This document shows positions 1-64,000 of a stretch of 64,000 nt of DNA, in pieces (position 1 is the stretch's first letter; every line of letters starts with the position of its first letter). Under the pieces are notes generated by a model. It had not been told where the DNA came from. It worked only from the letters and a program-made list of their open reading frames with translations, and made no database searches. The position numbers and the translations under genes were made by a program. This DNA comes from Ilumatobacteraceae bacterium (GTDB lineage: Bacteria > Actinomycetota > Acidimicrobiia > Acidimicrobiales > Ilumatobacteraceae): assembly GCA_024644465.1 (NCBI GenBank), contig JAHEKY010000002.1, positions 25,774 to 89,773 of the forward strand, read 5' to 3'.

Positions 1-750
1 CGGGTTGAGCTTGACGATCACGTCGAGATCGTGCTCGTCGACGAGGTGCTTCGTGATCGACTCGATCTCGTCGGGTGGACAACCGTGGAACGTCGACAGC
101 GTCACGCTCGTCGAGATCGTCGAGGGGATCTCGATGTCGGCGAACTCGGCGAACGTGCCGGTCGGGTCGGCGCGAATCGCCGGGCGGAGGCGTTCGATCT
201 CGTCGCTCGCGTCGTGCATCGCGCGGATGAATCCGGCGACCTTCTCGGAGCGGATGCCGGCGAGGTCGTACCCGACCGACATGTCGAAGACGTGCGGGCC
301 CGGGTCGCCGCCGACGAACTCGCGCAGCGGCTCCCACTGGCGCAGGATCTCGATGATCATCCACGCCTTGACGTACTCCTCGACGCTCTCGTGGACGAGC
401 AACTCCTGGCTCCACTCGATGTTGTAGCCGATCGTCTGCATGTCGATGCAGGGCCGCTGGATCACGAGGTCGTCGAGGACCTGCACCGTCTTCAGTTCGA
501 ACAGCCGGGATCCTCCGAGCCACGCGAGGACGATGTTCTGCGCCATCTGGCTGTGGGGGCCGGCGGCCGGCCCGATCGGCGTCGCCGCCGGCCGCCCGAG
601 GAACTCGAACGACAGGTCGACGTCGTCGCTCGGCTGCCAGAAGCGGGCGGTCGGAAGGTCGAAGATCCGCTTGCGGGTCGCCCATTCGTGGGCGACCCGC
701 CCGAGCAGCGTGCCCAACGACATCGGCGTGAGCGGCGGCGCAGACTCCAT
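1..750 (-). CDS. ygfK: YgfK-like oxidoreductase (putative selenate reductase subunit / purine-catabolism flavoprotein), N-terminal part, truncated by window edge
   Basis: Reverse-strand translation from ATG at 750: MESAPPLTPMSLGTLLGRVAHEWATRKRIFDLPTARFWQP...FLGRPAATPIGPAAGPHSQMAQNIVLAWLGGSRLFELKTVQVLDDLVIQRPCIDMQTIGYNIEWSQELL...; matches the remembered YgfK N-terminus (ATPVGPAAGPHTQLAQNIV..GGRFIELKTVQ..EKPCID..NTEWS). Confidence 0.85.
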   Translation of the reverse strand, partial: MESAPPLTPMSLGTLLGRVAHEWATRKRIFDLPTARFWQPSDDVDLSFEFLGRPAATPIGPAAGPHSQMAQNIVLAWLGGSRLFELKTVQVLDDLVIQRPCIDMQTIGYNIEWSQELLVHESVEEYVKAWMIIEILRQWEPLREFVGGDPGPHVFDMSVGYDLAGIRSEKVAGFIRAMHDASDEIERLRPAIRADPTGTFAEFADIEIPSTISTSVTLSTFHGCPPDEIESITKHLVDEHDLDVIVKLNP

Positions 751-757
751 GCCCCGG

Positions 758-787
758 ACCTTACAAAATGTAAAAGCAGAGCGTCAA
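758..787 (-). promoter_or_regulatory. Candidate promoter with overlapping palindrome upstream of ygfK
   Basis: Minus strand TTGACG (787-782), 18 nt, TAAGGT (763-758), 7 nt, ATG (750); inverted repeat TTACA-TTT-TGTAA (773-761). Confidence 0.5.
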
Positions 788-833
788 TCAGCGACGGAGG
801 ACCGCACCGCCATCGCCATCGCCATCGCCCCGG

Positions 834-1901
834 TCAGGCGAGCGCAGCGTGGAGGCGGGCGGCCTGCTCGGCCGCCTTCGCCCTGACCTCGGCAGCATCG
901 ACGCGCGTCGCCACACCGTCGCGCAGCGCCGGCTCGCCGTCGATGTCGACGTCGATCGCCCTGATCGTCGGGGTGAACGCCACATGCCACGGTTCGATCG
1001 GCGCGTAGGACCACGTCACCCGGTCGTCGTGCGCCTCGGGGAACAGATCCCGACCCCGCTGCATCCACGACCATGCGTGGTCCGGGCCGGCATCGACGTC
1101 GTGCTCGCGCTGACGGACGTAGGCCAGCTGGAACTCTGCGAGCATGTCGGCACCGATGCCGTCCGTGCCGAGCGCGACCGGGTTGGCGAATCGCGCCGGG
1201 TTCGCGTACCCGACGGCGTTGTTCATGTTCGACCGCGGGTTGTGCACGATCGTGCCGTGCAGCGCGTGGCCGTCGGGCAGGTGCACGCCGTGGATCAGCA
1301 GCCAGTCGTCGCGGGTCAGGTCGCGGATCCGATCGGCGGCACCGACGTCGTCGACACCTTCCGCGACGTGGATGTGGACGCCGACGCCGTGCTTCGCCGC
1401 CAACTCCGCCGCGGCGGCGAGCGACTCGTCCGTGCAGGTGAACGCGGCGTGGACGCCGACCATGCCGTGCCGGCGAGGGTCACCGCGCTCAGCACACTCG
1501 TGGAGGTACCGGTCGTTCTCCGCCAGGCCCCGGGACGCGCCGCCGGCCCCGTGACGGTCGGTGATGCCGTAGCACGTGTTGACCCGAACGCCGACTTCGG
1601 CACACGCGTCGGCGATCACGGTCAAGGACCCCTCGATCGCCTTCGGCGACTCATGATGGTCGATGATCGCAGTGCACCCCGCCTCGAGCGCTTCCAGCGC
1701 GCCGAGCTTCGCCGACCACGCGAGCATGTCGAGATCGAGGGCGGTGTCGAGCCGCCACCAGATGTTCTCGAGGATCTCCAGGAAACTCGTCGGCTGCTTC
1801 GGCGGCGGCGGCATCCCGCGGGCCAACGTCGAGTACAGATGGTGATGCGCGCAGACCAGCCCCGCCGTCACCCCGTTCGTGTCGTTGGCCGGGCCGGGCA
1901 T
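834..1901 (-). CDS. ssnA: SsnA-like amidohydrolase (shortened)
   Basis: CAHHHLYSTLARGM, ENIWWRLDTALD, CTAIIDHHESP, VHNPRSNMNNAVGYANP, ALGTDGIGADM match SsnA; ATG at 1901 follows the upstream stop (TGACGATG). Confidence 0.8.
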   Translation of the reverse strand: MPGPANDTNGVTAGLVCAHHHLYSTLARGMPPPPKQPTSFLEILENIWWRLDTALDLDMLAWSAKLGALEALEAGCTAIIDHHESPKAIEGSLTVIADACAEVGVRVNTCYGITDRHGAGGASRGLAENDRYLHECAERGDPRRHGMVGVHAAFTCTDESLAAAAELAAKHGVGVHIHVAEGVDDVGAADRIRDLTRDDWLLIHGVHLPDGHALHGTIVHNPRSNMNNAVGYANPARFANPVALGTDGIGADMLAEFQLAYVRQREHDVDAGPDHAWSWMQRGRDLFPEAHDDRVTWSYAPIEPWHVAFTPTIRAIDVDIDGEPALRDGVATRVDAAEVRAKAAEQAARLHAALA

Positions 1902-1903
1902 CG

Positions 1904-4561
1904 TCACGTCCACGCGGTGGCGCGCTCGCGGTTGGCGACGTTGTGGATCGGCAGCTCGGTGTGCCACTCCCCCGTCTGAGCGCGAATGGCAGCGGCGACC
2001 GCCCCGGCGGTCGGTACGAGGCCGATCTCGCCGACACCCTTGATGCCGTACGGCGAGTCGGGCTGTGGGGACTCGACCAGGATCACCTCGACCGGCGGCA
2101 TGTCCTTCGGGCGGATGATGTCGAGGCTGCGCAGCGTCGTGTTGACCGGGAAGCCGGACTCGTCGCACGGGAACCCCTCGCTCAGCGCGTACCCGAGGCC
2201 CATGTGCACCGCGCCCTCGATCTGGCCCTCGCAGAGCATCGGGTTGACCGCCCGGCCGACGTCGTGCGCGGCGATGACGCGCTCGATCTCGCCGGTCTCG
2301 CCATCCATCACGACGACCTGTGCGGCGTAGCCGAACGTCGAGTGGATGATCGGGTTCTCGATGGCCGCGCCCGCCTCCTTCGCTGCGGCGATCTCGCCGA
2401 GCGAGTTCGTCCAGTCGACGCGGTACTCGCCCTCGTAGTCGACGCCGACCTTGCAGCCGTCCGCGCGCGCCGCCTCGCACGCCGCTTTCACCGAGCCCGC
2501 ACCCATCAGTGTGCCGCGACTGCCGGTCGTCTGCCCGGCACCCAGCTCACGGCTCGAGTCGACGAGGACGCGGATCCGCTCGGCGTCGAGGCCGAGTTCC
2601 TCGATGACGACCTGCTGCACGACGGTGTGGACGCCCTGTCCCATTTCGGTCCAGCAGTGGCGGACCTCGACCATCCCGTCGTCGCGGAACCGCAGGACCG
2701 CCTTGGCGACCTCCTTGAAGCCGTTGCCGAGCCCCGAGTTCTTCAGGCCGAGCCCCATCCCGACCGCGTTGCCGGCCGCGACCGCCGCGTCGTAGGCCGG
2801 CCGCACCGCGTCGAGACATGCCCGCGCGCCGAGGCAGCCGTCGTCCAACACCTGGCCGGGCCCCCAGGTGACACCCGGCGTGACGACGTTGCGGCTGCGC
2901 ATCTCCCATCCGCTGATGCCGACCTGTTCGGCGAGGCGATCGATCACCCCCTCCATCGCGAACTGTGCCTGGTTCGCACCGAAGCCACGGAACGCACCGC
3001 ACACGGCGTTGTTCGTCCTCGCCGCGATCGCCTCGACGTCCACATTCGGCACGACGTACGGCCCGGTCGCGTGACCGGCGGCGCGTTCCAGCACCTTCAT
3101 CCCGACGGATGCATACGGGCCGGAATCGCCGATCATCCGGACCCTGACCGCGGTCAGCGCGCCGTCGGCGTCGCAGCCGGCGGCGTACTCCATCCTGATC
3201 GGGTGCCGCTTCGGGTGCATCAACAGCGATTCCTCGCGTGACAGCGTGATCTTCACCGGTCGACCCGTGAGCCATGCCGCCAGCGCGGTGTGGGCCTGGT
3301 TCGACATGTCCTCCTTGCCACCGAACGCGCCGCCGTTCGACACCAGCTCGGTCGTGATCCGGTCGACCTCGACGCCAAGCATCGCGGCGATGTCGTTGCG
3401 GTCGTCCCAGATGCCCTGGCCACCTGAATACACGTGCAACGATGCGGGGACGTCGGCCTGCCCTGGCGCGTCGGCGTCGAGCGGCGCGTGCGTGCCGGCG
3501 GCCATGGTCGGCACCGCGAGCGTCGACTCCGGTTCGAGGAACGCGTGCTCGACGCGCTGGGTCTGGAATGTCTCGGTGATCGTGTGCGCCGACGCCGCGA
3601 GCGCGGCGTCGACATCACCGCGGGCGTAGGTCGATGTCGACAGCACGTTGCCGTCGAGCTCCCACACCGCCGGCTCGGCCTGGTGGATCACCCGCACGGG
3701 GTCGACCATCGGTTCGTGGACGTCGTACTCGACGGCGACGAGTTCAGCCGCGGCTCGGGCGGCCTGCCGCGAGTCGGCGACGACGACGGCGAGGACGTCG
3801 CCGAGGTAGGCGGTGCGTCCACCGACCGGGATCATCACCGGCCAGTCCTTGTGGATGATCCCGACGCGGCGTGCCGCGGGGATCGAGTCGGCGCCGAAGA
3901 CCGCCCGCACACCGGGGAGCGCGAGCGCCGCCGAGGGGTCGATCGACAGCACGTCGGCCCGGGCGTGGTCGGTGAGGCGCAGCGCCCCGTGGAGCATCCC
4001 GGTGACGGTCATGTCGTCGATGAAGTCGCGCCGGCCGACCGACAGCTCGCGCCCTTCGTACTTCGTGCCGCTCGCGCCGATGCCGCCGGGCCGCACCGCC
4101 ACCGGCACATCGCCCTGTGCGAGTGCCTCGACGGCGTCGAGGATCTTGATGTACCCGGTGCACCGGCAGAGGTGCGCTCCGAGATGGCGCGACGCCTGGT
4201 CGCGAGTCAGTTCGGCGCCGTTCTTGTCGATCAGCGCCTTCGTGCGCACGACGATGCCCGGCGTGCAGAAGCCGCACTGCAGCGCCCCGCACGCTGCGAA
4301 CGCCTCGGCCATCCGCTCGACCTCCGCCCCGTCGATGCCCTCCAGCGTGACGATGTCGGCGCCGGCCACCTTGTCCATCGGCGTCTGGCACGAGATCCGC
4401 GCCTTGCCGCCCATCAGCACGGTGCAGCACCCGCACTGCCCGGACGGCGAGCAGCCGTCCTTGGCCGACACGATCCCCAGTTCCTCGCGCAGCGCAGCGA
4501 GCAGATGGGGATGGTCGTCGCGGGCGGTGACCGCCTCGCCGTTGAGGTTGAACTCGACCAT
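1904..4561 (-). CDS. xdhD: Xanthine dehydrogenase/XdhD-like molybdenum hydroxylase, fused [2Fe-2S] and molybdopterin domains
   Basis: N-terminal CSPSGQCGCCTVL...CGFCTPG...CRCTGYIKI; C-terminal NGGAFGGKEDMSNQ, GAFRGFGANQAQFAMEG, ELGAGQTTGSRGTLM. Confidence 0.85.
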   Translation of the reverse strand: MVEFNLNGEAVTARDDHPHLLAALREELGIVSAKDGCSPSGQCGCCTVLMGGKARISCQTPMDKVAGADIVTLEGIDGAEVERMAEAFAACGALQCGFCTPGIVVRTKALIDKNGAELTRDQASRHLGAHLCRCTGYIKILDAVEALAQGDVPVAVRPGGIGASGTKYEGRELSVGRRDFIDDMTVTGMLHGALRLTDHARADVLSIDPSAALALPGVRAVFGADSIPAARRVGIIHKDWPVMIPVGGRTAYLGDVLAVVVADSRQAARAAAELVAVEYDVHEPMVDPVRVIHQAEPAVWELDGNVLSTSTYARGDVDAALAASAHTITETFQTQRVEHAFLEPESTLAVPTMAAGTHAPLDADAPGQADVPASLHVYSGGQGIWDDRNDIAAMLGVEVDRITTELVSNGGAFGGKEDMSNQAHTALAAWLTGRPVKITLSREESLLMHPKRHPIRMEYAAGCDADGALTAVRVRMIGDSGPYASVGMKVLERAAGHATGPYVVPNVDVEAIAARTNNAVCGAFRGFGANQAQFAMEGVIDRLAEQVGISGWEMRSRNVVTPGVTWGPGQVLDDGCLGARACLDAVRPAYDAAVAAGNAVGMGLGLKNSGLGNGFKEVAKAVLRFRDDGMVEVRHCWTEMGQGVHTVVQQVVIEELGLDAERIRVLVDSSRELGAGQTTGSRGTLMGAGSVKAACEAARADGCKVGVDYEGEYRVDWTNSLGEIAAAKEAGAAIENPIIHSTFGYAAQVVVMDGETGEIERVIAAHDVGRAVNPMLCEGQIEGAVHMGLGYALSEGFPCDESGFPVNTTLRSLDIIRPKDMPPVEVILVESPQPDSPYGIKGVGEIGLVPTAGAVAAAIRAQTGEWHTELPIHNVANRERATAWT

Positions 4562-4626
4562 CAGCGTCCTCCTCGTTCGATCATCGCGCGGTCGGCTTGC
4601 CAGGGCGAGGGGTTGCTCGGCCTGCG

Positions 4627-5610
4627 TCACGCATGGTCTGCCGCCGCAGGGTCTGCCTCGACGAGCGCCTGGGGACCCTCGGTCGACGTGATCAGGGTGT
4701 ACATCTCGGGCCGGCGGTAGCGGTCGAAGTCGAACAGTGTCTTCTTGTAGCGCTCGCACATGTCGAGGTCGCACGCCGCAATGACGAGTTCGTCGTCGAT
4801 CGTCGTGGCCTGGGCGACGATCTGCCCGGACGGGGCGATGATCGCCGTCTGCGCGAGCGATTCGACCCCCTCCTCGATGCCACCCTTGGCGACGCCGACG
4901 ACCCAGGTGCCGTTCTGGTAGGCGCCGGCCTGCATCACGAGGTGATTGTGGAATGCCTGGAGCGGGTTCTGCGACGGGTCCGGTGCGTAGTCGAGGGGTG
5001 TGTTGTAGCCGATGAGGATCATCTCGACACCCAGCAACCCCATGACGCGATACGTCTCCGGCCACCGACGGTCGTTGCAGATCGCCATCCCGAAGACGCC
5101 GCCGAACGCCTCGTGCACGCCGAACCCGTCCGGCGACTCCTCGAAGTACCGCCGCTCGAGGTGCTGGAACCGCCGCCACGGCTCGTGGCTCTCGTGGCCC
5201 GGGATGTGGACCTTGCGGTACGACCCGATCGTCTGACCTGCAGCGTCGACGAGGATCGACGTGTTGTAGCGGTGCCCGTCGTCGGTCAGCTCCGCGTAGC
5301 CGAGGTGGAACCCGATCCGCAGCCGGCGAGCCTCGTCGAACAGCGGCTGGGTGACCGGGCTCGGCATCTGGCGCTCGTAGTAGCTGTCGAGCTCGGTCGT
5401 GTCGCCGGCGATGCCGGACTCGTAGCCCTCGTCGAGGAACCACCGCGGGAAGAACGTCGTGAGGGCCAGTTCCGGGTACACGACGAGATCACAGCCGTGC
5501 TCGGCGGCGCGCCGCATCAACGCCAGCAGCCGTTCGACGACGTCTTCGCGGGGCTCGGCGCGGCCGATCGGGCCGAGCTGTGCGGCACCGACGACGATCT
5601 CGCGGGTCAT
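4627..5610 (-). CDS. Nitrilase-superfamily N-carbamoyl-D-amino acid hydrolase / beta-ureidopropionase-like amidohydrolase
   Basis: MTREIVVGAAQLGPIGRAEPREDVVERLLALM...ELALTTFFPRW...RKVHIPGHESHEPWRRFQHLERRYFE...MAICNDRRWPETYRVMGL; Glu-Lys-Cys triad motifs of D-carbamoylases. Confidence 0.85.
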   Translation of the reverse strand: MTREIVVGAAQLGPIGRAEPREDVVERLLALMRRAAEHGCDLVVYPELALTTFFPRWFLDEGYESGIAGDTTELDSYYERQMPSPVTQPLFDEARRLRIGFHLGYAELTDDGHRYNTSILVDAAGQTIGSYRKVHIPGHESHEPWRRFQHLERRYFEESPDGFGVHEAFGGVFGMAICNDRRWPETYRVMGLLGVEMILIGYNTPLDYAPDPSQNPLQAFHNHLVMQAGAYQNGTWVVGVAKGGIEEGVESLAQTAIIAPSGQIVAQATTIDDELVIAACDLDMCERYKKTLFDFDRYRRPEMYTLITSTEGPQALVEADPAAADHA

Positions 5611-6872
5611 CGCGCTGCTCCGTCGAACTCCGTGGTGGTCAGCCGGAGCATCGTCTGCAGAAGCACGTTGGCGCCCGCCGCCAGGTCGGCGGGCTCGGTG
5701 TACTCGGTGACGTTGTGGCTGATGCCGTTGACGCTCTTGGTGAAGATCATTCCGGTCGGGCAGATCCGGGCCAGCATCTGGGCGTCGTGGCCGGCGCCCG
5801 ACGGCAGACGACGGGAGGAGAGACCGAGGTCGCGCGCGCACCCCTCGACGACGGAGATCACCCGCTCGTCGAACTCGACCGGCTCGAAGCGGGCGACCGG
5901 GCGCAGCTCGACGTCGACACGTTCCGTCGCGGCCGCGTCGACGACGAAGTCGCGGAACCGCTGCTCTGCAGCTTGCAGGATCTGCTCGTCGGTGTTGCGG
6001 AGGTCGACGATCATCGTCGCCGTCGATGCCACGACGTTGACGAGGTTCGGCGTGAGCGTCAGTGATCCGACGGTGCCGACCTGCGTGCCGCCGAATTCGG
6101 TGGCGAGGTCGCGGACGAATGACGCGACCCGCGCCGCGACGAGGCCGGGGTCGCGCCGCAGGCGCATCGGCGTCGTGCCCGCGTGGCAGGACTGACCCGT
6201 CAACGTGACCTCGGTCCACGAGATCCCCTGCACGCCTTCGACGGCGCCGATCGTGATGTCCTCGTCCTCGAGGACGGGGCCCTGCTCGATGTGCAGTTCG
6301 ACGAACGCGTGCGGTGCGGCCGCTGGTACCGGGGCCGGGCCGCGATATCCGATCCGCTCGAGTTCCTCGCCGACGACGTCGCCGTCGGCCGACTCGATCA
6401 GCAGCGCGTCCTCGACCGGCATCCCGCCGACGTACACGAGGCTGCCGAGCATGTCGGGCTGGAACCGCGCCCCTTCCTCGTCGGTGAAGAAGCCCACGGC
6501 GAGCGGGCGGTGCAACTCGATCCCTGCGGCGAGGACGGTCTCGATGACCTCCAGCCCGGCGAGCACCCCGAGATTCCCGTCGTAGCGACCGCCGGTCGCG
6601 ACCGTGTCGATGTGCGACCCGGTCATGACCGGAGCCCGGCCCGACCGATGCGGCATCGTGCCGACGACGTTGCCGATGCCGTCGATCGAGATGTCGAGGC
6701 CGAGGTCGCGCATCCACGTCACGACGAGGTCCCGGCCGACCCGATCCTCGTCGGTCAGCGCCAGCCGCGCGCACCCCGTCGTGCCCTCGATCGCGCCGAT
6801 CTCGCCGAGTTCGAACAGCCGCTGCACCAGGCGATCGACATCGATGGCCAACGCGAGGTCGGGGGTCGTCAC
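5607..6872 (-). CDS. M20-family Zn-dependent hydrolase (L-carbamoylase / allantoate amidohydrolase / beta-ureidopropionase type)
   Basis: GTG start 6872; GSHIDTVATGGRYDGNLGVLAGLEVIETV, FTDEEGARFQPDMLGS, ELHIEQGPVLE, SGAGHDAQMLARICPTGMIF; 4-nt ATGA overlap with downstream nitrilase gene. Confidence 0.85.
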   Translation of the reverse strand: MTTPDLALAIDVDRLVQRLFELGEIGAIEGTTGCARLALTDEDRVGRDLVVTWMRDLGLDISIDGIGNVVGTMPHRSGRAPVMTGSHIDTVATGGRYDGNLGVLAGLEVIETVLAAGIELHRPLAVGFFTDEEGARFQPDMLGSLVYVGGMPVEDALLIESADGDVVGEELERIGYRGPAPVPAAAPHAFVELHIEQGPVLEDEDITIGAVEGVQGISWTEVTLTGQSCHAGTTPMRLRRDPGLVAARVASFVRDLATEFGGTQVGTVGSLTLTPNLVNVVASTATMIVDLRNTDEQILQAAEQRFRDFVVDAAATERVDVELRPVARFEPVEFDERVISVVEGCARDLGLSSRRLPSGAGHDAQMLARICPTGMIFTKSVNGISHNVTEYTEPADLAAGANVLLQTMLRLTTTEFDGAAR

Positions 6873-6879
6873 CTGCGTG

Positions 6880-6910
6880 AGAATAGCAGCGCCGCTTAAC
6901 AAAACGTCAA
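6880..6910 (-). promoter_or_regulatory. Candidate promoter upstream of the M20 hydrolase gene, probable leaderless start
   Basis: Minus strand TTGACG (6910-6905), 19 nt, TATTCT (6885-6880), 7 nt, GTG (6872). Confidence 0.5.
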
Positions 6911-6997
6911 GTTGCAGCACTCCACTCCGGGTCGGCCGCGGACCGGTGCCGCGCGACCCGCACGACCGCTGGGCCGGCCGGTCGGTACGCTCTGCGC

Positions 6998-7240
6998 ATG
7001 CCGGACGCCCGCCTCGAAATGCTCGTCGAGCCCTTTCGCGAGAACGCGCCCGGCCCCCACGTCACCGCTGTGGTCGATGCTGCGGCCGCCGCCGGCTTCG
7101 ACGTCGACATGGGGCCGTTCGCGACCACGGTGACCGCGGACCTCGACGCGCTCGTCGACGCCGCCGGCTCGATGCTCCGCGCGGGCTTCGAAGCGGGCGC
7201 GACGTCGATCCAGTTCCGCCTCGAACGCGACGACCGCTGA
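6998..7240 (+). CDS. Thiamine-binding-like protein (MTH1187/YkoF family)
   Basis: 80 aa; LEMLVEPFRENAPGPHVTAVVDAAAAAGFDVDMGPFATTV pattern of the small MTH1187/YkoF-type domain. Confidence 0.6.
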   Translation: MPDARLEMLVEPFRENAPGPHVTAVVDAAAAAGFDVDMGPFATTVTADLDALVDAAGSMLRAGFEAGATSIQFRLERDDR

Positions 7241-7241
7241 A

Positions 7242-7895
7242 TCAGTCGACACGGGTCAGAACCCGCAGCGACCCGGTCGCGGACGCGAGCCGGAACCGCC
7301 CCGATTCGAGCGCCGGCCGGAAGATCTGTTCATACGGCGGTCGGCCACCGTCGGCCGGGTCCGGGAAGACGTCGTGAATCGCGAGCGTGCCCCCGATCGC
7401 GACGTGCGGTGTCCACCCCTCGTAGTCGAGGCGCGCCGGCAGTTCCCCGTGGCCGCCGTCGATGAACAGGAAGGCGAGCGGCGTCGTCCAGGTCGCCGCC
7501 ACCACGTGCGACCGCCCGACGATCGCGACGACCGCGTCTTCGAGGTCGGCGTCGTGGATCACGGCACGGAAGAACGGCAGCGTGTCCATCTTGCCCGTCC
7601 GCGCGTCGACGACCGACGTGTCGTGATGTTCCCATCCCGCCTGGTTCTCCTCCGAGCCCCGGTGATGGTCGACGGCGAAGACGACGGTGCCGGCATGCTC
7701 GGCGACGTCGCCCAGCCAGACCGTCGAGCGGCCGCAGTACGAGCCGACCTCGAGCAGCGGCGCTCCGGGAACGGTGGCGGCCGCATCGCGCGCCGCAGCC
7801 CAGAGCGCGTCGCCCTCGAGTTCCGGCATGAACCCCCTCGTCGCCAACGCGATCGAGCGACGCTCGTCGTCCAGGCCGGCGCGTTCGTCGCTCAC
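7242..7895 (-). CDS. Class I SAM-dependent methyltransferase (TylF-like)
   Basis: PLLEVGSYCGRSTVWLGDVAEHAGTVVFAVDHHRGSEENQ...LAFLFIDGGH. Confidence 0.7.
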   Translation of the reverse strand: MSDERAGLDDERRSIALATRGFMPELEGDALWAAARDAAATVPGAPLLEVGSYCGRSTVWLGDVAEHAGTVVFAVDHHRGSEENQAGWEHHDTSVVDARTGKMDTLPFFRAVIHDADLEDAVVAIVGRSHVVAATWTTPLAFLFIDGGHGELPARLDYEGWTPHVAIGGTLAIHDVFPDPADGGRPPYEQIFRPALESGRFRLASATGSLRVLTRVD

Positions 7896-8004
7896 CGGTG
7901 ATGCCTCTCGGGCGCGGTGGTCGGCCCTGCGGTCACGGACAGGACTCTAGATTCGGGCCATCGTGGTGACCGATTCGCGGGAGTCCGTGGCAACATGACG
8001 CTGC

Positions 8005-8913
8005 ATGCGCGTCGACCCGCCCCAGCACACTCCGCCCTCCTCGGCAGGCCCGGGAACGCAACCGGCGCTGGATGACCTCGTCGACCTCCTCGACCTCGAG
8101 AAGATCGAGGTCAACATCTTTCGCGGCGCCTCGACCGACGAGGACCGCCAACGCGTGTTCGGCGGCCAGGTCGCCGGGCAGGCCCTCGTCGCCGCGGCGC
8201 GCACGGTCGACGAGCCGGAACGGCTGGTGCACTCGCTCCATGCGTACTTCCTGCGGCCGGGCGACCCGACGACGCCGATCCTCTACGAGGTCGACCGCAT
8301 CCGCGACGGGCGCTCGTTCAGCACGCGACGCGTCGTCGCGATTCAGCACGGCCGGGCGATCTTCAACCTGCAGGCCAGCTTCCACAACGAGGAGCCCGGG
8401 CCGGACCACCAGTTGCAGATGCCCGCCGACCTCCCCGATGCGACGACGCTGCCCGACTTCAGGACCCGGATGGCGCCGTACGCCGAACAACTGGGCGAGG
8501 TGTACGACCGGCCCCGCCCGATCGACGTGCGCTACGTGAACGGCGACCCGCTGAGCCGCAAGGGCAACCCGTCCGAGACGCAGCAGGTGTGGATGCGCGC
8601 CAACGGCTCCCTCCCCGACGACCCCGTCCTGCACGCGTGCGTCGTCACGTACGCGAGCGACATGACGCTGCTCGACACGACGGTGCTGCCGTTCGGCCTC
8701 GCGTGGGACAGCCCCGGGATGCAGATGGCGAGTCTCGACCATGCGATGTGGTTCCACCGGCCGTTCCGCGCCGATGAATGGCTGCTCTACGACCAGGTGG
8801 CGCTGTCGACGTCGTCGTCGCGCGGCCTCGCCGGGGGCGGCATCTTCACCGCCGACGGCAAGCTGGCGATCAGCGTCGTGCAGGAGGGCCTCGCGAGGAT
8901 CGGGACGCGATGA
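8005..8913 (+). CDS. tesB: Acyl-CoA thioesterase II
   Basis: DLLDLEKIEVNIFRG...VFGGQVAGQALVAAARTV...LHSLHAYFLRPGD...IQHGRAIFNLQASFH; C-terminal LDHAMWFHRPFRADEWLLY. Confidence 0.9.
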   Translation: MRVDPPQHTPPSSAGPGTQPALDDLVDLLDLEKIEVNIFRGASTDEDRQRVFGGQVAGQALVAAARTVDEPERLVHSLHAYFLRPGDPTTPILYEVDRIRDGRSFSTRRVVAIQHGRAIFNLQASFHNEEPGPDHQLQMPADLPDATTLPDFRTRMAPYAEQLGEVYDRPRPIDVRYVNGDPLSRKGNPSETQQVWMRANGSLPDDPVLHACVVTYASDMTLLDTTVLPFGLAWDSPGMQMASLDHAMWFHRPFRADEWLLYDQVALSTSSSRGLAGGGIFTADGKLAISVVQEGLARIGTR

Positions 8914-10241
8914 GCGGTCGTTCGCTCGGCAGGCTCGCGTTCGCCGTGAGTGCCCTCACGGTCGCCGCGTGCGGCTCGGGCGGCCAATCGCTTGACGCCC
9001 CCGAGCCGACGCCGCTGACGCTCGGTGACGACGGGGGTACCGGCTCGGACCCGGCTGCGGACGCGACGCCGGCCGGAACGGAAGTGGCGACGTCGCTCGT
9101 GCCGCCGGCCGGTGCCGACCTGCCCACCCGCCCGCCGGAGTCGGGTGCCGGAACGACCACGACGGCCTTGCCGACCGGGCCGCTGCCCGTCCCGACGATC
9201 CAGCTGTTCGACATCGGCCTGTTCGACACCCCGATCGCCCTCACGACGCATCCGCTCGACGAGCGGCTGTTCGTCATCGAGCAGGGCGGCCGGCTCATCG
9301 CGGTCGACGACGTGTCCGCCGAGGTCGTCGCCGACATCACCGCGCTCACCTCCGCTCGAGGTGAGCAGGGCCTCCTCGGCGCCGCGTTCCACCCCGACGA
9401 GGACCTCGCCTACCTCCACTACAACGATCGCGCCGGCACCACCGTGATCGACGAATACGCGATCGACCCCGTGTCCGCGGTGTTCGACCCCGCATCGCGG
9501 CGGGAGGTGCTGACCGTCGAGCAACCCTTCAGGAATCACAACGGGGGCGAGATCGCGTTCGGACCGGACGGGCACCTCTACATCGGGCTCGGCGACGGCG
9601 GGGCGGCCGACGATCCGCAGCGCACGTCACTCGACCTCTCGAACCGCCTGGGCAAACTGCTGCGGATCGACCCCCGACGCGCCGGCGACGAGCCGTTCAC
9701 CGTGCCCGCCGACAACCCGTTCGTCGACGTGGCCGACGCCGATCCGACGATCTGGTCGTACGGGTTGCGCAACCCGTGGAAGTTCTCGTTCGACCCGGCG
9801 ACCGGCGATCTGTGGATCGCCGACGTCGGCCAGGGCGACATCGAGGAGATCGACGTCGCGCGCGCCGGCGGTGGGCTCGCCGGTCGAGGCCTGTCGTTCG
9901 GATGGAGTGCGTTCGAGGGTGACGTGCGGTTCAACACCGATCAACCGGCCGACGGGCACGTGCCACCGGTGCTGACCTACGACCACTCCGCAGGGGACTG
10001 CTCCGTGAGCGGCGGCGCGGTCGCTCGCCGGACGTCGGTCCCCGACCTCAACGGGTGGTTCGTCTATGGCGACTTCTGCTCCGGGCGCATCTGGGGGTAC
10101 GACACGACGTCCGCCCCCCAGGAGCCGATCGTCGTCGAACTCGCCGAACTACCGAACCTCACGGCCGTCGCGGTCGGGGGCGACGGCGAGCTGTACGCCG
10201 TGTCGAACACGGGCATCGTCAGCCGGTTCGTCGCCGGCTGA
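8910..10241 (+). CDS. PQQ-dependent sugar dehydrogenase-like lipoprotein (beta-propeller)
   Basis: Lipobox AACGSGG; EQGGRLIAVDD, GLLGAAFHPD, RNHNGGEIAFGPDGHLYIGLGDGG, YGLRNPWKFSFDP, IADVGQGDIEEID. Confidence 0.85.
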   Translation: MSGRSLGRLAFAVSALTVAACGSGGQSLDAPEPTPLTLGDDGGTGSDPAADATPAGTEVATSLVPPAGADLPTRPPESGAGTTTTALPTGPLPVPTIQLFDIGLFDTPIALTTHPLDERLFVIEQGGRLIAVDDVSAEVVADITALTSARGEQGLLGAAFHPDEDLAYLHYNDRAGTTVIDEYAIDPVSAVFDPASRREVLTVEQPFRNHNGGEIAFGPDGHLYIGLGDGGAADDPQRTSLDLSNRLGKLLRIDPRRAGDEPFTVPADNPFVDVADADPTIWSYGLRNPWKFSFDPATGDLWIADVGQGDIEEIDVARAGGGLAGRGLSFGWSAFEGDVRFNTDQPADGHVPPVLTYDHSAGDCSVSGGAVARRTSVPDLNGWFVYGDFCSGRIWGYDTTSAPQEPIVVELAELPNLTAVAVGGDGELYAVSNTGIVSRFVAG

Positions 10242-10244
10242 AAG

Positions 10245-11639
10245 TCAGCCGACCCGTTCGAACTCGATCGTGCGCGTCGTCGGCTCGGCCGCGACGAGCT
10301 TCACGCGGACGTCGTCGCCCGGGTCGACCCGCCGGGCGGTGATGCGGGCGACGACCGCCGGCTCACACACCTGGATCCGGACGCCGCGATCGTCCTCGTC
10401 GGTGACGACGGCATCGAACTGCTCCCCGACATGGTCTTCCAGGATGATCGCCTCGGCGAGGTCGATCGCGGCGCGGTCCACCCGGTTGGCCAGACGATCC
10501 GCATCGCGCATCACGTCCGGAAGTTCGGAGAACGCTTCCTCGATCTCGGCGGGGACGGCGCGTCCGTTCGCGACCGCCAGCGCGGCCTCGATGACGTACC
10601 GGTCGGCAAGCCGGCGCAGCGGCGCGGTCGCGTGGCTGTAGGTCGCTGCGACCGCGGCGTGCCACGGGCGCGTGTCGGGGTCGAACGGCTCGTACGACGC
10701 CCCGCCGCTCGCCCGGCGCACCGCGAGCTGAAACGCAGCGGTCTTCGGGTCGTCCCTCGGCAGCGAATGCTCGAACTCCGTGAGCGATTGATCGGCGGGC
10801 CACTCCAGCCCGAACGCCCGCGCCGTGTGACGCAGCTGGCCGAGACGGCGTTCGTCGACCCGCGGCATCGTGCGGAACAGGCCGGTGCGCGCCGCGTAGA
10901 GCGTGTCGGCGACGGCCATGTTCGTCGCCAGCGACATCGCCGCATTCTGGTTCTCGGCGTCGTTGCGGGGCCGGAAACGAAGAGCGAACCCGCCCTCGGT
11001 GCGGACGACCTCCTGCTCCGGGAACTGGATCCGGTCGGCGCCGCGGGCCCGCTCACCAGCTTCGATCCGGCGCGACAACTCGGCGAACGCAGGCGGCAGA
11101 TCCTGCGACCTGACCGTCGAGTAGGCGAGCTTCGCCCGGTTGCGGATCATCGCCCGTTCGACGCCATCCAGCTGCACGGCGCCGTCGGCGGCGACGCGCA
11201 CGACGAAGATCACGGCGGGTTTCGGCGCCCCCGGCAGCAGACTCGCGGCATCCTCCGCGAGCCGCGGCGGGTGGAGGCCGGCGCGCCCGTTGGGGAGGTA
11301 GATCGTGACGCCCCGCTTCCACGCCTCGCGGTCGATCGGGTCGCCGGGGCGGACGAACCACCCGACGTCCGCGATCGCGTAGTGCAGGAGCACGTCGTCG
11401 CCCGCCGTCTCGATCGCGAACGCCTGGTCGAGATCGGTGCTGCTGGCCGGGTCGAGTGTGCGGAAGTCGACATCGGTCCGGTCGACGTGGTCGGAGTGGC
11501 GGCCACCGAGCGGCCGGTTCGCCGCCGCTTCGGCGGCGGCGAGTACGTCCGGGGGGAACTCGGACGGGATGTCGAAGTCCGCGTGGAGCTGTGCGAACCC
11601 CTCGCGGAAGTCGTCGAGCGTCTCGGCCGGGACCTGCAC
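10245..11639 (-). CDS. RNB-domain exoribonuclease (RNase II/R family)
   Basis: RTDVDFRTLDPASSTDLDQAFAIE; RAMIRNRAKLAYSTV; YSHATAPLRRLADRYV. Confidence 0.9.
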   Translation of the reverse strand: MQVPAETLDDFREGFAQLHADFDIPSEFPPDVLAAAEAAANRPLGGRHSDHVDRTDVDFRTLDPASSTDLDQAFAIETAGDDVLLHYAIADVGWFVRPGDPIDREAWKRGVTIYLPNGRAGLHPPRLAEDAASLLPGAPKPAVIFVVRVAADGAVQLDGVERAMIRNRAKLAYSTVRSQDLPPAFAELSRRIEAGERARGADRIQFPEQEVVRTEGGFALRFRPRNDAENQNAAMSLATNMAVADTLYAARTGLFRTMPRVDERRLGQLRHTARAFGLEWPADQSLTEFEHSLPRDDPKTAAFQLAVRRASGGASYEPFDPDTRPWHAAVAATYSHATAPLRRLADRYVIEAALAVANGRAVPAEIEEAFSELPDVMRDADRLANRVDRAAIDLAEAIILEDHVGEQFDAVVTDEDDRGVRIQVCEPAVVARITARRVDPGDDVRVKLVAAEPTTRTIEFERVG

Positions 11640-11645
11640 GCTGCC

Positions 11646-12650
11646 TTACCGACGTGCTCCCATGAACATCCCCTTGAGCGCCTCGTAGTGCTCGATGACA
11701 TGGCCGGCACCGAGCACGACCGCCTCGAGCGGCACGTTGGACATGCGAACGGGGACTTCGGTCTCGCGCTCGATCCGCTCCGCGAGTCCTCGCAGGAGCC
11801 CGCCGCCGCCGACGAGGTACATGCCCCTGACGAGGAAGTCCTGCGACAGCTCCGGTGGCGCCTTCGACAAGCACCGGATGACCGACGAGACGATGGACGA
11901 CACGACGTCCTCGATCGCCGATCGCACCTCCTCCGGCGTGAGGATCACCGTCTTCGGCAGACCGGTCATCAGGTCCCGCCCGCGCACCTCGGCCTGGTTC
12001 TCGTCGTGGGTCGGGTCGGCGGAACCGATCGCAACCTTGATCTCCTCGGCCGTCCGCTCGCCGATCGCGATGCCGTGTTCGCGACGGACGTAGTTCTGGA
12101 TCGCCGCGTCGATGTCGAACGATCCGACGCGCACCGCTTCCAGCGCGACGATTCCGCCGAGGCTGATGACGGCCGTCTCCGAGGTGCCGCCGCCGATGTC
12201 GATCACCATGTTGCCGACCGGCTCGTCGATCGGCAGATCGGCGCCGATCGCAGCCGCCATCGGCTGTTCGATCAGGTTCGCGTCCGCCGCACCGGCACGC
12301 CGGGCCGCGTCGGTCACCGCCCGCCGCTCGACCTCGGTGATCGCGGATGGCACGCAGATCACGACCTTCGGTCGGGTGAAGCGGCTGACGCCGACACGCT
12401 GGAGCAGCAGACGGATCATCCGCTCGGTGATCTCGAAGTCGGTGATCGCGCCGCCGCGCAACGGTCGAACGGCGACGATGTAGCCGGGCGTCCGACCGAT
12501 CATCTGCCACGCTTCGCGGCCGGTCGCGAGAACTTCACCGGTCTGGCGGTTCAGCGCGATGACCGACGGTTCGTTCAGGACGATGCCGCGGCCTTTCATG
12601 TACACCAGCGTGTTCGCGGTCCCGAGGTCGATCGCGAGGTCCCGGGCCAT
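11646..12650 (-). CDS. mreB: Rod shape-determining protein MreB
   Basis: ARDLAIDLGTANTLVYMKGRGIVLNEPSVIA...NMVIDIGGGTSETAVISLGG...LVGGGGLLRGLAERI. Confidence 0.95.
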   Translation of the reverse strand: MARDLAIDLGTANTLVYMKGRGIVLNEPSVIALNRQTGEVLATGREAWQMIGRTPGYIVAVRPLRGGAITDFEITERMIRLLLQRVGVSRFTRPKVVICVPSAITEVERRAVTDAARRAGAADANLIEQPMAAAIGADLPIDEPVGNMVIDIGGGTSETAVISLGGIVALEAVRVGSFDIDAAIQNYVRREHGIAIGERTAEEIKVAIGSADPTHDENQAEVRGRDLMTGLPKTVILTPEEVRSAIEDVVSSIVSSVIRCLSKAPPELSQDFLVRGMYLVGGGGLLRGLAERIERETEVPVRMSNVPLEAVVLGAGHVIEHYEALKGMFMGARR

Positions 12651-12725
12651 CAGGTTGCCCCGGTCGTTCTGGTGTGGTGCGGCGTGATCATCGCGCCGAC
12701 AGTCTGGCCCAGCGCGACCGCCGCG

Positions 12726-12926
12726 TCACGAACCCTCGTCATCGTCGTCCGCTGGACGCTCGACGTTCTTCACCTGATCGACAGTGGGGCGGCGCGCCTC
12801 GGGTGAGAGCGCATCGATCTGCCGGCGGAACGAATCGACGCCGTCCGCCGAGGTCCGCCCGCGCAGGATCAAGCCGACGATGACGGCGACCACGACGATC
12901 GCGACGACGACGACGGCGACGATCAC
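12726..12926 (-). CDS. Small single-TM hypothetical protein
   Basis: GTG start 12926 overlapping the moaE stop (GTGA); VIVAVVVVAIVVVAVIVGLILRGRTSADGVDSFRRQIDALSPEARRPTVDQVK. Confidence 0.6.
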   Translation of the reverse strand: MIVAVVVVAIVVVAVIVGLILRGRTSADGVDSFRRQIDALSPEARRPTVDQVKNVERPADDDDEGS

Positions 12927-13402
12927 TCGGTCGCTCCGACGGCGCTGGCGTCGCGGACCGGTGTCGCCCCGGTGCCCCAATCGGCGCCATCCGACCAGAC
13001 CTCGTGCTTCCAGATCGGAGCGGATTCCTTGAGCGCGTCGATCGCGAATCGCGCCGCGTCGAACGCAGCAGGACGGTGCGGTGCCGAGACGACGGCGATC
13101 ACCGACGATTCACCGAGTGCGATGCGGCCCGTGCGATGGAGGATCCCGACGCGTCCGACGGTCGGCCACCGCCGACGCAGCTCCGCAGCGATTGCCGCGA
13201 AGCGCGGCACGACCTGCTCCTCGTACGCCTCGTAGGTCAGGTGTTCGACGCCGGAGCGGCCCTCGGCGTGGTTCCGGATCGTGCCGCTGAACAGCACGAC
13301 GGCGCCGCACTCGGGCTGCACCGCCCAGCCGTACGCGGCCTGGACCGGCAATTCGTGATCGGTCAGCTCGAACCAGTCATCGCCGTCAACGGGTGCCTCC
13401 AC
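12923..13402 (-). CDS. moaE: Molybdopterin synthase catalytic subunit MoaE
   Basis: CGAVVLFSGTIRNHAEGRSGVEHLTYEAYEEQ...GRVGILHRTGRIALGESSVIAVVSAPHR...LKESAPIWKHEVW. Confidence 0.9.
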   Translation of the reverse strand: MEAPVDGDDWFELTDHELPVQAAYGWAVQPECGAVVLFSGTIRNHAEGRSGVEHLTYEAYEEQVVPRFAAIAAELRRRWPTVGRVGILHRTGRIALGESSVIAVVSAPHRPAAFDAARFAIDALKESAPIWKHEVWSDGADWGTGATPVRDASAVGATE

Positions 13403-13574
13403 GCCCGCATCGTAGTCCTGTCGCCACTTTGGTCGAGCCGCTGCAACACATTTGTCGGAACTTCGTCGCGTGACAGCCACACCTGCAGTTCCACCGGCCC
13501 GTTCCGCCGGCCATCCTGCACCGCGACCCACCCGCGATCGGCGCCGTCGCGATCAGCACTACGATCTCTTCGTT

Positions 13575-14117
13575 GTGGAGCGAGCACCGATCCCACCGCA
13601 CGAGCGACCGTGGCGGCACCCCTCCGAGCTCGGGCCGAGGCATGCCGAGCCCTCGCCCGGCGGACATCATCGGGCCGTGCTCTTCGCGAGCGGCACGCTG
13701 GCCGTCGTGATGGTCGCGGCGCTCGTCGTCTCGATGACCCCGCGGCGCAGCGCAAGCCCGCTCGCCGTGAGCGCGACGACCGCGCCGGCCGGCCCCAGCC
13801 CCGACGGGGCCGAGGCCGACGCCGCGTCGCGAATCGCATCGTTCCCGGCGATTCCGAGTGCGATCGCCGCAGTTCCGGTCTCGACGAGGCGCGCCGAGGA
13901 CGCGGCCGCCGTGCTCCCCGATCTCGACGACGAGGTGCTCGTCGTGACGGACCACGTCGCGTACGCGCTCGCCTGGCGGGAAGTCGCGTGGCTCGACGTC
14001 GACGACGCGATCGTGCTGGGCGCGGACGGCGCGATCGTCGCGCGGTTCGAAGACGGCCGCTTCGTCGTCACCGCTGATGCCGTCGTCGGCGCTGCGCTGA
14101 CCGTCACCGAGGACTGA
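13575..14117 (+). CDS. Hypothetical single-TM protein with PPHERPWRHPSELG motif
   Basis: VERAPIPPHERPWRHPSELGPRHAEP, then one TM (AVLFASGTLAVVMVAALVVSM) and an extracytoplasmic domain. Confidence 0.6.
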   Translation: MERAPIPPHERPWRHPSELGPRHAEPSPGGHHRAVLFASGTLAVVMVAALVVSMTPRRSASPLAVSATTAPAGPSPDGAEADAASRIASFPAIPSAIAAVPVSTRRAEDAAAVLPDLDDEVLVVTDHVAYALAWREVAWLDVDDAIVLGADGAIVARFEDGRFVVTADAVVGAALTVTED

Positions 14118-14135
14118 TCGCTTCGAGGCGACAGG

Positions 14136-15122
14136 TCACCCGTTGCGACGGCGCCACCATCGCCGGCCGAGTACGGCCCCGATGATGCCGGCGGCGATGA
14201 CGGCTGCCACCCCGACACCGAGTGACAACTCCTGCCGACGCTTCGGCGAGATCATCGTCCACCACGGTGCCTCGGTGCCTTCGACGTAGGCCTGCTCGTT
14301 CGTGACCGATGGCCGCCAGCCCTCGGCGACGAGCCGCCCGTTCGACACGACCCATGGTTCCCTGGTGTAGGAGCGCAGGCCGGGCGGGATCGGGCCGCGC
14401 TGGAATCGCCACCGCAGCCGCCCGACGACCTCGGACAACCGCTCCGGCAGCGGGATGCGTGGCCGTTCGCCCGACAGTGCGCGGACCCGTTCACCCGCCA
14501 CCCAGCCGTTCGGCGCCACGTTGTAGACGCCGTCGAGCCGGTTGCCGACTGCCAGCACGACCGCTGCGGCGAGATCGTCGAGGTGCAGGAACTGCGACGG
14601 CGGGTCGTCTTCGGCGAACCGCGTCCCGAACCCGGAGACGAGTGCACCGGCGAGGCGCGAGGTGCCGTCGCTCGCCAGCGCGATCACCGGGCGCAGCACG
14701 CACGACGCCCGACCGACGCGACTCCGTCGCCACTGGTCGACGAGTTCCTCCGCCGACGCCAGCTGGCGAGCGAAGACGAACTCGTTGTCCGGCCGCAGCA
14801 CGGTCTCCTCCGTGAGCGGGAACGGGTTGTTCTCGTTGGCGCCGTACACCATCGCGGAGGACACGAACACCACCTGGTCCGCCATCAACTGCTCGGCGAG
14901 GTCGAGACTGGCCATCGCGAACTGCGTCGAACTCCGGCGGTGCCTGCCGAGCCGGTCGTAGTCGCTGCTCCCGACGTCGATCACGACGTCGGCGACGTCG
15001 AGCCCGAGCCGGTCGGGGTCGGCCGTGCCGTCCGCCTCGACGACGGTCACCCCGAGTGCCGCCAGCCCTGACGCCACACGCGTCTGCAGCGGCCCGGTCA
15101 GGCCCGTGACGACGATCGTCAT
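14136..15122 (-). CDS. NAD-dependent epimerase/dehydratase family protein with C-terminal TM
   Basis: MTIVVTGLTGPLQTRV...VVFVSSAMVYGANENNPFPLTEE...SQFLHLDDLAAAVVLAV...GVYNVAPNGW; C-terminal GVGVAAVIAAGIIGAVLGRRWW. Confidence 0.75.
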   Translation of the reverse strand: MTIVVTGLTGPLQTRVASGLAALGVTVVEADGTADPDRLGLDVADVVIDVGSSDYDRLGRHRRSSTQFAMASLDLAEQLMADQVVFVSSAMVYGANENNPFPLTEETVLRPDNEFVFARQLASAEELVDQWRRSRVGRASCVLRPVIALASDGTSRLAGALVSGFGTRFAEDDPPSQFLHLDDLAAAVVLAVGNRLDGVYNVAPNGWVAGERVRALSGERPRIPLPERLSEVVGRLRWRFQRGPIPPGLRSYTREPWVVSNGRLVAEGWRPSVTNEQAYVEGTEAPWWTMISPKRRQELSLGVGVAAVIAAGIIGAVLGRRWWRRRNG

Positions 15123-15263
15123 CTCGCTGAGCCGTGCCGTCGTGGCAACCTCGTCGATCAGTTCGGTCACGATCGAGACGCTAGTGGTGCCCACCTCGCT
15201 CTCGTCGCCCGCCGGCCCGCGCGCCGCGCCGACCCGCACGGAACCAGCCGTATCATCGGACCC

Positions 15264-16469
15264 ATGGACGATGGCAACGACGAAAGCGTCAACCCGTTCG
15301 AAGGGCTGCCGCTGTTCGGCGACCTGTCCCGCGCGCTGTCGGGTCAGGGCCCGATGAACTGGGACGCGGCACGGCAGTTCGCGCTGCTCGCCGCGACCGG
15401 CGGCGACATGGCGTCGATGGTCACCGGCGGCGGTACCCCCGTACCGACGGCGAACATCGAGCCCGCCGTCCGCATCAAGTACGCCGAACTCGCGGGTATC
15501 GCCCGCCTCCACGTCGCGGACGTGATGCAGATCCCCGTGACCGATGCCGAACCGTCGGTCGTCACACCGGAGCAGTGGGCGCAGCAGACCCTCGAGGCGT
15601 ACCGGCCGCTGTTCGACGACATGGCGACCTCGCTCGGCCAGACCGACGACCTGCCGGAGGACCTCGCGTCCGATCCGATGGCGCAGATGATGGCCGGGCT
15701 GAGCAAGATGATCGCCCCGGCGATGATGGGGATGAGCGTCGGGTCGATGGTCGGCGGCCTCGCCCGCCGGGCGTTCGGCGTGTACGACCTGCCGATCCCC
15801 CGAGCGACGCCCGCCCTCGTGCTCGTCGCTCCGACGATCGACCGGTTCGCGCAGGATTGGGAGATCACGCTCGACGAGATGCGGCTCTGGGTGCTCGCGC
15901 ACGAACTGGCGGGCCACACCCTGCTGTCCGTACCGCACATCGCCGATCACCTGCGCGACCTCGTACAGCGTCACGTCGGCGCCTTCCGTCCGGACGCATC
16001 GGCGATCACCGACAAGCTGTCCGGTCTCGAGAGCGAGCAGGCGGACCCGCTCGCGGCGATGCAGGCGGCGTTCGGCGATCCCGAAGTGCTGCTCGGCGCC
16101 GTCAGGTCCAGCGAGCAACTCGCGCTCGAACCCGAGATCGACACGGCGGTCGCGATGACGATCGGCGTGATCGACTGGGTCGTCGACGCCGTCGCCGTCA
16201 GGATGATCGGTGGCAACGCGCTGCACATCGCCGAGGCGGTGCGTCGGCGCAGGGCAGAAGTGTCACCTGACGACGTGTTCGTCGAGCGATTGCTCGGGAT
16301 CCGCCTCGGCGCGGAGCAGACCGCCCGGGGCAAGGCGTTCGTCCAGGGCGTCGTCGACCGTGCCGGCGAGAACGGGCTCGCCCCGCTGTTCAGCGACGCC
16401 GCCGCGATGCCGACCCCGAACGAGATCGAGGCCCCGGGCCTGTGGCTGGCCCGCGTGAACGACGCCTGA
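15264..16469 (+). CDS. Zinc-dependent metalloprotease-like protein (DUF2342 family)
   Basis: NPFEGLPLFGDLSRALSGQGPMNWDAARQFA; EEWAQQ-like QWAQQTLEAYRPL; WVLAHELAGHTLLSVPHI; DDVFVERLLGIRLGAEQTARGKAFVQGV. Confidence 0.8.
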   Translation: MDDGNDESVNPFEGLPLFGDLSRALSGQGPMNWDAARQFALLAATGGDMASMVTGGGTPVPTANIEPAVRIKYAELAGIARLHVADVMQIPVTDAEPSVVTPEQWAQQTLEAYRPLFDDMATSLGQTDDLPEDLASDPMAQMMAGLSKMIAPAMMGMSVGSMVGGLARRAFGVYDLPIPRATPALVLVAPTIDRFAQDWEITLDEMRLWVLAHELAGHTLLSVPHIADHLRDLVQRHVGAFRPDASAITDKLSGLESEQADPLAAMQAAFGDPEVLLGAVRSSEQLALEPEIDTAVAMTIGVIDWVVDAVAVRMIGGNALHIAEAVRRRRAEVSPDDVFVERLLGIRLGAEQTARGKAFVQGVVDRAGENGLAPLFSDAAAMPTPNEIEAPGLWLARVNDA

Positions 16470-17700
16470 TCGCCTGCGCGGCCCGGCGCCGACGGGCCGG
16501 CAGCCGTTGCGGGCGGCGGCTCACCGCGCCGACGGAGCCCAGCCCGACGAGCAGGTGGACGAGCGTGCCCGAAGCGGCCACGCCGACGATCACGAAACCC
16601 ACCGGCCCGGAGACCTGGATCGCCACTGCGACGAACGCTGCGAGGGCCCACGCCAGTTGGAACTGTGTCTCGAACTGGGCGAACGCACGACCCTGGTTGG
16701 CCTCGGGCGCGTCGCGCTGGACGATGCTCTCGAAACTCAGGCGGCCGAGCGCGGCCACGAAGTTCAACGACCCGGCGAGCACGACAGCCGCAGCGGGGCC
16801 CCCGAGCAGGGCGGTCCCGAGCCCGGCGGCTGCGGCGACGATCAGGGCGGCGATCAGCATCGTCTCCTCCCGGATCCGGTCGCGCAGGCGCGGCGCCACC
16901 GCATTGCCGACCATCGCAACCAGCGCCGACACGCCGACGACGGCGCCGAACCACACCGTGCCGGAGTCCTGTGAACGCAGCCAGAACGCGAGGTGGAAGA
17001 ACGTGAACCCGACGGATGCCCGCAGCATCGTCATCGCGAGCGCACCGTTGAGCACGCTCGGCGTGTGCAACCGCGCGGACTCGTCGCTGTCGGCGGCCTC
17101 GGCGGCGACGACCTCCCGGGGCAGCCGGGTCGCGCTCGCAAAGGCGAGCCCGAAGATCAACGCACCGTAGATCAGCGTCGCCGAAGCACCGACCAGTTTG
17201 AGCAGGATGCCGGCCGGCACGACGGCGACCGCACCGGTGAGCCCGGCGATGAGGCCGAGCTTCGAGTTCGCCTCGACGTGCTCGGTCTCGGATCGCACCG
17301 TCGACGGCACGAGCGCCGACTTCGACACGATGTAGCTCTTCTGCAGCACGAGGTTGGCGAACACGAGCGGGAACAGGGCGAGCGCGTCGATGTACTTCGC
17401 CATCAGCACGAGGAGAAACGCACGCACGACACCGATCATCTGGATGACGAACCGCCGGCCACCCGCGATCCGGTCGATCATCGGCCCGATCAGGGGCGCG
17501 ACGAACAAGAACGGTGCGAAGCTCAGCGCCAGGAAGAGCATCACCCGGGTGCGGGCCGCGCTCAGATCGATGTCGAAGAACAGGGAGTCGGCGAGCGCGA
17601 CGACCATCGCCGCGTCGCCGCCCATCATCAGGGCGTGGGTGATCGCGAGTCGGCGGAATTTCGACGGCGGCGGCCGATGCGCCGTACTCACGTGCCCCAC
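16390..17700 (-). CDS. MFS transporter
   Basis: About 12 hydrophobic segments; FVAPLIGPMIDRIAGGRRFVI; antisense overlap of 80 nt with the DUF2342 gene. Confidence 0.75.
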   Translation of the reverse strand: MGHVSTAHRPPPSKFRRLAITHALMMGGDAAMVVALADSLFFDIDLSAARTRVMLFLALSFAPFLFVAPLIGPMIDRIAGGRRFVIQMIGVVRAFLLVLMAKYIDALALFPLVFANLVLQKSYIVSKSALVPSTVRSETEHVEANSKLGLIAGLTGAVAVVPAGILLKLVGASATLIYGALIFGLAFASATRLPREVVAAEAADSDESARLHTPSVLNGALAMTMLRASVGFTFFHLAFWLRSQDSGTVWFGAVVGVSALVAMVGNAVAPRLRDRIREETMLIAALIVAAAAGLGTALLGGPAAAVVLAGSLNFVAALGRLSFESIVQRDAPEANQGRAFAQFETQFQLAWALAAFVAVAIQVSGPVGFVIVGVAASGTLVHLLVGLGSVGAVSRRPQRLPARRRRAAQAIRRRSRGPATGPGPRSRSGSASRRRR

Positions 17701-17787
17701 CGGCCAGATAGTACGTCGGTCTCGGCCGAGCTGTGCCCACCGCCGTGTGGTTGACCGGACGGGGATGCGTTAGGTTGCTCGTTCGAT

Positions 17788-18945
17788 ATGGCCGGTCCCG
17801 TCGTCGAGCAGAGTTCTCACGGTCGCCGCCTCCCGTTCGAGATTCCCACCCCGGTTCGCGCCGCGCTCGTCGTCGGCTTCATCTACCTCTTCCTCGTCGG
17901 CGTGTCGTCGCTCGAGAAGGGCATCAAGATCATGGGCGAGGACACCCAGGAGCGACTGTTCTCGAGCGTGAGCAACCCGATCGCCGGGCTCTGCGTCGGC
18001 GTCCTCGGCACCGTCCTCGTCCAGTCGTCCTCCGCGTCGACCTCCGTGATCGTCGGGCTCGTCGCGACGAAGGGCATCAGTGTCGACGATGCGGTGCCGA
18101 TGATCATGGGTGCCAACATCGGCACGACGGTCACGAACACGCTGGTGTCGCTCGGTCACGTCCGGCAGTCCGCCGAGTTCGCACGAGCGTTCGCCGCGGC
18201 CACCGTCCACGACTTCTTCAACGTCATGGCGGTGGCCGTACTCCTGCCGTTGGAGTTGGTCACCGGTGTGGTGTCCGGCATCGCCAAGGGAATCAGCGAA
18301 GTCTTGGTCGGCTCGGCCGGCTCGGAGTGGAAGAGCCCGGTCAAGGAGTGGGTCAAGAAACCCGTCGAGTGGATCGTCGATCTGTGGGACGCCGTCGGGC
18401 TGAACGGCAACGTCCAGGGCACGATCGTCGTGCTGACCGGCCTCGCGATCGTGCTCGGTGCGTTGACGTTGATCACGAAGAACATGCGACGACTCGTCGC
18501 GGACCGCGTCGAGCGATCCGTCAACAACGTGCTCGGCAAGGGCTCCGGCGCCGTTGCGATGCTGCTCGGGTTGGTGATCACGATCGCCGTGCAGTCGTCG
18601 AGCATCACGACGTCGATCCTCATCCCGCTCTCGGCAGCTGGCGTCCTGTCGTTGCGCAATGCCTATCCGGTGACGCTGGGCGCGAACGTCGGGACGACGA
18701 TCACCGCGCTGCTCGCCGCCCTCGCGGCGTCGGTGCCCGAGGCCCTCACGATCGCGCTGACACACACGACGTTCAACATCATGGGGATCCTGTTCCTCTA
18801 CGTACCGCCATTCGTCCGAGACCTGCCCGTGTTGGGTTCACAGCGGCTCGCTGACATCGCGGTGCGCCAGCGCACCTGGGCGGTCGGCTACGTGATGGGA
18901 GTGTTCATCGTGCTCCCGCTGGTCGGCGTGGCGTTGTTGCGATGA
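17788..18945 (+). CDS. Na/Pi cotransporter family protein (NptA-like)
   Basis: Duplicated QSSSAST / QSSSITTS motifs (VLVQSSSASTSVIVGLV; AVQSSSITTSILIPL), GANIGTTVTNTLVS and GANVGTTITALLA. Confidence 0.9.
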   Translation: MAGPVVEQSSHGRRLPFEIPTPVRAALVVGFIYLFLVGVSSLEKGIKIMGEDTQERLFSSVSNPIAGLCVGVLGTVLVQSSSASTSVIVGLVATKGISVDDAVPMIMGANIGTTVTNTLVSLGHVRQSAEFARAFAAATVHDFFNVMAVAVLLPLELVTGVVSGIAKGISEVLVGSAGSEWKSPVKEWVKKPVEWIVDLWDAVGLNGNVQGTIVVLTGLAIVLGALTLITKNMRRLVADRVERSVNNVLGKGSGAVAMLLGLVITIAVQSSSITTSILIPLSAAGVLSLRNAYPVTLGANVGTTITALLAALAASVPEALTIALTHTTFNIMGILFLYVPPFVRDLPVLGSQRLADIAVRQRTWAVGYVMGVFIVLPLVGVALLR

Positions 18946-18976
18946 CCCGAGAAACGAGACAAGAGGAGACAATGAA

Positions 18977-19648
18977 GTGGTGATGTCATTCTTCCGCAAG
19001 GGTCCGACCGGCCTCGAGCACGTCGTGTCGAAGTCGGTCGGCATGCTGGGCGACGCCCGCCATTCGTTCGATCTCGCGACGCTCGCGCTGCTGACCGAGA
19101 CCCCGCCGGCGTCGGTCGACTCGGACATCCGGGCCACCGATCAGCGGATCAATCACAGTGAGCAGGAGTTGCGCGCCGAGCTGGTCGTCCACGTCGCCGT
19201 GCAGGGCACCGCCGACATCGGATCGGTGCTCGGGTTGATCCTGCTGCTGAAGAAGATCGAGCGGATCGGCGACCAGGCCAAGAACGTGCTCGACCTCGCC
19301 GAGAGCGGTGTGCGACTCGCGAACGAGGACGACACGCCGGCGATGCTCGAAGAACGCGAGCTGATCTCGACGATGTTCGGCGAGGCTGCCGAACTCCTCG
19401 CCGAGCCGGACGCCGAGCAGCTCGAGGACTTCGGCCGCCGCGTCGACCATCTGCTCGCCGAGCATCAGGGGAAGATCGAGGCGTACCTCCACTCCGACCG
19501 GCCGGGTCACGAGGTGGTGCCGCGGGCGATCTACTACCGGTACCTCAAGCGCATCGTCGCCAACCTGCTCGGCATCGTCCGGACCGCATCCGACCCACTC
19601 CCCACCCTCGACTACCTCGACGACGGCGCCACCGACACCGACGACTGA
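18977..19648 (+). CDS. PhoU-domain protein adjacent to Na/Pi cotransporter
   Basis: MSFFRKGPTGLEHVVSKSVGMLGDARHSFDLATLALL...LLLKKIERIGDQAKNVLDLAE. Confidence 0.75.
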   Translation: MVMSFFRKGPTGLEHVVSKSVGMLGDARHSFDLATLALLTETPPASVDSDIRATDQRINHSEQELRAELVVHVAVQGTADIGSVLGLILLLKKIERIGDQAKNVLDLAESGVRLANEDDTPAMLEERELISTMFGEAAELLAEPDAEQLEDFGRRVDHLLAEHQGKIEAYLHSDRPGHEVVPRAIYYRYLKRIVANLLGIVRTASDPLPTLDYLDDGATDTDD

Positions 19649-19649
19649 G

Positions 19650-19797
19650 ACGGCGCGAGACGACGACGTTGACCGAGGTCAACGAGGAAACCCGCGCACC
19701 ACCTGCGCAGCACGCGCCAAGAGTCGGCTTGCCGGTGAGGCCCGGATGCGGGGAGGGCACGGCGCGAGACGACGACGTTGACCGAGGTCAACGAGGA
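19650..19797. repeat. 39-bp direct repeat, two exact copies (19650-19688 and 19759-19797)
   Basis: acggcgcgagacgacgacgttgaccgaggtcaacgagga occurs twice; contains inverted repeat CGTTGACC-GA-GGTCAACG. Confidence 0.9.
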
Positions 19798-19830
19798 GTC
19801 CTCGCAACGCAGCCATCGCCGCATCCGGCC

Positions 19831-20526
19831 TCACCGGGTGTATTTGTAGCCGAGACCTCGGATAGTGGTGATCAGGGTCGGGTTCGACGGGTCGGCTTCG
19901 AGTTTCGACCGCAGCCGCTTGATGTGCACGTCGAGCGTCTTCGTGTCGCCGACGTAATCGTGCCCCCACACCCGGTCGATCAGGGTCTCGCGCGTCACGA
20001 CCCGACCGGCGTTCGCGAGGAGCAGGTGCAGCAGGTCGAACTCCTTCAGCGGCAACGTCAGTTCGACGCCGTCGTGCGTGACCCGGTGCGCGTCCGGGTC
20101 GAGCCGTACTGTCCCGACGTCGATCGTGGCGGAGTCGAGTTCGGCGGCCGCCGCTGCGTCGGGAGTCCGGCGCATGACCGCATGCATCCGCGCGACGAGT
20201 TCGCGCAGCCGATACGGCTTGGTCACGTAGTCGTCGGCGCCCACCTCGAGGCCGACGACCGTGTCGATCTCGGCGCCCTTCGCCGTCACCATGATGATCG
20301 GGACCTGGCTCTTCTTGCGGATCTGCCGGCAGACCTCGATGCCCGACAACCGGGGCAACATCACGTCGAGCAGCACGAGGTCGGGTTGGAGTTCCTCGAA
20401 CCGGGCGAGCGCCTCCACCCCGTCGGTCGCGGTCTCGACGCGGAAGCCCTCACGACCGAGGCCGACCCGCAACGCCTCGACGAAGCTCGACTCATCTTCG
20501 ACGACGAGGATCAGACCGTCGCTCAT
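19831..20526 (-). CDS. regX3: OmpR/PhoB-family response regulator (RegX3-like)
   Basis: MSDGLILVVEDESSFVEALRVGLGREGF...LVLLDVMLPRLSG...YVTKPYRLRELVARM...RVWGHDYVGDTKTLDVHIKRLRSKLE...TIRGLGYKYTR; next to pst genes. Confidence 0.9.
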   Translation of the reverse strand: MSDGLILVVEDESSFVEALRVGLGREGFRVETATDGVEALARFEELQPDLVLLDVMLPRLSGIEVCRQIRKKSQVPIIMVTAKGAEIDTVVGLEVGADDYVTKPYRLRELVARMHAVMRRTPDAAAAAELDSATIDVGTVRLDPDAHRVTHDGVELTLPLKEFDLLHLLLANAGRVVTRETLIDRVWGHDYVGDTKTLDVHIKRLRSKLEADPSNPTLITTIRGLGYKYTR

Positions 20527-21680
20527 CGCTCATCGCCCGGCGCCGAGAGTGCCCGGTCGTTGTCGTCGGCAGCTGTCGGCGCCACGAGGAGTCGCGCCGG
20601 GAGGCGGATCACGAACGTCGCACCCTCGCCCTCGGCCGACTGCACTGCGACGTCGCCGCCGTGGTTGCCGGCCACGTGCCGCACGATCGACAGGCCGAGC
20701 CCGGTCCCGCCGGTGCCGCGCGCCCGTGCCTTGTCGACGCGGTAGAAGCGTTCGAACACGCGGTCGAGGTCACGCGCCGGGATACCCACACCCTGGTCGG
20801 CAACCATCAGCTCGATCCACGGCTCGTCCAGCCGGACACGCACCTGTACCGCGCCGCCGTCGTGGCTGTACTTGACCGCGTTCTCGACGAGGTTGCCAAG
20901 CGCGGACTCGAGTTGGCGGCGGTCGCCGCGGACGCGGAGTGCATCACCCGAATCGAGGGCGGCGATCTCGATGTCACGGCCGATCGCGAGCGCTCGTCCT
21001 CGCTCGACGGCGAGGTCGACGACCGCCGCCAGGTCGACGAGATCGTCAGACGGCTGCTTCGACTCGATCCTCGACAGTTCGAGCAGGTCGTCGATCGTGC
21101 GGATCGCCCGGTGGGCCTCGTCGACGAGGCGCGCCGACAGGCTCGACGCGACGGCGGGATCGCGTTCCTCGGCGACGGTCTCGGCGAGGACCGCGATCGC
21201 GCCGACCGGCGTCTTCAGCTCGTGGGAGATGTTCGCCACGAAGTCCTTGCGCATCGCGTCCACCAGGGCTCGTGCGCTGACGTCCTGGATCGTCGCGACA
21301 ACGCCGCCGCGTGGGAGTGGCTTGGCCTCGATCGCGATGATCTGGCGCGGCGGTCCGTGCAGGACGACCTCCCGGCTCCCGGCGCCGCGGGTGCGCACCT
21401 GTTCGACGACCTGGGCGAGATGGTCGCTGACGATCAGCCCCGCGTGCGTTCCGTTCATCATTCGCGCCGCGGCGTTGCTGAACGTGACGTCGCCCGCGCT
21501 GCCGAACATCACGACACCGATCTCCAGGCGATCGACCGCGTCGCGGACGCTCGAACCCGTCGCCTCGTCGACGACCGGATCGACGCGGATCGGCGCGACC
21601 GCCCGACGGGACAGCGCCGACGCGATCAGTACACCGGCCACGACGCCGGCGACGGTTGCGACCAGGACGGCGAGCAGCAT
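20523..21680 (-). CDS. senX3: Sensor histidine kinase (SenX3-like, PAS domain)
   Basis: MRKDFVANISHELKTPVGAIAVLAETV; NLVENAVKYSHDGG; GVGIPARDLDRVFERFYRVDKARAR-GTGGTGLGLSIVRHV; 4-nt overlap with regulator gene. Confidence 0.9.
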   Translation of the reverse strand: MLLAVLVATVAGVVAGVLIASALSRRAVAPIRVDPVVDEATGSSVRDAVDRLEIGVVMFGSAGDVTFSNAAARMMNGTHAGLIVSDHLAQVVEQVRTRGAGSREVVLHGPPRQIIAIEAKPLPRGGVVATIQDVSARALVDAMRKDFVANISHELKTPVGAIAVLAETVAEERDPAVASSLSARLVDEAHRAIRTIDDLLELSRIESKQPSDDLVDLAAVVDLAVERGRALAIGRDIEIAALDSGDALRVRGDRRQLESALGNLVENAVKYSHDGGAVQVRVRLDEPWIELMVADQGVGIPARDLDRVFERFYRVDKARARGTGGTGLGLSIVRHVAGNHGGDVAVQSAEGEGATFVIRLPARLLVAPTAADDNDRALSAPGDER

Positions 21681-21685
21681 CGACG

Positions 21686-22414
21686 TCAGTCGTCGGCGCC
21701 GAGCTCGGGCACGGCGACGATCTCCGGCGGGTCGTTGTCGCTTTCGGGATACGGGTGCTCGGGCACCCACGCGTCGACGATGTAGCGAACGCGCTCGCCG
21801 ACGTTGACGGCATGGTCGCCGATCCGTTCGAAGAACCGGGCGACGACCGCCAGCTGCACCGCGACCTGCAGGTCGATGTGGCCGGCGGCGTGACTCTCGA
21901 AGATCACCTGGATGAACTGGCGCTGGAGGTCGTCCAGGTACGAGTCCATGTCGTGCAGTGCGGCTGCACGAGGGCCGTCGAGGTTGAGGTACGCCTCGGT
22001 GCACTCCTTGAACAGCGCGTGAGCCTGCTCGCCCATCTTGCGGATCACGCCGCGCAGCTCGGCGTCGAGCTCGTGGCCGTAGATCCGGCGGGTCGCTTTG
22101 CAGATGTTGACGCACAGGTCGGCAGACCGCTCGACGTCGGCGATGATCTTGATCGCCGAGACGAGCGAGCGGAGGTCCTGGGCGACCGGGGCCTGCAGGG
22201 CGATCACGCGGAAACACTGTTCTTCGAGCTCGATCGAGCGGGCGTCGTAGTCGTCGTCGCCGAGGATGACGTACTCGGCGCCCTCCAGGTCGGCGTCGAG
22301 CAGGATGTCCGTCGCCCGGGGGACGAGTTCGGTCACGTCGGCACTCATCCGGGCGATCTCGGTGCGGATCTGGTCGAGTTGCTCGTGGAAATTGGCGCGC
22401 AGCTCGGCGGACAT
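21686..22414 (-). CDS. phoU: Phosphate transport regulator PhoU
   Basis: [23 protein letters not shown]...VAQDLRSLVSAIKIIADVERSADLCVNI...VVARFFERIGDHAVNVGERVRYIV. Confidence 0.9.
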   Translation of the reverse strand: MSAELRANFHEQLDQIRTEIARMSADVTELVPRATDILLDADLEGAEYVILGDDDYDARSIELEEQCFRVIALQAPVAQDLRSLVSAIKIIADVERSADLCVNICKATRRIYGHELDAELRGVIRKMGEQAHALFKECTEAYLNLDGPRAAALHDMDSYLDDLQRQFIQVIFESHAAGHIDLQVAVQLAVVARFFERIGDHAVNVGERVRYIVDAWVPEHPYPESDNDPPEIVAVPELGADD

Positions 22415-23256
22415 CAGCCGAACCTCCCGGTGATGTACTGCTCGGTCCGCTCGTCCTCGGGCATCGAGAAGATCTTCTCGGTGCGGTCGAACTCGATCAG
22501 ACGCCCGGTCCGCCGTTCGCCGTCGGGGTTGACCTCCGTGGTGAAGAACGCGGTGCGATCGCTGACCCGGCCGGCCTGCTGCATGTTGTGCGTCACGATC
22601 ACGATCGTGTAGGTCTCCTTCATCTCCTGCATCAGGTCCTCGATGCGGGCGGTGGCGATGGGGTCGAGTGCCGAGCACGGCTCGTCCATCAGGATCACGT
22701 CCGGTTCGACGGCGACCGCCCTGGCGATGCACAACCGTTGCTGCTGGCCGCCGGACAGACCGAGGCCCGACTCCTTCAGACGGTCCTTCACCTCGTCCCA
22801 GAGCGCGGCGCCGCGCAGCGAACGCTCGACGACGTCATCGAGCTCGGCGCGCTTCTTCACGCCCGCGAGCCGCGGGCCGTAGGCGACGTTGTCGTAGATG
22901 CTCTTCGGAAACGGGTTCGGCTTCTGGAACACCATCCCGATCCGGCGCCGCACCTCGGTGGCATTGACCTCCGGGTCGTACAGGTCGACGCCGTGGTACG
23001 TGATCGAGCCCTCGACGCGGGCGATGTCGATGAAGTCGTTCATCCGGTTGAGGCTGCGCAGCATCGTCGTCTTGCCACAGCCCGACGGCCCGATGAACGC
23101 GGTGATCTCGTGCTCACGCACGGACAGTTCGTCGACGGTCACCGCCCGGAAGTCGCCGTAGTAGACGCTGAGGTCTTCGATGTCGAAGACGATGGTCTCA
23201 TCGGCCGGTTCGTCGTCGATCATCGTGAGGGTCTGGGCCGTCGTGGCGTCGGTCAT
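22414..23256 (-). CDS. pstB: Phosphate ABC transporter ATP-binding protein PstB
   Basis: [21 protein letters not shown]...[21 protein letters not shown]...[36 protein letters not shown]. Confidence 0.95.
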
Positions 23257-23344
23257 GCTGGGTCCGTGACTGTGCGTGATGGGGACATGGGCGCGGGCGG
23301 GGCTGGTGTCAACGTTACTCATCGATGTGTCGTCTCCTTGCTGC

Positions 23345-24295
23345 TCAACTTCCGACACGGGACTTCTCGAACCGGTTGCGGAGAAGCACGGCCGACGCGT
23401 TGAACACGAGCACGATCACCAGGAGGACGAGCCCCGCGGCCGCCGCGCTCTCGGTGAACGCGAACTCGCTGTTCGGCGGTTTCGGGCGGCCGGTCCACTG
23501 GTAGATCAGGATCGGAATGGCGGTGAACTTGCCGGTCAGCGACGTCTCCGGCAGCAGCCCGGTGATGGCCCCGATGATGATCAGCGGGGCGGCCTCGCCG
23601 AGCGCGCGGGCGACCGACAGCACGGTGCCGGTCAGGATTCCCGGCGCGGCATACGGGAGGACGTGATCACGGGTGACCTCCCAGCGTGACGCGCCGACGC
23701 CGAAGCCGGCGTCACGCAGTGAGCCGGGCACGGCCCGGATCGCCTCCATCGACGTGATCACGACGATCGGCAGCACGAGCAGCGCCATGGTGAGCCCGGC
23801 GGCGATGACCGACTGGCCGTTCGTCACCGGCTCGAGCCACTGGGTGAAGAGGATGAACCCGAGGACGCCGTAGATCACCGCCGGGACGCCAGCGAGGTTG
23901 CGGATGTTGACCATGATCAGGCGTGTCAGACGGTGCTTGGCGTTGGCGTACTCCTCGAGGTAGATCGCAGCAGCGAGGCCGAGCGGAATCGCCACGAGGA
24001 CGACGAACACACCGATGAAGATCGATCCGTACAGCCCGGACCAGACACCGATCTTGTCGGGGTCGGACCCGATCGGTGACGTGACGAAGTCGACCCCACG
24101 TTCTCCGAGCAGGCTGCTCGACTCGCCGATCACCTGCGCGAGCAGTGCGACGAGGATGAACAACGTGACCAGCGTCGTGAACAGCAACGTTGCGAGCATC
24201 GCCATGCCGGCCACGTCGCGGTCCTGCCGCGTGAGGCCGGCACGCACCGAGGCTGCGGCGTGTTCGCCTGCGGTTGCGGGGGTGGTGAACATCAT
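23345..24295 (-). CDS. pstA: Phosphate ABC transporter permease PstA
   Basis: [21 protein letters not shown]...[14 protein letters not shown]...[45 protein letters not shown]. Confidence 0.95.
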
Positions 24296-24311
24296 GGCTC
24301 CGATCGGCTCC

Positions 24312-25232
24312 TCAGTACTGCTGCCGGATGCGGTTGACGAAGCGGTCACCGATCACGTTGAGCAGCAACGTGATCGTGAACAGGATCAACCCGACGAAGA
24401 ACAGCACCTGGAACGGCGCGCCGCCCACATCCTGGTCGGTTCCGCCGACGGCGTTGGTCATCGCGGTGGTCATCGTGAGGCCGGGGTTCGTCGGCCAGGC
24501 GCCCGAGTACGGGCCGGAGCCGTCGAACCCGCCGGCCATCACGGCGACCATCGTCTCGCCGATCGCCCGGGAGATGGCGATGATGAACGCCGCGACGAGG
24601 CCCGAGACGGCCGCCGGCAGCACGATCCGCAGCACCGTGTTGATCTTGCGGGCGCCGATGCCGTAGCTCGCTTCACGCAACGAGTTCGGTACCGATCGGA
24701 GCGCGTCCTCGCTGACCGACGCCATGATCGGGATCACGAGGATGCCGATCCCGACGCCCGCGGCGAGCATGTTGCGGTCGTGGGTCGGGTCGAAGATCTT
24801 CGACACGAACTCGGGGGCGATGAACCGGACGACGAAGTAGCCGACGATCACCGACGGCACGCCGGCCAGCACCTCGATGACCGGCTTGACCACTTTGCGC
24901 ACCCTCGCCGGCGCGTACTCGGAGAGGTAGATCGCGGCGCCGAGCCCGAACGGCACGGCGACGACCATCGCCACGCCGCCCATCACGACCGAACCGACCA
25001 GGATCGTGCGCAGGTCGAACCGGGACCGGCGTGGGAACCAGCCCAAGTCGGACAGCACCGCGAAGTCCCAGTCGATCTCGTCGAGAAACGTGTAGGCACC
25101 CCGGGCGAGCACGAAGAAGATCAGCACGCTGACCACCATCGTGACGACTGCGGCGCCCTGGACCACGACGCGCATCGTCCGTTCCCGGTTGCGTTGCTTC
25201 GAACTGCCCTGCAGGTCTGCGACGGTGAGCAT
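24312..25232 (-). CDS. pstC: Phosphate ABC transporter permease PstC
   Basis: VPFGLGAAIYLSEYAPARVRKVVKPVIEVLAGVPSVIVGYFV...LREASYGIGARKINTVLRIVLPAAVSGLVAAFIIAISRAIGETM. Confidence 0.95.
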   Translation of the reverse strand: MLTVADLQGSSKQRNRERTMRVVVQGAAVVTMVVSVLIFFVLARGAYTFLDEIDWDFAVLSDLGWFPRRSRFDLRTILVGSVVMGGVAMVVAVPFGLGAAIYLSEYAPARVRKVVKPVIEVLAGVPSVIVGYFVVRFIAPEFVSKIFDPTHDRNMLAAGVGIGILVIPIMASVSEDALRSVPNSLREASYGIGARKINTVLRIVLPAAVSGLVAAFIIAISRAIGETMVAVMAGGFDGSGPYSGAWPTNPGLTMTTAMTNAVGGTDQDVGGAPFQVLFFVGLILFTITLLLNVIGDRFVNRIRQQY

Positions 25233-25245
25233 CAGGAGATCCGGA

Positions 25246-26295
25246 TCAGCGCCCGGCCCACGCGGCCTGGGTTGCGGCGATGCGATCAGCGGGGAGGCCG
25301 ACGTACCCGGCGTCGGCGACCGTCGCGAGGCCGGCGTCGCTGAGGTAGAGGTCGACGAACGCGGCGAGTGCCGAGTTCTCCGCCGCGTTGCCGGTGTTGA
25401 CGTAGATGTACAGGCTGCGGCTGAAGCCGTAGCTCCCGTCTGCGATCGTCTCCGCCGAGGGGGCGGCGCATCCGTCGCCGGCGTCGACCGCGAGCGCCTT
25501 CAGCACGTCGCGGTTCGCATCGAAGAAGGAGTATCCGACCCAGCCGAGGCTCGTGTCGCTGCCGGCGATCCCCTCGATGATGAAGTTGTCGTTGGCGCTG
25601 GAGCTGTAGTCGGCTCGGGTGAAGATGCTCTCCTCCCCGACGCGTTCCGCGGCGAGGTCCTCGATCGCGAACTCCACGAACGTGTCGTACGTGCCGGACT
25701 CCTCGCCGGGGCCGTACACGCCGAGTTCCGCGTCCGGGAACGGGCCGGCGGCGCCGACCTCGGCGCCGAGCGCCGCGGCGTCACTCCAGTTGTTGAACCC
25801 CTCGGACTCCGGCCCGAGCAGCGCGTACAGCGTCGGGATGTCGACGCAGTCGACCGCGGAGTTGTTCGGGTTGGTCAACACGGACAGCCCGTCGATCGCC
25901 ACTTCGAGCTCGACGTACTCGATGCCGTTCGAGGCGCACGTCTCGGCCTCGGTGTCCTTGATCGAGCGCGAGGCGCCGGAGATGTCCGACTCACCTCCAC
26001 AGAATTTCTTGAACCCGTCGCCGGTGCCGGGGCCCTCGACGACCACGTCCAGATCCCCGCCCGACAGTTCGCCGGCGAGTTCGCCGACGCGGATCGAGAT
26101 CGGCTCGACCGTCGACGAGCCCGACACGAAGACCGAGCCGCCGGGCAGGCTGCCGTCCCCGGCAGGTGCGTCGCCGTCGGACGAGACGCCGGTCGACGGG
26201 GAATCGGCAGTGGGCTCGTCGTCACCGCCGCAAGCGACGGCTGTCAGGGCCAGCCCGATTGCAGCGGCGAGGATGCGGCGGCGGGGGGATGTCAC
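25246..26295 (-). CDS. pstS: Phosphate-binding lipoprotein PstS
   Basis: Lipobox LTAVACGGDD; VSGSSTVEPISIRVGELAGELSGGDLDVVVEGPGTGDGFKKFCGGESDISGASRSI. Confidence 0.95.
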   Translation of the reverse strand: MTSPRRRILAAAIGLALTAVACGGDDEPTADSPSTGVSSDGDAPAGDGSLPGGSVFVSGSSTVEPISIRVGELAGELSGGDLDVVVEGPGTGDGFKKFCGGESDISGASRSIKDTEAETCASNGIEYVELEVAIDGLSVLTNPNNSAVDCVDIPTLYALLGPESEGFNNWSDAAALGAEVGAAGPFPDAELGVYGPGEESGTYDTFVEFAIEDLAAERVGEESIFTRADYSSSANDNFIIEGIAGSDTSLGWVGYSFFDANRDVLKALAVDAGDGCAAPSAETIADGSYGFSRSLYIYVNTGNAAENSALAAFVDLYLSDAGLATVADAGYVGLPADRIAATQAAWAGR

Positions 26296-26390
26296 GCTCG
26301 GAGCTCCGTTCGTCGGGGGACGTGTTCACGCTGCCCGCCCGGACGTCCGAGGCGAGTGCTGCGCACGTTACGAAGTCAACGTGAATGACC

Positions 26391-26420
26391 CGGTGGGCCG
26401 AGGTGAACAGAACATGAACC
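26391..26420 (-). promoter_or_regulatory. PHO-box-like direct repeat upstream of pstS
   Basis: Minus strand GGTTCATGTTCTGTTCACCTCGGCCCACCG: GTTCA and GTTCACC begin 11 nt apart, with a degenerate third unit GCCCACC. Confidence 0.5.
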
Positions 26421-26458
26421 GATGCCGGCGAACGGGCGAACTCGTGCCGGCCGGAGCG

Positions 26459-28540
26459 TCAGCGAGTCGGCAACGACTGCTGCTCGACGGTCCAGCGGTA
26501 CATCCGATCCTGGGCGTGCGGCTCGAACGCGTCGGTCGGCCCGACCCGTTCCCACGTGTCGTCCGGGCGGAGCTCCCATGCGACGATGTCGTCCGCGAGC
26601 TGGAACTCGAGCGCCTGGTCCAGCCAGGCGCGGTGTCGGTCATGGTTGATCGGCACGAGCACCTCGACGCGCCGGTGCAGGTTGCGGGGCATCAGGTCGG
26701 CGGAACCGATCAGGTGGACCTCGTCACACATCGCACCGGGCAACCGGCCGTTGATCACGACGTTGCCGTGCTCGAACCGGTAGATCCGGCTGTGCTCGAG
26801 ATACCGCCCGAGAATGCTGCGGGCGCGGATGTTCTCCGACATGCCCGGCACACCGGCGCGCAGGCAGCAGATACCGCGGACGAGGAGGTCGATCTTCGTG
26901 CCCGCCTGGCTGGCGGCGTACAGCGCTTCGACCATCTCCTCGTCGGCGATCGAATTGCACTTGATCGTGATGTGGCCGGCGCGCCCGAACGAGGCCTCGT
27001 GTTCGATCAGGTCGAGCAACTGACGCTGCATGTCGCGCGGGGCGACGAGCAGCTCGCGGTAGTCGTTCGTGCGGCTGTAGCCCGTGAGGTGGTTGAACAA
27101 CTGCGCGGCGTCTGCGCCGATGTCGGGGTGACACGTGATCACGCCGATGTCTTCGTAGATGCGCGCGGTCTTCGAGTTGTAGTTGCCGGTGCCGATGTGG
27201 ACGTATCTCCGGAGCTCGTCGCTGTCGTCGCGCACGACGAGTACGACCTTGCTGTGGGTCTTCAGCCCGACCATGCCGTAGACGACGTGGACGCCGGCGC
27301 GCTCGAGCTGCTTCGCCCACTGCACGTTCGTCGCCTCGTCGAAACGAGCCTTGATCTCGACGAGCACGGCGACCTGCTTGCCGCTGTCGGCGGCCCGCAT
27401 CAGGCTGCGGATGATCGCGCTGTCGCCGCCGGCGCGGTACAGCGTCATCTTGATCGACTGCACGCGCGGATCGTCGGCGGCTTGGGAGATGAACTCCTCG
27501 ACGCTGCTCGAGAAGCTCTCGTACGGGTGGTGGACCATCACGGCCCGGTGACGCACGACGTCGAAGATCGGACGATCACCCTCCTCGGCGGCCGCGATCC
27601 GGCCCGGCGTGACCGGGGTCCACGTCTCGTCCTTCAGATCGGGTCGATCGAGCGACATCAGCTGGAACAGACAGCTCAGATCGAGCGGTGAGCGGTGGAA
27701 CGTGACGTCGGCGCGCTCGAGGTCGAGTTCGCGCATCAGGAGGTCGAGGATCTCCTCGCCGATGTCGTGGGCCACCTCCAGCCGGACCGCCTGGTTGAAG
27801 CGTCGGCGCCGCAACTCCATCTCGACGGCCGCGAGCAGGTCGTCAGCCTCCTCTTCCTCGACCGTGAGGTCGCCGTTGCGGCTGACACGGAACGCCGCCC
27901 ACTCCTCGACGATCATCCCCACGAAGAGCTGGTCGAGCTTCGCCGCGATCAGCTGCTCGGCGGGGAGGTACCGCCCGGGCGAGCACTCGACGAGCCGCGG
28001 GAAGACGTCGGGGATCTTCAGGCGGGCGAATCGCCGGTCACCGGTTTCGGGGTCGGCGACATTGACCGCGAGCGAGAGCGCGAGGTCGGAGATGTACGGA
28101 AACGGATGACCCGGATCGACCGCGAGTGGGGTGAGCACGGGGAAGATCCGTTCTTCGTAGATTCTGCCGAGTTCGACGCGCTCTTCGGCGGTCGTCTCCT
28201 CCCACGAGATGACCTCGACGCCCGCGGCGGCGAGTTCCGGCACGAGCTTGTCGACGAATGCGATGTCGAGCCGGTGGATCATCTGCGGCACCCAGTCCGC
28301 GATCGCGGCCAGCTGCTGGGCCGGCGTGCGACCGTCCCACGTCGGACGGTCGATCCCGGCGATCAACTGATCCTTCAACGCGGCGACGCGCACCTGGAAG
28401 AACTCGTCGAGATTCGTCGAGGTGATCGCGCAGAACTTGGCGCGTTCGAGCAGCGGGATCCCCGGCTCGCTCGCGAGTTCGAGCACGCGCTCGTTGAACG
28501 CCAGCCAGCTCAGTTCGCGGTTGAGGAATCTCTCGTCCAT
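26459..28540 (-). CDS. ppk1: Polyphosphate kinase 1
   Basis: MDERFLNRELSWLAFNERVLELA...FPRLVECSPGRYLPAEQLI...VHHPYESFSSSVEEFISQAADDP...QSIKMTLYRAGGDSAIIRSL...THSKVVLVVR...GTGNYNSKTARIYEDIG. Confidence 0.97.
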   Translation of the reverse strand: MDERFLNRELSWLAFNERVLELASEPGIPLLERAKFCAITSTNLDEFFQVRVAALKDQLIAGIDRPTWDGRTPAQQLAAIADWVPQMIHRLDIAFVDKLVPELAAAGVEVISWEETTAEERVELGRIYEERIFPVLTPLAVDPGHPFPYISDLALSLAVNVADPETGDRRFARLKIPDVFPRLVECSPGRYLPAEQLIAAKLDQLFVGMIVEEWAAFRVSRNGDLTVEEEEADDLLAAVEMELRRRRFNQAVRLEVAHDIGEEILDLLMRELDLERADVTFHRSPLDLSCLFQLMSLDRPDLKDETWTPVTPGRIAAAEEGDRPIFDVVRHRAVMVHHPYESFSSSVEEFISQAADDPRVQSIKMTLYRAGGDSAIIRSLMRAADSGKQVAVLVEIKARFDEATNVQWAKQLERAGVHVVYGMVGLKTHSKVVLVVRDDSDELRRYVHIGTGNYNSKTARIYEDIGVITCHPDIGADAAQLFNHLTGYSRTNDYRELLVAPRDMQRQLLDLIEHEASFGRAGHITIKCNSIADEEMVEALYAASQAGTKIDLLVRGICCLRAGVPGMSENIRARSILGRYLEHSRIYRFEHGNVVINGRLPGAMCDEVHLIGSADLMPRNLHRRVEVLVPINHDRHRAWLDQALEFQLADDIVAWELRPDDTWERVGPTDAFEPHAQDRMYRWTVEQQSLPTR

Positions 28541-28585
28541 CACAGCCCCCGCTGCGCCGCGTGATCCGCCACGAGCCGCGCGACC

Positions 28586-28855
28586 TCAGGATTCGGCTTC
28601 GGCGTGACCGAGATCCCACTCGATCGTGATCAGCTCGCGCTCGGCGTCGCGCACGATGCGCTCCTTGTTGCGCCGGAACTGGGGATCGTCGCGGGGCAGC
28701 AGCACGAGTCGGGCGAGCACGCGGGCGCGGAACTCGTCGAGCACCTGCCGTTCGCCCCAGTCGCCGTAGACCTCCCAGTGTGGCGCCACGGGCCCGTGGT
28801 ACACGATCCGGGCGTGGGCCCGCGGTGCCTGTGTCTCGACTACAGCGTCACTCAT
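28586..28855 (-). CDS. Conserved hypothetical protein, 89 aa
   Basis: MSDAVVETQAPRAHARIVYHGPVAPHWEVYGDWGERQVLDEFRARVLARLVLLPRDDPQFRRNKERIVRDAERELITIEWDLGHAEAES; no family recognised. Confidence 0.6.
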   Translation of the reverse strand: MSDAVVETQAPRAHARIVYHGPVAPHWEVYGDWGERQVLDEFRARVLARLVLLPRDDPQFRRNKERIVRDAERELITIEWDLGHAEAES

Positions 28856-29105
28856 GGCGTCGACGCTATCGCCGTCGCGCGCACCGGACGCGGGGCACGG
28901 TTGACCGGTGTGCCGGAAAACCGGGTCGAGCCGTGCACCTCCATTACGAACGTGTTACAGTTTGCGATCAACCACGCAACGGGAGGGGTGGTCGACGAAC
29001 GACGGGGAACGCCGTCGGAAGTCGAAACGAACGAGAAATCGGGAACCAAACGAGCCGCTGGAACGTCAGAATGGCACTGGCCATTCGCGAGAGGACCACA
29101 CCGCC

Positions 29106-29528
29106 ATGATCAAGCGAACGAAGCGGACCACCACGACGGCCTCGGTCGCCGCTGCCTCGGACACGTCGGCGGACACCGCCACCGGCGCAGACGCCGACGA
29201 CCGCGCTCGCCGCAACGGCCGCCCGGTCGAGCTGAACACCGCGCCGCCCGATCCCGACTCCGAGACGGCATGGATGGCCGATGGCAACTGCCGCCTGCAC
29301 CCGCCGGCGACGTTCTTCCCGAGCGACGGCGTCGGCGTCGACCGGGCCCGCAAGATCTGTCGCGGTTGCCCGGTCCTGACGCACTGCCTCGAGTACGCGC
29401 TCGATGCGCGCATCGACCACGGCGTCTGGGGTGGGTGCAGCGAGCGCGAGCGGCGCCGCATCCTGAAGCGTCGGCGCGAGGACGCGGCGACCGTCGATGC
29501 CGACGCCGTCAGCGCGATCGATCGCTGA
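29106..29528 (+). CDS. WhiB-family Fe-S transcriptional regulator
   Basis: GNCRLHPPATFFPSD...ARKICRGCPVLTHCLEYALDARIDHGVWGGCSERERRRILKRR (Cys motif plus G-V-W-G-G). Confidence 0.9.
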   Translation: MIKRTKRTTTTASVAAASDTSADTATGADADDRARRNGRPVELNTAPPDPDSETAWMADGNCRLHPPATFFPSDGVGVDRARKICRGCPVLTHCLEYALDARIDHGVWGGCSERERRRILKRRREDAATVDADAVSAIDR

Positions 29529-29535
29529 CGCGCAA

Positions 29536-29579
29536 ACGCCCCGCCCACCACGTCGACGACGTTGGTTGGTGCGGGGCGT
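29536..29579. terminator. Bidirectional hairpin between convergent whiB and tatA
   Basis: ACGCCCCGC ... GCGGGGCGT 9-bp arms, with adjacent CCACCA/TTGGT pairing. Confidence 0.55.
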
Positions 29580-29624
29580 CGGGTGTCCCTGCCGCGTCGG
29601 CGCTGCCGCCGCCACGGAGATCGA

Positions 29625-29807
29625 TCACTCGGACTCGGTGCTCGCGTCTTCCTTCGGAGCGTCCGCCTCGGCGATCCCGTCCTTGAATTCCTTCTGGGCC
29701 TTGCCGAGGTTTCTCGCCAGCTTGGGCAACTGCGACCCGCCGAACAGGACGAGCACCAGTACCAACAGGATGATGCCCTCTGGGCCACCGAGTGTGAATC
29801 CGAACAT
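29625..29807 (-). CDS. tatA: Twin-arginine translocase subunit TatA
   Basis: MFGFTLGGPEGIILLVLVLVLFGGSQLPKLARNLGKAQKEFKDGIAEAD. Confidence 0.9.
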   Translation of the reverse strand: MFGFTLGGPEGIILLVLVLVLFGGSQLPKLARNLGKAQKEFKDGIAEADAPKEDASTESE

Positions 29808-29851
29808 GCTGCCAGGCTACCCCACGGACGCGCCGATGGTGCCCGCGCCAC

Positions 29852-30151
29852 TCAGGCGCCGATGATGCTCCGCGCGACTTGGGCGCGCTGGCGACGGATG
29901 CGACGCCGCTCGCGCTCGGACAGGCCACCCCAGATCCCGAACTTCTCACCGTTCTGCAGCGCGAACTCGAGGCAGTCGTGCTGGACCTCACAGCCGCGGC
30001 ACACTTCCTTGGCTTCGCGTGTCGACGCGCCTCGTTCCGGGAAGAAGAGGTCGGGGTCGACGCCGAGGCAGTTGGCGCGATCGTGCCAGTCCGCCTCCGG
30101 TTCGACGGGGGTAGCACTGACGGTGATGCTCGATGTGGTGATGAACTGCAT
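29852..30151 (-). CDS. WhiB-family Fe-S transcriptional regulator
   Basis: ANCLGVDPDLFFPERGASTREAKEVCRGCEVQHDCLEFALQNGEKFGIWGGLSERERRRIRRQR. Confidence 0.95.
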   Translation of the reverse strand: MQFITTSSITVSATPVEPEADWHDRANCLGVDPDLFFPERGASTREAKEVCRGCEVQHDCLEFALQNGEKFGIWGGLSERERRRIRRQRAQVARSIIGA

Positions 30152-30333
30152 GGGGAGGACCTCCTGCTGGGTCCGGGAGACATGGTCGGCGTTGACCGTG
30201 GAGTCGGCGGGTGTGACGGATGTCGGGTGGGCGGCGGATGGGTGACGGGTTGGTGGCGGGATTGGTGACGGGCTGATGGCCTGCTCCCCTCCCTGCTCTG
30301 GCGATTCTCAAATGCTTGACATCAGCTCGACAT

Positions 30334-30349
30334 CGTTGTAACTACAACG
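30334..30349. promoter_or_regulatory. 16-bp palindrome upstream of whiB (candidate operator)
   Basis: CGTTGTA-AC-TACAACG, perfect 7-bp arms, about 185 bp upstream of the minus-strand whiB start. Confidence 0.4.
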
Positions 30350-30446
30350 TCGTCATTCTGCCAGACGTGAACGCGATTTCGCAAGCGCGCAATGAGAATT
30401 TCGCGCGATACGCGCGCACCGGGGTGCTCCGCGTCGCGAACGAGCC

Positions 30447-32459
30447 TCAGCCGGCGCGCCGAGCACTGCGGGCGAGCGCCCGCTTGCCCTCGATGAAGTC
30501 GACGAGCACGTAGTCGCCGAGATTCTCCGGCGTCGTGAAGAACGCGCGCCCCCGGTTGATCGAGGTCATCTGTTCGATGAATGCCCGCAACGAACCGTCG
30601 GCACCGAGCCCGAACGTGTTGATCCGGATGTCGGCCTTGGTGCAACGGACGACCTCGCGCAGCGTCGCTTCGACCGTCTCGCGTGCCGGCGGATAGTTGA
30701 AGAACGGGTGACCGTCGGCGGTGATGTGTGCGGTCGGTTCGCCGTCGGTGATCATGATGATCTGCTTCGTGCCGGACTCGCGAGCGAGCAATTGACGGGC
30801 CAAGGTGAAGCCGTGGTGCATGTTCGTGCCGTAGACGAAGTCCCACGAGACCTCCGGCAGTTGTTGTGCGGTCAGCACCCTCGCCGTCTCGGAGAACCCG
30901 ATGATGCCGAGGTAGTCCCGCGGGAACTGCGTGGAGATCAGGCTGTGCAACGCCATCGCCACCTTCTTCGCGGGCAGGAAGTTGTCGCGCATCGGCATCG
31001 ACAGCGACAGGTCGAGCATCAACACGGTCGACGAGCGGGTGTGATGCTCCGTGCGCTCGATCTCGAAGTCGTCCGGAGCGAGTTCGACCGGTGTCCCGCC
31101 GCCACGACGACGAAGCGCGTTGCGGATCGTGCGGTTGAGATCGAGCTGGAACGGGTCCCCGTATTCGTAGACCTTCGTGTCGTACGTCCGCTCGTGGCCC
31201 TGGCCGACGTCGCTCGTCTCGTGCTGACCGAGCTTGTCCTTCGTGAGCTTCGAGAACAGCTCCCGCAACGCGTTCGACCCGATCCGGCGCAGGCCCTTCG
31301 GCGTCAGCTCGAGGCGGCCCTCCTTCTGCTCGATCAGGCCGGCCTGCTCGAGCTGCTTGGTCAGCTCGGCCAACCGTTGGAGTGACTTCGCCGCGTCGTC
31401 GCCCATCAGCGACCGGACGCGATCCATGTCCGCCTCGGCGAGCGCGGCGGGGCTCGACGCGTTGCGCAGCAGGTTCTCGAGCTGATCGAGGTCGCCGAGC
31501 TCCTGCATCGCCTGCATCGCCTGGCCCATGCCGAGCGGGTCCTGGCCCTCGAAGTCGTAGCTGTTGTCCCACTGCATCTGGGGGAACAGCTGCTGGAGGT
31601 TGCCCGAGAGCTGTTGCATCTGCCACTGCAGGTCCATGTCGTCCAGCAACTGGTCGGACAGTTGCTGCAACTGGGCGCGCTGCTCCGGCGTCATCGAGTT
31701 CAACATCGCCTGCATCGCGGCCATCCGACGCGCCATCTGTTCGAGGAGCTCTTCGACCGATTCCGGGTTCTCGGGGAAGAAGTCCCCGTACTGCTCCATG
31801 AACTCCTCGAAGCCGGGGTCCTCGCCGCGCTGGTGCTTCTCCAGCATCTCGTTCAGCGCGGCCATCATGTCCTTCATCCGGGCGAGGTCTTCCGGGCCCA
31901 TGTTCTGCATCGCGCCCGACATCTGATCGACCATCTGCTGGAGCAGTTGTTCCTTGAGCCGCTCCATCAACTGGTCGAAGCGCCGCTTCGCGTCGGCGGA
32001 CTCGAAGTTGTAGGCGTCGAGCTCACGGACCTTGCCGGCGAGGTCGTCCGGGAGCAGGTCGAGGCGCAGATTGCGGTCCTCGGCCGCGGCGCTCGCGTTC
32101 TGGGCGCGCCGCTCGTCGCCGGAACGCTGCGCGTCTCGCACGGCGTTGTCGATCGCATGGCGCTCCTCGTCGATGATGTCGTCGATCTCGTCGTTGATCT
32201 CGTCGTAGACGCCGCCGAGGTCGTGGCGGTCGAGCCGGTCCTGGCGCTCGGCGCGCAGTTTCTCGAGGAGCTCGCGCAGCCCCTGCAACTGATTGCCGTC
32301 GCGGTCGCGCATCCCGTCCTGCATCATCCTCCGCAGCGCCGCGTTGACGTCACCGTGGTAGAGCAGCTCGTCGGTCAGCTCGTCGAACGCGACGTCGGCA
32401 TCGAACTCGAACCCGGTCTGCGTGCCGTCCCACCGCGAGTAGGTGAACTGTGACGCCAT
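30447..32459 (-). CDS. von Willebrand factor type A (VWA) domain protein
   Basis: STVLMLDLSLSMPMRDNFLPAKKVAMALHSLI (MIDAS DxSxS), QIIMITDGEPTAHI; long N-terminal Gln-rich helical region. Confidence 0.85.
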   Translation of the reverse strand: MASQFTYSRWDGTQTGFEFDADVAFDELTDELLYHGDVNAALRRMMQDGMRDRDGNQLQGLRELLEKLRAERQDRLDRHDLGGVYDEINDEIDDIIDEERHAIDNAVRDAQRSGDERRAQNASAAAEDRNLRLDLLPDDLAGKVRELDAYNFESADAKRRFDQLMERLKEQLLQQMVDQMSGAMQNMGPEDLARMKDMMAALNEMLEKHQRGEDPGFEEFMEQYGDFFPENPESVEELLEQMARRMAAMQAMLNSMTPEQRAQLQQLSDQLLDDMDLQWQMQQLSGNLQQLFPQMQWDNSYDFEGQDPLGMGQAMQAMQELGDLDQLENLLRNASSPAALAEADMDRVRSLMGDDAAKSLQRLAELTKQLEQAGLIEQKEGRLELTPKGLRRIGSNALRELFSKLTKDKLGQHETSDVGQGHERTYDTKVYEYGDPFQLDLNRTIRNALRRRGGGTPVELAPDDFEIERTEHHTRSSTVLMLDLSLSMPMRDNFLPAKKVAMALHSLISTQFPRDYLGIIGFSETARVLTAQQLPEVSWDFVYGTNMHHGFTLARQLLARESGTKQIIMITDGEPTAHITADGHPFFNYPPARETVEATLREVVRCTKADIRINTFGLGADGSLRAFIEQMTSINRGRAFFTTPENLGDYVLVDFIEGKRALARSARRAG

Positions 32460-32547
32460 GACCCGAACCTAGTTGCCGCGGCGCCCTCCCGTGCTGGCGC
32501 GAGGCGATGCCGACGCAACGTGCCGCGGCGGCGCATAGGGTGAGGCG

Positions 32548-33093
32548 ATGCGCGTCCCCCGCACGTTCGTCTTCGTCGACTTGTCCGACTTCACGAACTA
32601 CACCGCCGCGTTCGGTGACGATGCCGCCGGCCGGATCCTCAGCGCCTTCCGCACGATGGTTCGTGCCGTCGCGTCCGAGCGCGGCGTGCGCATCGCGAAG
32701 TGGCTCGGCGACGGCTGCATGGTCGTCGCCGTCGACCAGAACGACGCGATCGGCTTCGTGCTCGACCTCGAGCGTCGCTCCGCCGACGTCTGTGCCCCGC
32801 TGACCGTCCGCTCCGGGCTCGCGACAGGACATGCGCTGCTGTTCGAGGGCGACGACTACATCGGCTCGGCGGTCAACATGGCCGCGCGTCTGTGCGACCG
32901 CGCCGAAGGCGTCGAAGCGCTGATGCCGACGATGCACATCGAGCGGCTGCCCGAGGGCGTCACCGCGACGTCGATCGGTGAGATCGAGCTGCGCGGGTTC
33001 CCGGGACCGATCGACGTCGTCCAACTCAGTGGCGTCCCACTGCCCGCTGACACCGACGCCTCAGACCTCTGGACGCGGACGCCGTTCATCTGA
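32548..33093 (+). CDS. Stand-alone class III adenylate/guanylate cyclase catalytic domain protein
   Basis: TFVFVDLSDFTNYTAAFGDDAAGRIL...RIAKWLGDGCMVV...GLATGHALLFEGDDYIGSAVNMAARLCDRA. Confidence 0.8.
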   Translation: MRVPRTFVFVDLSDFTNYTAAFGDDAAGRILSAFRTMVRAVASERGVRIAKWLGDGCMVVAVDQNDAIGFVLDLERRSADVCAPLTVRSGLATGHALLFEGDDYIGSAVNMAARLCDRAEGVEALMPTMHIERLPEGVTATSIGEIELRGFPGPIDVVQLSGVPLPADTDASDLWTRTPFI

Positions 33094-33097
33094 GCCG

Positions 33098-34006
33098 ATG
33101 ACCTTCGACCGGGGCGTCACGCTCACGACTGCCACGACGCTCGGCCACGCCGACACGTCGAACCTCGGCCCCTCGGCCGGCAACGGGTTCTACAAGCGTT
33201 GGCCGGACGACCTCGCGCTGCTGCAGGACCTCGGCGTCACCGACGTGCGCCTCACCCTCGACTGGGCGCGCCTGCAACCGAAACCGGGCGACCTCGACGG
33301 TGACTGGTTCGAACGGTTCGGCAACATCATCTCCGCAGCCCGCGCGATCGAGTTGCGGGTCTGGGCAACGCTCTTCGACGGGGCCGTACCGCGCTGGGTC
33401 GACAACGAAGGCGGCGTCGGTGACGACGCGACGATCACCAAGTGGTGGCCGCGATGGGTCGAGCGGGTCGCGGACGGGTTCGGCGACGAGCTCGACGGTT
33501 GGATCCCGTTCGCGGCGATCGAACCCGCGATGCCCGCGCAGCCGTGGGTGGACACGTGGGCGATCCTCGACGGCGGAGCCGCGCCGGTCGTCGCCTCGGT
33601 CAGCGTCGACCACGTCGACACGATCTCGAGGTATCTCGGGTCGACCGACCGCATCGGGCTGACGCTCTCGACCGACATCGCCAAGGACCACGAGCCGTCC
33701 GACGAGGAGCTGGCGGCAGTGTGCGACCAGCTCGGCGTGGCGTTGCGGGAGGCGGCCGAGCAGGCGGCGGGCACCCCGCTCGTCGTGAGCGAGTTCTCCC
33801 CGCACCACGACGACGCCGAGATCAACGGTCGGCTCGTCGAGCGGTTCGTCGGCGCGGTCGACGCCGCGATCGCCGACGGCGTCGACGTCGGCGTGTGCTT
33901 CCTCGACCCCGCGATCGCCGGCCCCGACTCACCGGTCGGCCTGCTGGACAAGGACCGGCTGCCCCAACCCGCCGCTGCGGCATACCTCCCGACCACCGAC
34001 GACTGA
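33098..34006 (+). CDS. Short glycoside hydrolase family 1-like TIM-barrel protein
   Basis: NGFYKRWPDDLALLQDLGVTDVRLTLDWARLQPKPGDLDGDWFERFGNIISAARAIELRVWATLFDGAVPRW resembles the GH1 N-terminal half; about 302 aa versus ~450 typical. Confidence 0.6.
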   Translation: MTFDRGVTLTTATTLGHADTSNLGPSAGNGFYKRWPDDLALLQDLGVTDVRLTLDWARLQPKPGDLDGDWFERFGNIISAARAIELRVWATLFDGAVPRWVDNEGGVGDDATITKWWPRWVERVADGFGDELDGWIPFAAIEPAMPAQPWVDTWAILDGGAAPVVASVSVDHVDTISRYLGSTDRIGLTLSTDIAKDHEPSDEELAAVCDQLGVALREAAEQAAGTPLVVSEFSPHHDDAEINGRLVERFVGAVDAAIADGVDVGVCFLDPAIAGPDSPVGLLDKDRLPQPAAAAYLPTTDD

Positions 34007-34008
34007 GC

Positions 34009-34039
34009 GTTACATCTGGTGCCTGGCACCAGATGTCAC
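34009..34039. repeat. Palindrome with single central T
   Basis: GTTACATCTGGTGCC-T-GGCACCAGATGTCAC; 12 bp perfect arms, 15 bp with one mismatch. Confidence 0.8.
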
Positions 34040-34157
34040 GACGATGAGGAAATTTTCCGTCCGGCTGCAACAGTTCGGGCCCGTCGGGAGTGAAAGAGGT
34101 GTGAATGTCACCATCGACGGCGCGGCCCATCCGTTCGCCGAGACCAGGAGTGCCCGA

Positions 34158-34604
34158 GTGACCGATTGGGGCTCGACCTCCACCACCTACGCATCGACGT
34201 ACCGGGCGATGTTGCGCGTGGCGTACACGATCACGGGGAACCGAGCAACCGCCGAGGACGCCGTCCACGACGCGTTCTGCGCGGTCGGCCCCAAGATCGG
34301 CACGCTCGACGACCCCGTGCCGTATCTGCGCGTCGCGGTCGTGAACCGCTGCCGGTCGATCCATCGCCATGCCAGCAAGGCGCCACCACCGACACCACCG
34401 GACCACGTCGACCTCGATGCCGGTCTCGTCGACTTCTCCGATGCGCTCGCCACGCTGCCGTTCGCGCAGCGCACCGCGATCGTCATGCGCTACCTCTGCG
34501 ATCTGCCCGACGAGGAGATCGCCACCATCTTGCATTGCCGCCGCTCGACGGTCCGCAGCCACGTTCGGCGCGGCCTGGAACACCTTCGTCAGGAGCTGTC
34601 ATGA
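34158..34604 (+). CDS. ECF-type RNA polymerase sigma factor
   Basis: YRAMLRVAYTITGNRATAEDAVHDAFCAVGPKIG...ALATLPFAQRTAIVMRYLCDLPDEEIATILHCRRSTVRSHVRRGLEHLRQEL. Confidence 0.85.
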   Translation: MTDWGSTSTTYASTYRAMLRVAYTITGNRATAEDAVHDAFCAVGPKIGTLDDPVPYLRVAVVNRCRSIHRHASKAPPPTPPDHVDLDAGLVDFSDALATLPFAQRTAIVMRYLCDLPDEEIATILHCRRSTVRSHVRRGLEHLRQELS

Positions 34605-36514
34605 AGAACGCCTCCATCACACCCGAGTTCGAACTCCTCGTCAAGGAGCGCCTCACCGAGCTCGCCGACCACGCCCCGACAACTGTCCGGTCCGTCGTCG
34701 ACACCTCCGACCTCGCCCTGCGCCCGGTCGAACAGCCCACACCGAAGCGGCGCATCGCCGGCATCGGGGCACTCGTCGTCGCACTCGGCGGCGGATTCGC
34801 CCTCACGACGATCGCCGCGACCGGCGGCCACGACGGCGGGGCCTCCACGCCGGAGGCCGCGGTCGAGGCATTCGTCGACGCGCTCGAGGATCGTGACGTG
34901 CTCGGCGCGCTCGACCTGCTCGATCCGGCGGAGTCCGACGCACTCGTCGACGTCGTGCGTCGGAGTGCCGACGAGGCGGTGCGCGTCGGGCTGCTGTCCG
35001 ACGACGCCGACCTCTCGGACGTCGCCGGCGCCTCGCTCGGCGTCGAGGGACTCGTCCTCACGACCGAGCTGATCGCGACCGATCTCGCGGTCGTCCACCT
35101 CAGTGAAGGCGTCGTCGACGTCCGTTTCGACATGGCGGCGCTGCCGTTCGGCGACGAGCTGCGATCGCGGACGGCCGAAGGCGGCGTCATCGGTGAACCG
35201 ACCGATCTCGCCGAGGAGGACCTGAACATCGCAACCGTGCGGCGCAGTGGACGGTGGTACGTCAGCGTCGGCTTCTCGATCGCCGAGGCCGCCCGCCGCG
35301 GGGCCGGTGTCGAGTACCCGGTCGAGGCCGCGGCTGCGCCAGAGGGCTTCGGTTCACCCGTCGCCGCCGCGACCGCCTTCTGGGAACGTCTCGCCGGCTT
35401 CGACATCCGTGGTGCCGTTGCGATGGCGGCGCCCGGCGAGGGCGACGCCCTGGCGAGGTATGCGTCGCTGTGGCTGCCGTCGGCCGAGCGGGCACTGGCC
35501 GATGCGCGGTCGTCCGGCACGAGCGTGACGATCAGCGGACTCGAGTTCGACGTACAGGGTGACGGCGATCACCGTCGGGCGACCCCGACGAGCTTCGTCC
35601 TCGCCGGCACGCTGCCGCCCCCGGCGGTCTTCACCGACTACCCGGTGTTCGACCCCGAGGCCCCGGTGCTCGTGCACTCGTTCGGCGACCGCGGCGACGT
35701 CGGGTTCATGCTGATCCCGGCCGGCGAGCCCGTTCCCCAGACGCTCGATGTCGCCGACTTCTCGCCGACGTACCCGAGCGAGCTCGACACGTTCCAGGGC
35801 ATGGTCAACACCGCCGAGCTCCTACCGGACGGCACCGTGCTGCCCTTCTGGGTGGAGACGCCGGTGGCGACCGAGCCTGCGACCGAGCCGACGCCGTTCC
35901 GCTACGAACTCGCCGACGGTTGCGTCACGATGACCGGTGCCGCGTTCAGCGACGGTGGATTCGTCGGCGGTCTGACCTACCCGGGCAGCGGCGTGGAACA
36001 GGTGGCCGACGGTGTGTGGAGGGCCTGCACCGACGAGACGTCGATCCAGTCGATCGGTGCGCTCAGCGTGATGCTGCTCCGGCCGGCGTTCGGTGGAGCA
36101 CCGCAGCTGCCGTCGATCGAGGTCGTCGAGGTCGACGGGCTCTGGTACGTGTCGCCGATCCGCACCGTGTTCGCAAGTGTGCTGGACACGTTCGCAGCGG
36201 TGCAGGACGGTGAGGTGTTCTCCTTCGACAGCCCGATCGCACCGATGCTGTACGGCATCGACCGCACCGGTCTCGAGCGGGCGCTGGTCGGTCTCGAGCC
36301 CGGCCGGGTGCCGCTGGCGTGTGAGCTGATCGTCACCCTGGACGGGTCGGGCGTCGTCGACGGGATCGTCGACGACGTGCCCACCGAGAACCTGCAGGAA
36401 TGCGTCGAATTCGCCTACTCCGGCTCGGTCGAGTACACCTCCGAAGCCGGATCCGAGGGGCCGGTGCCGGTGATCGTCGACAACGAGCCGGCGGAGACGA
36501 TCGTCGACGAGTGA
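34601..36514 (+). CDS. Large membrane-anchored protein coupled to the ECF sigma (candidate anti-sigma/sensor with tandem NTF2-like segments)
   Basis: Start overlaps sigma stop (ATGA); ~50-aa cytoplasmic N-terminus, one TM (IAGIGALVVALGGGFALTTIAA), repeated STPEAAVEAFVDALEDRDVLGALDLLDPAE / GSPVAAATAFWERLAGFDIRGAVAMAAPGE. Confidence 0.65.
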   Translation: MKNASITPEFELLVKERLTELADHAPTTVRSVVDTSDLALRPVEQPTPKRRIAGIGALVVALGGGFALTTIAATGGHDGGASTPEAAVEAFVDALEDRDVLGALDLLDPAESDALVDVVRRSADEAVRVGLLSDDADLSDVAGASLGVEGLVLTTELIATDLAVVHLSEGVVDVRFDMAALPFGDELRSRTAEGGVIGEPTDLAEEDLNIATVRRSGRWYVSVGFSIAEAARRGAGVEYPVEAAAAPEGFGSPVAAATAFWERLAGFDIRGAVAMAAPGEGDALARYASLWLPSAERALADARSSGTSVTISGLEFDVQGDGDHRRATPTSFVLAGTLPPPAVFTDYPVFDPEAPVLVHSFGDRGDVGFMLIPAGEPVPQTLDVADFSPTYPSELDTFQGMVNTAELLPDGTVLPFWVETPVATEPATEPTPFRYELADGCVTMTGAAFSDGGFVGGLTYPGSGVEQVADGVWRACTDETSIQSIGALSVMLLRPAFGGAPQLPSIEVVEVDGLWYVSPIRTVFASVLDTFAAVQDGEVFSFDSPIAPMLYGIDRTGLERALVGLEPGRVPLACELIVTLDGSGVVDGIVDDVPTENLQECVEFAYSGSVEYTSEAGSEGPVPVIVDNEPAETIVDE

Positions 36515-36527
36515 CCCCCCTGCCGTG

Positions 36528-36566
36528 CCGAGTCGGGAGTCGTGTCTGACACGACTCCCGACTCGG
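36528..36566. terminator. Perfect 39-nt palindrome after the sigma operon
   Basis: CCGAGTCGGGAGTCGTGTC-T-GACACGACTCCCGACTCGG: 19-bp perfect arms with central T. Confidence 0.75.
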
Positions 36567-36581
36567 CGGTAGGTTCCCGGC

Positions 36582-37442
36582 GTGCGATCACCCTCGTCCT
36601 TGTTCGGGTCCGGACGACGGGCGGTCGCGAGGTTCGGGAGGCGGCTGGCCGCGCTCGATGCCGACCGGGCGTCGGATTCGGCGGTGAACGAGCGGTACGT
36701 CGAGTCGGCGCCGTCGGCGGCCAACGCGGTCGACCTGTTCGCCGGTCAGTGGAGCACCCGCCTGCCGATCGAGGACACCACCGGGTCGGTCGACTTGATC
36801 GGCGACCACCGGCTCGTGTCGTGTGTCGAGGCGCTCGGCGGTGTCGCCGACGCCGATGTGTTGGAGCTCGGCCCGCTCGAAGGGGCCCACTCGATCACAC
36901 TGCGCGAGCTGGGCGCGAGCCGGGTCGTCGCGATCGAGGCGAACACGAGCGCCTATCTGCGGTGTTTGATCACCAAGGAGGTGACCGGCCTCAGCGGCGT
37001 CGAGTTCCGCCTCGGCGACTTCCGCCCGTACCTCGCCGACACCGGGGATCGCTTCGACATGGCTGTGGCGATCGGCGTGTTGTACCACCTCGAGGACCCG
37101 GTGCCGGTGCTCGCCGACCTCGCTCGCGTGACCGACCGGATCGTGATCTGGACGCACGTCCACTGCGGCGACGTCGAGGGCGACGTCGAGCAACTGGCCG
37201 GCCGCTTCGATCCACCGGTGGAGCGCACGATGGATTCGACGGCGTATCGCCTCCACCGGTTCCGCTACGCCGAGTCACTCGCCTGGGCCGGGTTCTGCGG
37301 GGGCACGCGACCGACCGCGGCGTGGATCGAACGCGACGACCTGCTCGCGGTCGTCGACGCGCTCGGCTTCGACGTCGTGCTGCGCGAGGACAACGATCAC
37401 GAGTACGGCCCCGCGATCACGCTCGCCCTCCGCCGCCGCTGA
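36582..37442 (+). CDS. SAM-dependent methyltransferase
   Basis: DADVLELGPLEGAHSITLRELGASRVVAIEANTSAYLRCLI...FDMAVAIGVLYHLEDPVPVLADLARVTD. Confidence 0.75.
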   Translation: MRSPSSLFGSGRRAVARFGRRLAALDADRASDSAVNERYVESAPSAANAVDLFAGQWSTRLPIEDTTGSVDLIGDHRLVSCVEALGGVADADVLELGPLEGAHSITLRELGASRVVAIEANTSAYLRCLITKEVTGLSGVEFRLGDFRPYLADTGDRFDMAVAIGVLYHLEDPVPVLADLARVTDRIVIWTHVHCGDVEGDVEQLAGRFDPPVERTMDSTAYRLHRFRYAESLAWAGFCGGTRPTAAWIERDDLLAVVDALGFDVVLREDNDHEYGPAITLALRRR

Positions 37443-37463
37443 TCCCCCCGCTCTTCCCCCCAG

Positions 37464-37574
37464 CTTCCGGTGAGAGGTGAGAGGCACAGGTGCACCCAAC
37501 TCTCACCGGACGAAGCGCTCGACGACTTGCGGTGAGAGTTGGGAGTGACAGGTCCTCTCACCTCTCACCGGAGG
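37464..37574. repeat. BIME-like nested inverted repeat, family 1 copy A (111 bp)
   Basis: CTTCCGGTGAGAGGTGAGAG ... CCCAACTCTCACCG ... CGGTGAGAGTTGGG ... CTCTCACCTCTCACCGG; same architecture and length as 53482-53592. Confidence 0.9.
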
Positions 37575-37595
37575 CGGGACCGGAGGCGTGAACGC

Positions 37596-37623
37596 GGGGC
37601 CGGGGCGGGGGCGGGGGCCGGGG
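37596..37623 (+). other. Predicted G-quadruplex tract
   Basis: GGGGCCGGGGCGGGGGCGGGGGCCGGGG: five G-runs of at least 4 with 1-2 nt loops. Confidence 0.6.
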
Positions 37624-37628
37624 AGCGG

Positions 37629-39059
37629 TCAGGTGCGACCGCGGTAGGTCGACGCGCCGGCGTTGGCGTCCTTGTTCAACCGTTTGCTGAGATGCAGCCC
37701 TTCGAGCACGAACTCGACCGCTGCGGCGACCGCGGCGGGGGACTCGTCACCGTGGGTCAGCACGGCCACCGGGGCACGCATCGCATCGACGGTCTCGATC
37801 ACTGCCGCCAACTCGGCGCTGGTCATCGCCTCGCCGGTGTGGGCGACGGCACCCTCCTCGAACGCGTCGACCACCGGCCGGGTCAGCTCGGGGGGAACGA
37901 CATCCTTGAACACCGTCAGCACCGCACCCTTGATCAGGTTCTCCATGATCGCGCCGTCCCGGCCCTCGTCGATCGACTCGATCTCGATCTTGCCCATCGA
38001 ACTCGCAGCGAGCGCACCGAGGTCGTCGACGCGGGCGACGACCTCGCGCTCCTGCGCCCGCAACCCGCGGCGTAGGGCGTTCGCAGCCAACGACTCGTAG
38101 TTCGTGACGCTCATCCGGACGCTGACGCCGCTGCGCTGGTTGACCTGGTTGCTGGCCCGGGCGAGATGGCTGAACGTCGCGACGACGTCGGCGAGGTCGT
38201 CCGGCACGACGACCTTGATCGTGCCGGACTCACCCTGCACGTCGAGCGCCAACGCCTCCTGCTGCATGATGTCGACCTCGGTCTCGACCGCGAGCGGGTA
38301 GTGCGTGCGGATCTGGCTGCCGAAGCGGTCCTTCAGCGGGGTGATGATGCGACCCCGGTTCGTGTAGTCCTCCGGGTTGGCGGACGCGAGCAGCATCACG
38401 TCGAGCGGCAACCGGATCTTGTAGCCGCGGATCTGGATGTCGCGCTCTTCGAGCACGTTCAACATGCCGACCTGGATGCGTTCTGCGAGGTCCGGCAACT
38501 CGTTGATCGCGAAGATCCCGCGGTTCGTGCGCGGGACGAGCCCGTAGTGCAGCGTCAACTCGTCGGAGAGGTAACGCCCCTCGGCGACCTTGATCGGATC
38601 GACTTCGCCGATCAGGTCGGCGATCGACGTGTCGGGTGTCGCCAGCTTCTCGCCGTACCGGGTGTCGCGGTGGACCCACGCGATCGGCGTGTCGTCTCCG
38701 AGTTCGGCGACGAGGTCGATCGCGTGACGCGACACCGGCTCGTAGGGGTCGTCATTGATCTCGCTGCCGGCGACGATCGGCATCCACTCGTCGAGCAGGC
38801 CGGTGAGCGAGCGGATCATGCGGGTCTTGGCCTGGCCGCGCTCGCCGAGGAAGATCACGTCGTGGCCGGCGAGGAGCGCGTTCTCCAGTTGCGGCATCAC
38901 GGTCTCCTCGTACCCCGACACGCCCTCGAACAGCCGCTCGCCGGCCGCGATCTTGCGGACCGCGTGTTCGCGGACTTCCTGCTTGACCGGTCGCGAGACC
39001 CAGCCGGATGCCTTCAGGTCCCCGAGTGTCGACGGTCGATCCGCTGAATCAGCTGCCAT
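37629..39059 (-). CDS. MoxR/Mg-chelatase-like AAA+ ATPase
   Basis: NALLAGHDVIFLGERGQAKTRMIRSLTGLLDEW...GIFAINELPDLAERIQVGMLNVLEERDIQIRGYKIRLPLDVMLLASANPEDYTNRGRIITPLKDRFGSQIRTHYP. Confidence 0.9.
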   Translation of the reverse strand: MAADSADRPSTLGDLKASGWVSRPVKQEVREHAVRKIAAGERLFEGVSGYEETVMPQLENALLAGHDVIFLGERGQAKTRMIRSLTGLLDEWMPIVAGSEINDDPYEPVSRHAIDLVAELGDDTPIAWVHRDTRYGEKLATPDTSIADLIGEVDPIKVAEGRYLSDELTLHYGLVPRTNRGIFAINELPDLAERIQVGMLNVLEERDIQIRGYKIRLPLDVMLLASANPEDYTNRGRIITPLKDRFGSQIRTHYPLAVETEVDIMQQEALALDVQGESGTIKVVVPDDLADVVATFSHLARASNQVNQRSGVSVRMSVTNYESLAANALRRGLRAQEREVVARVDDLGALAASSMGKIEIESIDEGRDGAIMENLIKGAVLTVFKDVVPPELTRPVVDAFEEGAVAHTGEAMTSAELAAVIETVDAMRAPVAVLTHGDESPAAVAAAVEFVLEGLHLSKRLNKDANAGASTYRGRT

Positions 39060-39107
39060 GGGTCGAACCTAGCCCCGCCGCGCGTCCAGGTTCATGCGGG
39101 AGCGGCG

Positions 39108-41255
39108 ATGAGTACGCTGCAGGGCGTGGATCTACGCGGCCGCTGGGTGGCCACCGAAGCCGACGACGACGTGCGGCGCTACGGCATCGGCCTCGAGACC
39201 GACGACTCGACGTGGGAGCCGATCGACGTGCCCGGCCACTGGCGCGACAACGCGAAGTTCGCGGTGAGCGACGGGCCGATCATGTACCGCCGACGGTTCA
39301 CGGCTGCGGCGCCGGCGGAGGGGCAGCGTCGCTGGATCACGCTCGACGGGATCTTCTACCAGGCCGACGTGTGGCTCGACGGCGCGTACCTCGGTGACCC
39401 CGAGGGATACTTCTTCCCGCACAGCTTCGACGTGACGGCGTTGTCAGCGCTCGACGACGAGCACGTCCTCGCGATCGAGGTGACGTGTTCACCGCAGGCC
39501 GGCGCGAGCGACCGCCGCAACATCACCGGGGTGTTCCAGCACTGGAACGGGCTCGATCGGCAGTGGAATCCCGGCGGCGTGTGGCGCACCGTGCACCTCT
39601 ACGACACGGGCCCCGTGCGCATCGACCGACTCCGCGTGCTGTGCCGCGATGCCGACCGCAGCCGGGCCCACCTCCGGCTGTCGTCGCGGCTCGACAGCGA
39701 CGAGCAGCGCAAGGTGACCGTCCGCACGCACGTCGACGGCGAGCTCCACGACGAGCAGGACCACGTGATCGCGTCCGGCCCGAACGAGATCGACTGGGTG
39801 ATCGACATCAGCGACCCGCAACTGTGGTGGCCGCGTGCGCTCGGCGAGCAACCGCTGACCGAGATCGTCGTCGACGTCGTCGTCGACGGCGACGTCAGCG
39901 ATCGGCGGGAACGGCGCACCGGGTTGCGCCAGGTCAGCTGGGACCACTGGATCTGCTCGGTGAACGGCGAGCGGGTGTTCCTGAAGGGCGCGAACCTGCT
40001 GCCGACGCGCGCCGGGCTCGCGGAGGCCGACGAGACCGCCGTGCGCCGCGACGTCGAGTTGGCGGTCGACCTCGGTCTCGACGTCCTGCGGATCCATGGC
40101 CACATCGCCAACCGCGAGGTGTACCGCGCCGCCGACGAGCTCGGCATCCTGCTGATGCAGGACTTCCCACTCCAGTGGGGGCATGCCCGCAGTGTCCGCG
40201 GCCAGGCGGTCGAACAGGCCCGCGCGGCGGTCGACTCCCTCGGCCATCACCCCTCGATCATCCAGTGGACCGCCCACAACGACCCGTCTGCGGCGACGGG
40301 CGTCACCCGGTCGGACTGGAAGCAGCGCGCGAAGCACGTCGTCGCCCACCAGCTGCCGTCGTGGAACAAGACGGTGCTCGACCGGTGGGTGAAGCGCTCC
40401 TTCGAGAAGGCCGACCCGAGCCGCGAGACGGTCGCTCACTCGGGCGTGTTCCCGCATTTCCCGCAGCTCGATGGCACCGACACCCATCTCTGGTTCGGTT
40501 GGCAGCGTGGCGAGGCGAGCGACCTCGCGACGTTCGCCGCCCGCGTCCCGCGGCTCGTGCGGTTCGTGTCGGAGTTCGGTGCGCATGCCGTTCCGACGAC
40601 GACGCCGTTCATCGACGAACAGCTCCGGGCGAACGACTGGCCGAACCTCGACTGGGAACGCCTCGAGCAGGAGTTCGGTTACCAGCGCGAGCGCTTCGAG
40701 GCGATGTTCCCGCCCGAGGACTTCGCCACGTTCGAGGCGTGGCGCGACACGACGCAGTACTACCAGTCGCACGTGTTGAAGGTGCAGATCGAGACACTGC
40801 GCCGCCTCAAGTACCGACCGACCGGTGGGTTCTGCTTCTACGCGCTCGCCGACCCCGCACCGGTGATCTCGGCGAGCATCGTCGACCACGCCCGGGTGCC
40901 GAAGGACGCCTACGGCGTCGTCGCGATGGCGTGCGCTCCAGTGCTGATCGTGATGGATCAGCCCGCCGAGTGGGTCAATCCCGGAGACCGGTTGAAGCTC
41001 GACGTCCACGTGATCAACGACCAGCGCGACGAACTCGACTTCGCGGTCGTCGACGTGACGGCGTCATGGGCGGGCGGCGAGCAACAGTGGCGCTTCGGTG
41101 GCCCGATCGAGGCCGACGAGGTCGTCAAAGCGGGCGTCGTCGATCTGACGGTTCCGGACACGCTCGGCGAGCTGGCGATCGAGCTCGTACTGACGAGCGG
41201 GGAGACGGTCAGCCACAACCGCTACGTCACCGCCGTGACGCTGCCGCCCGGCTAG
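39108..41255 (+). CDS. Glycoside hydrolase family 2-like protein
   Basis: YRRRFTAA...WITLDGIFYQADVWLDGAYLGDPEGYFFPHSFDVT; NPGGVWRTVHLYDTGPV; LRIHGHIANREVYRAADELGILLMQDFPLQW; HPSIIQWTAHND; FVSEFGAHAVP. Confidence 0.85.
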   Translation: MSTLQGVDLRGRWVATEADDDVRRYGIGLETDDSTWEPIDVPGHWRDNAKFAVSDGPIMYRRRFTAAAPAEGQRRWITLDGIFYQADVWLDGAYLGDPEGYFFPHSFDVTALSALDDEHVLAIEVTCSPQAGASDRRNITGVFQHWNGLDRQWNPGGVWRTVHLYDTGPVRIDRLRVLCRDADRSRAHLRLSSRLDSDEQRKVTVRTHVDGELHDEQDHVIASGPNEIDWVIDISDPQLWWPRALGEQPLTEIVVDVVVDGDVSDRRERRTGLRQVSWDHWICSVNGERVFLKGANLLPTRAGLAEADETAVRRDVELAVDLGLDVLRIHGHIANREVYRAADELGILLMQDFPLQWGHARSVRGQAVEQARAAVDSLGHHPSIIQWTAHNDPSAATGVTRSDWKQRAKHVVAHQLPSWNKTVLDRWVKRSFEKADPSRETVAHSGVFPHFPQLDGTDTHLWFGWQRGEASDLATFAARVPRLVRFVSEFGAHAVPTTTPFIDEQLRANDWPNLDWERLEQEFGYQRERFEAMFPPEDFATFEAWRDTTQYYQSHVLKVQIETLRRLKYRPTGGFCFYALADPAPVISASIVDHARVPKDAYGVVAMACAPVLIVMDQPAEWVNPGDRLKLDVHVINDQRDELDFAVVDVTASWAGGEQQWRFGGPIEADEVVKAGVVDLTVPDTLGELAIELVLTSGETVSHNRYVTAVTLPPG

Positions 41256-41257
41256 AG

Positions 41258-42031
41258 CTAGGTGCGGCTCAGCGACTTGCGATTCTTCAACTTGGACTTC
41301 AGGTAGTCCGCGTTCATCACGGCGATCACGTCGATCGAGATCTCCTTCGGGCAGGCCGCCTCGCACTCGCCGTGGTTCGTGCAGGAACCGAAGTACTCGT
41401 CCATCGTCTCGACCATCGCCTCGGACCGTTGGAAGCGCTCTGCCTGACCCTGCGGCAAGAGGTTGAGGTGCGCGATCTTCGCGCCGGTGAACAGGTTCGC
41501 CGCGCCGTTCGGGCAGGCCGCGACACAGGCCCCGCACCCGATGCATGCGGCGGCGTCCATCGACGCGTCGGCGACCGGCTTCGGGATCGGGATCAGGTTG
41601 GCGTCGGGCGCCCCGCCGGTCGCCGCGGTGATGAAGCCGCCCGCCTCGATGATCCGGTCCAGCGGCGCACGGTCGGTCATCAGGTCCTTGATGATCGGGA
41701 ACGCCGCGGCGCGCCACGGCTCGATGACGATCTCGTCGCCTGATGCGAACGTCCGCATGTGCAGCTGGCACGTCGCCGTGCCGTGCTGCGGGCCGTGGGC
41801 TCGACCGTCGATCATCAGCGAGCAGGTGCCGCAGATGCCCTCCCGGCAGTCATGGTCGAAGACGATCGCCTCCTTGTTCTCCGCGACCAGCCGCTCGTTC
41901 AGAAAATCGAGCATCTCGAGGAACGAGGCTTCGGCGGGGATCTCGGGGATCTGGTGCGTTTCGAATCGGCCCTGCTCGTCGGGCCCGTCCTGGCGCCAGA
42001 CCTTGAGGGTGATGTTGGTCAGAGTGCTCAC
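41258..42031 (-). CDS. sdhB: Succinate dehydrogenase/fumarate reductase iron-sulfur subunit
   Basis: [66 protein letters not shown]. Confidence 0.95.
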
Positions 42032-42041
42032 GTGTCACGCC

Positions 42042-43960
<1,919 letters not shown>

Positions 43961-43964
<4 letters not shown>

Positions 43965-44776
43965 TTGTGTTCTCCTTCAACGCAGCAGGTGATCGCATCA
44001 CCGTCGAACTCGATCACCCCGGCGAGCACGGCGACGGGGAACGAAACGTTCCCGACGACGATCAGTGTCGCCACACCGGCAGCGGCGGCCTTGCGCCACT
44101 GATTGAACCTGGGACTGTTGACGCCGAGCGATTGCAGCATCGACCAGGTGCCGTGGAAGAGGTGGATGCCGAGCAGCACGTTCGCCACGACGTACAGCGC
44201 CGCGACCGGGATCCGGGACAGCGAGGCGTCGAGGTTGCGGTACACCGCGCCGCGGACGAAGTCGGGATTGACCCAGCCCCACGTCAGATCGGCGAGATGC
44301 CAGGCGAGGAATGCCAGCACGATGATGCCCGTCCAACGCATCGAGCGGCTCGCGAAGTTGGCCACCTCGTAGTCGCGCGGCGACTGGTACTTGACCGGCC
44401 GGGCCTTGCGATTGAGCAGTGTCAGCGTGTACGCCGCGTGGAGGTGAAGGATCAACGCCGCGATCAGGAGCAGGCGCAACCCCCACAGGGCGTAGGTCCG
44501 CGGCAGGATCGGCACCAGCAGTTCGCGGAGGAACTCGCCGTAGACGTCGGCGTCGTAGACCCGCTCGCCGCCTTCGTTGACGACGCCCAGGTAGACCTTG
44601 AGGTTGCCGATCATGTGGGCGATCACGAAGCCGATGCCGATCAGGCCGGTGATCGCCATGACGTACTTCTTGCCGACCGCAGTGGCGTACAGGTCGAGCA
44701 GGAACGGCTTGTTCTTGGCCGGTGGCTTCTTGACGGCGGTTCCCGTCACCGGACCTCGGCGCAACGTCTGTGACAT
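43961..44776 (-). CDS. sdhC: Succinate dehydrogenase cytochrome b subunit
   Basis: [80 protein letters not shown]; 4-nt overlap with sdhA. Confidence 0.93.
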
Positions 44777-44982
44777 GTCCGCTCACGCTACTCGCACGAT
44801 TGCGGGCGGAACCCAATCGACCTGGGCCTCCGGTGTCTCTCGCGTCACATCGACGGAACCGCTCCCGAGGAAATTTGCGAGTTGGGATTTAGCCTGCTGC
44901 ACCGACCATCATGGTCCAGTCGTTCGCGCATCTCGGCGCGACGGCCCTCATTCAACGTCGAGCGCCCAGGAGGCACTTCCCC

Positions 44983-47067
<2,085 letters not shown>

Positions 47068-47169
47068 TCTCGGTCAGCGCCGCCCGGGCGTCAGGCCTCG
47101 GCCGCGCGACGTCGAACGCGTCACCCGTGCGCACTTCGCCGGTTCCCCCGAGCCGGTGTACACGAAGCG

Positions 47170-47267
47170 ATGAGCGAAGCCCCGCCGTGCAGTGGCTTCG
47201 CTCATCCGTTTGCCAAACCGGTTCGAGCGATGAGCGAAACCCCGCCCTGCCGTGGCTTCGCTCATCG
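47170..47267. repeat. Tandem REP-like hairpins (family 3)
   Basis: ATGAGCGAAGCC-CCGCCGTGCAGT-GGCTTCGCTCAT (47170-47205) and CGATGAGCGAAACC-CCGCCCTGCCGT-GGCTTCGCTCATCG (47228-47267). Confidence 0.9.
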
Positions 47268-47391
47268 CCCGGGCCGCACGCTCACCCACTCGTCGCGGCA
47301 CTTCGGCGCTGGGTCGTCCGTTCGGCGACGACAGCCGACAGCCGACAGGATGGCCGAAGCGGCGTCGCGGCTCGATCCGTAACATGTACCG

Positions 47392-47868
47392 ATGAGCAGC
47401 AATGCAGACACGCCGGTCAGCGGGTTCCTTCCTCCCCGCTGGTTCATTCGGGCTGCATGGAAGATCCACAAGGCGCTCTACCGGTGGAGCGGCGGCCGAT
47501 TCGGGCTTCGCGCTCCACGATCTGACCGTTACGGGCTCGCCTACCTGACCACCACCGGACGCCGCAGCGGCGTCGAACGCAGCGTGATGATCGGCTACTT
47601 CGAGGACGGAAACGGCGTCGTCACGATGGCGATGAACGGGTGGGGTGCACCAGAACCTGCCTGGTGGCTCAACCTCCAGGCACAACCTGAGGCGACACTC
47701 GCCCTGGCCGGAGGAACGACCGTCTCCGTCGTCGGTCGCCGCGCAGTTGGCGAAGAGCGTGACCGCTTGTGGGAACGATGGCGACAACTGGACAACGGGC
47801 TCGATGGGTTCGCCGCTCGCCGCCCGACCGAAACCGCCGTCGTCGTGCTGGATCAGCAAGCCGACTGA
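47392..47868 (+). CDS. Deazaflavin (F420)-dependent nitroreductase family protein
   Basis: LAYLTTTGRRSGVERSVMIGYFEDGNGVVTMAMNGWGAPEPAWWLNLQAQPEATLALAGGT matches the Ddn-like fold signature. Confidence 0.85.
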   Translation: MSSNADTPVSGFLPPRWFIRAAWKIHKALYRWSGGRFGLRAPRSDRYGLAYLTTTGRRSGVERSVMIGYFEDGNGVVTMAMNGWGAPEPAWWLNLQAQPEATLALAGGTTVSVVGRRAVGEERDRLWERWRQLDNGLDGFAARRPTETAVVVLDQQAD

Positions 47869-48000
47869 CGACCCACCATCCTGGACACGGTCAGTCGGCG
47901 TGGATTGCTTGCTGCGATTGACGCGCACCGCTCGGCCGTGCCGGACGGCCGGCGGCTCGATGGCGACGAACTGTCATCATCGACCGGGCAGAATGCGGGA

Positions 48001-48735
48001 ATGACGATCTACGCCGATACCCAGGATTTCGAGGGCGCGACGTTCGTGAGGACGAGTTTCAAGGGCGCCACCATGCGGTCGTGCGACGTCAGCGGTGTGA
48101 CGATGCGCAGCGTCGAGGTCGGCGGGCTCGACATCGACGGCCATGACCTGCTGTTCGGCAGCCTCATCGTCAACGGCGTCGACGTGGTGCCGTTCGTGGA
48201 CGCCGAGCTCAACCGGCAATTCCCCGGCCGCGAGCTGCAGAAAGCGCAGACGCCAGAGGGCCTGCGCGACGGTTGGGTTGCGGTGCAGGCGGCGTGGGAA
48301 ACGACGGTGACGAACACGCCCCCGGAACTCGTCGACGCCCACGTCGAGGACGAGTGGTCGCTGGCCCAGACGCTGCGTCACCTCGTGCTGGCGACCGACG
48401 CCTGGCTCCGCGGCGGGATCCTCGGGATGGAGCAGCCGTTCCACGAGATCGGCCAGATCTTCACCGGTGCCGCCGAGACGGGCTTCGACATGTCGATCTT
48501 CCGCGCCGACGAACCGACGTTCGAGGACATCCTCGCGGTGCGAGCCGAGCGGCAGCAGTTGGTGACCGACTTCCTGGCGACCGCAACGCCGGAGCTGCTC
48601 GCCGAGGAGCGCGACAACCCGTGGGGAGGCGGGGACTGGCATCCCACCGTCGGTGACTGCGTGCGCGTGATCCTGGAGGAGGAGTGGGCGCACCTCCGCT
48701 ACATCCGGCGGGACCTCGCCCTCCTGGCACGCTGA
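48001..48735 (+). CDS. Pentapeptide-repeat/DinB-fold fusion protein
   Basis: N-terminal FEGATFVRTSFKGATMRSCDVSGVTMRSVEV; C-terminal EDEWSLAQTLRHLVLATDAWL...GDCVRVILEEEWAHLRYIRRDLALL (DinB_2 type). Confidence 0.75.
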   Translation: MTIYADTQDFEGATFVRTSFKGATMRSCDVSGVTMRSVEVGGLDIDGHDLLFGSLIVNGVDVVPFVDAELNRQFPGRELQKAQTPEGLRDGWVAVQAAWETTVTNTPPELVDAHVEDEWSLAQTLRHLVLATDAWLRGGILGMEQPFHEIGQIFTGAAETGFDMSIFRADEPTFEDILAVRAERQQLVTDFLATATPELLAEERDNPWGGGDWHPTVGDCVRVILEEEWAHLRYIRRDLALLAR

Positions 48736-48776
48736 CCGCAGATCGGGGAACTCCTCTGAGCTTCGTCAGCCGCGGC

Positions 48777-48950
48777 TCACGACCCGTCTCGGGCGGCACG
48801 CCGTTGCGCGCGGGCCCGGCGCTCGACGATCTCGCTGACGACGAGCGTCGCAGCGGCCGCGATCAGCCCCAGAACCACGCCGAACGCGATCCAGCAGACG
48901 GCGCCGACGGCGAGGACCGTCAAGAGCCAGGCGAGATTTCGTTTCGACAC
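48777..48950 (-). CDS. Small TM hypothetical protein, 57 aa, GTG start
   Basis: VSKRNLAWLLTVLAVGAVCWIAFGVVLGLIAAAATLVVSEIVERRARAQRRAARDGS; absent from the supplied ORF list. Confidence 0.55.
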   Translation of the reverse strand: MSKRNLAWLLTVLAVGAVCWIAFGVVLGLIAAAATLVVSEIVERRARAQRRAARDGS

Positions 48951-49026
48951 GTCAGCAGGTCCTCTCCGTTGCGGTGAACCAGCGTGTCATGTCCGGGGTT
49001 CGGAGACGAGCATGGTCACGCGCAGG

Positions 49027-49542
49027 TCACGACTGCGGTGGGCGCGGCATGAACAGATCGTCGAGTCGGCTCGTTCCGGCACCGAGTCCGGCCCAGAGTC
49101 CGTCGAGCGACAGTGTGACTGCGGCAGCGGTGGGGAGCTTCGTCGCCAATCGGGAGCGCAGGGACGGATCGCCGCTGCCGGCGAGCAGCAGCGCCAGGTC
49201 CTGCAGACCCGGGTTGTGGCCGATGACCATCACACAGCCGACGTCACTGTCGACGTGGTGCAGCGTCCGCAGCAGACCGGTCGCACCCGTGGCGTAGATC
49301 GCCGGTTCGATCTCGATGCGGACGTCATGCGGGAGTGCCGCTCGAACGCCCTCGAGGGTGGCAAGCGTGCGACGGGAGGTCGAACAGAGGACGAGGTCGG
49401 GCGGCGGGACCCTCGCGAGATGGTCGCGCAGGCGCGGCAACGCGCTGATGCCGCGGGACGCGAGCGGTCGGTCGTGGTCGGCCAACGACGGATCGTCCCA
49501 CGCGGACTTGGCATGCCGGACGAGCACGAGATGGCGGTGCAT
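49027..49542 (-). CDS. sixA: Histidine phosphatase family protein (SixA-like)
   Basis: HRHLVLVRHAKSAWDDPSLADHDRPLASRG...CVMVIGHNPGLQDLALLLAG. Confidence 0.88.
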   Translation of the reverse strand: MHRHLVLVRHAKSAWDDPSLADHDRPLASRGISALPRLRDHLARVPPPDLVLCSTSRRTLATLEGVRAALPHDVRIEIEPAIYATGATGLLRTLHHVDSDVGCVMVIGHNPGLQDLALLLAGSGDPSLRSRLATKLPTAAAVTLSLDGLWAGLGAGTSRLDDLFMPRPPQS

Positions 49543-49552
49543 CGTCGAAGCG

Positions 49553-50359
49553 TCAGTCGGCGTCGGCGACGAAGTCGATCAGCTGCTCGACGGCGCCGAC
49601 GAGTTCGGGGCGGAGGTCGGCGAATGTGTTCACCTGGTTGCGGAGGCGGGGCCAGAAGCCGTCGAACGGCACGCCGAGCGCCGCACACAGACCCTCTTTC
49701 CACGGCACGTCGCCGCGAGGAACATCGGGCCACGCATCGAGGCCGAGCACCTTGGGGCGGATGCCCGCCCAGACGTCGACGAACGGGTGGCCGGTGATCA
49801 GCACGTCGTCGTCGCGAATCGCCGCGGCGAGACGGGTTTCCTTCGAGCCGGAGACGAGGTGATCGAGCAGCACGCCGAGGCGGCGTTGCGGCCCGGGCGA
49901 GAAGTCGGCCACCAGCAGGGCGAGATCGTCGGCGCCGTGCATCGGCTCGACGACGACGCCGAGCTCGCGGAGGTCGTCGCCCCACACGTGTTCGAGCAGT
50001 TCTGCGTCGTGCTTGCCCTCGACCCAAATCCGGCTCGCCTTGGCGACCCGGGCCCGGCCGTCGCCGGCGATCGAACCGGACGCGGTCACGCGGGTCGTGG
50101 CCGCGGCCACCGTCGGCGGACGAACGAGCGTCACCGGCGCGCGATCGATGACGAATCCACCAGGCTTCCACGAGAAGTGGCGCACGTACTGCTGCGCGTC
50201 GCGCAGGGTGACACCCTCGGCGCTCCACCGCACGATCTGCCCGGCGAAACCTGTCGAGCGGTCGGCGACGGCGAGGCCGATCTCGACGGTCACCGAGCGG
50301 TAGTGCGGCCGTTGCCGCTGCGCCGCGAAGTCGTCGAGGATGTCGGAGTCGTATGCCAT
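49553..50359 (-). CDS. DUF3097 family protein
   Basis: AYDSDILDDF...IWVEGKHDAELLEHVWGDDLRELGVVVEPMHGADDLALLVADFSPGPQRRLGVLLDHLVSGSKETRLA...VLITGHPFVDVWAGIRP. Confidence 0.8.
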   Translation of the reverse strand: MAYDSDILDDFAAQRQRPHYRSVTVEIGLAVADRSTGFAGQIVRWSAEGVTLRDAQQYVRHFSWKPGGFVIDRAPVTLVRPPTVAAATTRVTASGSIAGDGRARVAKASRIWVEGKHDAELLEHVWGDDLRELGVVVEPMHGADDLALLVADFSPGPQRRLGVLLDHLVSGSKETRLAAAIRDDDVLITGHPFVDVWAGIRPKVLGLDAWPDVPRGDVPWKEGLCAALGVPFDGFWPRLRNQVNTFADLRPELVGAVEQLIDFVADAD

Positions 50360-50363
50360 GTCG

Positions 50364-50399
50364 GTCCTGGGTCGGGTCCTGGGTCGGGTCCTGGGTCGG
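50364..50399. repeat. 12-bp tandem repeat (3 perfect units plus partial)
   Basis: (gtcctgggtcgg)x3 then tcctg, starting 5 bp upstream of the DUF3097 start codon. Confidence 0.9.
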
Positions 50400-50464
50400 T
50401 CCTGTTCGGGGGCGAATCGAGTGTGGCACGGGAACCGATCACGATCGCGGCACGTCGAAGTGAC

Positions 50465-51559
50465 ATGCGGACCAACACGACGACCGGCCGAGCCGGAACA
50501 GCCCAGACCCATCTCCGGCGCGAGGTGCGCGCCCGCCACCGCACGGCGGCCGCGATCGCCCTCGTCGCCACGCTCGGCTTCGCGGCCTGCGGATCCGACG
50601 ACGATTCGGCCCCGACGGCGGCGCTCGACGACCGTGCGATCGCAGCAACCGGCGAGTCGATCGAGAGCGACAGCGCCCCGGCGGATGTCGCCCGCGAGGC
50701 TCCGGCGACCGGTGGCACCTCGCAGACCGGCGCACCGATCGACTTCACCTTCGGTCGAGACCTGATCGTCGAGGCAGGCGTGACGATGCTGACGCCGAAC
50801 GTCCGCGACGCCGTCGACGACATCATCCGCATCTCCCGCGACAACGGCGGAGCGGTGTTCAACGCGAACGTCACCGTCGAGGACCCGCTCGAGGACGGAT
50901 CGATTCCCGGCGGCGGGACGATCGTGATCCGCATCCCGCCGACCCAGCTCGACCGCTTGATCGAGGACCTCAAGGGCGTCGGCACGCTGCGCAACCAGAC
51001 GCAGTCGGTCGACGACGTCACCGACCAGCTGATCGATCTCGACATCCAGATCCGCCAGGCGTTCGAGTCGGTCGAGCGGATGGAGGCGATCCTCGCCGAG
51101 ACGACCGACTTCGACTCGCTCGTCGCCGCGGAGACCGAACTCGTGCGTCGGCAGACCGCCTACGAGCGGCTGCTCGCCGCCCAGCGCAACATCGACGACC
51201 GGGTCGCCCTCTCGACGCTCACCGTCACGGTCCACTATCAGTCACCGACGGTCGACGAGCCGGTCACCGACGACGGCGACAAGGGCATCGGCGAGGCCTT
51301 CAGCGACGGCTGGAACGCCTTCGTCGGGTTGATGTTCGGCGTCGCCTTCGTGCTCGCCGTGAGCGCCCCGTTCCTCGCGATCGCCCTCGTCGTGCTGCTG
51401 CTCGGCTGGTTGATCACCAAGCGGATGCGCCGGCGCCACGAGATCGAACGCAACCGGCACGAGCCGATCGATCCGCTGCCCGCGCCGGCGAACGCTGCCG
51501 CCGCCGCGGTCACCGCAGCGGATGCGGACGACCTCGTCGACGCCAGCCCGCAGGAGTGA
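50465..51559 (+). CDS. DUF4349 domain lipoprotein
   Basis: Lipobox LGFAACGSDDD; VTVEDPLEDGSIPGGGTIVIRIPPTQLDRLIEDLKGVGTLRNQTQSVDDVTDQLIDLDIQIRQAFESVERMEAIL...LSTLTVTVHYQ; C-terminal TM. Confidence 0.85.
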   Translation: MRTNTTTGRAGTAQTHLRREVRARHRTAAAIALVATLGFAACGSDDDSAPTAALDDRAIAATGESIESDSAPADVAREAPATGGTSQTGAPIDFTFGRDLIVEAGVTMLTPNVRDAVDDIIRISRDNGGAVFNANVTVEDPLEDGSIPGGGTIVIRIPPTQLDRLIEDLKGVGTLRNQTQSVDDVTDQLIDLDIQIRQAFESVERMEAILAETTDFDSLVAAETELVRRQTAYERLLAAQRNIDDRVALSTLTVTVHYQSPTVDEPVTDDGDKGIGEAFSDGWNAFVGLMFGVAFVLAVSAPFLAIALVVLLLGWLITKRMRRRHEIERNRHEPIDPLPAPANAAAAAVTAADADDLVDASPQE

Positions 51560-52184
51560 GCACGACGTCGCTGCTCGTGCCGTCCGGGAACGCGAACGGT
51601 GCCCGCACGCCAGTGTGCGCAACGACCTCGACGTGGTCGACCGGCCCGAAACCGGAGGTACCCCAGCGGTGCCACCGGTGGGCCGGAACCTCGGCGAGAT
51701 CGACCGGCCCCTCACCGGCGATCTCGATGCGTCCGTGGACTACGCCGGGCTGCTCGTACCCGGCGTCCGCACCGGCCAGGTCGGCCGGCACCTGTGCAGG
51801 GCCCGTCGCGTACCACTCGAGATCGAACGCGATCGGCGTCGGGTCGCCATATGCCCTGCCGAGCGCCTCGTCGGGATCCTCGAGGGCCGACGCATAGGTC
51901 TCGTTGCCGATCGACCACTGCTCCATCGGCGCGTCGATCGTGTGCTCCGCCCACAACTGCTCGCCCTTCACGATGAACGGGTCGGCGGTGCGCACCGTCA
52001 CGTCGAAATCGGTGACGTGCAACAGCGGCCGGCCCGCGCGGGCGAGGGCCGCCCAGTACCACGCGATGCGCCCGACGAGTCGGTGACCGGAGATCACCCC
52101 GAGCGCGGCGTCGGCAGTCCATGCCGCGAAGACCCATTCCTCCACGGCGGCGTCGGGATGGCGGCCGTCCACGAATGTGCTCAC
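51510..52184 (-). CDS. Hypothetical protein, 224 aa
   Basis: GTG start; VSTFVDGRHPDAAVEEWVFAAWTADAALGVISGHRLVGRIAWYWAAL...; coherent codon usage; 50-nt antisense overlap with DUF4349 gene end. Confidence 0.65.
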   Translation of the reverse strand: MSTFVDGRHPDAAVEEWVFAAWTADAALGVISGHRLVGRIAWYWAALARAGRPLLHVTDFDVTVRTADPFIVKGEQLWAEHTIDAPMEQWSIGNETYASALEDPDEALGRAYGDPTPIAFDLEWYATGPAQVPADLAGADAGYEQPGVVHGRIEIAGEGPVDLAEVPAHRWHRWGTSGFGPVDHVEVVAHTGVRAPFAFPDGTSSDVVLTPAGWRRRGRPHPLR

Positions 52185-52203
52185 GATCAGGCAGACTACG
52201 AGC

Positions 52204-52596
52204 GTGGTGCGATACCTGAGCCTCGACTGGATCAACGCGCTGTCCGCCGAAGTCGCGGCGAGCGAGCACATGCGTGAAATCGCCGGCGCGCACACGATCG
52301 GCGTCACGCAAGTGGTCAGCGACGGCCCCGAGGGCGACGTCACCTACCACCTCCAGATCCGGGACGGCGAGGCGGCCTTCGGCGCAGGTCGGGCCGACCC
52401 CGAGGACGTCAAGATGGAGCAGGCGTGGGACACCGCCGTCGCCGTCGCGACCGGTGAGCTCAACGCGCAGGAGGCGTTCATCAACGGACACATCCGTCTG
52501 TACGGCGACCATCAGAAACTGCTCGACAGCCAGCCGGTCTTCGGTGCACTGGACGCGGTCTTCGCGACGGTCAAGGAACGCACGACGTACGAGTAG
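52204..52596 (+). CDS. SCP2 sterol-transfer-like domain protein
   Basis: VRYLSLDWINALSAEVA...TYHLQIRDGEAAFGAGRADPEDVKMEQAWDTAVAVATGELNAQEAFINGHIRLYGDHQKLL. Confidence 0.75.
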   Translation: MVRYLSLDWINALSAEVAASEHMREIAGAHTIGVTQVVSDGPEGDVTYHLQIRDGEAAFGAGRADPEDVKMEQAWDTAVAVATGELNAQEAFINGHIRLYGDHQKLLDSQPVFGALDAVFATVKERTTYE

Positions 52597-52614
52597 TCGT
52601 ACGCTGCTCGCCCC

Positions 52615-53454
52615 ATGCCGGAGATGCCCGAAGTCCAGGCCCACGCCGAGCGCCTGACCGAGCAGTTCCAGGGCCGGGTGCTCACCGAGTTCACGCCGTT
52701 CAACTTCACGGCACTGAAGACCGCGGTCCCGCCGCCCGACGTTGCCTACGGCCACCCACTGCTCGACGTCGGTCGGCGCGGCAAGTACCTGCTCCTGCGT
52801 TTCGAGCCGGTCACGTTCGTCGTCCACCTGATGCAGGGCGGCCGGCTGCTCGTCGACGACAAGCGAGCGCTCAAGCCCCGCGGCGGGCAGGCCAGGTTCA
52901 CGTTCGGCCCCGACGCCGCGCTGCTGCTGACCGAGCAGGGCAAGGAGCGGCGCGCCGGTGTGTGGTGCATCCCGTCCGCCGACGTCGACGACGTCCTGCC
53001 GCTCGCCAAGCTCGGCCCCGAGGCCGCAGGTATCACGGCCGCGGAACTCGCGGAACGTTTCGCCGCCAACTCGATGCGGGTCCACGGGTTCCTCCGGAAC
53101 CAGGCGATGGTGGCCGGGATCGGCCGCCGGTTGTCGAACGAGATCTGCCACACCGCCCGCGTCTCGCCGTTCGCCACGACGAAGCAGCTCGGCGCAGAGG
53201 GGGCCGCGAAGGTCGCCGAGGCGATCGGGTCGTGCATCGCCGAAGGGCTCGCAGACGAGCGCGGACGCGACGACATGAGTTCGTCGAAGGACCGGCCGAG
53301 CGGCGTCCATCAGCGCACCGGTGAACCGTGCCCCGTGTGCGCCGACACCGTCCGCGCCGTCGAGTACAGCGGCTACACCGTCAACTATTGCCCCACCTGC
53401 CAGACCGGGGGCAAAGTGCTCGCCGACAACACCACCAGCAAGTTCCTCAAATAG
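52615..53454 (+). CDS. Fpg/Nei family DNA glycosylase
   Basis: MPEMPEVQAHAERL; HLMQGGRLLV; N..MRVHGFLRNQAMVAGIGRRLSNEICHTARVSPF; zinc finger CPVCADTVRAVEYSGYTVNYCPTCQTGG. Confidence 0.93.
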   Translation: MPEMPEVQAHAERLTEQFQGRVLTEFTPFNFTALKTAVPPPDVAYGHPLLDVGRRGKYLLLRFEPVTFVVHLMQGGRLLVDDKRALKPRGGQARFTFGPDAALLLTEQGKERRAGVWCIPSADVDDVLPLAKLGPEAAGITAAELAERFAANSMRVHGFLRNQAMVAGIGRRLSNEICHTARVSPFATTKQLGAEGAAKVAEAIGSCIAEGLADERGRDDMSSSKDRPSGVHQRTGEPCPVCADTVRAVEYSGYTVNYCPTCQTGGKVLADNTTSKFLK

Positions 53455-53481
53455 CTGCAAGTTCCGTCCCCTCGCCGATCC

Positions 53482-53592
53482 CTTCCGGTGAGAGGTGAGA
53501 GCACCTGTGCCGCCCAACTCTCACCGACGGCGGGCATCGGCGCCGTGCGGTGAGAGTTGGGGGTGACTGTCCCTCTCACCTCTCATCGGTGG
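53482..53592. repeat. BIME-like nested inverted repeat, family 1 copy B (111 bp)
   Basis: CTTCCGGTGAGAGGTGAGAG ... CCCAACTCTCACCG ... CGGTGAGAGTTGGG ... CTCTCACCTCTCATCGG. Confidence 0.9.
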
Positions 53593-53618
53593 GGTGGGTC
53601 GGCGTCTACGCTGGACCG

Positions 53619-54335
53619 ATGCCGATTCATCTGCGAGCCGAGGAGGGCGACTACGCCCCGAACGTCCTGTGCCCGGGTGATCCCGTGCGCGCAAAGTACA
53701 TCGCCGAGACGTTCTTCGACCCGGGATTCCGACAGGTCAACGCCGAGCGCGGCATGCTCGGGTTCACCGGGACGTTCGACGGCGAACCGATCAGCGTCCA
53801 GGCGACCGGGATGGGCACGCCGAGCGCGGGCATCGTGTTCGAGGAACTCGTGATGCTCGGTGCGACGCGCCTCGTGCGCGTCGGCACGTGCGGCGGCCTG
53901 CAACCGGCGATGGCGATGGGCGACACGGTCGTCGGCATCAGCGCGTCGGCAGACGACCAGACACCGCTGCGGTATGCGGCGATGCAGGGCTACGCGCCGA
54001 CCGCCACGTTCGGCCTCGCCGAGACCGCCGCGCAGCTGAGCCGCGAGTCCGGCGGCGGGGCGGTGCACGTCGGGCCGATCGTCACGTCGGGCATCTTCTA
54101 CGACCCGGACCCCGACACGTTCGACCGCTGGCGCCGCCTCGGTCACCTCGGCGTCGAGATGGAGGCCGCGATGATGTACACGATCGCCGCGGTCAAGGGC
54201 ATCGAGGCCCTGGCGATGATGACGGTCAGCGACATCCTCGCCCCCGGTGCCGACCCGGTCCGGATCAGCGACGAGGACCTCAAGGCCGGTGTCGACCGGA
54301 TGATGCAGATCGGCTGCCGCGTCGCGGTCAGCTGA
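53619..54335 (+). CDS. deoD: Purine nucleoside phosphorylase (DeoD type)
   Basis: PNVLCPGDPVRAKYIAETF...GFTGTFDGEPISVQATGMGTPSAGIVFEEL...RVGTCGGL...GVEMEAAMMYTIA. Confidence 0.9.
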   Translation: MPIHLRAEEGDYAPNVLCPGDPVRAKYIAETFFDPGFRQVNAERGMLGFTGTFDGEPISVQATGMGTPSAGIVFEELVMLGATRLVRVGTCGGLQPAMAMGDTVVGISASADDQTPLRYAAMQGYAPTATFGLAETAAQLSRESGGGAVHVGPIVTSGIFYDPDPDTFDRWRRLGHLGVEMEAAMMYTIAAVKGIEALAMMTVSDILAPGADPVRISDEDLKAGVDRMMQIGCRVAVS

Positions 54336-54355
54336 GCGCGGTCAGACGCGCGGGC

Positions 54356-55342
54356 TCAGATCAGCCCGAGGTCGCGCACCGCGTCACGTTCGGCAGCCAG
54401 TTCGTCGGCGGACGCGTCGATCTTGCCGCGGCTGTAGTCGTCGATGTCGAGGCCCGGCACGATGCTGTACGCACCGTCCTTGCAGACGCACGGGAAGCTC
54501 GAGATCAGCCCCTCCGGCACGCCGTAGCTGCCGTCGCTCGGGATCGACATCGACACCCAGTCGCCGTCCGCCGTGCCATGCGTCCAGTCGCGGACGTGGT
54601 CGACGGCAGCGGATGCCGCGGACGCGGCCGATGATGCGCCGCGCGCCTCGATGATCGCCGCGCCGCGCTTGGCGACGGTCGGGATGTACGTCGAGTCGTA
54701 CCACTCGTGATCGCCGACCGCCTCGTAGGCGTTCTTGCCGTCGACCTCGCAGTGGAACAGGTCCGGGTACTGCGTCGTCGAGTGGTTGCCCCAGATCGTC
54801 ATCTTCGTGATGTCGTTGACCGACGCGTCCAGCCGCTGCGCGAGCTGGCTCATCGCCCGGTTGTGGTCGAGCCGCGTCATCGCCGTGAACCGGCCGGGGT
54901 CGAGGTCCTTCGCGTTCTGCTGGGCGATCAACGCATTCGTGTTCGCCGGGTTGCCGACGACCAGCACCTTCACGTCACGGCTCGCCGAGCGGCTCAACGC
55001 CTCGCCCTGCGGCTTGAAGATGCCACCATTCGCTGACAGCAGGTCGGAGCGCTCCATGCCGGCCTTGCGGGGCATCGCACCGACGAGCAGCGCGATGTCG
55101 GCGTCTCCGAACGCCACGTCGGCGTCGTCGGTGCAGGTGATCGAGTCGAGCAGCGGGAACGCGCAGTCGTCGAGTTCCATCTTCACGCCCTCGAGCGCAC
55201 CCATCGCAGGGGCGATCTCGAGCAGCTGGAGCGCCACCGGGGTGTCGGGGCCGAGCATCGTGCCCGACGCGATACGGAACAGGAGGCTGTAGCCGATGTG
55301 GCCAGCAGCACCGGTGACGGCAACGCGAACTGGTGTGGTCAT
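54356..55342 (-). CDS. mdh: Malate dehydrogenase
   Basis: [31 protein letters not shown]...[32 protein letters not shown]...[14 protein letters not shown]...[13 protein letters not shown]. Confidence 0.97.
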
Positions 55343-55371
55343 GGCGCCGAGGATAGACCGATCGGCGGTGA

Positions 55372-57564
55372 TCATCCCATCCCGAGGAGCTGGGTGATCT
55401 GTGACGTGTAGAAGTCCTGCCCGGACTGCGTGAGGTGGATGCCGTCCTCGTAGAAGCACCGCCCGGGGCACTGCCCCGAGACCACTTCCCAGTCGAGGAC
55501 CGTGACGTTGGGGTAGGCCTCGGGCAGCGCCCGCAGCTTGCGGTTGTTGCTGCCGATCCAGTCGCGGTCGCCCTTGCCGGTGAGCACGACGACGATCGGG
55601 ACGTCGACGACCAGGGCCATCATCGAGGTGAGCGTCGTCTCGCTGAACGGCCCGTTCGTGCCGAGATGGATCACGACGACGGGCCCGAACGAGCCCCCTT
55701 CGCGGATCACCTGCATGTCGGGCAGGAACGTGATCATCTGACGGCTCTTCACGGCGTCGACCGCGAAGCCCCGGGCGAGCAGTTCCTCGGCGGCGCCGAG
55801 CATCACCGAGTCACCGAGTGCCACGAGGGGCAGCCCGTAGTCGACGACCGGCACCGTCAGTGGGCCGTGTGCGGCGACGTCGGTGACGACGCCGAGCTGC
55901 GTCACCGGCGCCGGCGGCAGCGTCGTCGTCGGCGCAACGGTCGAGGCTGGCACCACGACCGGCGCGTCGGTCGTCGTCGGGCCGGGCTCGTCCGACGTCG
56001 GCGGCTCCCGGGTCGTGGCCGGCGCCGGCGACGTCGTCGGCACCGGGACGAAAACGGGCGCCTCGGTGGTGGGTGGCGGCGTCGTCGTCGGCGGAGATGT
56101 CGAGGACACGGGAACCGATGTCGAGGGGGTCGCCGCCGGCGGCGGGATCGACGGCGGGCCCTGCGTGAGGTCGGTCGTGAACTTCTCGCCCTCGCCGAGC
56201 GACTCGGTGATGTCGTTCTGCTTCAGCTCGGCCGTCGCGAGCGCGACGCCCGCGAACAGCGACAGCCCCGCGGTCACCGCCACTCCCCCGACCAGCAGCC
56301 GCCGCGGCCGGGGTGACCTGCTCCTGCGGAGCCGGCGGATCATCACGCCGAACCGTCCCGTGCGAATCGGCGTCTCGATGAACCGGTACGAGACGTCGGT
56401 GACGATGAAGGTCGCGATCATCGCGAGCAGGAACTCGTGCGGGCGCAGCCGGTTCCCGGCGACGTTGCGGATGATCTGGTAGATCGGCCAGTGGTACAGG
56501 TACAGGCCGTACGACCGCACACCGACCCAGACGAGTACCCGGTTTCCGAGCAACCGGTTCGATGCCGCACCCTGGTGGGCCACCGCGCCGATCACGAGCA
56601 GCGTCAGGACGCCGGACAGGAAGAGCCCACCCCGGAACAGGCGGCCGTCCGCGCCGTTGACGTCGACGAGGTGGATCGTCCAGCACATCCAGCCGAAGGC
56701 GACGAGTGCGAGCGCCGCCACGACGTCGAACGTCCGGCCGCGGCGACCGAGCGGGCCACGCACGATCGCGAACGGGCGCCACACCATCGCGAAGGCCGAG
56801 CCGAGCAGCAGCCCTCCGGCACGGGCGAACGTGCTGAGGTACAGCGTGTCGAGCTTCGAGATGGGACGGTCACCGAGCCACCAGTACGCGTCGGGGCTCT
56901 GCGCCGGTTCGGCCACCGACCCGGGGTGATAGAGCAGCCCGACGACGACCGTGATACCGATCGCCGCGAGGAACAGCCACCGGCTGAAGTTCGCGACGCG
57001 CCGCGTCCCCGACCGGCCGAGGACGGCGACCATCACCAGCGGCCAGATCAGGTAGAACTGCTCCTCGACGGCGAGACTCCAGAGGTGCCGCAGCGGCGCG
57101 AAGTCCCCCGCCGACGTGTAGCCGAGGCCGACCCAGACCTGATACCAGTTCGAGACGTAGAAGAACCCGGCCACGACGTCGCCGCGCAGCTGGCCGAGCG
57201 CATCGCGTTCGAACAGCGCGGTCCAGATCGTCAGCAGACCGATCATCACGAACAGCGCCGGCAGCAACCGGCGGGCGCGGCGAATCCAGAACTCCGTCAG
57301 CGAGATGCGGTACGTCCGCTCCCGCTCGGCGATCAGCAGCAACGTGATCAGGTAGCCCGAGATGACGAAGAACATCTCGACGCCGAGGAACCCGCCGGGC
57401 AACCACGACGGGTTGGCGTGATAGATCATCACCGCGACGACCGCCAACGCCCGCATCCCGTCGAGCCCCGGCATGTAGGGCACCCTGCTGATGTGTGCCC
57501 GCACGAAACCCGCCGACGGGTCGACGGGAACACTCCCGGGTTTCGGTGGGTCGAGCACGGTCAT
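55372..57564 (-). CDS. OafA/YrhL-type acyltransferase 3 with C-terminal SGNH hydrolase-like domain
   Basis: [49 protein letters not shown]; long P/T/S linker; [32 protein letters not shown]. Confidence 0.9.
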
Positions 57565-57620
57565 GGGCTTCCCAGTATCGCCGCCGGCGCCGACGATTCG
57601 GCGGCACGCCTCGGGGCAGC

Positions 57621-59609
57621 TCAGCTCTGGGCGAACAGGCCGTCGATCAGCTGCACGTAGTACGCCGCGCCGGTCGATTTGAGGTGGATGCCGTCTTGGT
57701 AGATGCAGTCGCCCTGGCACTGCGCGGCGAGACCGTCCCAGTAGAGAACTTCGATGTTCGGATGCGCCGCGGCGGCCGTCGTCATCAGCTCGTTGTTCGC
57801 CGCCGTGTAGTCGCGGTCGACGTCGTTGCGGATGAGCACGACCTTGGGCACCGTCGCAAGCAGCGCGGTCATCTGGTTCATCTCGTCCGCGGTGATCCGC
57901 CCGTTCGTGCCGAGATGGATCACCAGCTGGTTCGGTACCTGACCGTTGTCGACGAGCGCCTGGACGACGTCGATGCCGCGGACGAACGAGCGGCTCTCCT
58001 CCGCATCGACGACGTAACCGGCGGCGACGAGCTCGTCGGCCGCCCCCAGCATCACCGAGTCGCCGATCGCCAGCTTGTCCGGCGCGGCCGGCGGTGGCGA
58101 GGTCGCCGGCGGTTCAGTGACCACGGTGCCGGCGTCCGCGGCGACGACGCCTGGGTCCGCCGGCGCCGCGGTGCCGGCAGGAGCATCGTCGACCACGACC
58201 GGCGCGTCCGGTGCGAAACAGTTGCCTTCGAGCACGCTGCACGTCTCCGCAGCCCCGCGCTGGAGGTCCTCGGCCACCTCGTTCTGCTTCAACTCGGCCG
58301 TCGCGAGGCTGGCCCCGGCGAAGATTGCGAGCGCAGTTCCGACGAACGCGCCGCCGAGCACGGCGCCGCGGTCCCCCGCATGGCGCAGACCGCGGCGGCG
58401 CCACATCTCCCCCAGTGCACCCTTGCGGATCGGTGTCTCGAGGTAGCGGTAGGAGATCTCGGTGATGACCACGGAGACGACCATGCACAGCACCCACTCG
58501 TGGAACTGGAGCTTCGTCCCGGCGGTGTTCCTGGCGATCTGGTAGATCGGCCAGTGGTACAGGTAGAGCCCGTACGAGCGCGTGCCGATCCACAGCAGCG
58601 TCGGCCCGCTCAGCGCACGCGCCGTCAACGACCCGCGATGGGTGACGGCGGCGATGATCAGCAGCGTCGCGACGCCCGACACGAAGAAGCCGCCGCGGAA
58701 CAGCAGCGCGTCGGCCCGGTTGTCCCCTGCGGTGTCGATGAAGCCGACCTTCCACGAGAACAACGCGAGGACGGCGAACCCGACCACTGCGAGCGCGTCG
58801 AGCGTATGGGCCTTGTTGCGCAGCGGCCCACGCATCACGGCGACAGGCCGCCAGACCATCGCGAACGCGGCGCCGAGCATCAGACCGCTGGCACGCGACA
58901 GCGAGGACAGGTAGAGCGCGTCGGCCTTCGAGATGAACCGGCCGCCGATCTCCCAGTACGCGGCGGGCGAGTTGGCCGGATTCGCGTTGATCGGCCCCCC
59001 GTGGTAGAGCACGGCGACCACGAGCGTGATCGCGACCGCGACGCCGAACAGCCACCGGCTGACTTCGGCGATCCGATCGGTGCCCCGGCGCAGCAGCAGC
59101 ACCATCACCACCGGCCAGATCAGGTAGAACTGCTCCTCGACCGCAAGGCTCCAGAGGTGGCGCAGCGGCGCGAAGTCGTTCCCCGCGCTGTACCCCGCGC
59201 CGATGAAGATCTGGTACCAGTTGGTGACATAGCCGACGCCGGCGATCACATCGCCGCGCAGCTTGCCGAGGGCGTCGCGTTCGAACAGCGCAGTCCAGAT
59301 CGACAGCAGGAGCAACATCAGGAACAGCGCGGGCAGGAGCCGCCGGAAGCGGCGGATCCAGAAGTTCCTCATGCTCACCGAGCCGTGCTTCTCGTGTTCG
59401 GCGATCAGCAGCAGGGTGATCAGGTAGCCCGAGATGACGAAGAACACCTCGACGCCGACGAAGCCCCCCTTCAGCCAGGAACTGTTGGCGTGGTAGATCA
59501 TCACCGCCACGACGGCGAACGCCCGCATCCCGTCGAGACCGGGCATGTACGGCACCGCACTCAGCCCGGCGCGTCGGCGACGGGGCGCGGTGGCGGTCGG
59601 GGCGGACAT
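57621..59609 (-). CDS. OafA/YrhL-type acyltransferase 3 with C-terminal SGNH hydrolase-like domain (tandem paralog)
   Basis: [80 protein letters not shown]. Confidence 0.9.
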   Translation of the reverse strand: MSAPTATAPRRRRAGLSAVPYMPGLDGMRAFAVVAVMIYHANSSWLKGGFVGVEVFFVISGYLITLLLIAEHEKHGSVSMRNFWIRRFRRLLPALFLMLLLLSIWTALFERDALGKLRGDVIAGVGYVTNWYQIFIGAGYSAGNDFAPLRHLWSLAVEEQFYLIWPVVMVLLLRRGTDRIAEVSRWLFGVAVAITLVVAVLYHGGPINANPANSPAAYWEIGGRFISKADALYLSSLSRASGLMLGAAFAMVWRPVAVMRGPLRNKAHTLDALAVVGFAVLALFSWKVGFIDTAGDNRADALLFRGGFFVSGVATLLIIAAVTHRGSLTARALSGPTLLWIGTRSYGLYLYHWPIYQIARNTAGTKLQFHEWVLCMVVSVVITEISYRYLETPIRKGALGEMWRRRGLRHAGDRGAVLGGAFVGTALAIFAGASLATAELKQNEVAEDLQRGAAETCSVLEGNCFAPDAPVVVDDAPAGTAAPADPGVVAADAGTVVTEPPATSPPPAAPDKLAIGDSVMLGAADELVAAGYVVDAEESRSFVRGIDVVQALVDNGQVPNQLVIHLGTNGRITADEMNQMTALLATVPKVVLIRNDVDRDYTAANNELMTTAAAAHPNIEVLYWDGLAAQCQGDCIYQDGIHLKSTGAAYYVQLIDGLFAQS

Positions 59610-59625
59610 CGCCCCCCAGTATCGC

Positions 59626-60483
59626 TCAGACGACGGCGGAACCGACGTTCACCTGGATTTCCCTGGCGACGTCCGCGCGATTCAGCGTGTAGACGTGCAA
59701 CCCGGGCGCTCCGGCTGCGAGCAGGTCGGCACACAGCTTCGACGCGACGTCGACGCCGATCCGCCGTACCTCGTTCGGCCCGGTCGCCACGTTCAGTCGG
59801 TCGGTCAGCCACTGCGGCACGTCCGCGCCGCTCAGCGCCGCCATCCGCTGGATCTGCGCGAGGTTCGTGACCGGCATGATCCCCGGCACGATCGGCTTGT
59901 CGACCCCGAGCGCAGCCAGCTCGTCGACGAGCCGGAGATAGTGCTCGATGTCGAAGAAGAACTGGGTGATCGCGAAGTCGGCGACGCGCAGCTTGTCGGC
60001 GAGGTGGCGACGGTCGCTGGCCAGGCTCGGCGAGCGCGGGTGGCCTTCCGGGTGGGCGGCGACACCCACGGAGAAGCATCCGGCCGCAGCGACATCGCTC
60101 AGCAGATCGAGCGCATAGGAGTAGTCGCCCGCGACGGCCGAGCCGTCGGCAGGCAGGTCCCCACCCAACGCGAGGATGTTCTCGATGCCCGCACGGCGAT
60201 AGTCGACCAGCAGGCCGGCGACGTCGGTACGGGTGTGGCCGACGCAGGTCAGGTGGGCCATCGGTTCGAGGCACGTCTCTCTGCGAATCCACCCGACGAC
60301 GTCGCCGGTACGGTGGCGATCGGACCCGCCGGCACCGTACGTGATGCTGACGAAGTCGGGCCGGAGGACGGCCAGTTCCGCGACGGTGCGGCCGAGGGTC
60401 AAGGCCGCCGAGATCGTCTTCGGCGGGAAGAACTCGTAGGAGAGCGTGCGGCCGGCGGCCAGCTTGTCGGAAATACGACCCAT
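59626..60483 (-). CDS. metF: 5,10-methylenetetrahydrofolate reductase
   Basis: LSYEFFPPKT...DFVSITYGAGGSDRHRT...HLTCVGHTRTDVAGLL...ILALGGDLP...ADFAITQFFFDIEHYLRLVDEL...PGIMPVTN. Confidence 0.95.
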   Translation of the reverse strand: MGRISDKLAAGRTLSYEFFPPKTISAALTLGRTVAELAVLRPDFVSITYGAGGSDRHRTGDVVGWIRRETCLEPMAHLTCVGHTRTDVAGLLVDYRRAGIENILALGGDLPADGSAVAGDYSYALDLLSDVAAAGCFSVGVAAHPEGHPRSPSLASDRRHLADKLRVADFAITQFFFDIEHYLRLVDELAALGVDKPIVPGIMPVTNLAQIQRMAALSGADVPQWLTDRLNVATGPNEVRRIGVDVASKLCADLLAAGAPGLHVYTLNRADVAREIQVNVGSAVV

Positions 60484-60609
60484 TGGGTAGAGAATGTACC
60501 GACGAGCGATCCCGCTGTCTCCCGATTCCGCGAACCTCCCGCTAGGCGGACTGCGTTCCACGATGCGGAACAGCGGGGTCGTCGGGCCCGACCGACCGGA
60601 TCGCGCTGA

Positions 60610-62115
60610 TCAGTGCCGAAAGTGGCGCTGCCCGGTGAACACCATGACGAGGCCGTGCTCGTCGGCCGCCGCGATCACCTCGTCGTCGCGCACCGATCCG
60701 CCCGGCTGGATGACCGCCGCCACGCCCGCCGCGGCCGCCGCGTCGAGGCCGTCACGGAACGGGAAGAACGCATCGCTCGCACAAGCGCCACCGACCGCAC
60801 GACCCGCCGCGCGCTCGGCGGCGATCCGTGCGGAGTCGAGCCGGTTCTGCTGGCCGGCGCCGATGCCGAACGCCTGGAGGTCCCGCGCGTAGACGATCGC
60901 GTTGCTCGTCACCGCGGCGCACACCGCCCACGCGAACTCGAGGTCGCGCCACTGGTCGTCGGTCGGCTGCAGCTGAGTCGCGACACGCCAGTCGTCAGTG
61001 CGGCCGGCGACCGGATCGGGCTGCTGGACGAGCAGCCCACCGTCGATCGGCTTGAGATCGAACGGCAGCGGCGACGGCGCATTCGCCGCGATCACGCGCA
61101 GGTTCTTCTTCGCCGCGAACGTCTCGAGCGCGTCATCCTCGAAGCCGGGCGCGACGACGACCTCGGTGAACACATCACCCAGGGCGATCGCCATCTCGTT
61201 GGTGACCGTGCGGTTCGCCGCGACGACCCCGCCGAACGCGCTGACCGGGTCGCACGCGTGCGCCAGCCGATACGCGGAGGCGATGTCGTCCGCCACGGCC
61301 ACTCCGCACGGGTTGGCGTGCTTGACGACGACGCACGCCGGCGCGTCGAAGCGGTGGACGAGTCGCCACGCCGCCTCGGTGTCGTACAGGTTGAGGTAGC
61401 TGAGCCCCTTGCCGCCGTGCTGCGTCATCGAGTCCCACCAACTCGTCGCCCCGGTCTGGCGGTAGCGCGCGCCCTGCTGGTGCGGGTTCTCGCCGTACCG
61501 CAGCGACTGGACGTTCGTCAGGGCGAGGTGGATCGACTCGGGCAGCGCGTCGGCAGCGTCCGGCTCGGTCTCGTCGAACCACGTGACGATTGCCGCGTCG
61601 TACGCGGCGGTGTGCGCGAACGCGGCGCGGGCGAGAACACGTCGCGTCGACTCGCTCAGCGCGCCGTCCGCTCGGAGTTCGTCGACGATGTCGGTGTAGC
61701 GCTCGGGTTCGACGACGACGCCGACATGCGCGTGGTTCTTCGCAGCGGCGCGCACCATCGCCGGGCCGCCGATGTCGATCAACTCGATGCCGGGATCCGA
61801 CGCGAACGGGTAGAGGTTGCCGACGACGAGGTCGATCGGCGTGATGCCGTACTCGTCCATGTCGGCGACGTGGCCCGCGTCGGTCGGGTCGGCGAGGATC
61901 CCGCCGTGCACCTTGGGGTGCAGGGTGACGACGCGGTGACCGAGGATCGCCGGCACGCCGGTCAGTTCGGCGACGTCGGTGACGTCGATGCCGGCGGCCG
62001 CGATCGCCTGGGCGGTGCCGCCGCTCGACACCAGCGTCCAGCCGAGTTCACGGAGGGAGCGGGCGAAGTCGACCACTCCCGACTTGTCGTACACGGACAG
62101 CAGGGCGGTGGGCAC
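60610..62115 (-). CDS. purH: Bifunctional AICAR formyltransferase/IMP cyclohydrolase
   Basis: PTALLSVYDKSGVVDFARSLRELGWTLVSSGGTAQAI...LRYGENPHQQGARY...VVVKHANPCGVAV...DAFFPFRDGLDAAAAAGVAAVIQPGGSVRDDEVIAAADEHGLVMVFTGQRHFRH. Confidence 0.97.
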   Translation of the reverse strand: MPTALLSVYDKSGVVDFARSLRELGWTLVSSGGTAQAIAAAGIDVTDVAELTGVPAILGHRVVTLHPKVHGGILADPTDAGHVADMDEYGITPIDLVVGNLYPFASDPGIELIDIGGPAMVRAAAKNHAHVGVVVEPERYTDIVDELRADGALSESTRRVLARAAFAHTAAYDAAIVTWFDETEPDAADALPESIHLALTNVQSLRYGENPHQQGARYRQTGATSWWDSMTQHGGKGLSYLNLYDTEAAWRLVHRFDAPACVVVKHANPCGVAVADDIASAYRLAHACDPVSAFGGVVAANRTVTNEMAIALGDVFTEVVVAPGFEDDALETFAAKKNLRVIAANAPSPLPFDLKPIDGGLLVQQPDPVAGRTDDWRVATQLQPTDDQWRDLEFAWAVCAAVTSNAIVYARDLQAFGIGAGQQNRLDSARIAAERAAGRAVGGACASDAFFPFRDGLDAAAAAGVAAVIQPGGSVRDDEVIAAADEHGLVMVFTGQRHFRH

Positions 62116-62210
62116 AGGGTGATCGTAGACACCACGACGTCGCGCGACCGCGACCGCCGAATCGAAGATCACCGAGACGGGTCGCGAGAAGATGTACGTT
62201 GGAAGTGCTC

Positions 62211-62750
62211 ATGACCGCCGTCACGAGTACTTCATCAGGAGGGAATCGAACAGTGGACTTCAGCAAGATCAAGACATCGGACTGGATGATGATCGGCGGC
62301 GGCGCCGCCATGCTCATCCTCGGCTTCGCATTGGATTGGACGACAATCGACACCGTCGTCGGCAGCGCCGGCGGCGACGGTCCGTTCAACTACTTCTTCA
62401 CCGGCGGGATCGCCTGGCTCCTCGTCGTCGCGACCGGTGTGCTCGCATTCCTGCGGGCAACGGGCAAACTCCCCGAGACGCAGCCGTGGACGCTGATCTT
62501 CCTCGCCGCGACCGGCCTCGCCACGCTGCTGATGCTGCTGCGCGTCATCCTCGGCGCGCGCTACGAATTCGCGGATCGCGGCATCGGGATGTACGGCGCA
62601 CTCATCTGGGCCGCGATCGCGCTCGCCGGTGCGTTCATGAGCTTCCAGGCGTCCGGTGGCGAACTCTCCGATCTGACCGACATGGAAAAGATCAAGGGGA
62701 GCTTCAGCGACAAGCCCGGCGACACACCCCCGCCGCCCCCCGCCACCTGA
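62211..62750 (+). CDS. Hypothetical membrane protein (4 TM)
   Basis: MTAVTSTSSGGNRTVDFSKIKTSDWMMIGGGAAMLILGFALDW...WLLVVATGVLAFLRA...LIFLAATGLATLLMLLRVILG...YGALIWAAIALAGAFMSF. Confidence 0.75.
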   Translation: MTAVTSTSSGGNRTVDFSKIKTSDWMMIGGGAAMLILGFALDWTTIDTVVGSAGGDGPFNYFFTGGIAWLLVVATGVLAFLRATGKLPETQPWTLIFLAATGLATLLMLLRVILGARYEFADRGIGMYGALIWAAIALAGAFMSFQASGGELSDLTDMEKIKGSFSDKPGDTPPPPPAT

Positions 62751-62769
62751 CCCCCACCCGCCTTTCCCA

Positions 62770-62820
62770 CGAACGCGTGAGGTAGGTGCGCTCCATGTGC
62801 GCAACAACCTCACGCGTTCG
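62770..62820. repeat. Palindromic element family 2, copy 1
   Basis: CGAACGCGTGAGGT-(aggtgcgctccatgtgcgcaaca)-ACCTCACGCGTTCG; 14-bp perfect arms, inner TGCGC/GCGCA pairing. Confidence 0.9.
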
Positions 62821-62922
62821 GTGTTGGGGGTGGGGGCAGGCGTTCGACCGGTAGCGTTCGACGTCGCGTCACCTCGATCGGACCCTCTGGGTCCCCAGTG
62901 TCCCCTCACCCTGGGAGGCCAG

Positions 62923-63858
62923 ATGCCGCACCTCACGGCACGCGTCGCGGCCTGCGCTGCTCGCCAGCACGGCGTCGTCACGACGAACGACTTGATCGAG
63001 GCGGGCTACGGCCGCCACACGATCCGCCGGCTCATCACGGATGGAGCGCTGATCCGCCTGCACCGCGACACACTTCGCGTCGCGACAGCGCCAGACACGT
63101 TCGAATCGAGATGCACCGCCGCGTCGCTCGCCGAACCTTCCGCGATCGTCACCGGCGCGGCCGCCGCCCGGCTGTGGGCGTTCCGTCACGTCGCCAGCGT
63201 CGACGTCCCGATCGTGCTCGTCGAGCACAGTCGTCACCCCCTCGCGCGCAACGTCGTGATCCGGAGATCGAACCAGATCACCGAAGCCGATCGCATCGAG
63301 CGTCCCGACGGCATCCGCGTCGCCAGCCCACCGCGGGCGTGGTTCGACTGTGCACGCGACTCCAGCGATCGCCGCTTCGAGATGCTCACCGAGTGGGTGA
63401 TCGACAACCATTCCGGCGTACCACCGTTGTGGGAGATGCTCCGACGCCTGGAACAACGGGGGCGGCCGGGTCTCGCGCGCGTCCGGCGCGTGCTGTCGCA
63501 GCGGGCGGTCTGGCAGCGTCCTGCCGGTTCCGGCCTCGAGCTGCGTGTCCTCAAGGCGCTGCAGCGTGCCGGAGTCCCCGAACTGAGACGGCAGTTCCCG
63601 ATCGAGCTGCAGGACCGATCGATCATCCACCCCGACGGCGCGCTCCCCGCGATCAGGTGGGCGGTCGAGATCGACCACGTGACGTGGCACGGCGGCCGGT
63701 TCGACGCGCAGTACGACAAGTCACGCGACCGGCAACTCCGTCGCGTCTCCTGGCAGGTCGACCGCGTGACCGACCAGGAACTCCGTGAGGACTTCGACGG
63801 CGCCATCTCCGACCTGGTCGGTCTTTACGAACTCCGGTGCCGGGAGGTCGCCGCGTGA
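62923..63858 (+). CDS. AbiEi-antitoxin-type HTH N-terminal domain with DUF559 (Vsr-fold nuclease-like) C-terminus
   Basis: ACAARQHGVVTTNDLIEAGYGRHTIRRLITDGALIRLHRDTLRVA (AbiEi-type wHTH); WAVEIDHVTWHGGRFDAQYDKSRDRQLRRVSWQVDRVTDQELREDF (DUF559 pattern). Confidence 0.75.
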   Translation: MPHLTARVAACAARQHGVVTTNDLIEAGYGRHTIRRLITDGALIRLHRDTLRVATAPDTFESRCTAASLAEPSAIVTGAAAARLWAFRHVASVDVPIVLVEHSRHPLARNVVIRRSNQITEADRIERPDGIRVASPPRAWFDCARDSSDRRFEMLTEWVIDNHSGVPPLWEMLRRLEQRGRPGLARVRRVLSQRAVWQRPAGSGLELRVLKALQRAGVPELRRQFPIELQDRSIIHPDGALPAIRWAVEIDHVTWHGGRFDAQYDKSRDRQLRRVSWQVDRVTDQELREDFDGAISDLVGLYELRCREVAA

Positions 63859-63883
63859 CGATCTCACCCCCGCCATTTTCCCA

Positions 63884-63934
63884 CGAACGCGTGAGGTTGT
63901 TGCGCACATGGAGCGCACCTACCTCACGCGTTGG
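63884..63934. repeat. Palindromic element family 2, copy 2 (loop reverse-complemented)
   Basis: CGAACGCGTGAGGT-(tgttgcgcacatggagcgcacct)-ACCTCACGCGTTGG; loop is the exact reverse complement of copy 1. Confidence 0.9.
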
Positions 63935-63963
63935 TGGTCACGCGTTGGGGGTGCTGATCTGGG

Positions 63964-64000
63964 TCAGCCGGCGACGATGTCCGCCATCAGCTCGCCGGCC
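63964..64000 (-). CDS. C-terminal end of an unidentified CDS, cut by window edge
   Basis: Minus strand ...AGELMADIVAG* ; too short to identify. Confidence 0.35.
   Translation of the reverse strand, partial: AGELMADIVAG

Follow-up and report, generated by a model that had tools for sequence, protein, structure and literature searches.

A single gene near the right end of the window (the whole 64,000-nucleotide stretch of DNA that was analysed) lies between two copies of a palindromic element whose centres are inverted relative to each other. Is this gene a dedicated partner of the palindromes, and what might its product do to them? The features of the locus are the following:

60610-62172, minus strand: purH, conserved neighbour that served to locate filled and empty sites
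62253-62750, plus strand: small membrane-protein gene, the left neighbour, outside the cassette; it marks the filled or empty site (tblastn to congeners)
62763-62769, plus strand: left flank TTTCCCAC, direct repeat D1, in the same orientation at 63877-63883
62767-62820, no strand: upstream palindrome copy, outer arms 62770-62783/62807-62820 and core 62784-62806 (inverted-repeat and core searches, dispersed copies)
62923-63858, plus strand: enclosed gene, 311 aa, with an AbiEi_4 winged helix (aa 7-48) and a predicted C-terminal MTES_1575/DUF559-type (Vsr-like) nuclease (aa ~203-298) (Pfam, PADLOC, PDB profiles, alignment of 21 homologues)
63884-63937, no strand: downstream palindrome copy, core exactly inverted with respect to the upstream copy (inverted-repeat and core searches)

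The preliminary description claimed an element pair around one gene, and the inverted-repeat and core searches show that this pair is real. Its members are near-palindromes of ~54 bp, one on either side of the gene, and form a 54-nt inverted pair with 98% complementarity and a spacing of 1063 nt. The 23-nt core AGGTGCGCTCCATGTGCGCAACA occurs once per strand, at 62784-62806 on the plus strand and exactly at 63898-63920 on the minus strand, confirming that the loops are reverse complements; no further site is found in the window at up to 3 mismatches, and 0 are expected by shuffling. The left flank TTTCCCAC and the right flank TTGGGGGTG keep the same orientation at both copies, as had been claimed. 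The common arms were described correctly in that ACGCGTGAGGT is perfect at the four arm positions of the two copies, the only places where it occurs in the window, but the right arm of the second copy ends with CGCGTTGG and not with CGCGTTCG. Similarly, the sequence and inversion of the 23-nt "loop" hold, but within this segment lies an inner stem, TGCGC/GCGCA, with a loop of 6-7 nt, and each element is therefore an imperfect double hairpin. Chance palindromes are ruled out by the arm and core searches. No T-tract is found 3' of the element stem in the window sequence, and an Rfam scan of the window revealed no RNA families.

The enclosed gene starts at ATG 62923 by homology; a longer ORF from GTG 62797 starts within the palindrome. 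Its product had been described as a DNA-binding HTH combined with a Vsr-fold nuclease-like domain, a prediction with which Pfam and the PDB profiles agree. Pfam assigns AbiEi_4 to the 311-aa protein (E 9e-11), and MTES_1575 (E 1.3e-5) and DUF559 (E 0.036) to its C-terminus, the latter two below Pfam cut-offs. PF01797, the HUH Y1 tyrosine transposase family, is absent from the Pfam results. PADLOC AbiEi models match the protein, and the protein-family profile matches the DUF559-like endonuclease 3hrl (E 6e-4) and the mobile-intron endonuclease 3r3p (E 4e-3) in the PDB, with weak matches to AbiEi/AbiGi. Residues S203, E206, D238, E249, H256 and D265 of the nuclease region are invariant in the alignment of 21 homologues. 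The profile matches and the conserved catalytic-type residues predict a nuclease of the Vsr/DUF559 superfamily. AlphaFold run on a two-sequence alignment modelled the winged helix alone (about residues 1-60; mean pLDDT 41.8). The window protein gave no match in NCBIfam or in the plasmid collection, no relatives in the viral contigs searched and just two weak partial matches in the phage collection. The N-terminal AbiEi_4 winged helix is shared with the AbiEi antitoxin of AbiE type IV toxin-antitoxin systems; unlike in AbiE, the C-terminal nuclease replaces the AbiEi C-terminal domain and no AbiEii toxin gene is adjacent, the neighbours being the membrane-protein gene and sucD/sucC. A toxin-antitoxin pair is rejected in the absence of the toxin neighbour.

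Bracketing by shared repeats is widespread in the gene family. A profile from 21 homologues was run on 81 genomes sampled across Actinomycetota and matched in 26 of them, with up to 17 matches in one genome (G131). A matched upstream/downstream repeat is present at 30 of 56 homologues but at none of the 194 control genes taken from the homologues' own regions (250-bp flanks, local repeat score at least 16; Fisher p=1.2e-23), the 56 homologues coming from about 20 genomes and thus not being fully independent. At this threshold matched flanks are missing from about half of the homologues phylum-wide; within the genus, a score of at least 16 is reached by 16 of the 20 measurable homologues. The shared repeats start at a median of 8.5 bp past the stop codon and end at a median of 112 bp before the gene start, and 16 of the 30 are significantly palindromic. 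Their two ends are direct in 19 cases, inverted in 9, as in the window, and tied in 2.

Repeats of different cassettes are rarely similar (0.5-1.9% of pairs), and similarity is most frequent where the proteins are closest (5 of 12 cross-genome pairs at 50-70% identity). Judged from these similarities, repeat and protein co-vary and the repeats are gene-specific. A search of twelve palindromes in nine genomes gives a near-perfect diagonal, each palindrome matching its own genome, with dispersed copies in 7 of the 9. Distinct copies among the matches listed number 29 in G028, 10 in G076, 9 in G069 and 8 (of one repeat) in G093, in addition to the arrays of a paralogue's repeat described at the end of this text; the sole off-diagonal match listed is a G007-type copy in G000, which belongs to the same genus. 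The tested repeat of G061 and G131 is found at the cassette only. Several of the 17 homologue matches of G131 (L164-L172) show a strong hairpin at just one of their two sides, and loss or decay of the partner palindrome copy may be common.

The window's own draft genome (G000) contains 24 exact-arm matches to the element, which represent 23 distinct copies because contig C177 overlaps the end of the window's contig; the reversed element pattern has 0 matches there. The element is not confined to genes of this family: 21 of the 23 copies are solitary, a majority expected of REP-like repeats. A looser pattern finds 24 matches in G000, 22 in G001, 3 in G002 and 0-2 in each of eight further congeners, the genomes compared being mostly draft assemblies. 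G000, G001 and G002 are exactly those genomes with a 60-100% identical gene, and element abundance follows gene presence in the genus. The association of element and DUF559/AbiEi gene that the preliminary description proposed is strongly supported by this co-occurrence. Records carrying the element elsewhere are titled Ilumatobacter, Ilumatobacteraceae or Acidimicrobiia. The G001 orthologue has palindromes on both sides, and the gene of MAG 3_bin.6 (62% identical) is bracketed as well, the dispersed copies in that genome carrying their own variant. Likewise, the upstream palindrome of G002 deviates in the same way as the dispersed copies of G002, and the inner-stem triplets show compensatory changes between species. 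The arm type of the window element was not found near the homologues in G003, G004 and G005 (with related solitary palindromes).

We consider it reasonably likely that the locus is a REP-RAYT-like unit in which the enzyme is an AbiEi-type DNA-binding domain joined to a Vsr/DUF559-superfamily nuclease and not a tyrosine transposase. Alternatively, the winged helix could bind the flanking palindrome for autoregulation, the dispersed copies being a regulon or genome-marking sites and the nuclease serving defence or repair. AbiEi-type domains are DNA-binding antitoxin domains known to bind inverted repeats; the PADLOC AbiEi match fits such a regulator, and co-variation of element and protein is predicted for a binding site too. 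The recent proposal of a mismatch-repair role for the Caulobacter DUF559 protein VsrA (PMC12907096) keeps the housekeeping version alive. The position of the repeats argues against this reading, since an operator needs no second copy right past the stop codon. The dispersed copies are mostly intergenic, and about half of the non-overlapping solitary ones sit where two convergent genes meet at their 3' ends rather than upstream of a gene, by approximate gene calls in which four copies overlap a called ORF. Entire elements are also present or absent at orthologous sites. Seven of the eight solitary sites compared are common to G000 and G001, which indicates slow turnover, and one (in L052) has clean empty sites in G001, G002, G007, G008 and G010. 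At the corresponding places examined in the other congeners the element was not seen, and unrelated hairpins occur at some of them. The dispersed copies may function as binding sites instead of being mobile products, but a purely regulatory system appears rather unlikely.

A REP-RAYT-like unit must also be distinguished from a classical mobile element, IS-like or a homing cassette, whose palindromic ends would move with the gene as a block. The element-gene-element architecture of about 1.2 kb and the similarity to the intron homing nuclease 3r3p are compatible with this possibility, and so is the presence or absence of the cassette between purH and sucD. The window contig, C86, ends just past the second palindrome, and the overlapping end of C177 runs on into sucD/sucC. 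The order in G000 and G001 is purH, membrane gene, element-gene-element and sucD; in MAG 3_bin.6 purH and sucD stand on either side of the cassette, and in G002 the cassette adjoins purH and the contig ends after it. Empty sites at purH are found in G004, G005 and G010, with purH, the membrane gene and sucD consecutive, and in G007 and G008, which have purH and sucD and lack the cassette; no palindrome was seen at the latter two. The proposed comparison of relatives has therefore yielded empty sites both for the cassette (five congeners) and for one solitary element. The cassette stands beside the same gene, purH, in four species, and the gene thus looks stationary while, from the filled and empty sites compared, the palindromes come and go. 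The window-type gene has one close copy per genome, its other homologues in the same genome being 27-35% identical, and the orientation of the ends varies family-wide. Movement as a block is improbable, and a classical insertion sequence is rejected for a stationary, single-copy gene without near-identical copies of the whole unit.

The convergent gap before sucD at the empty sites of G004, G010 and G005 (L233, L236, L241) holds a solitary palindrome that is built alike but has different arms, which suggests a hot spot or a terminator role at the gap between the membrane gene and sucD. That the palindromes are in general ordinary bidirectional terminators lying near these genes by accident is highly improbable and is rejected: these three congeners and the solitary copies between convergent genes speak for it, but control genes have no matched flanks, one element lies upstream of the gene, the T-tract is absent, copy number tracks the gene and the sequences are specific to gene and genome. 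The preliminary description had named, as what would refute it, elements scattered as terminators with neither association to the gene nor empty-site polymorphism; the elements do associate with the gene, and the polymorphism exists.

Another observation at this locus concerns the overlap of C86 and C177 (window 63880-64000, L064), which differ slightly (CATTTTCCCACG versus CCTTTTTCCACG) in what looks like a strain mixture.

How close is the REP-RAYT-like unit to known systems? Bracketing, dispersal, co-specificity and presence/absence are established, and the link of the element with the nuclease gene is upheld by co-occurrence in the genus, the purH cassettes of four species, gene-specific bracketing versus controls and genome-specific dispersal. 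By analogy, the unit has most of the features that define REP/RAYT units (Nunvar 2010, PMC2817692) and appears to work like one: a stationary single gene lies between two copies of a genome-dispersed palindrome, repeat and protein co-vary, repeat abundance follows the gene and many copies lie at gene 3' ends. It differs in the enzyme, an AbiEi-type winged helix with a Vsr/DUF559-like nuclease in place of an HUH Y1 transposase (PF01797), in the absence of the GTAG head and in elements that are often longer (45-65 bp), with two nested stems and direct or inverted ends. The likeness to REP-RAYT with a different enzyme, already noted in the preliminary description, extends to bracketing, dispersal and co-variation. 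The ends are inverted in the window and of mixed orientation family-wide; with an unrelated enzyme and no fixed end orientation this is not a RAYT system. Short dispersed palindromes at gene 3' ends in species-specific families are also typical of CGTC REPs and untagged families (Di Nocera 2013, PMC3733652). The CGTC REPs are said to have no dedicated transposase and these families were reported without a dedicated enzyme, while a cognate gene is identified here for other palindromes; counts of REP-like repeats without a named enzyme have also been published for M. tuberculosis and D. radiodurans (PMC1525189). The protein resembles the Vsr/DUF559/EDxHD nucleases (3hrl; 3r3p; Caulobacter VsrA, PMC12907096) in its conserved E/D/H residues and profile similarity to 3hrl and 3r3p, and differs from them in its fusion to an AbiEi-type winged helix, its cognate dispersed palindrome and the absence of a methyltransferase or intron context at the locus. 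No paper linking palindromes or repeats to either DUF559 or AbiEi was found in a search that left out most subscription-journal papers and bioRxiv preprints, and an earlier description may exist.

The nuclease probably binds and nicks its own palindrome and would help it to spread. The winged helix would recognise the cognate palindrome, and the nuclease would nick or cut this palindrome in duplex, cruciform or hairpin form at the replication fork. New copies at other sites would arise when the nicked palindrome is repaired or copied. Such processing may also invert the core in place, as may simple recombination between the arms. Of the cores at the seven orthologous solitary sites of G000 and G001, four fit better when flipped and three fit better without flipping. 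The margins are 1-4 mismatches and the halves of the element have diverged between the two species, so that this recurrence of inverted cores within conserved flanks beyond the window is suggestive only. Recombination of the arms or copying of the hairpin could invert the core whether or not the nuclease takes part, ordinary arm recombination being an equally good source.

Small stand-alone DUF559 proteins (about 100-180 aa) were found from the 3hrl sequence in Proteobacteria and Deinococcus, the hosts being Azospirillum, Sinorhizobium, Shinella, sphingomonads, Methylobacterium, Photobacterium and Deinococcus. A C/G-rich palindrome lies within about 260 bp of the gene at 12 of 12 loci versus 0.66 expected from the regions' own density; the C/G-rich motif class was picked after eight of the 12 loci had been seen, and the four later loci are positive too, one of them (A. 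brasilense L359) being a near-duplicate of an earlier locus. The association outside Actinomycetota is a strong lead, short of proof. The origin and upkeep of dispersed palindromes are obscure in most bacteria outside RAYT-linked repeats, and one large class is said to have no transposase of its own (PMC3733652). A gene family whose products are predicted to bind and cut DNA, and whose members are matched to palindromes of their own, is a testable candidate in several phyla. It points to an overlooked partnership of gene and repeat through which small DNA repeats may spread and, if true, would assign a role to many unexplained AbiEi/DUF559 genes, which reach the numbers seen in G131. Vsr/DUF559-superfamily nucleases, with or without the AbiEi-type winged helix, might supply the dedicated partner that has been missing for many REP-like palindromes beyond the RAYT world (Actinomycetota, Alphaproteobacteria, Deinococcota), forming a second, independently evolved palindrome-mobilising class that nicks instead of using HUH chemistry; we give this tentative generalisation slightly less than an even chance.

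A search of the plasmid collection with a distant homologue as query retrieved bracketed genes of Tsukamurella. Two DUF559 genes of T. tyrosinosolvens (L342, L343) each lie tightly between copies of their own ~55-64 bp palindrome, in records whose "plasmid" labels look doubtful because core genes, among them purB and purD, are present on them. The window's own genome has a 35% identical paralogue (C39:9540-10439; L085, L123) with another palindrome family, GCGATGACG...CGTCATCGC. Four copies of this palindrome form a tandem array with ~60-bp spacing downstream of the paralogue, and further small arrays of the repeat are found on contigs C178 and C181.
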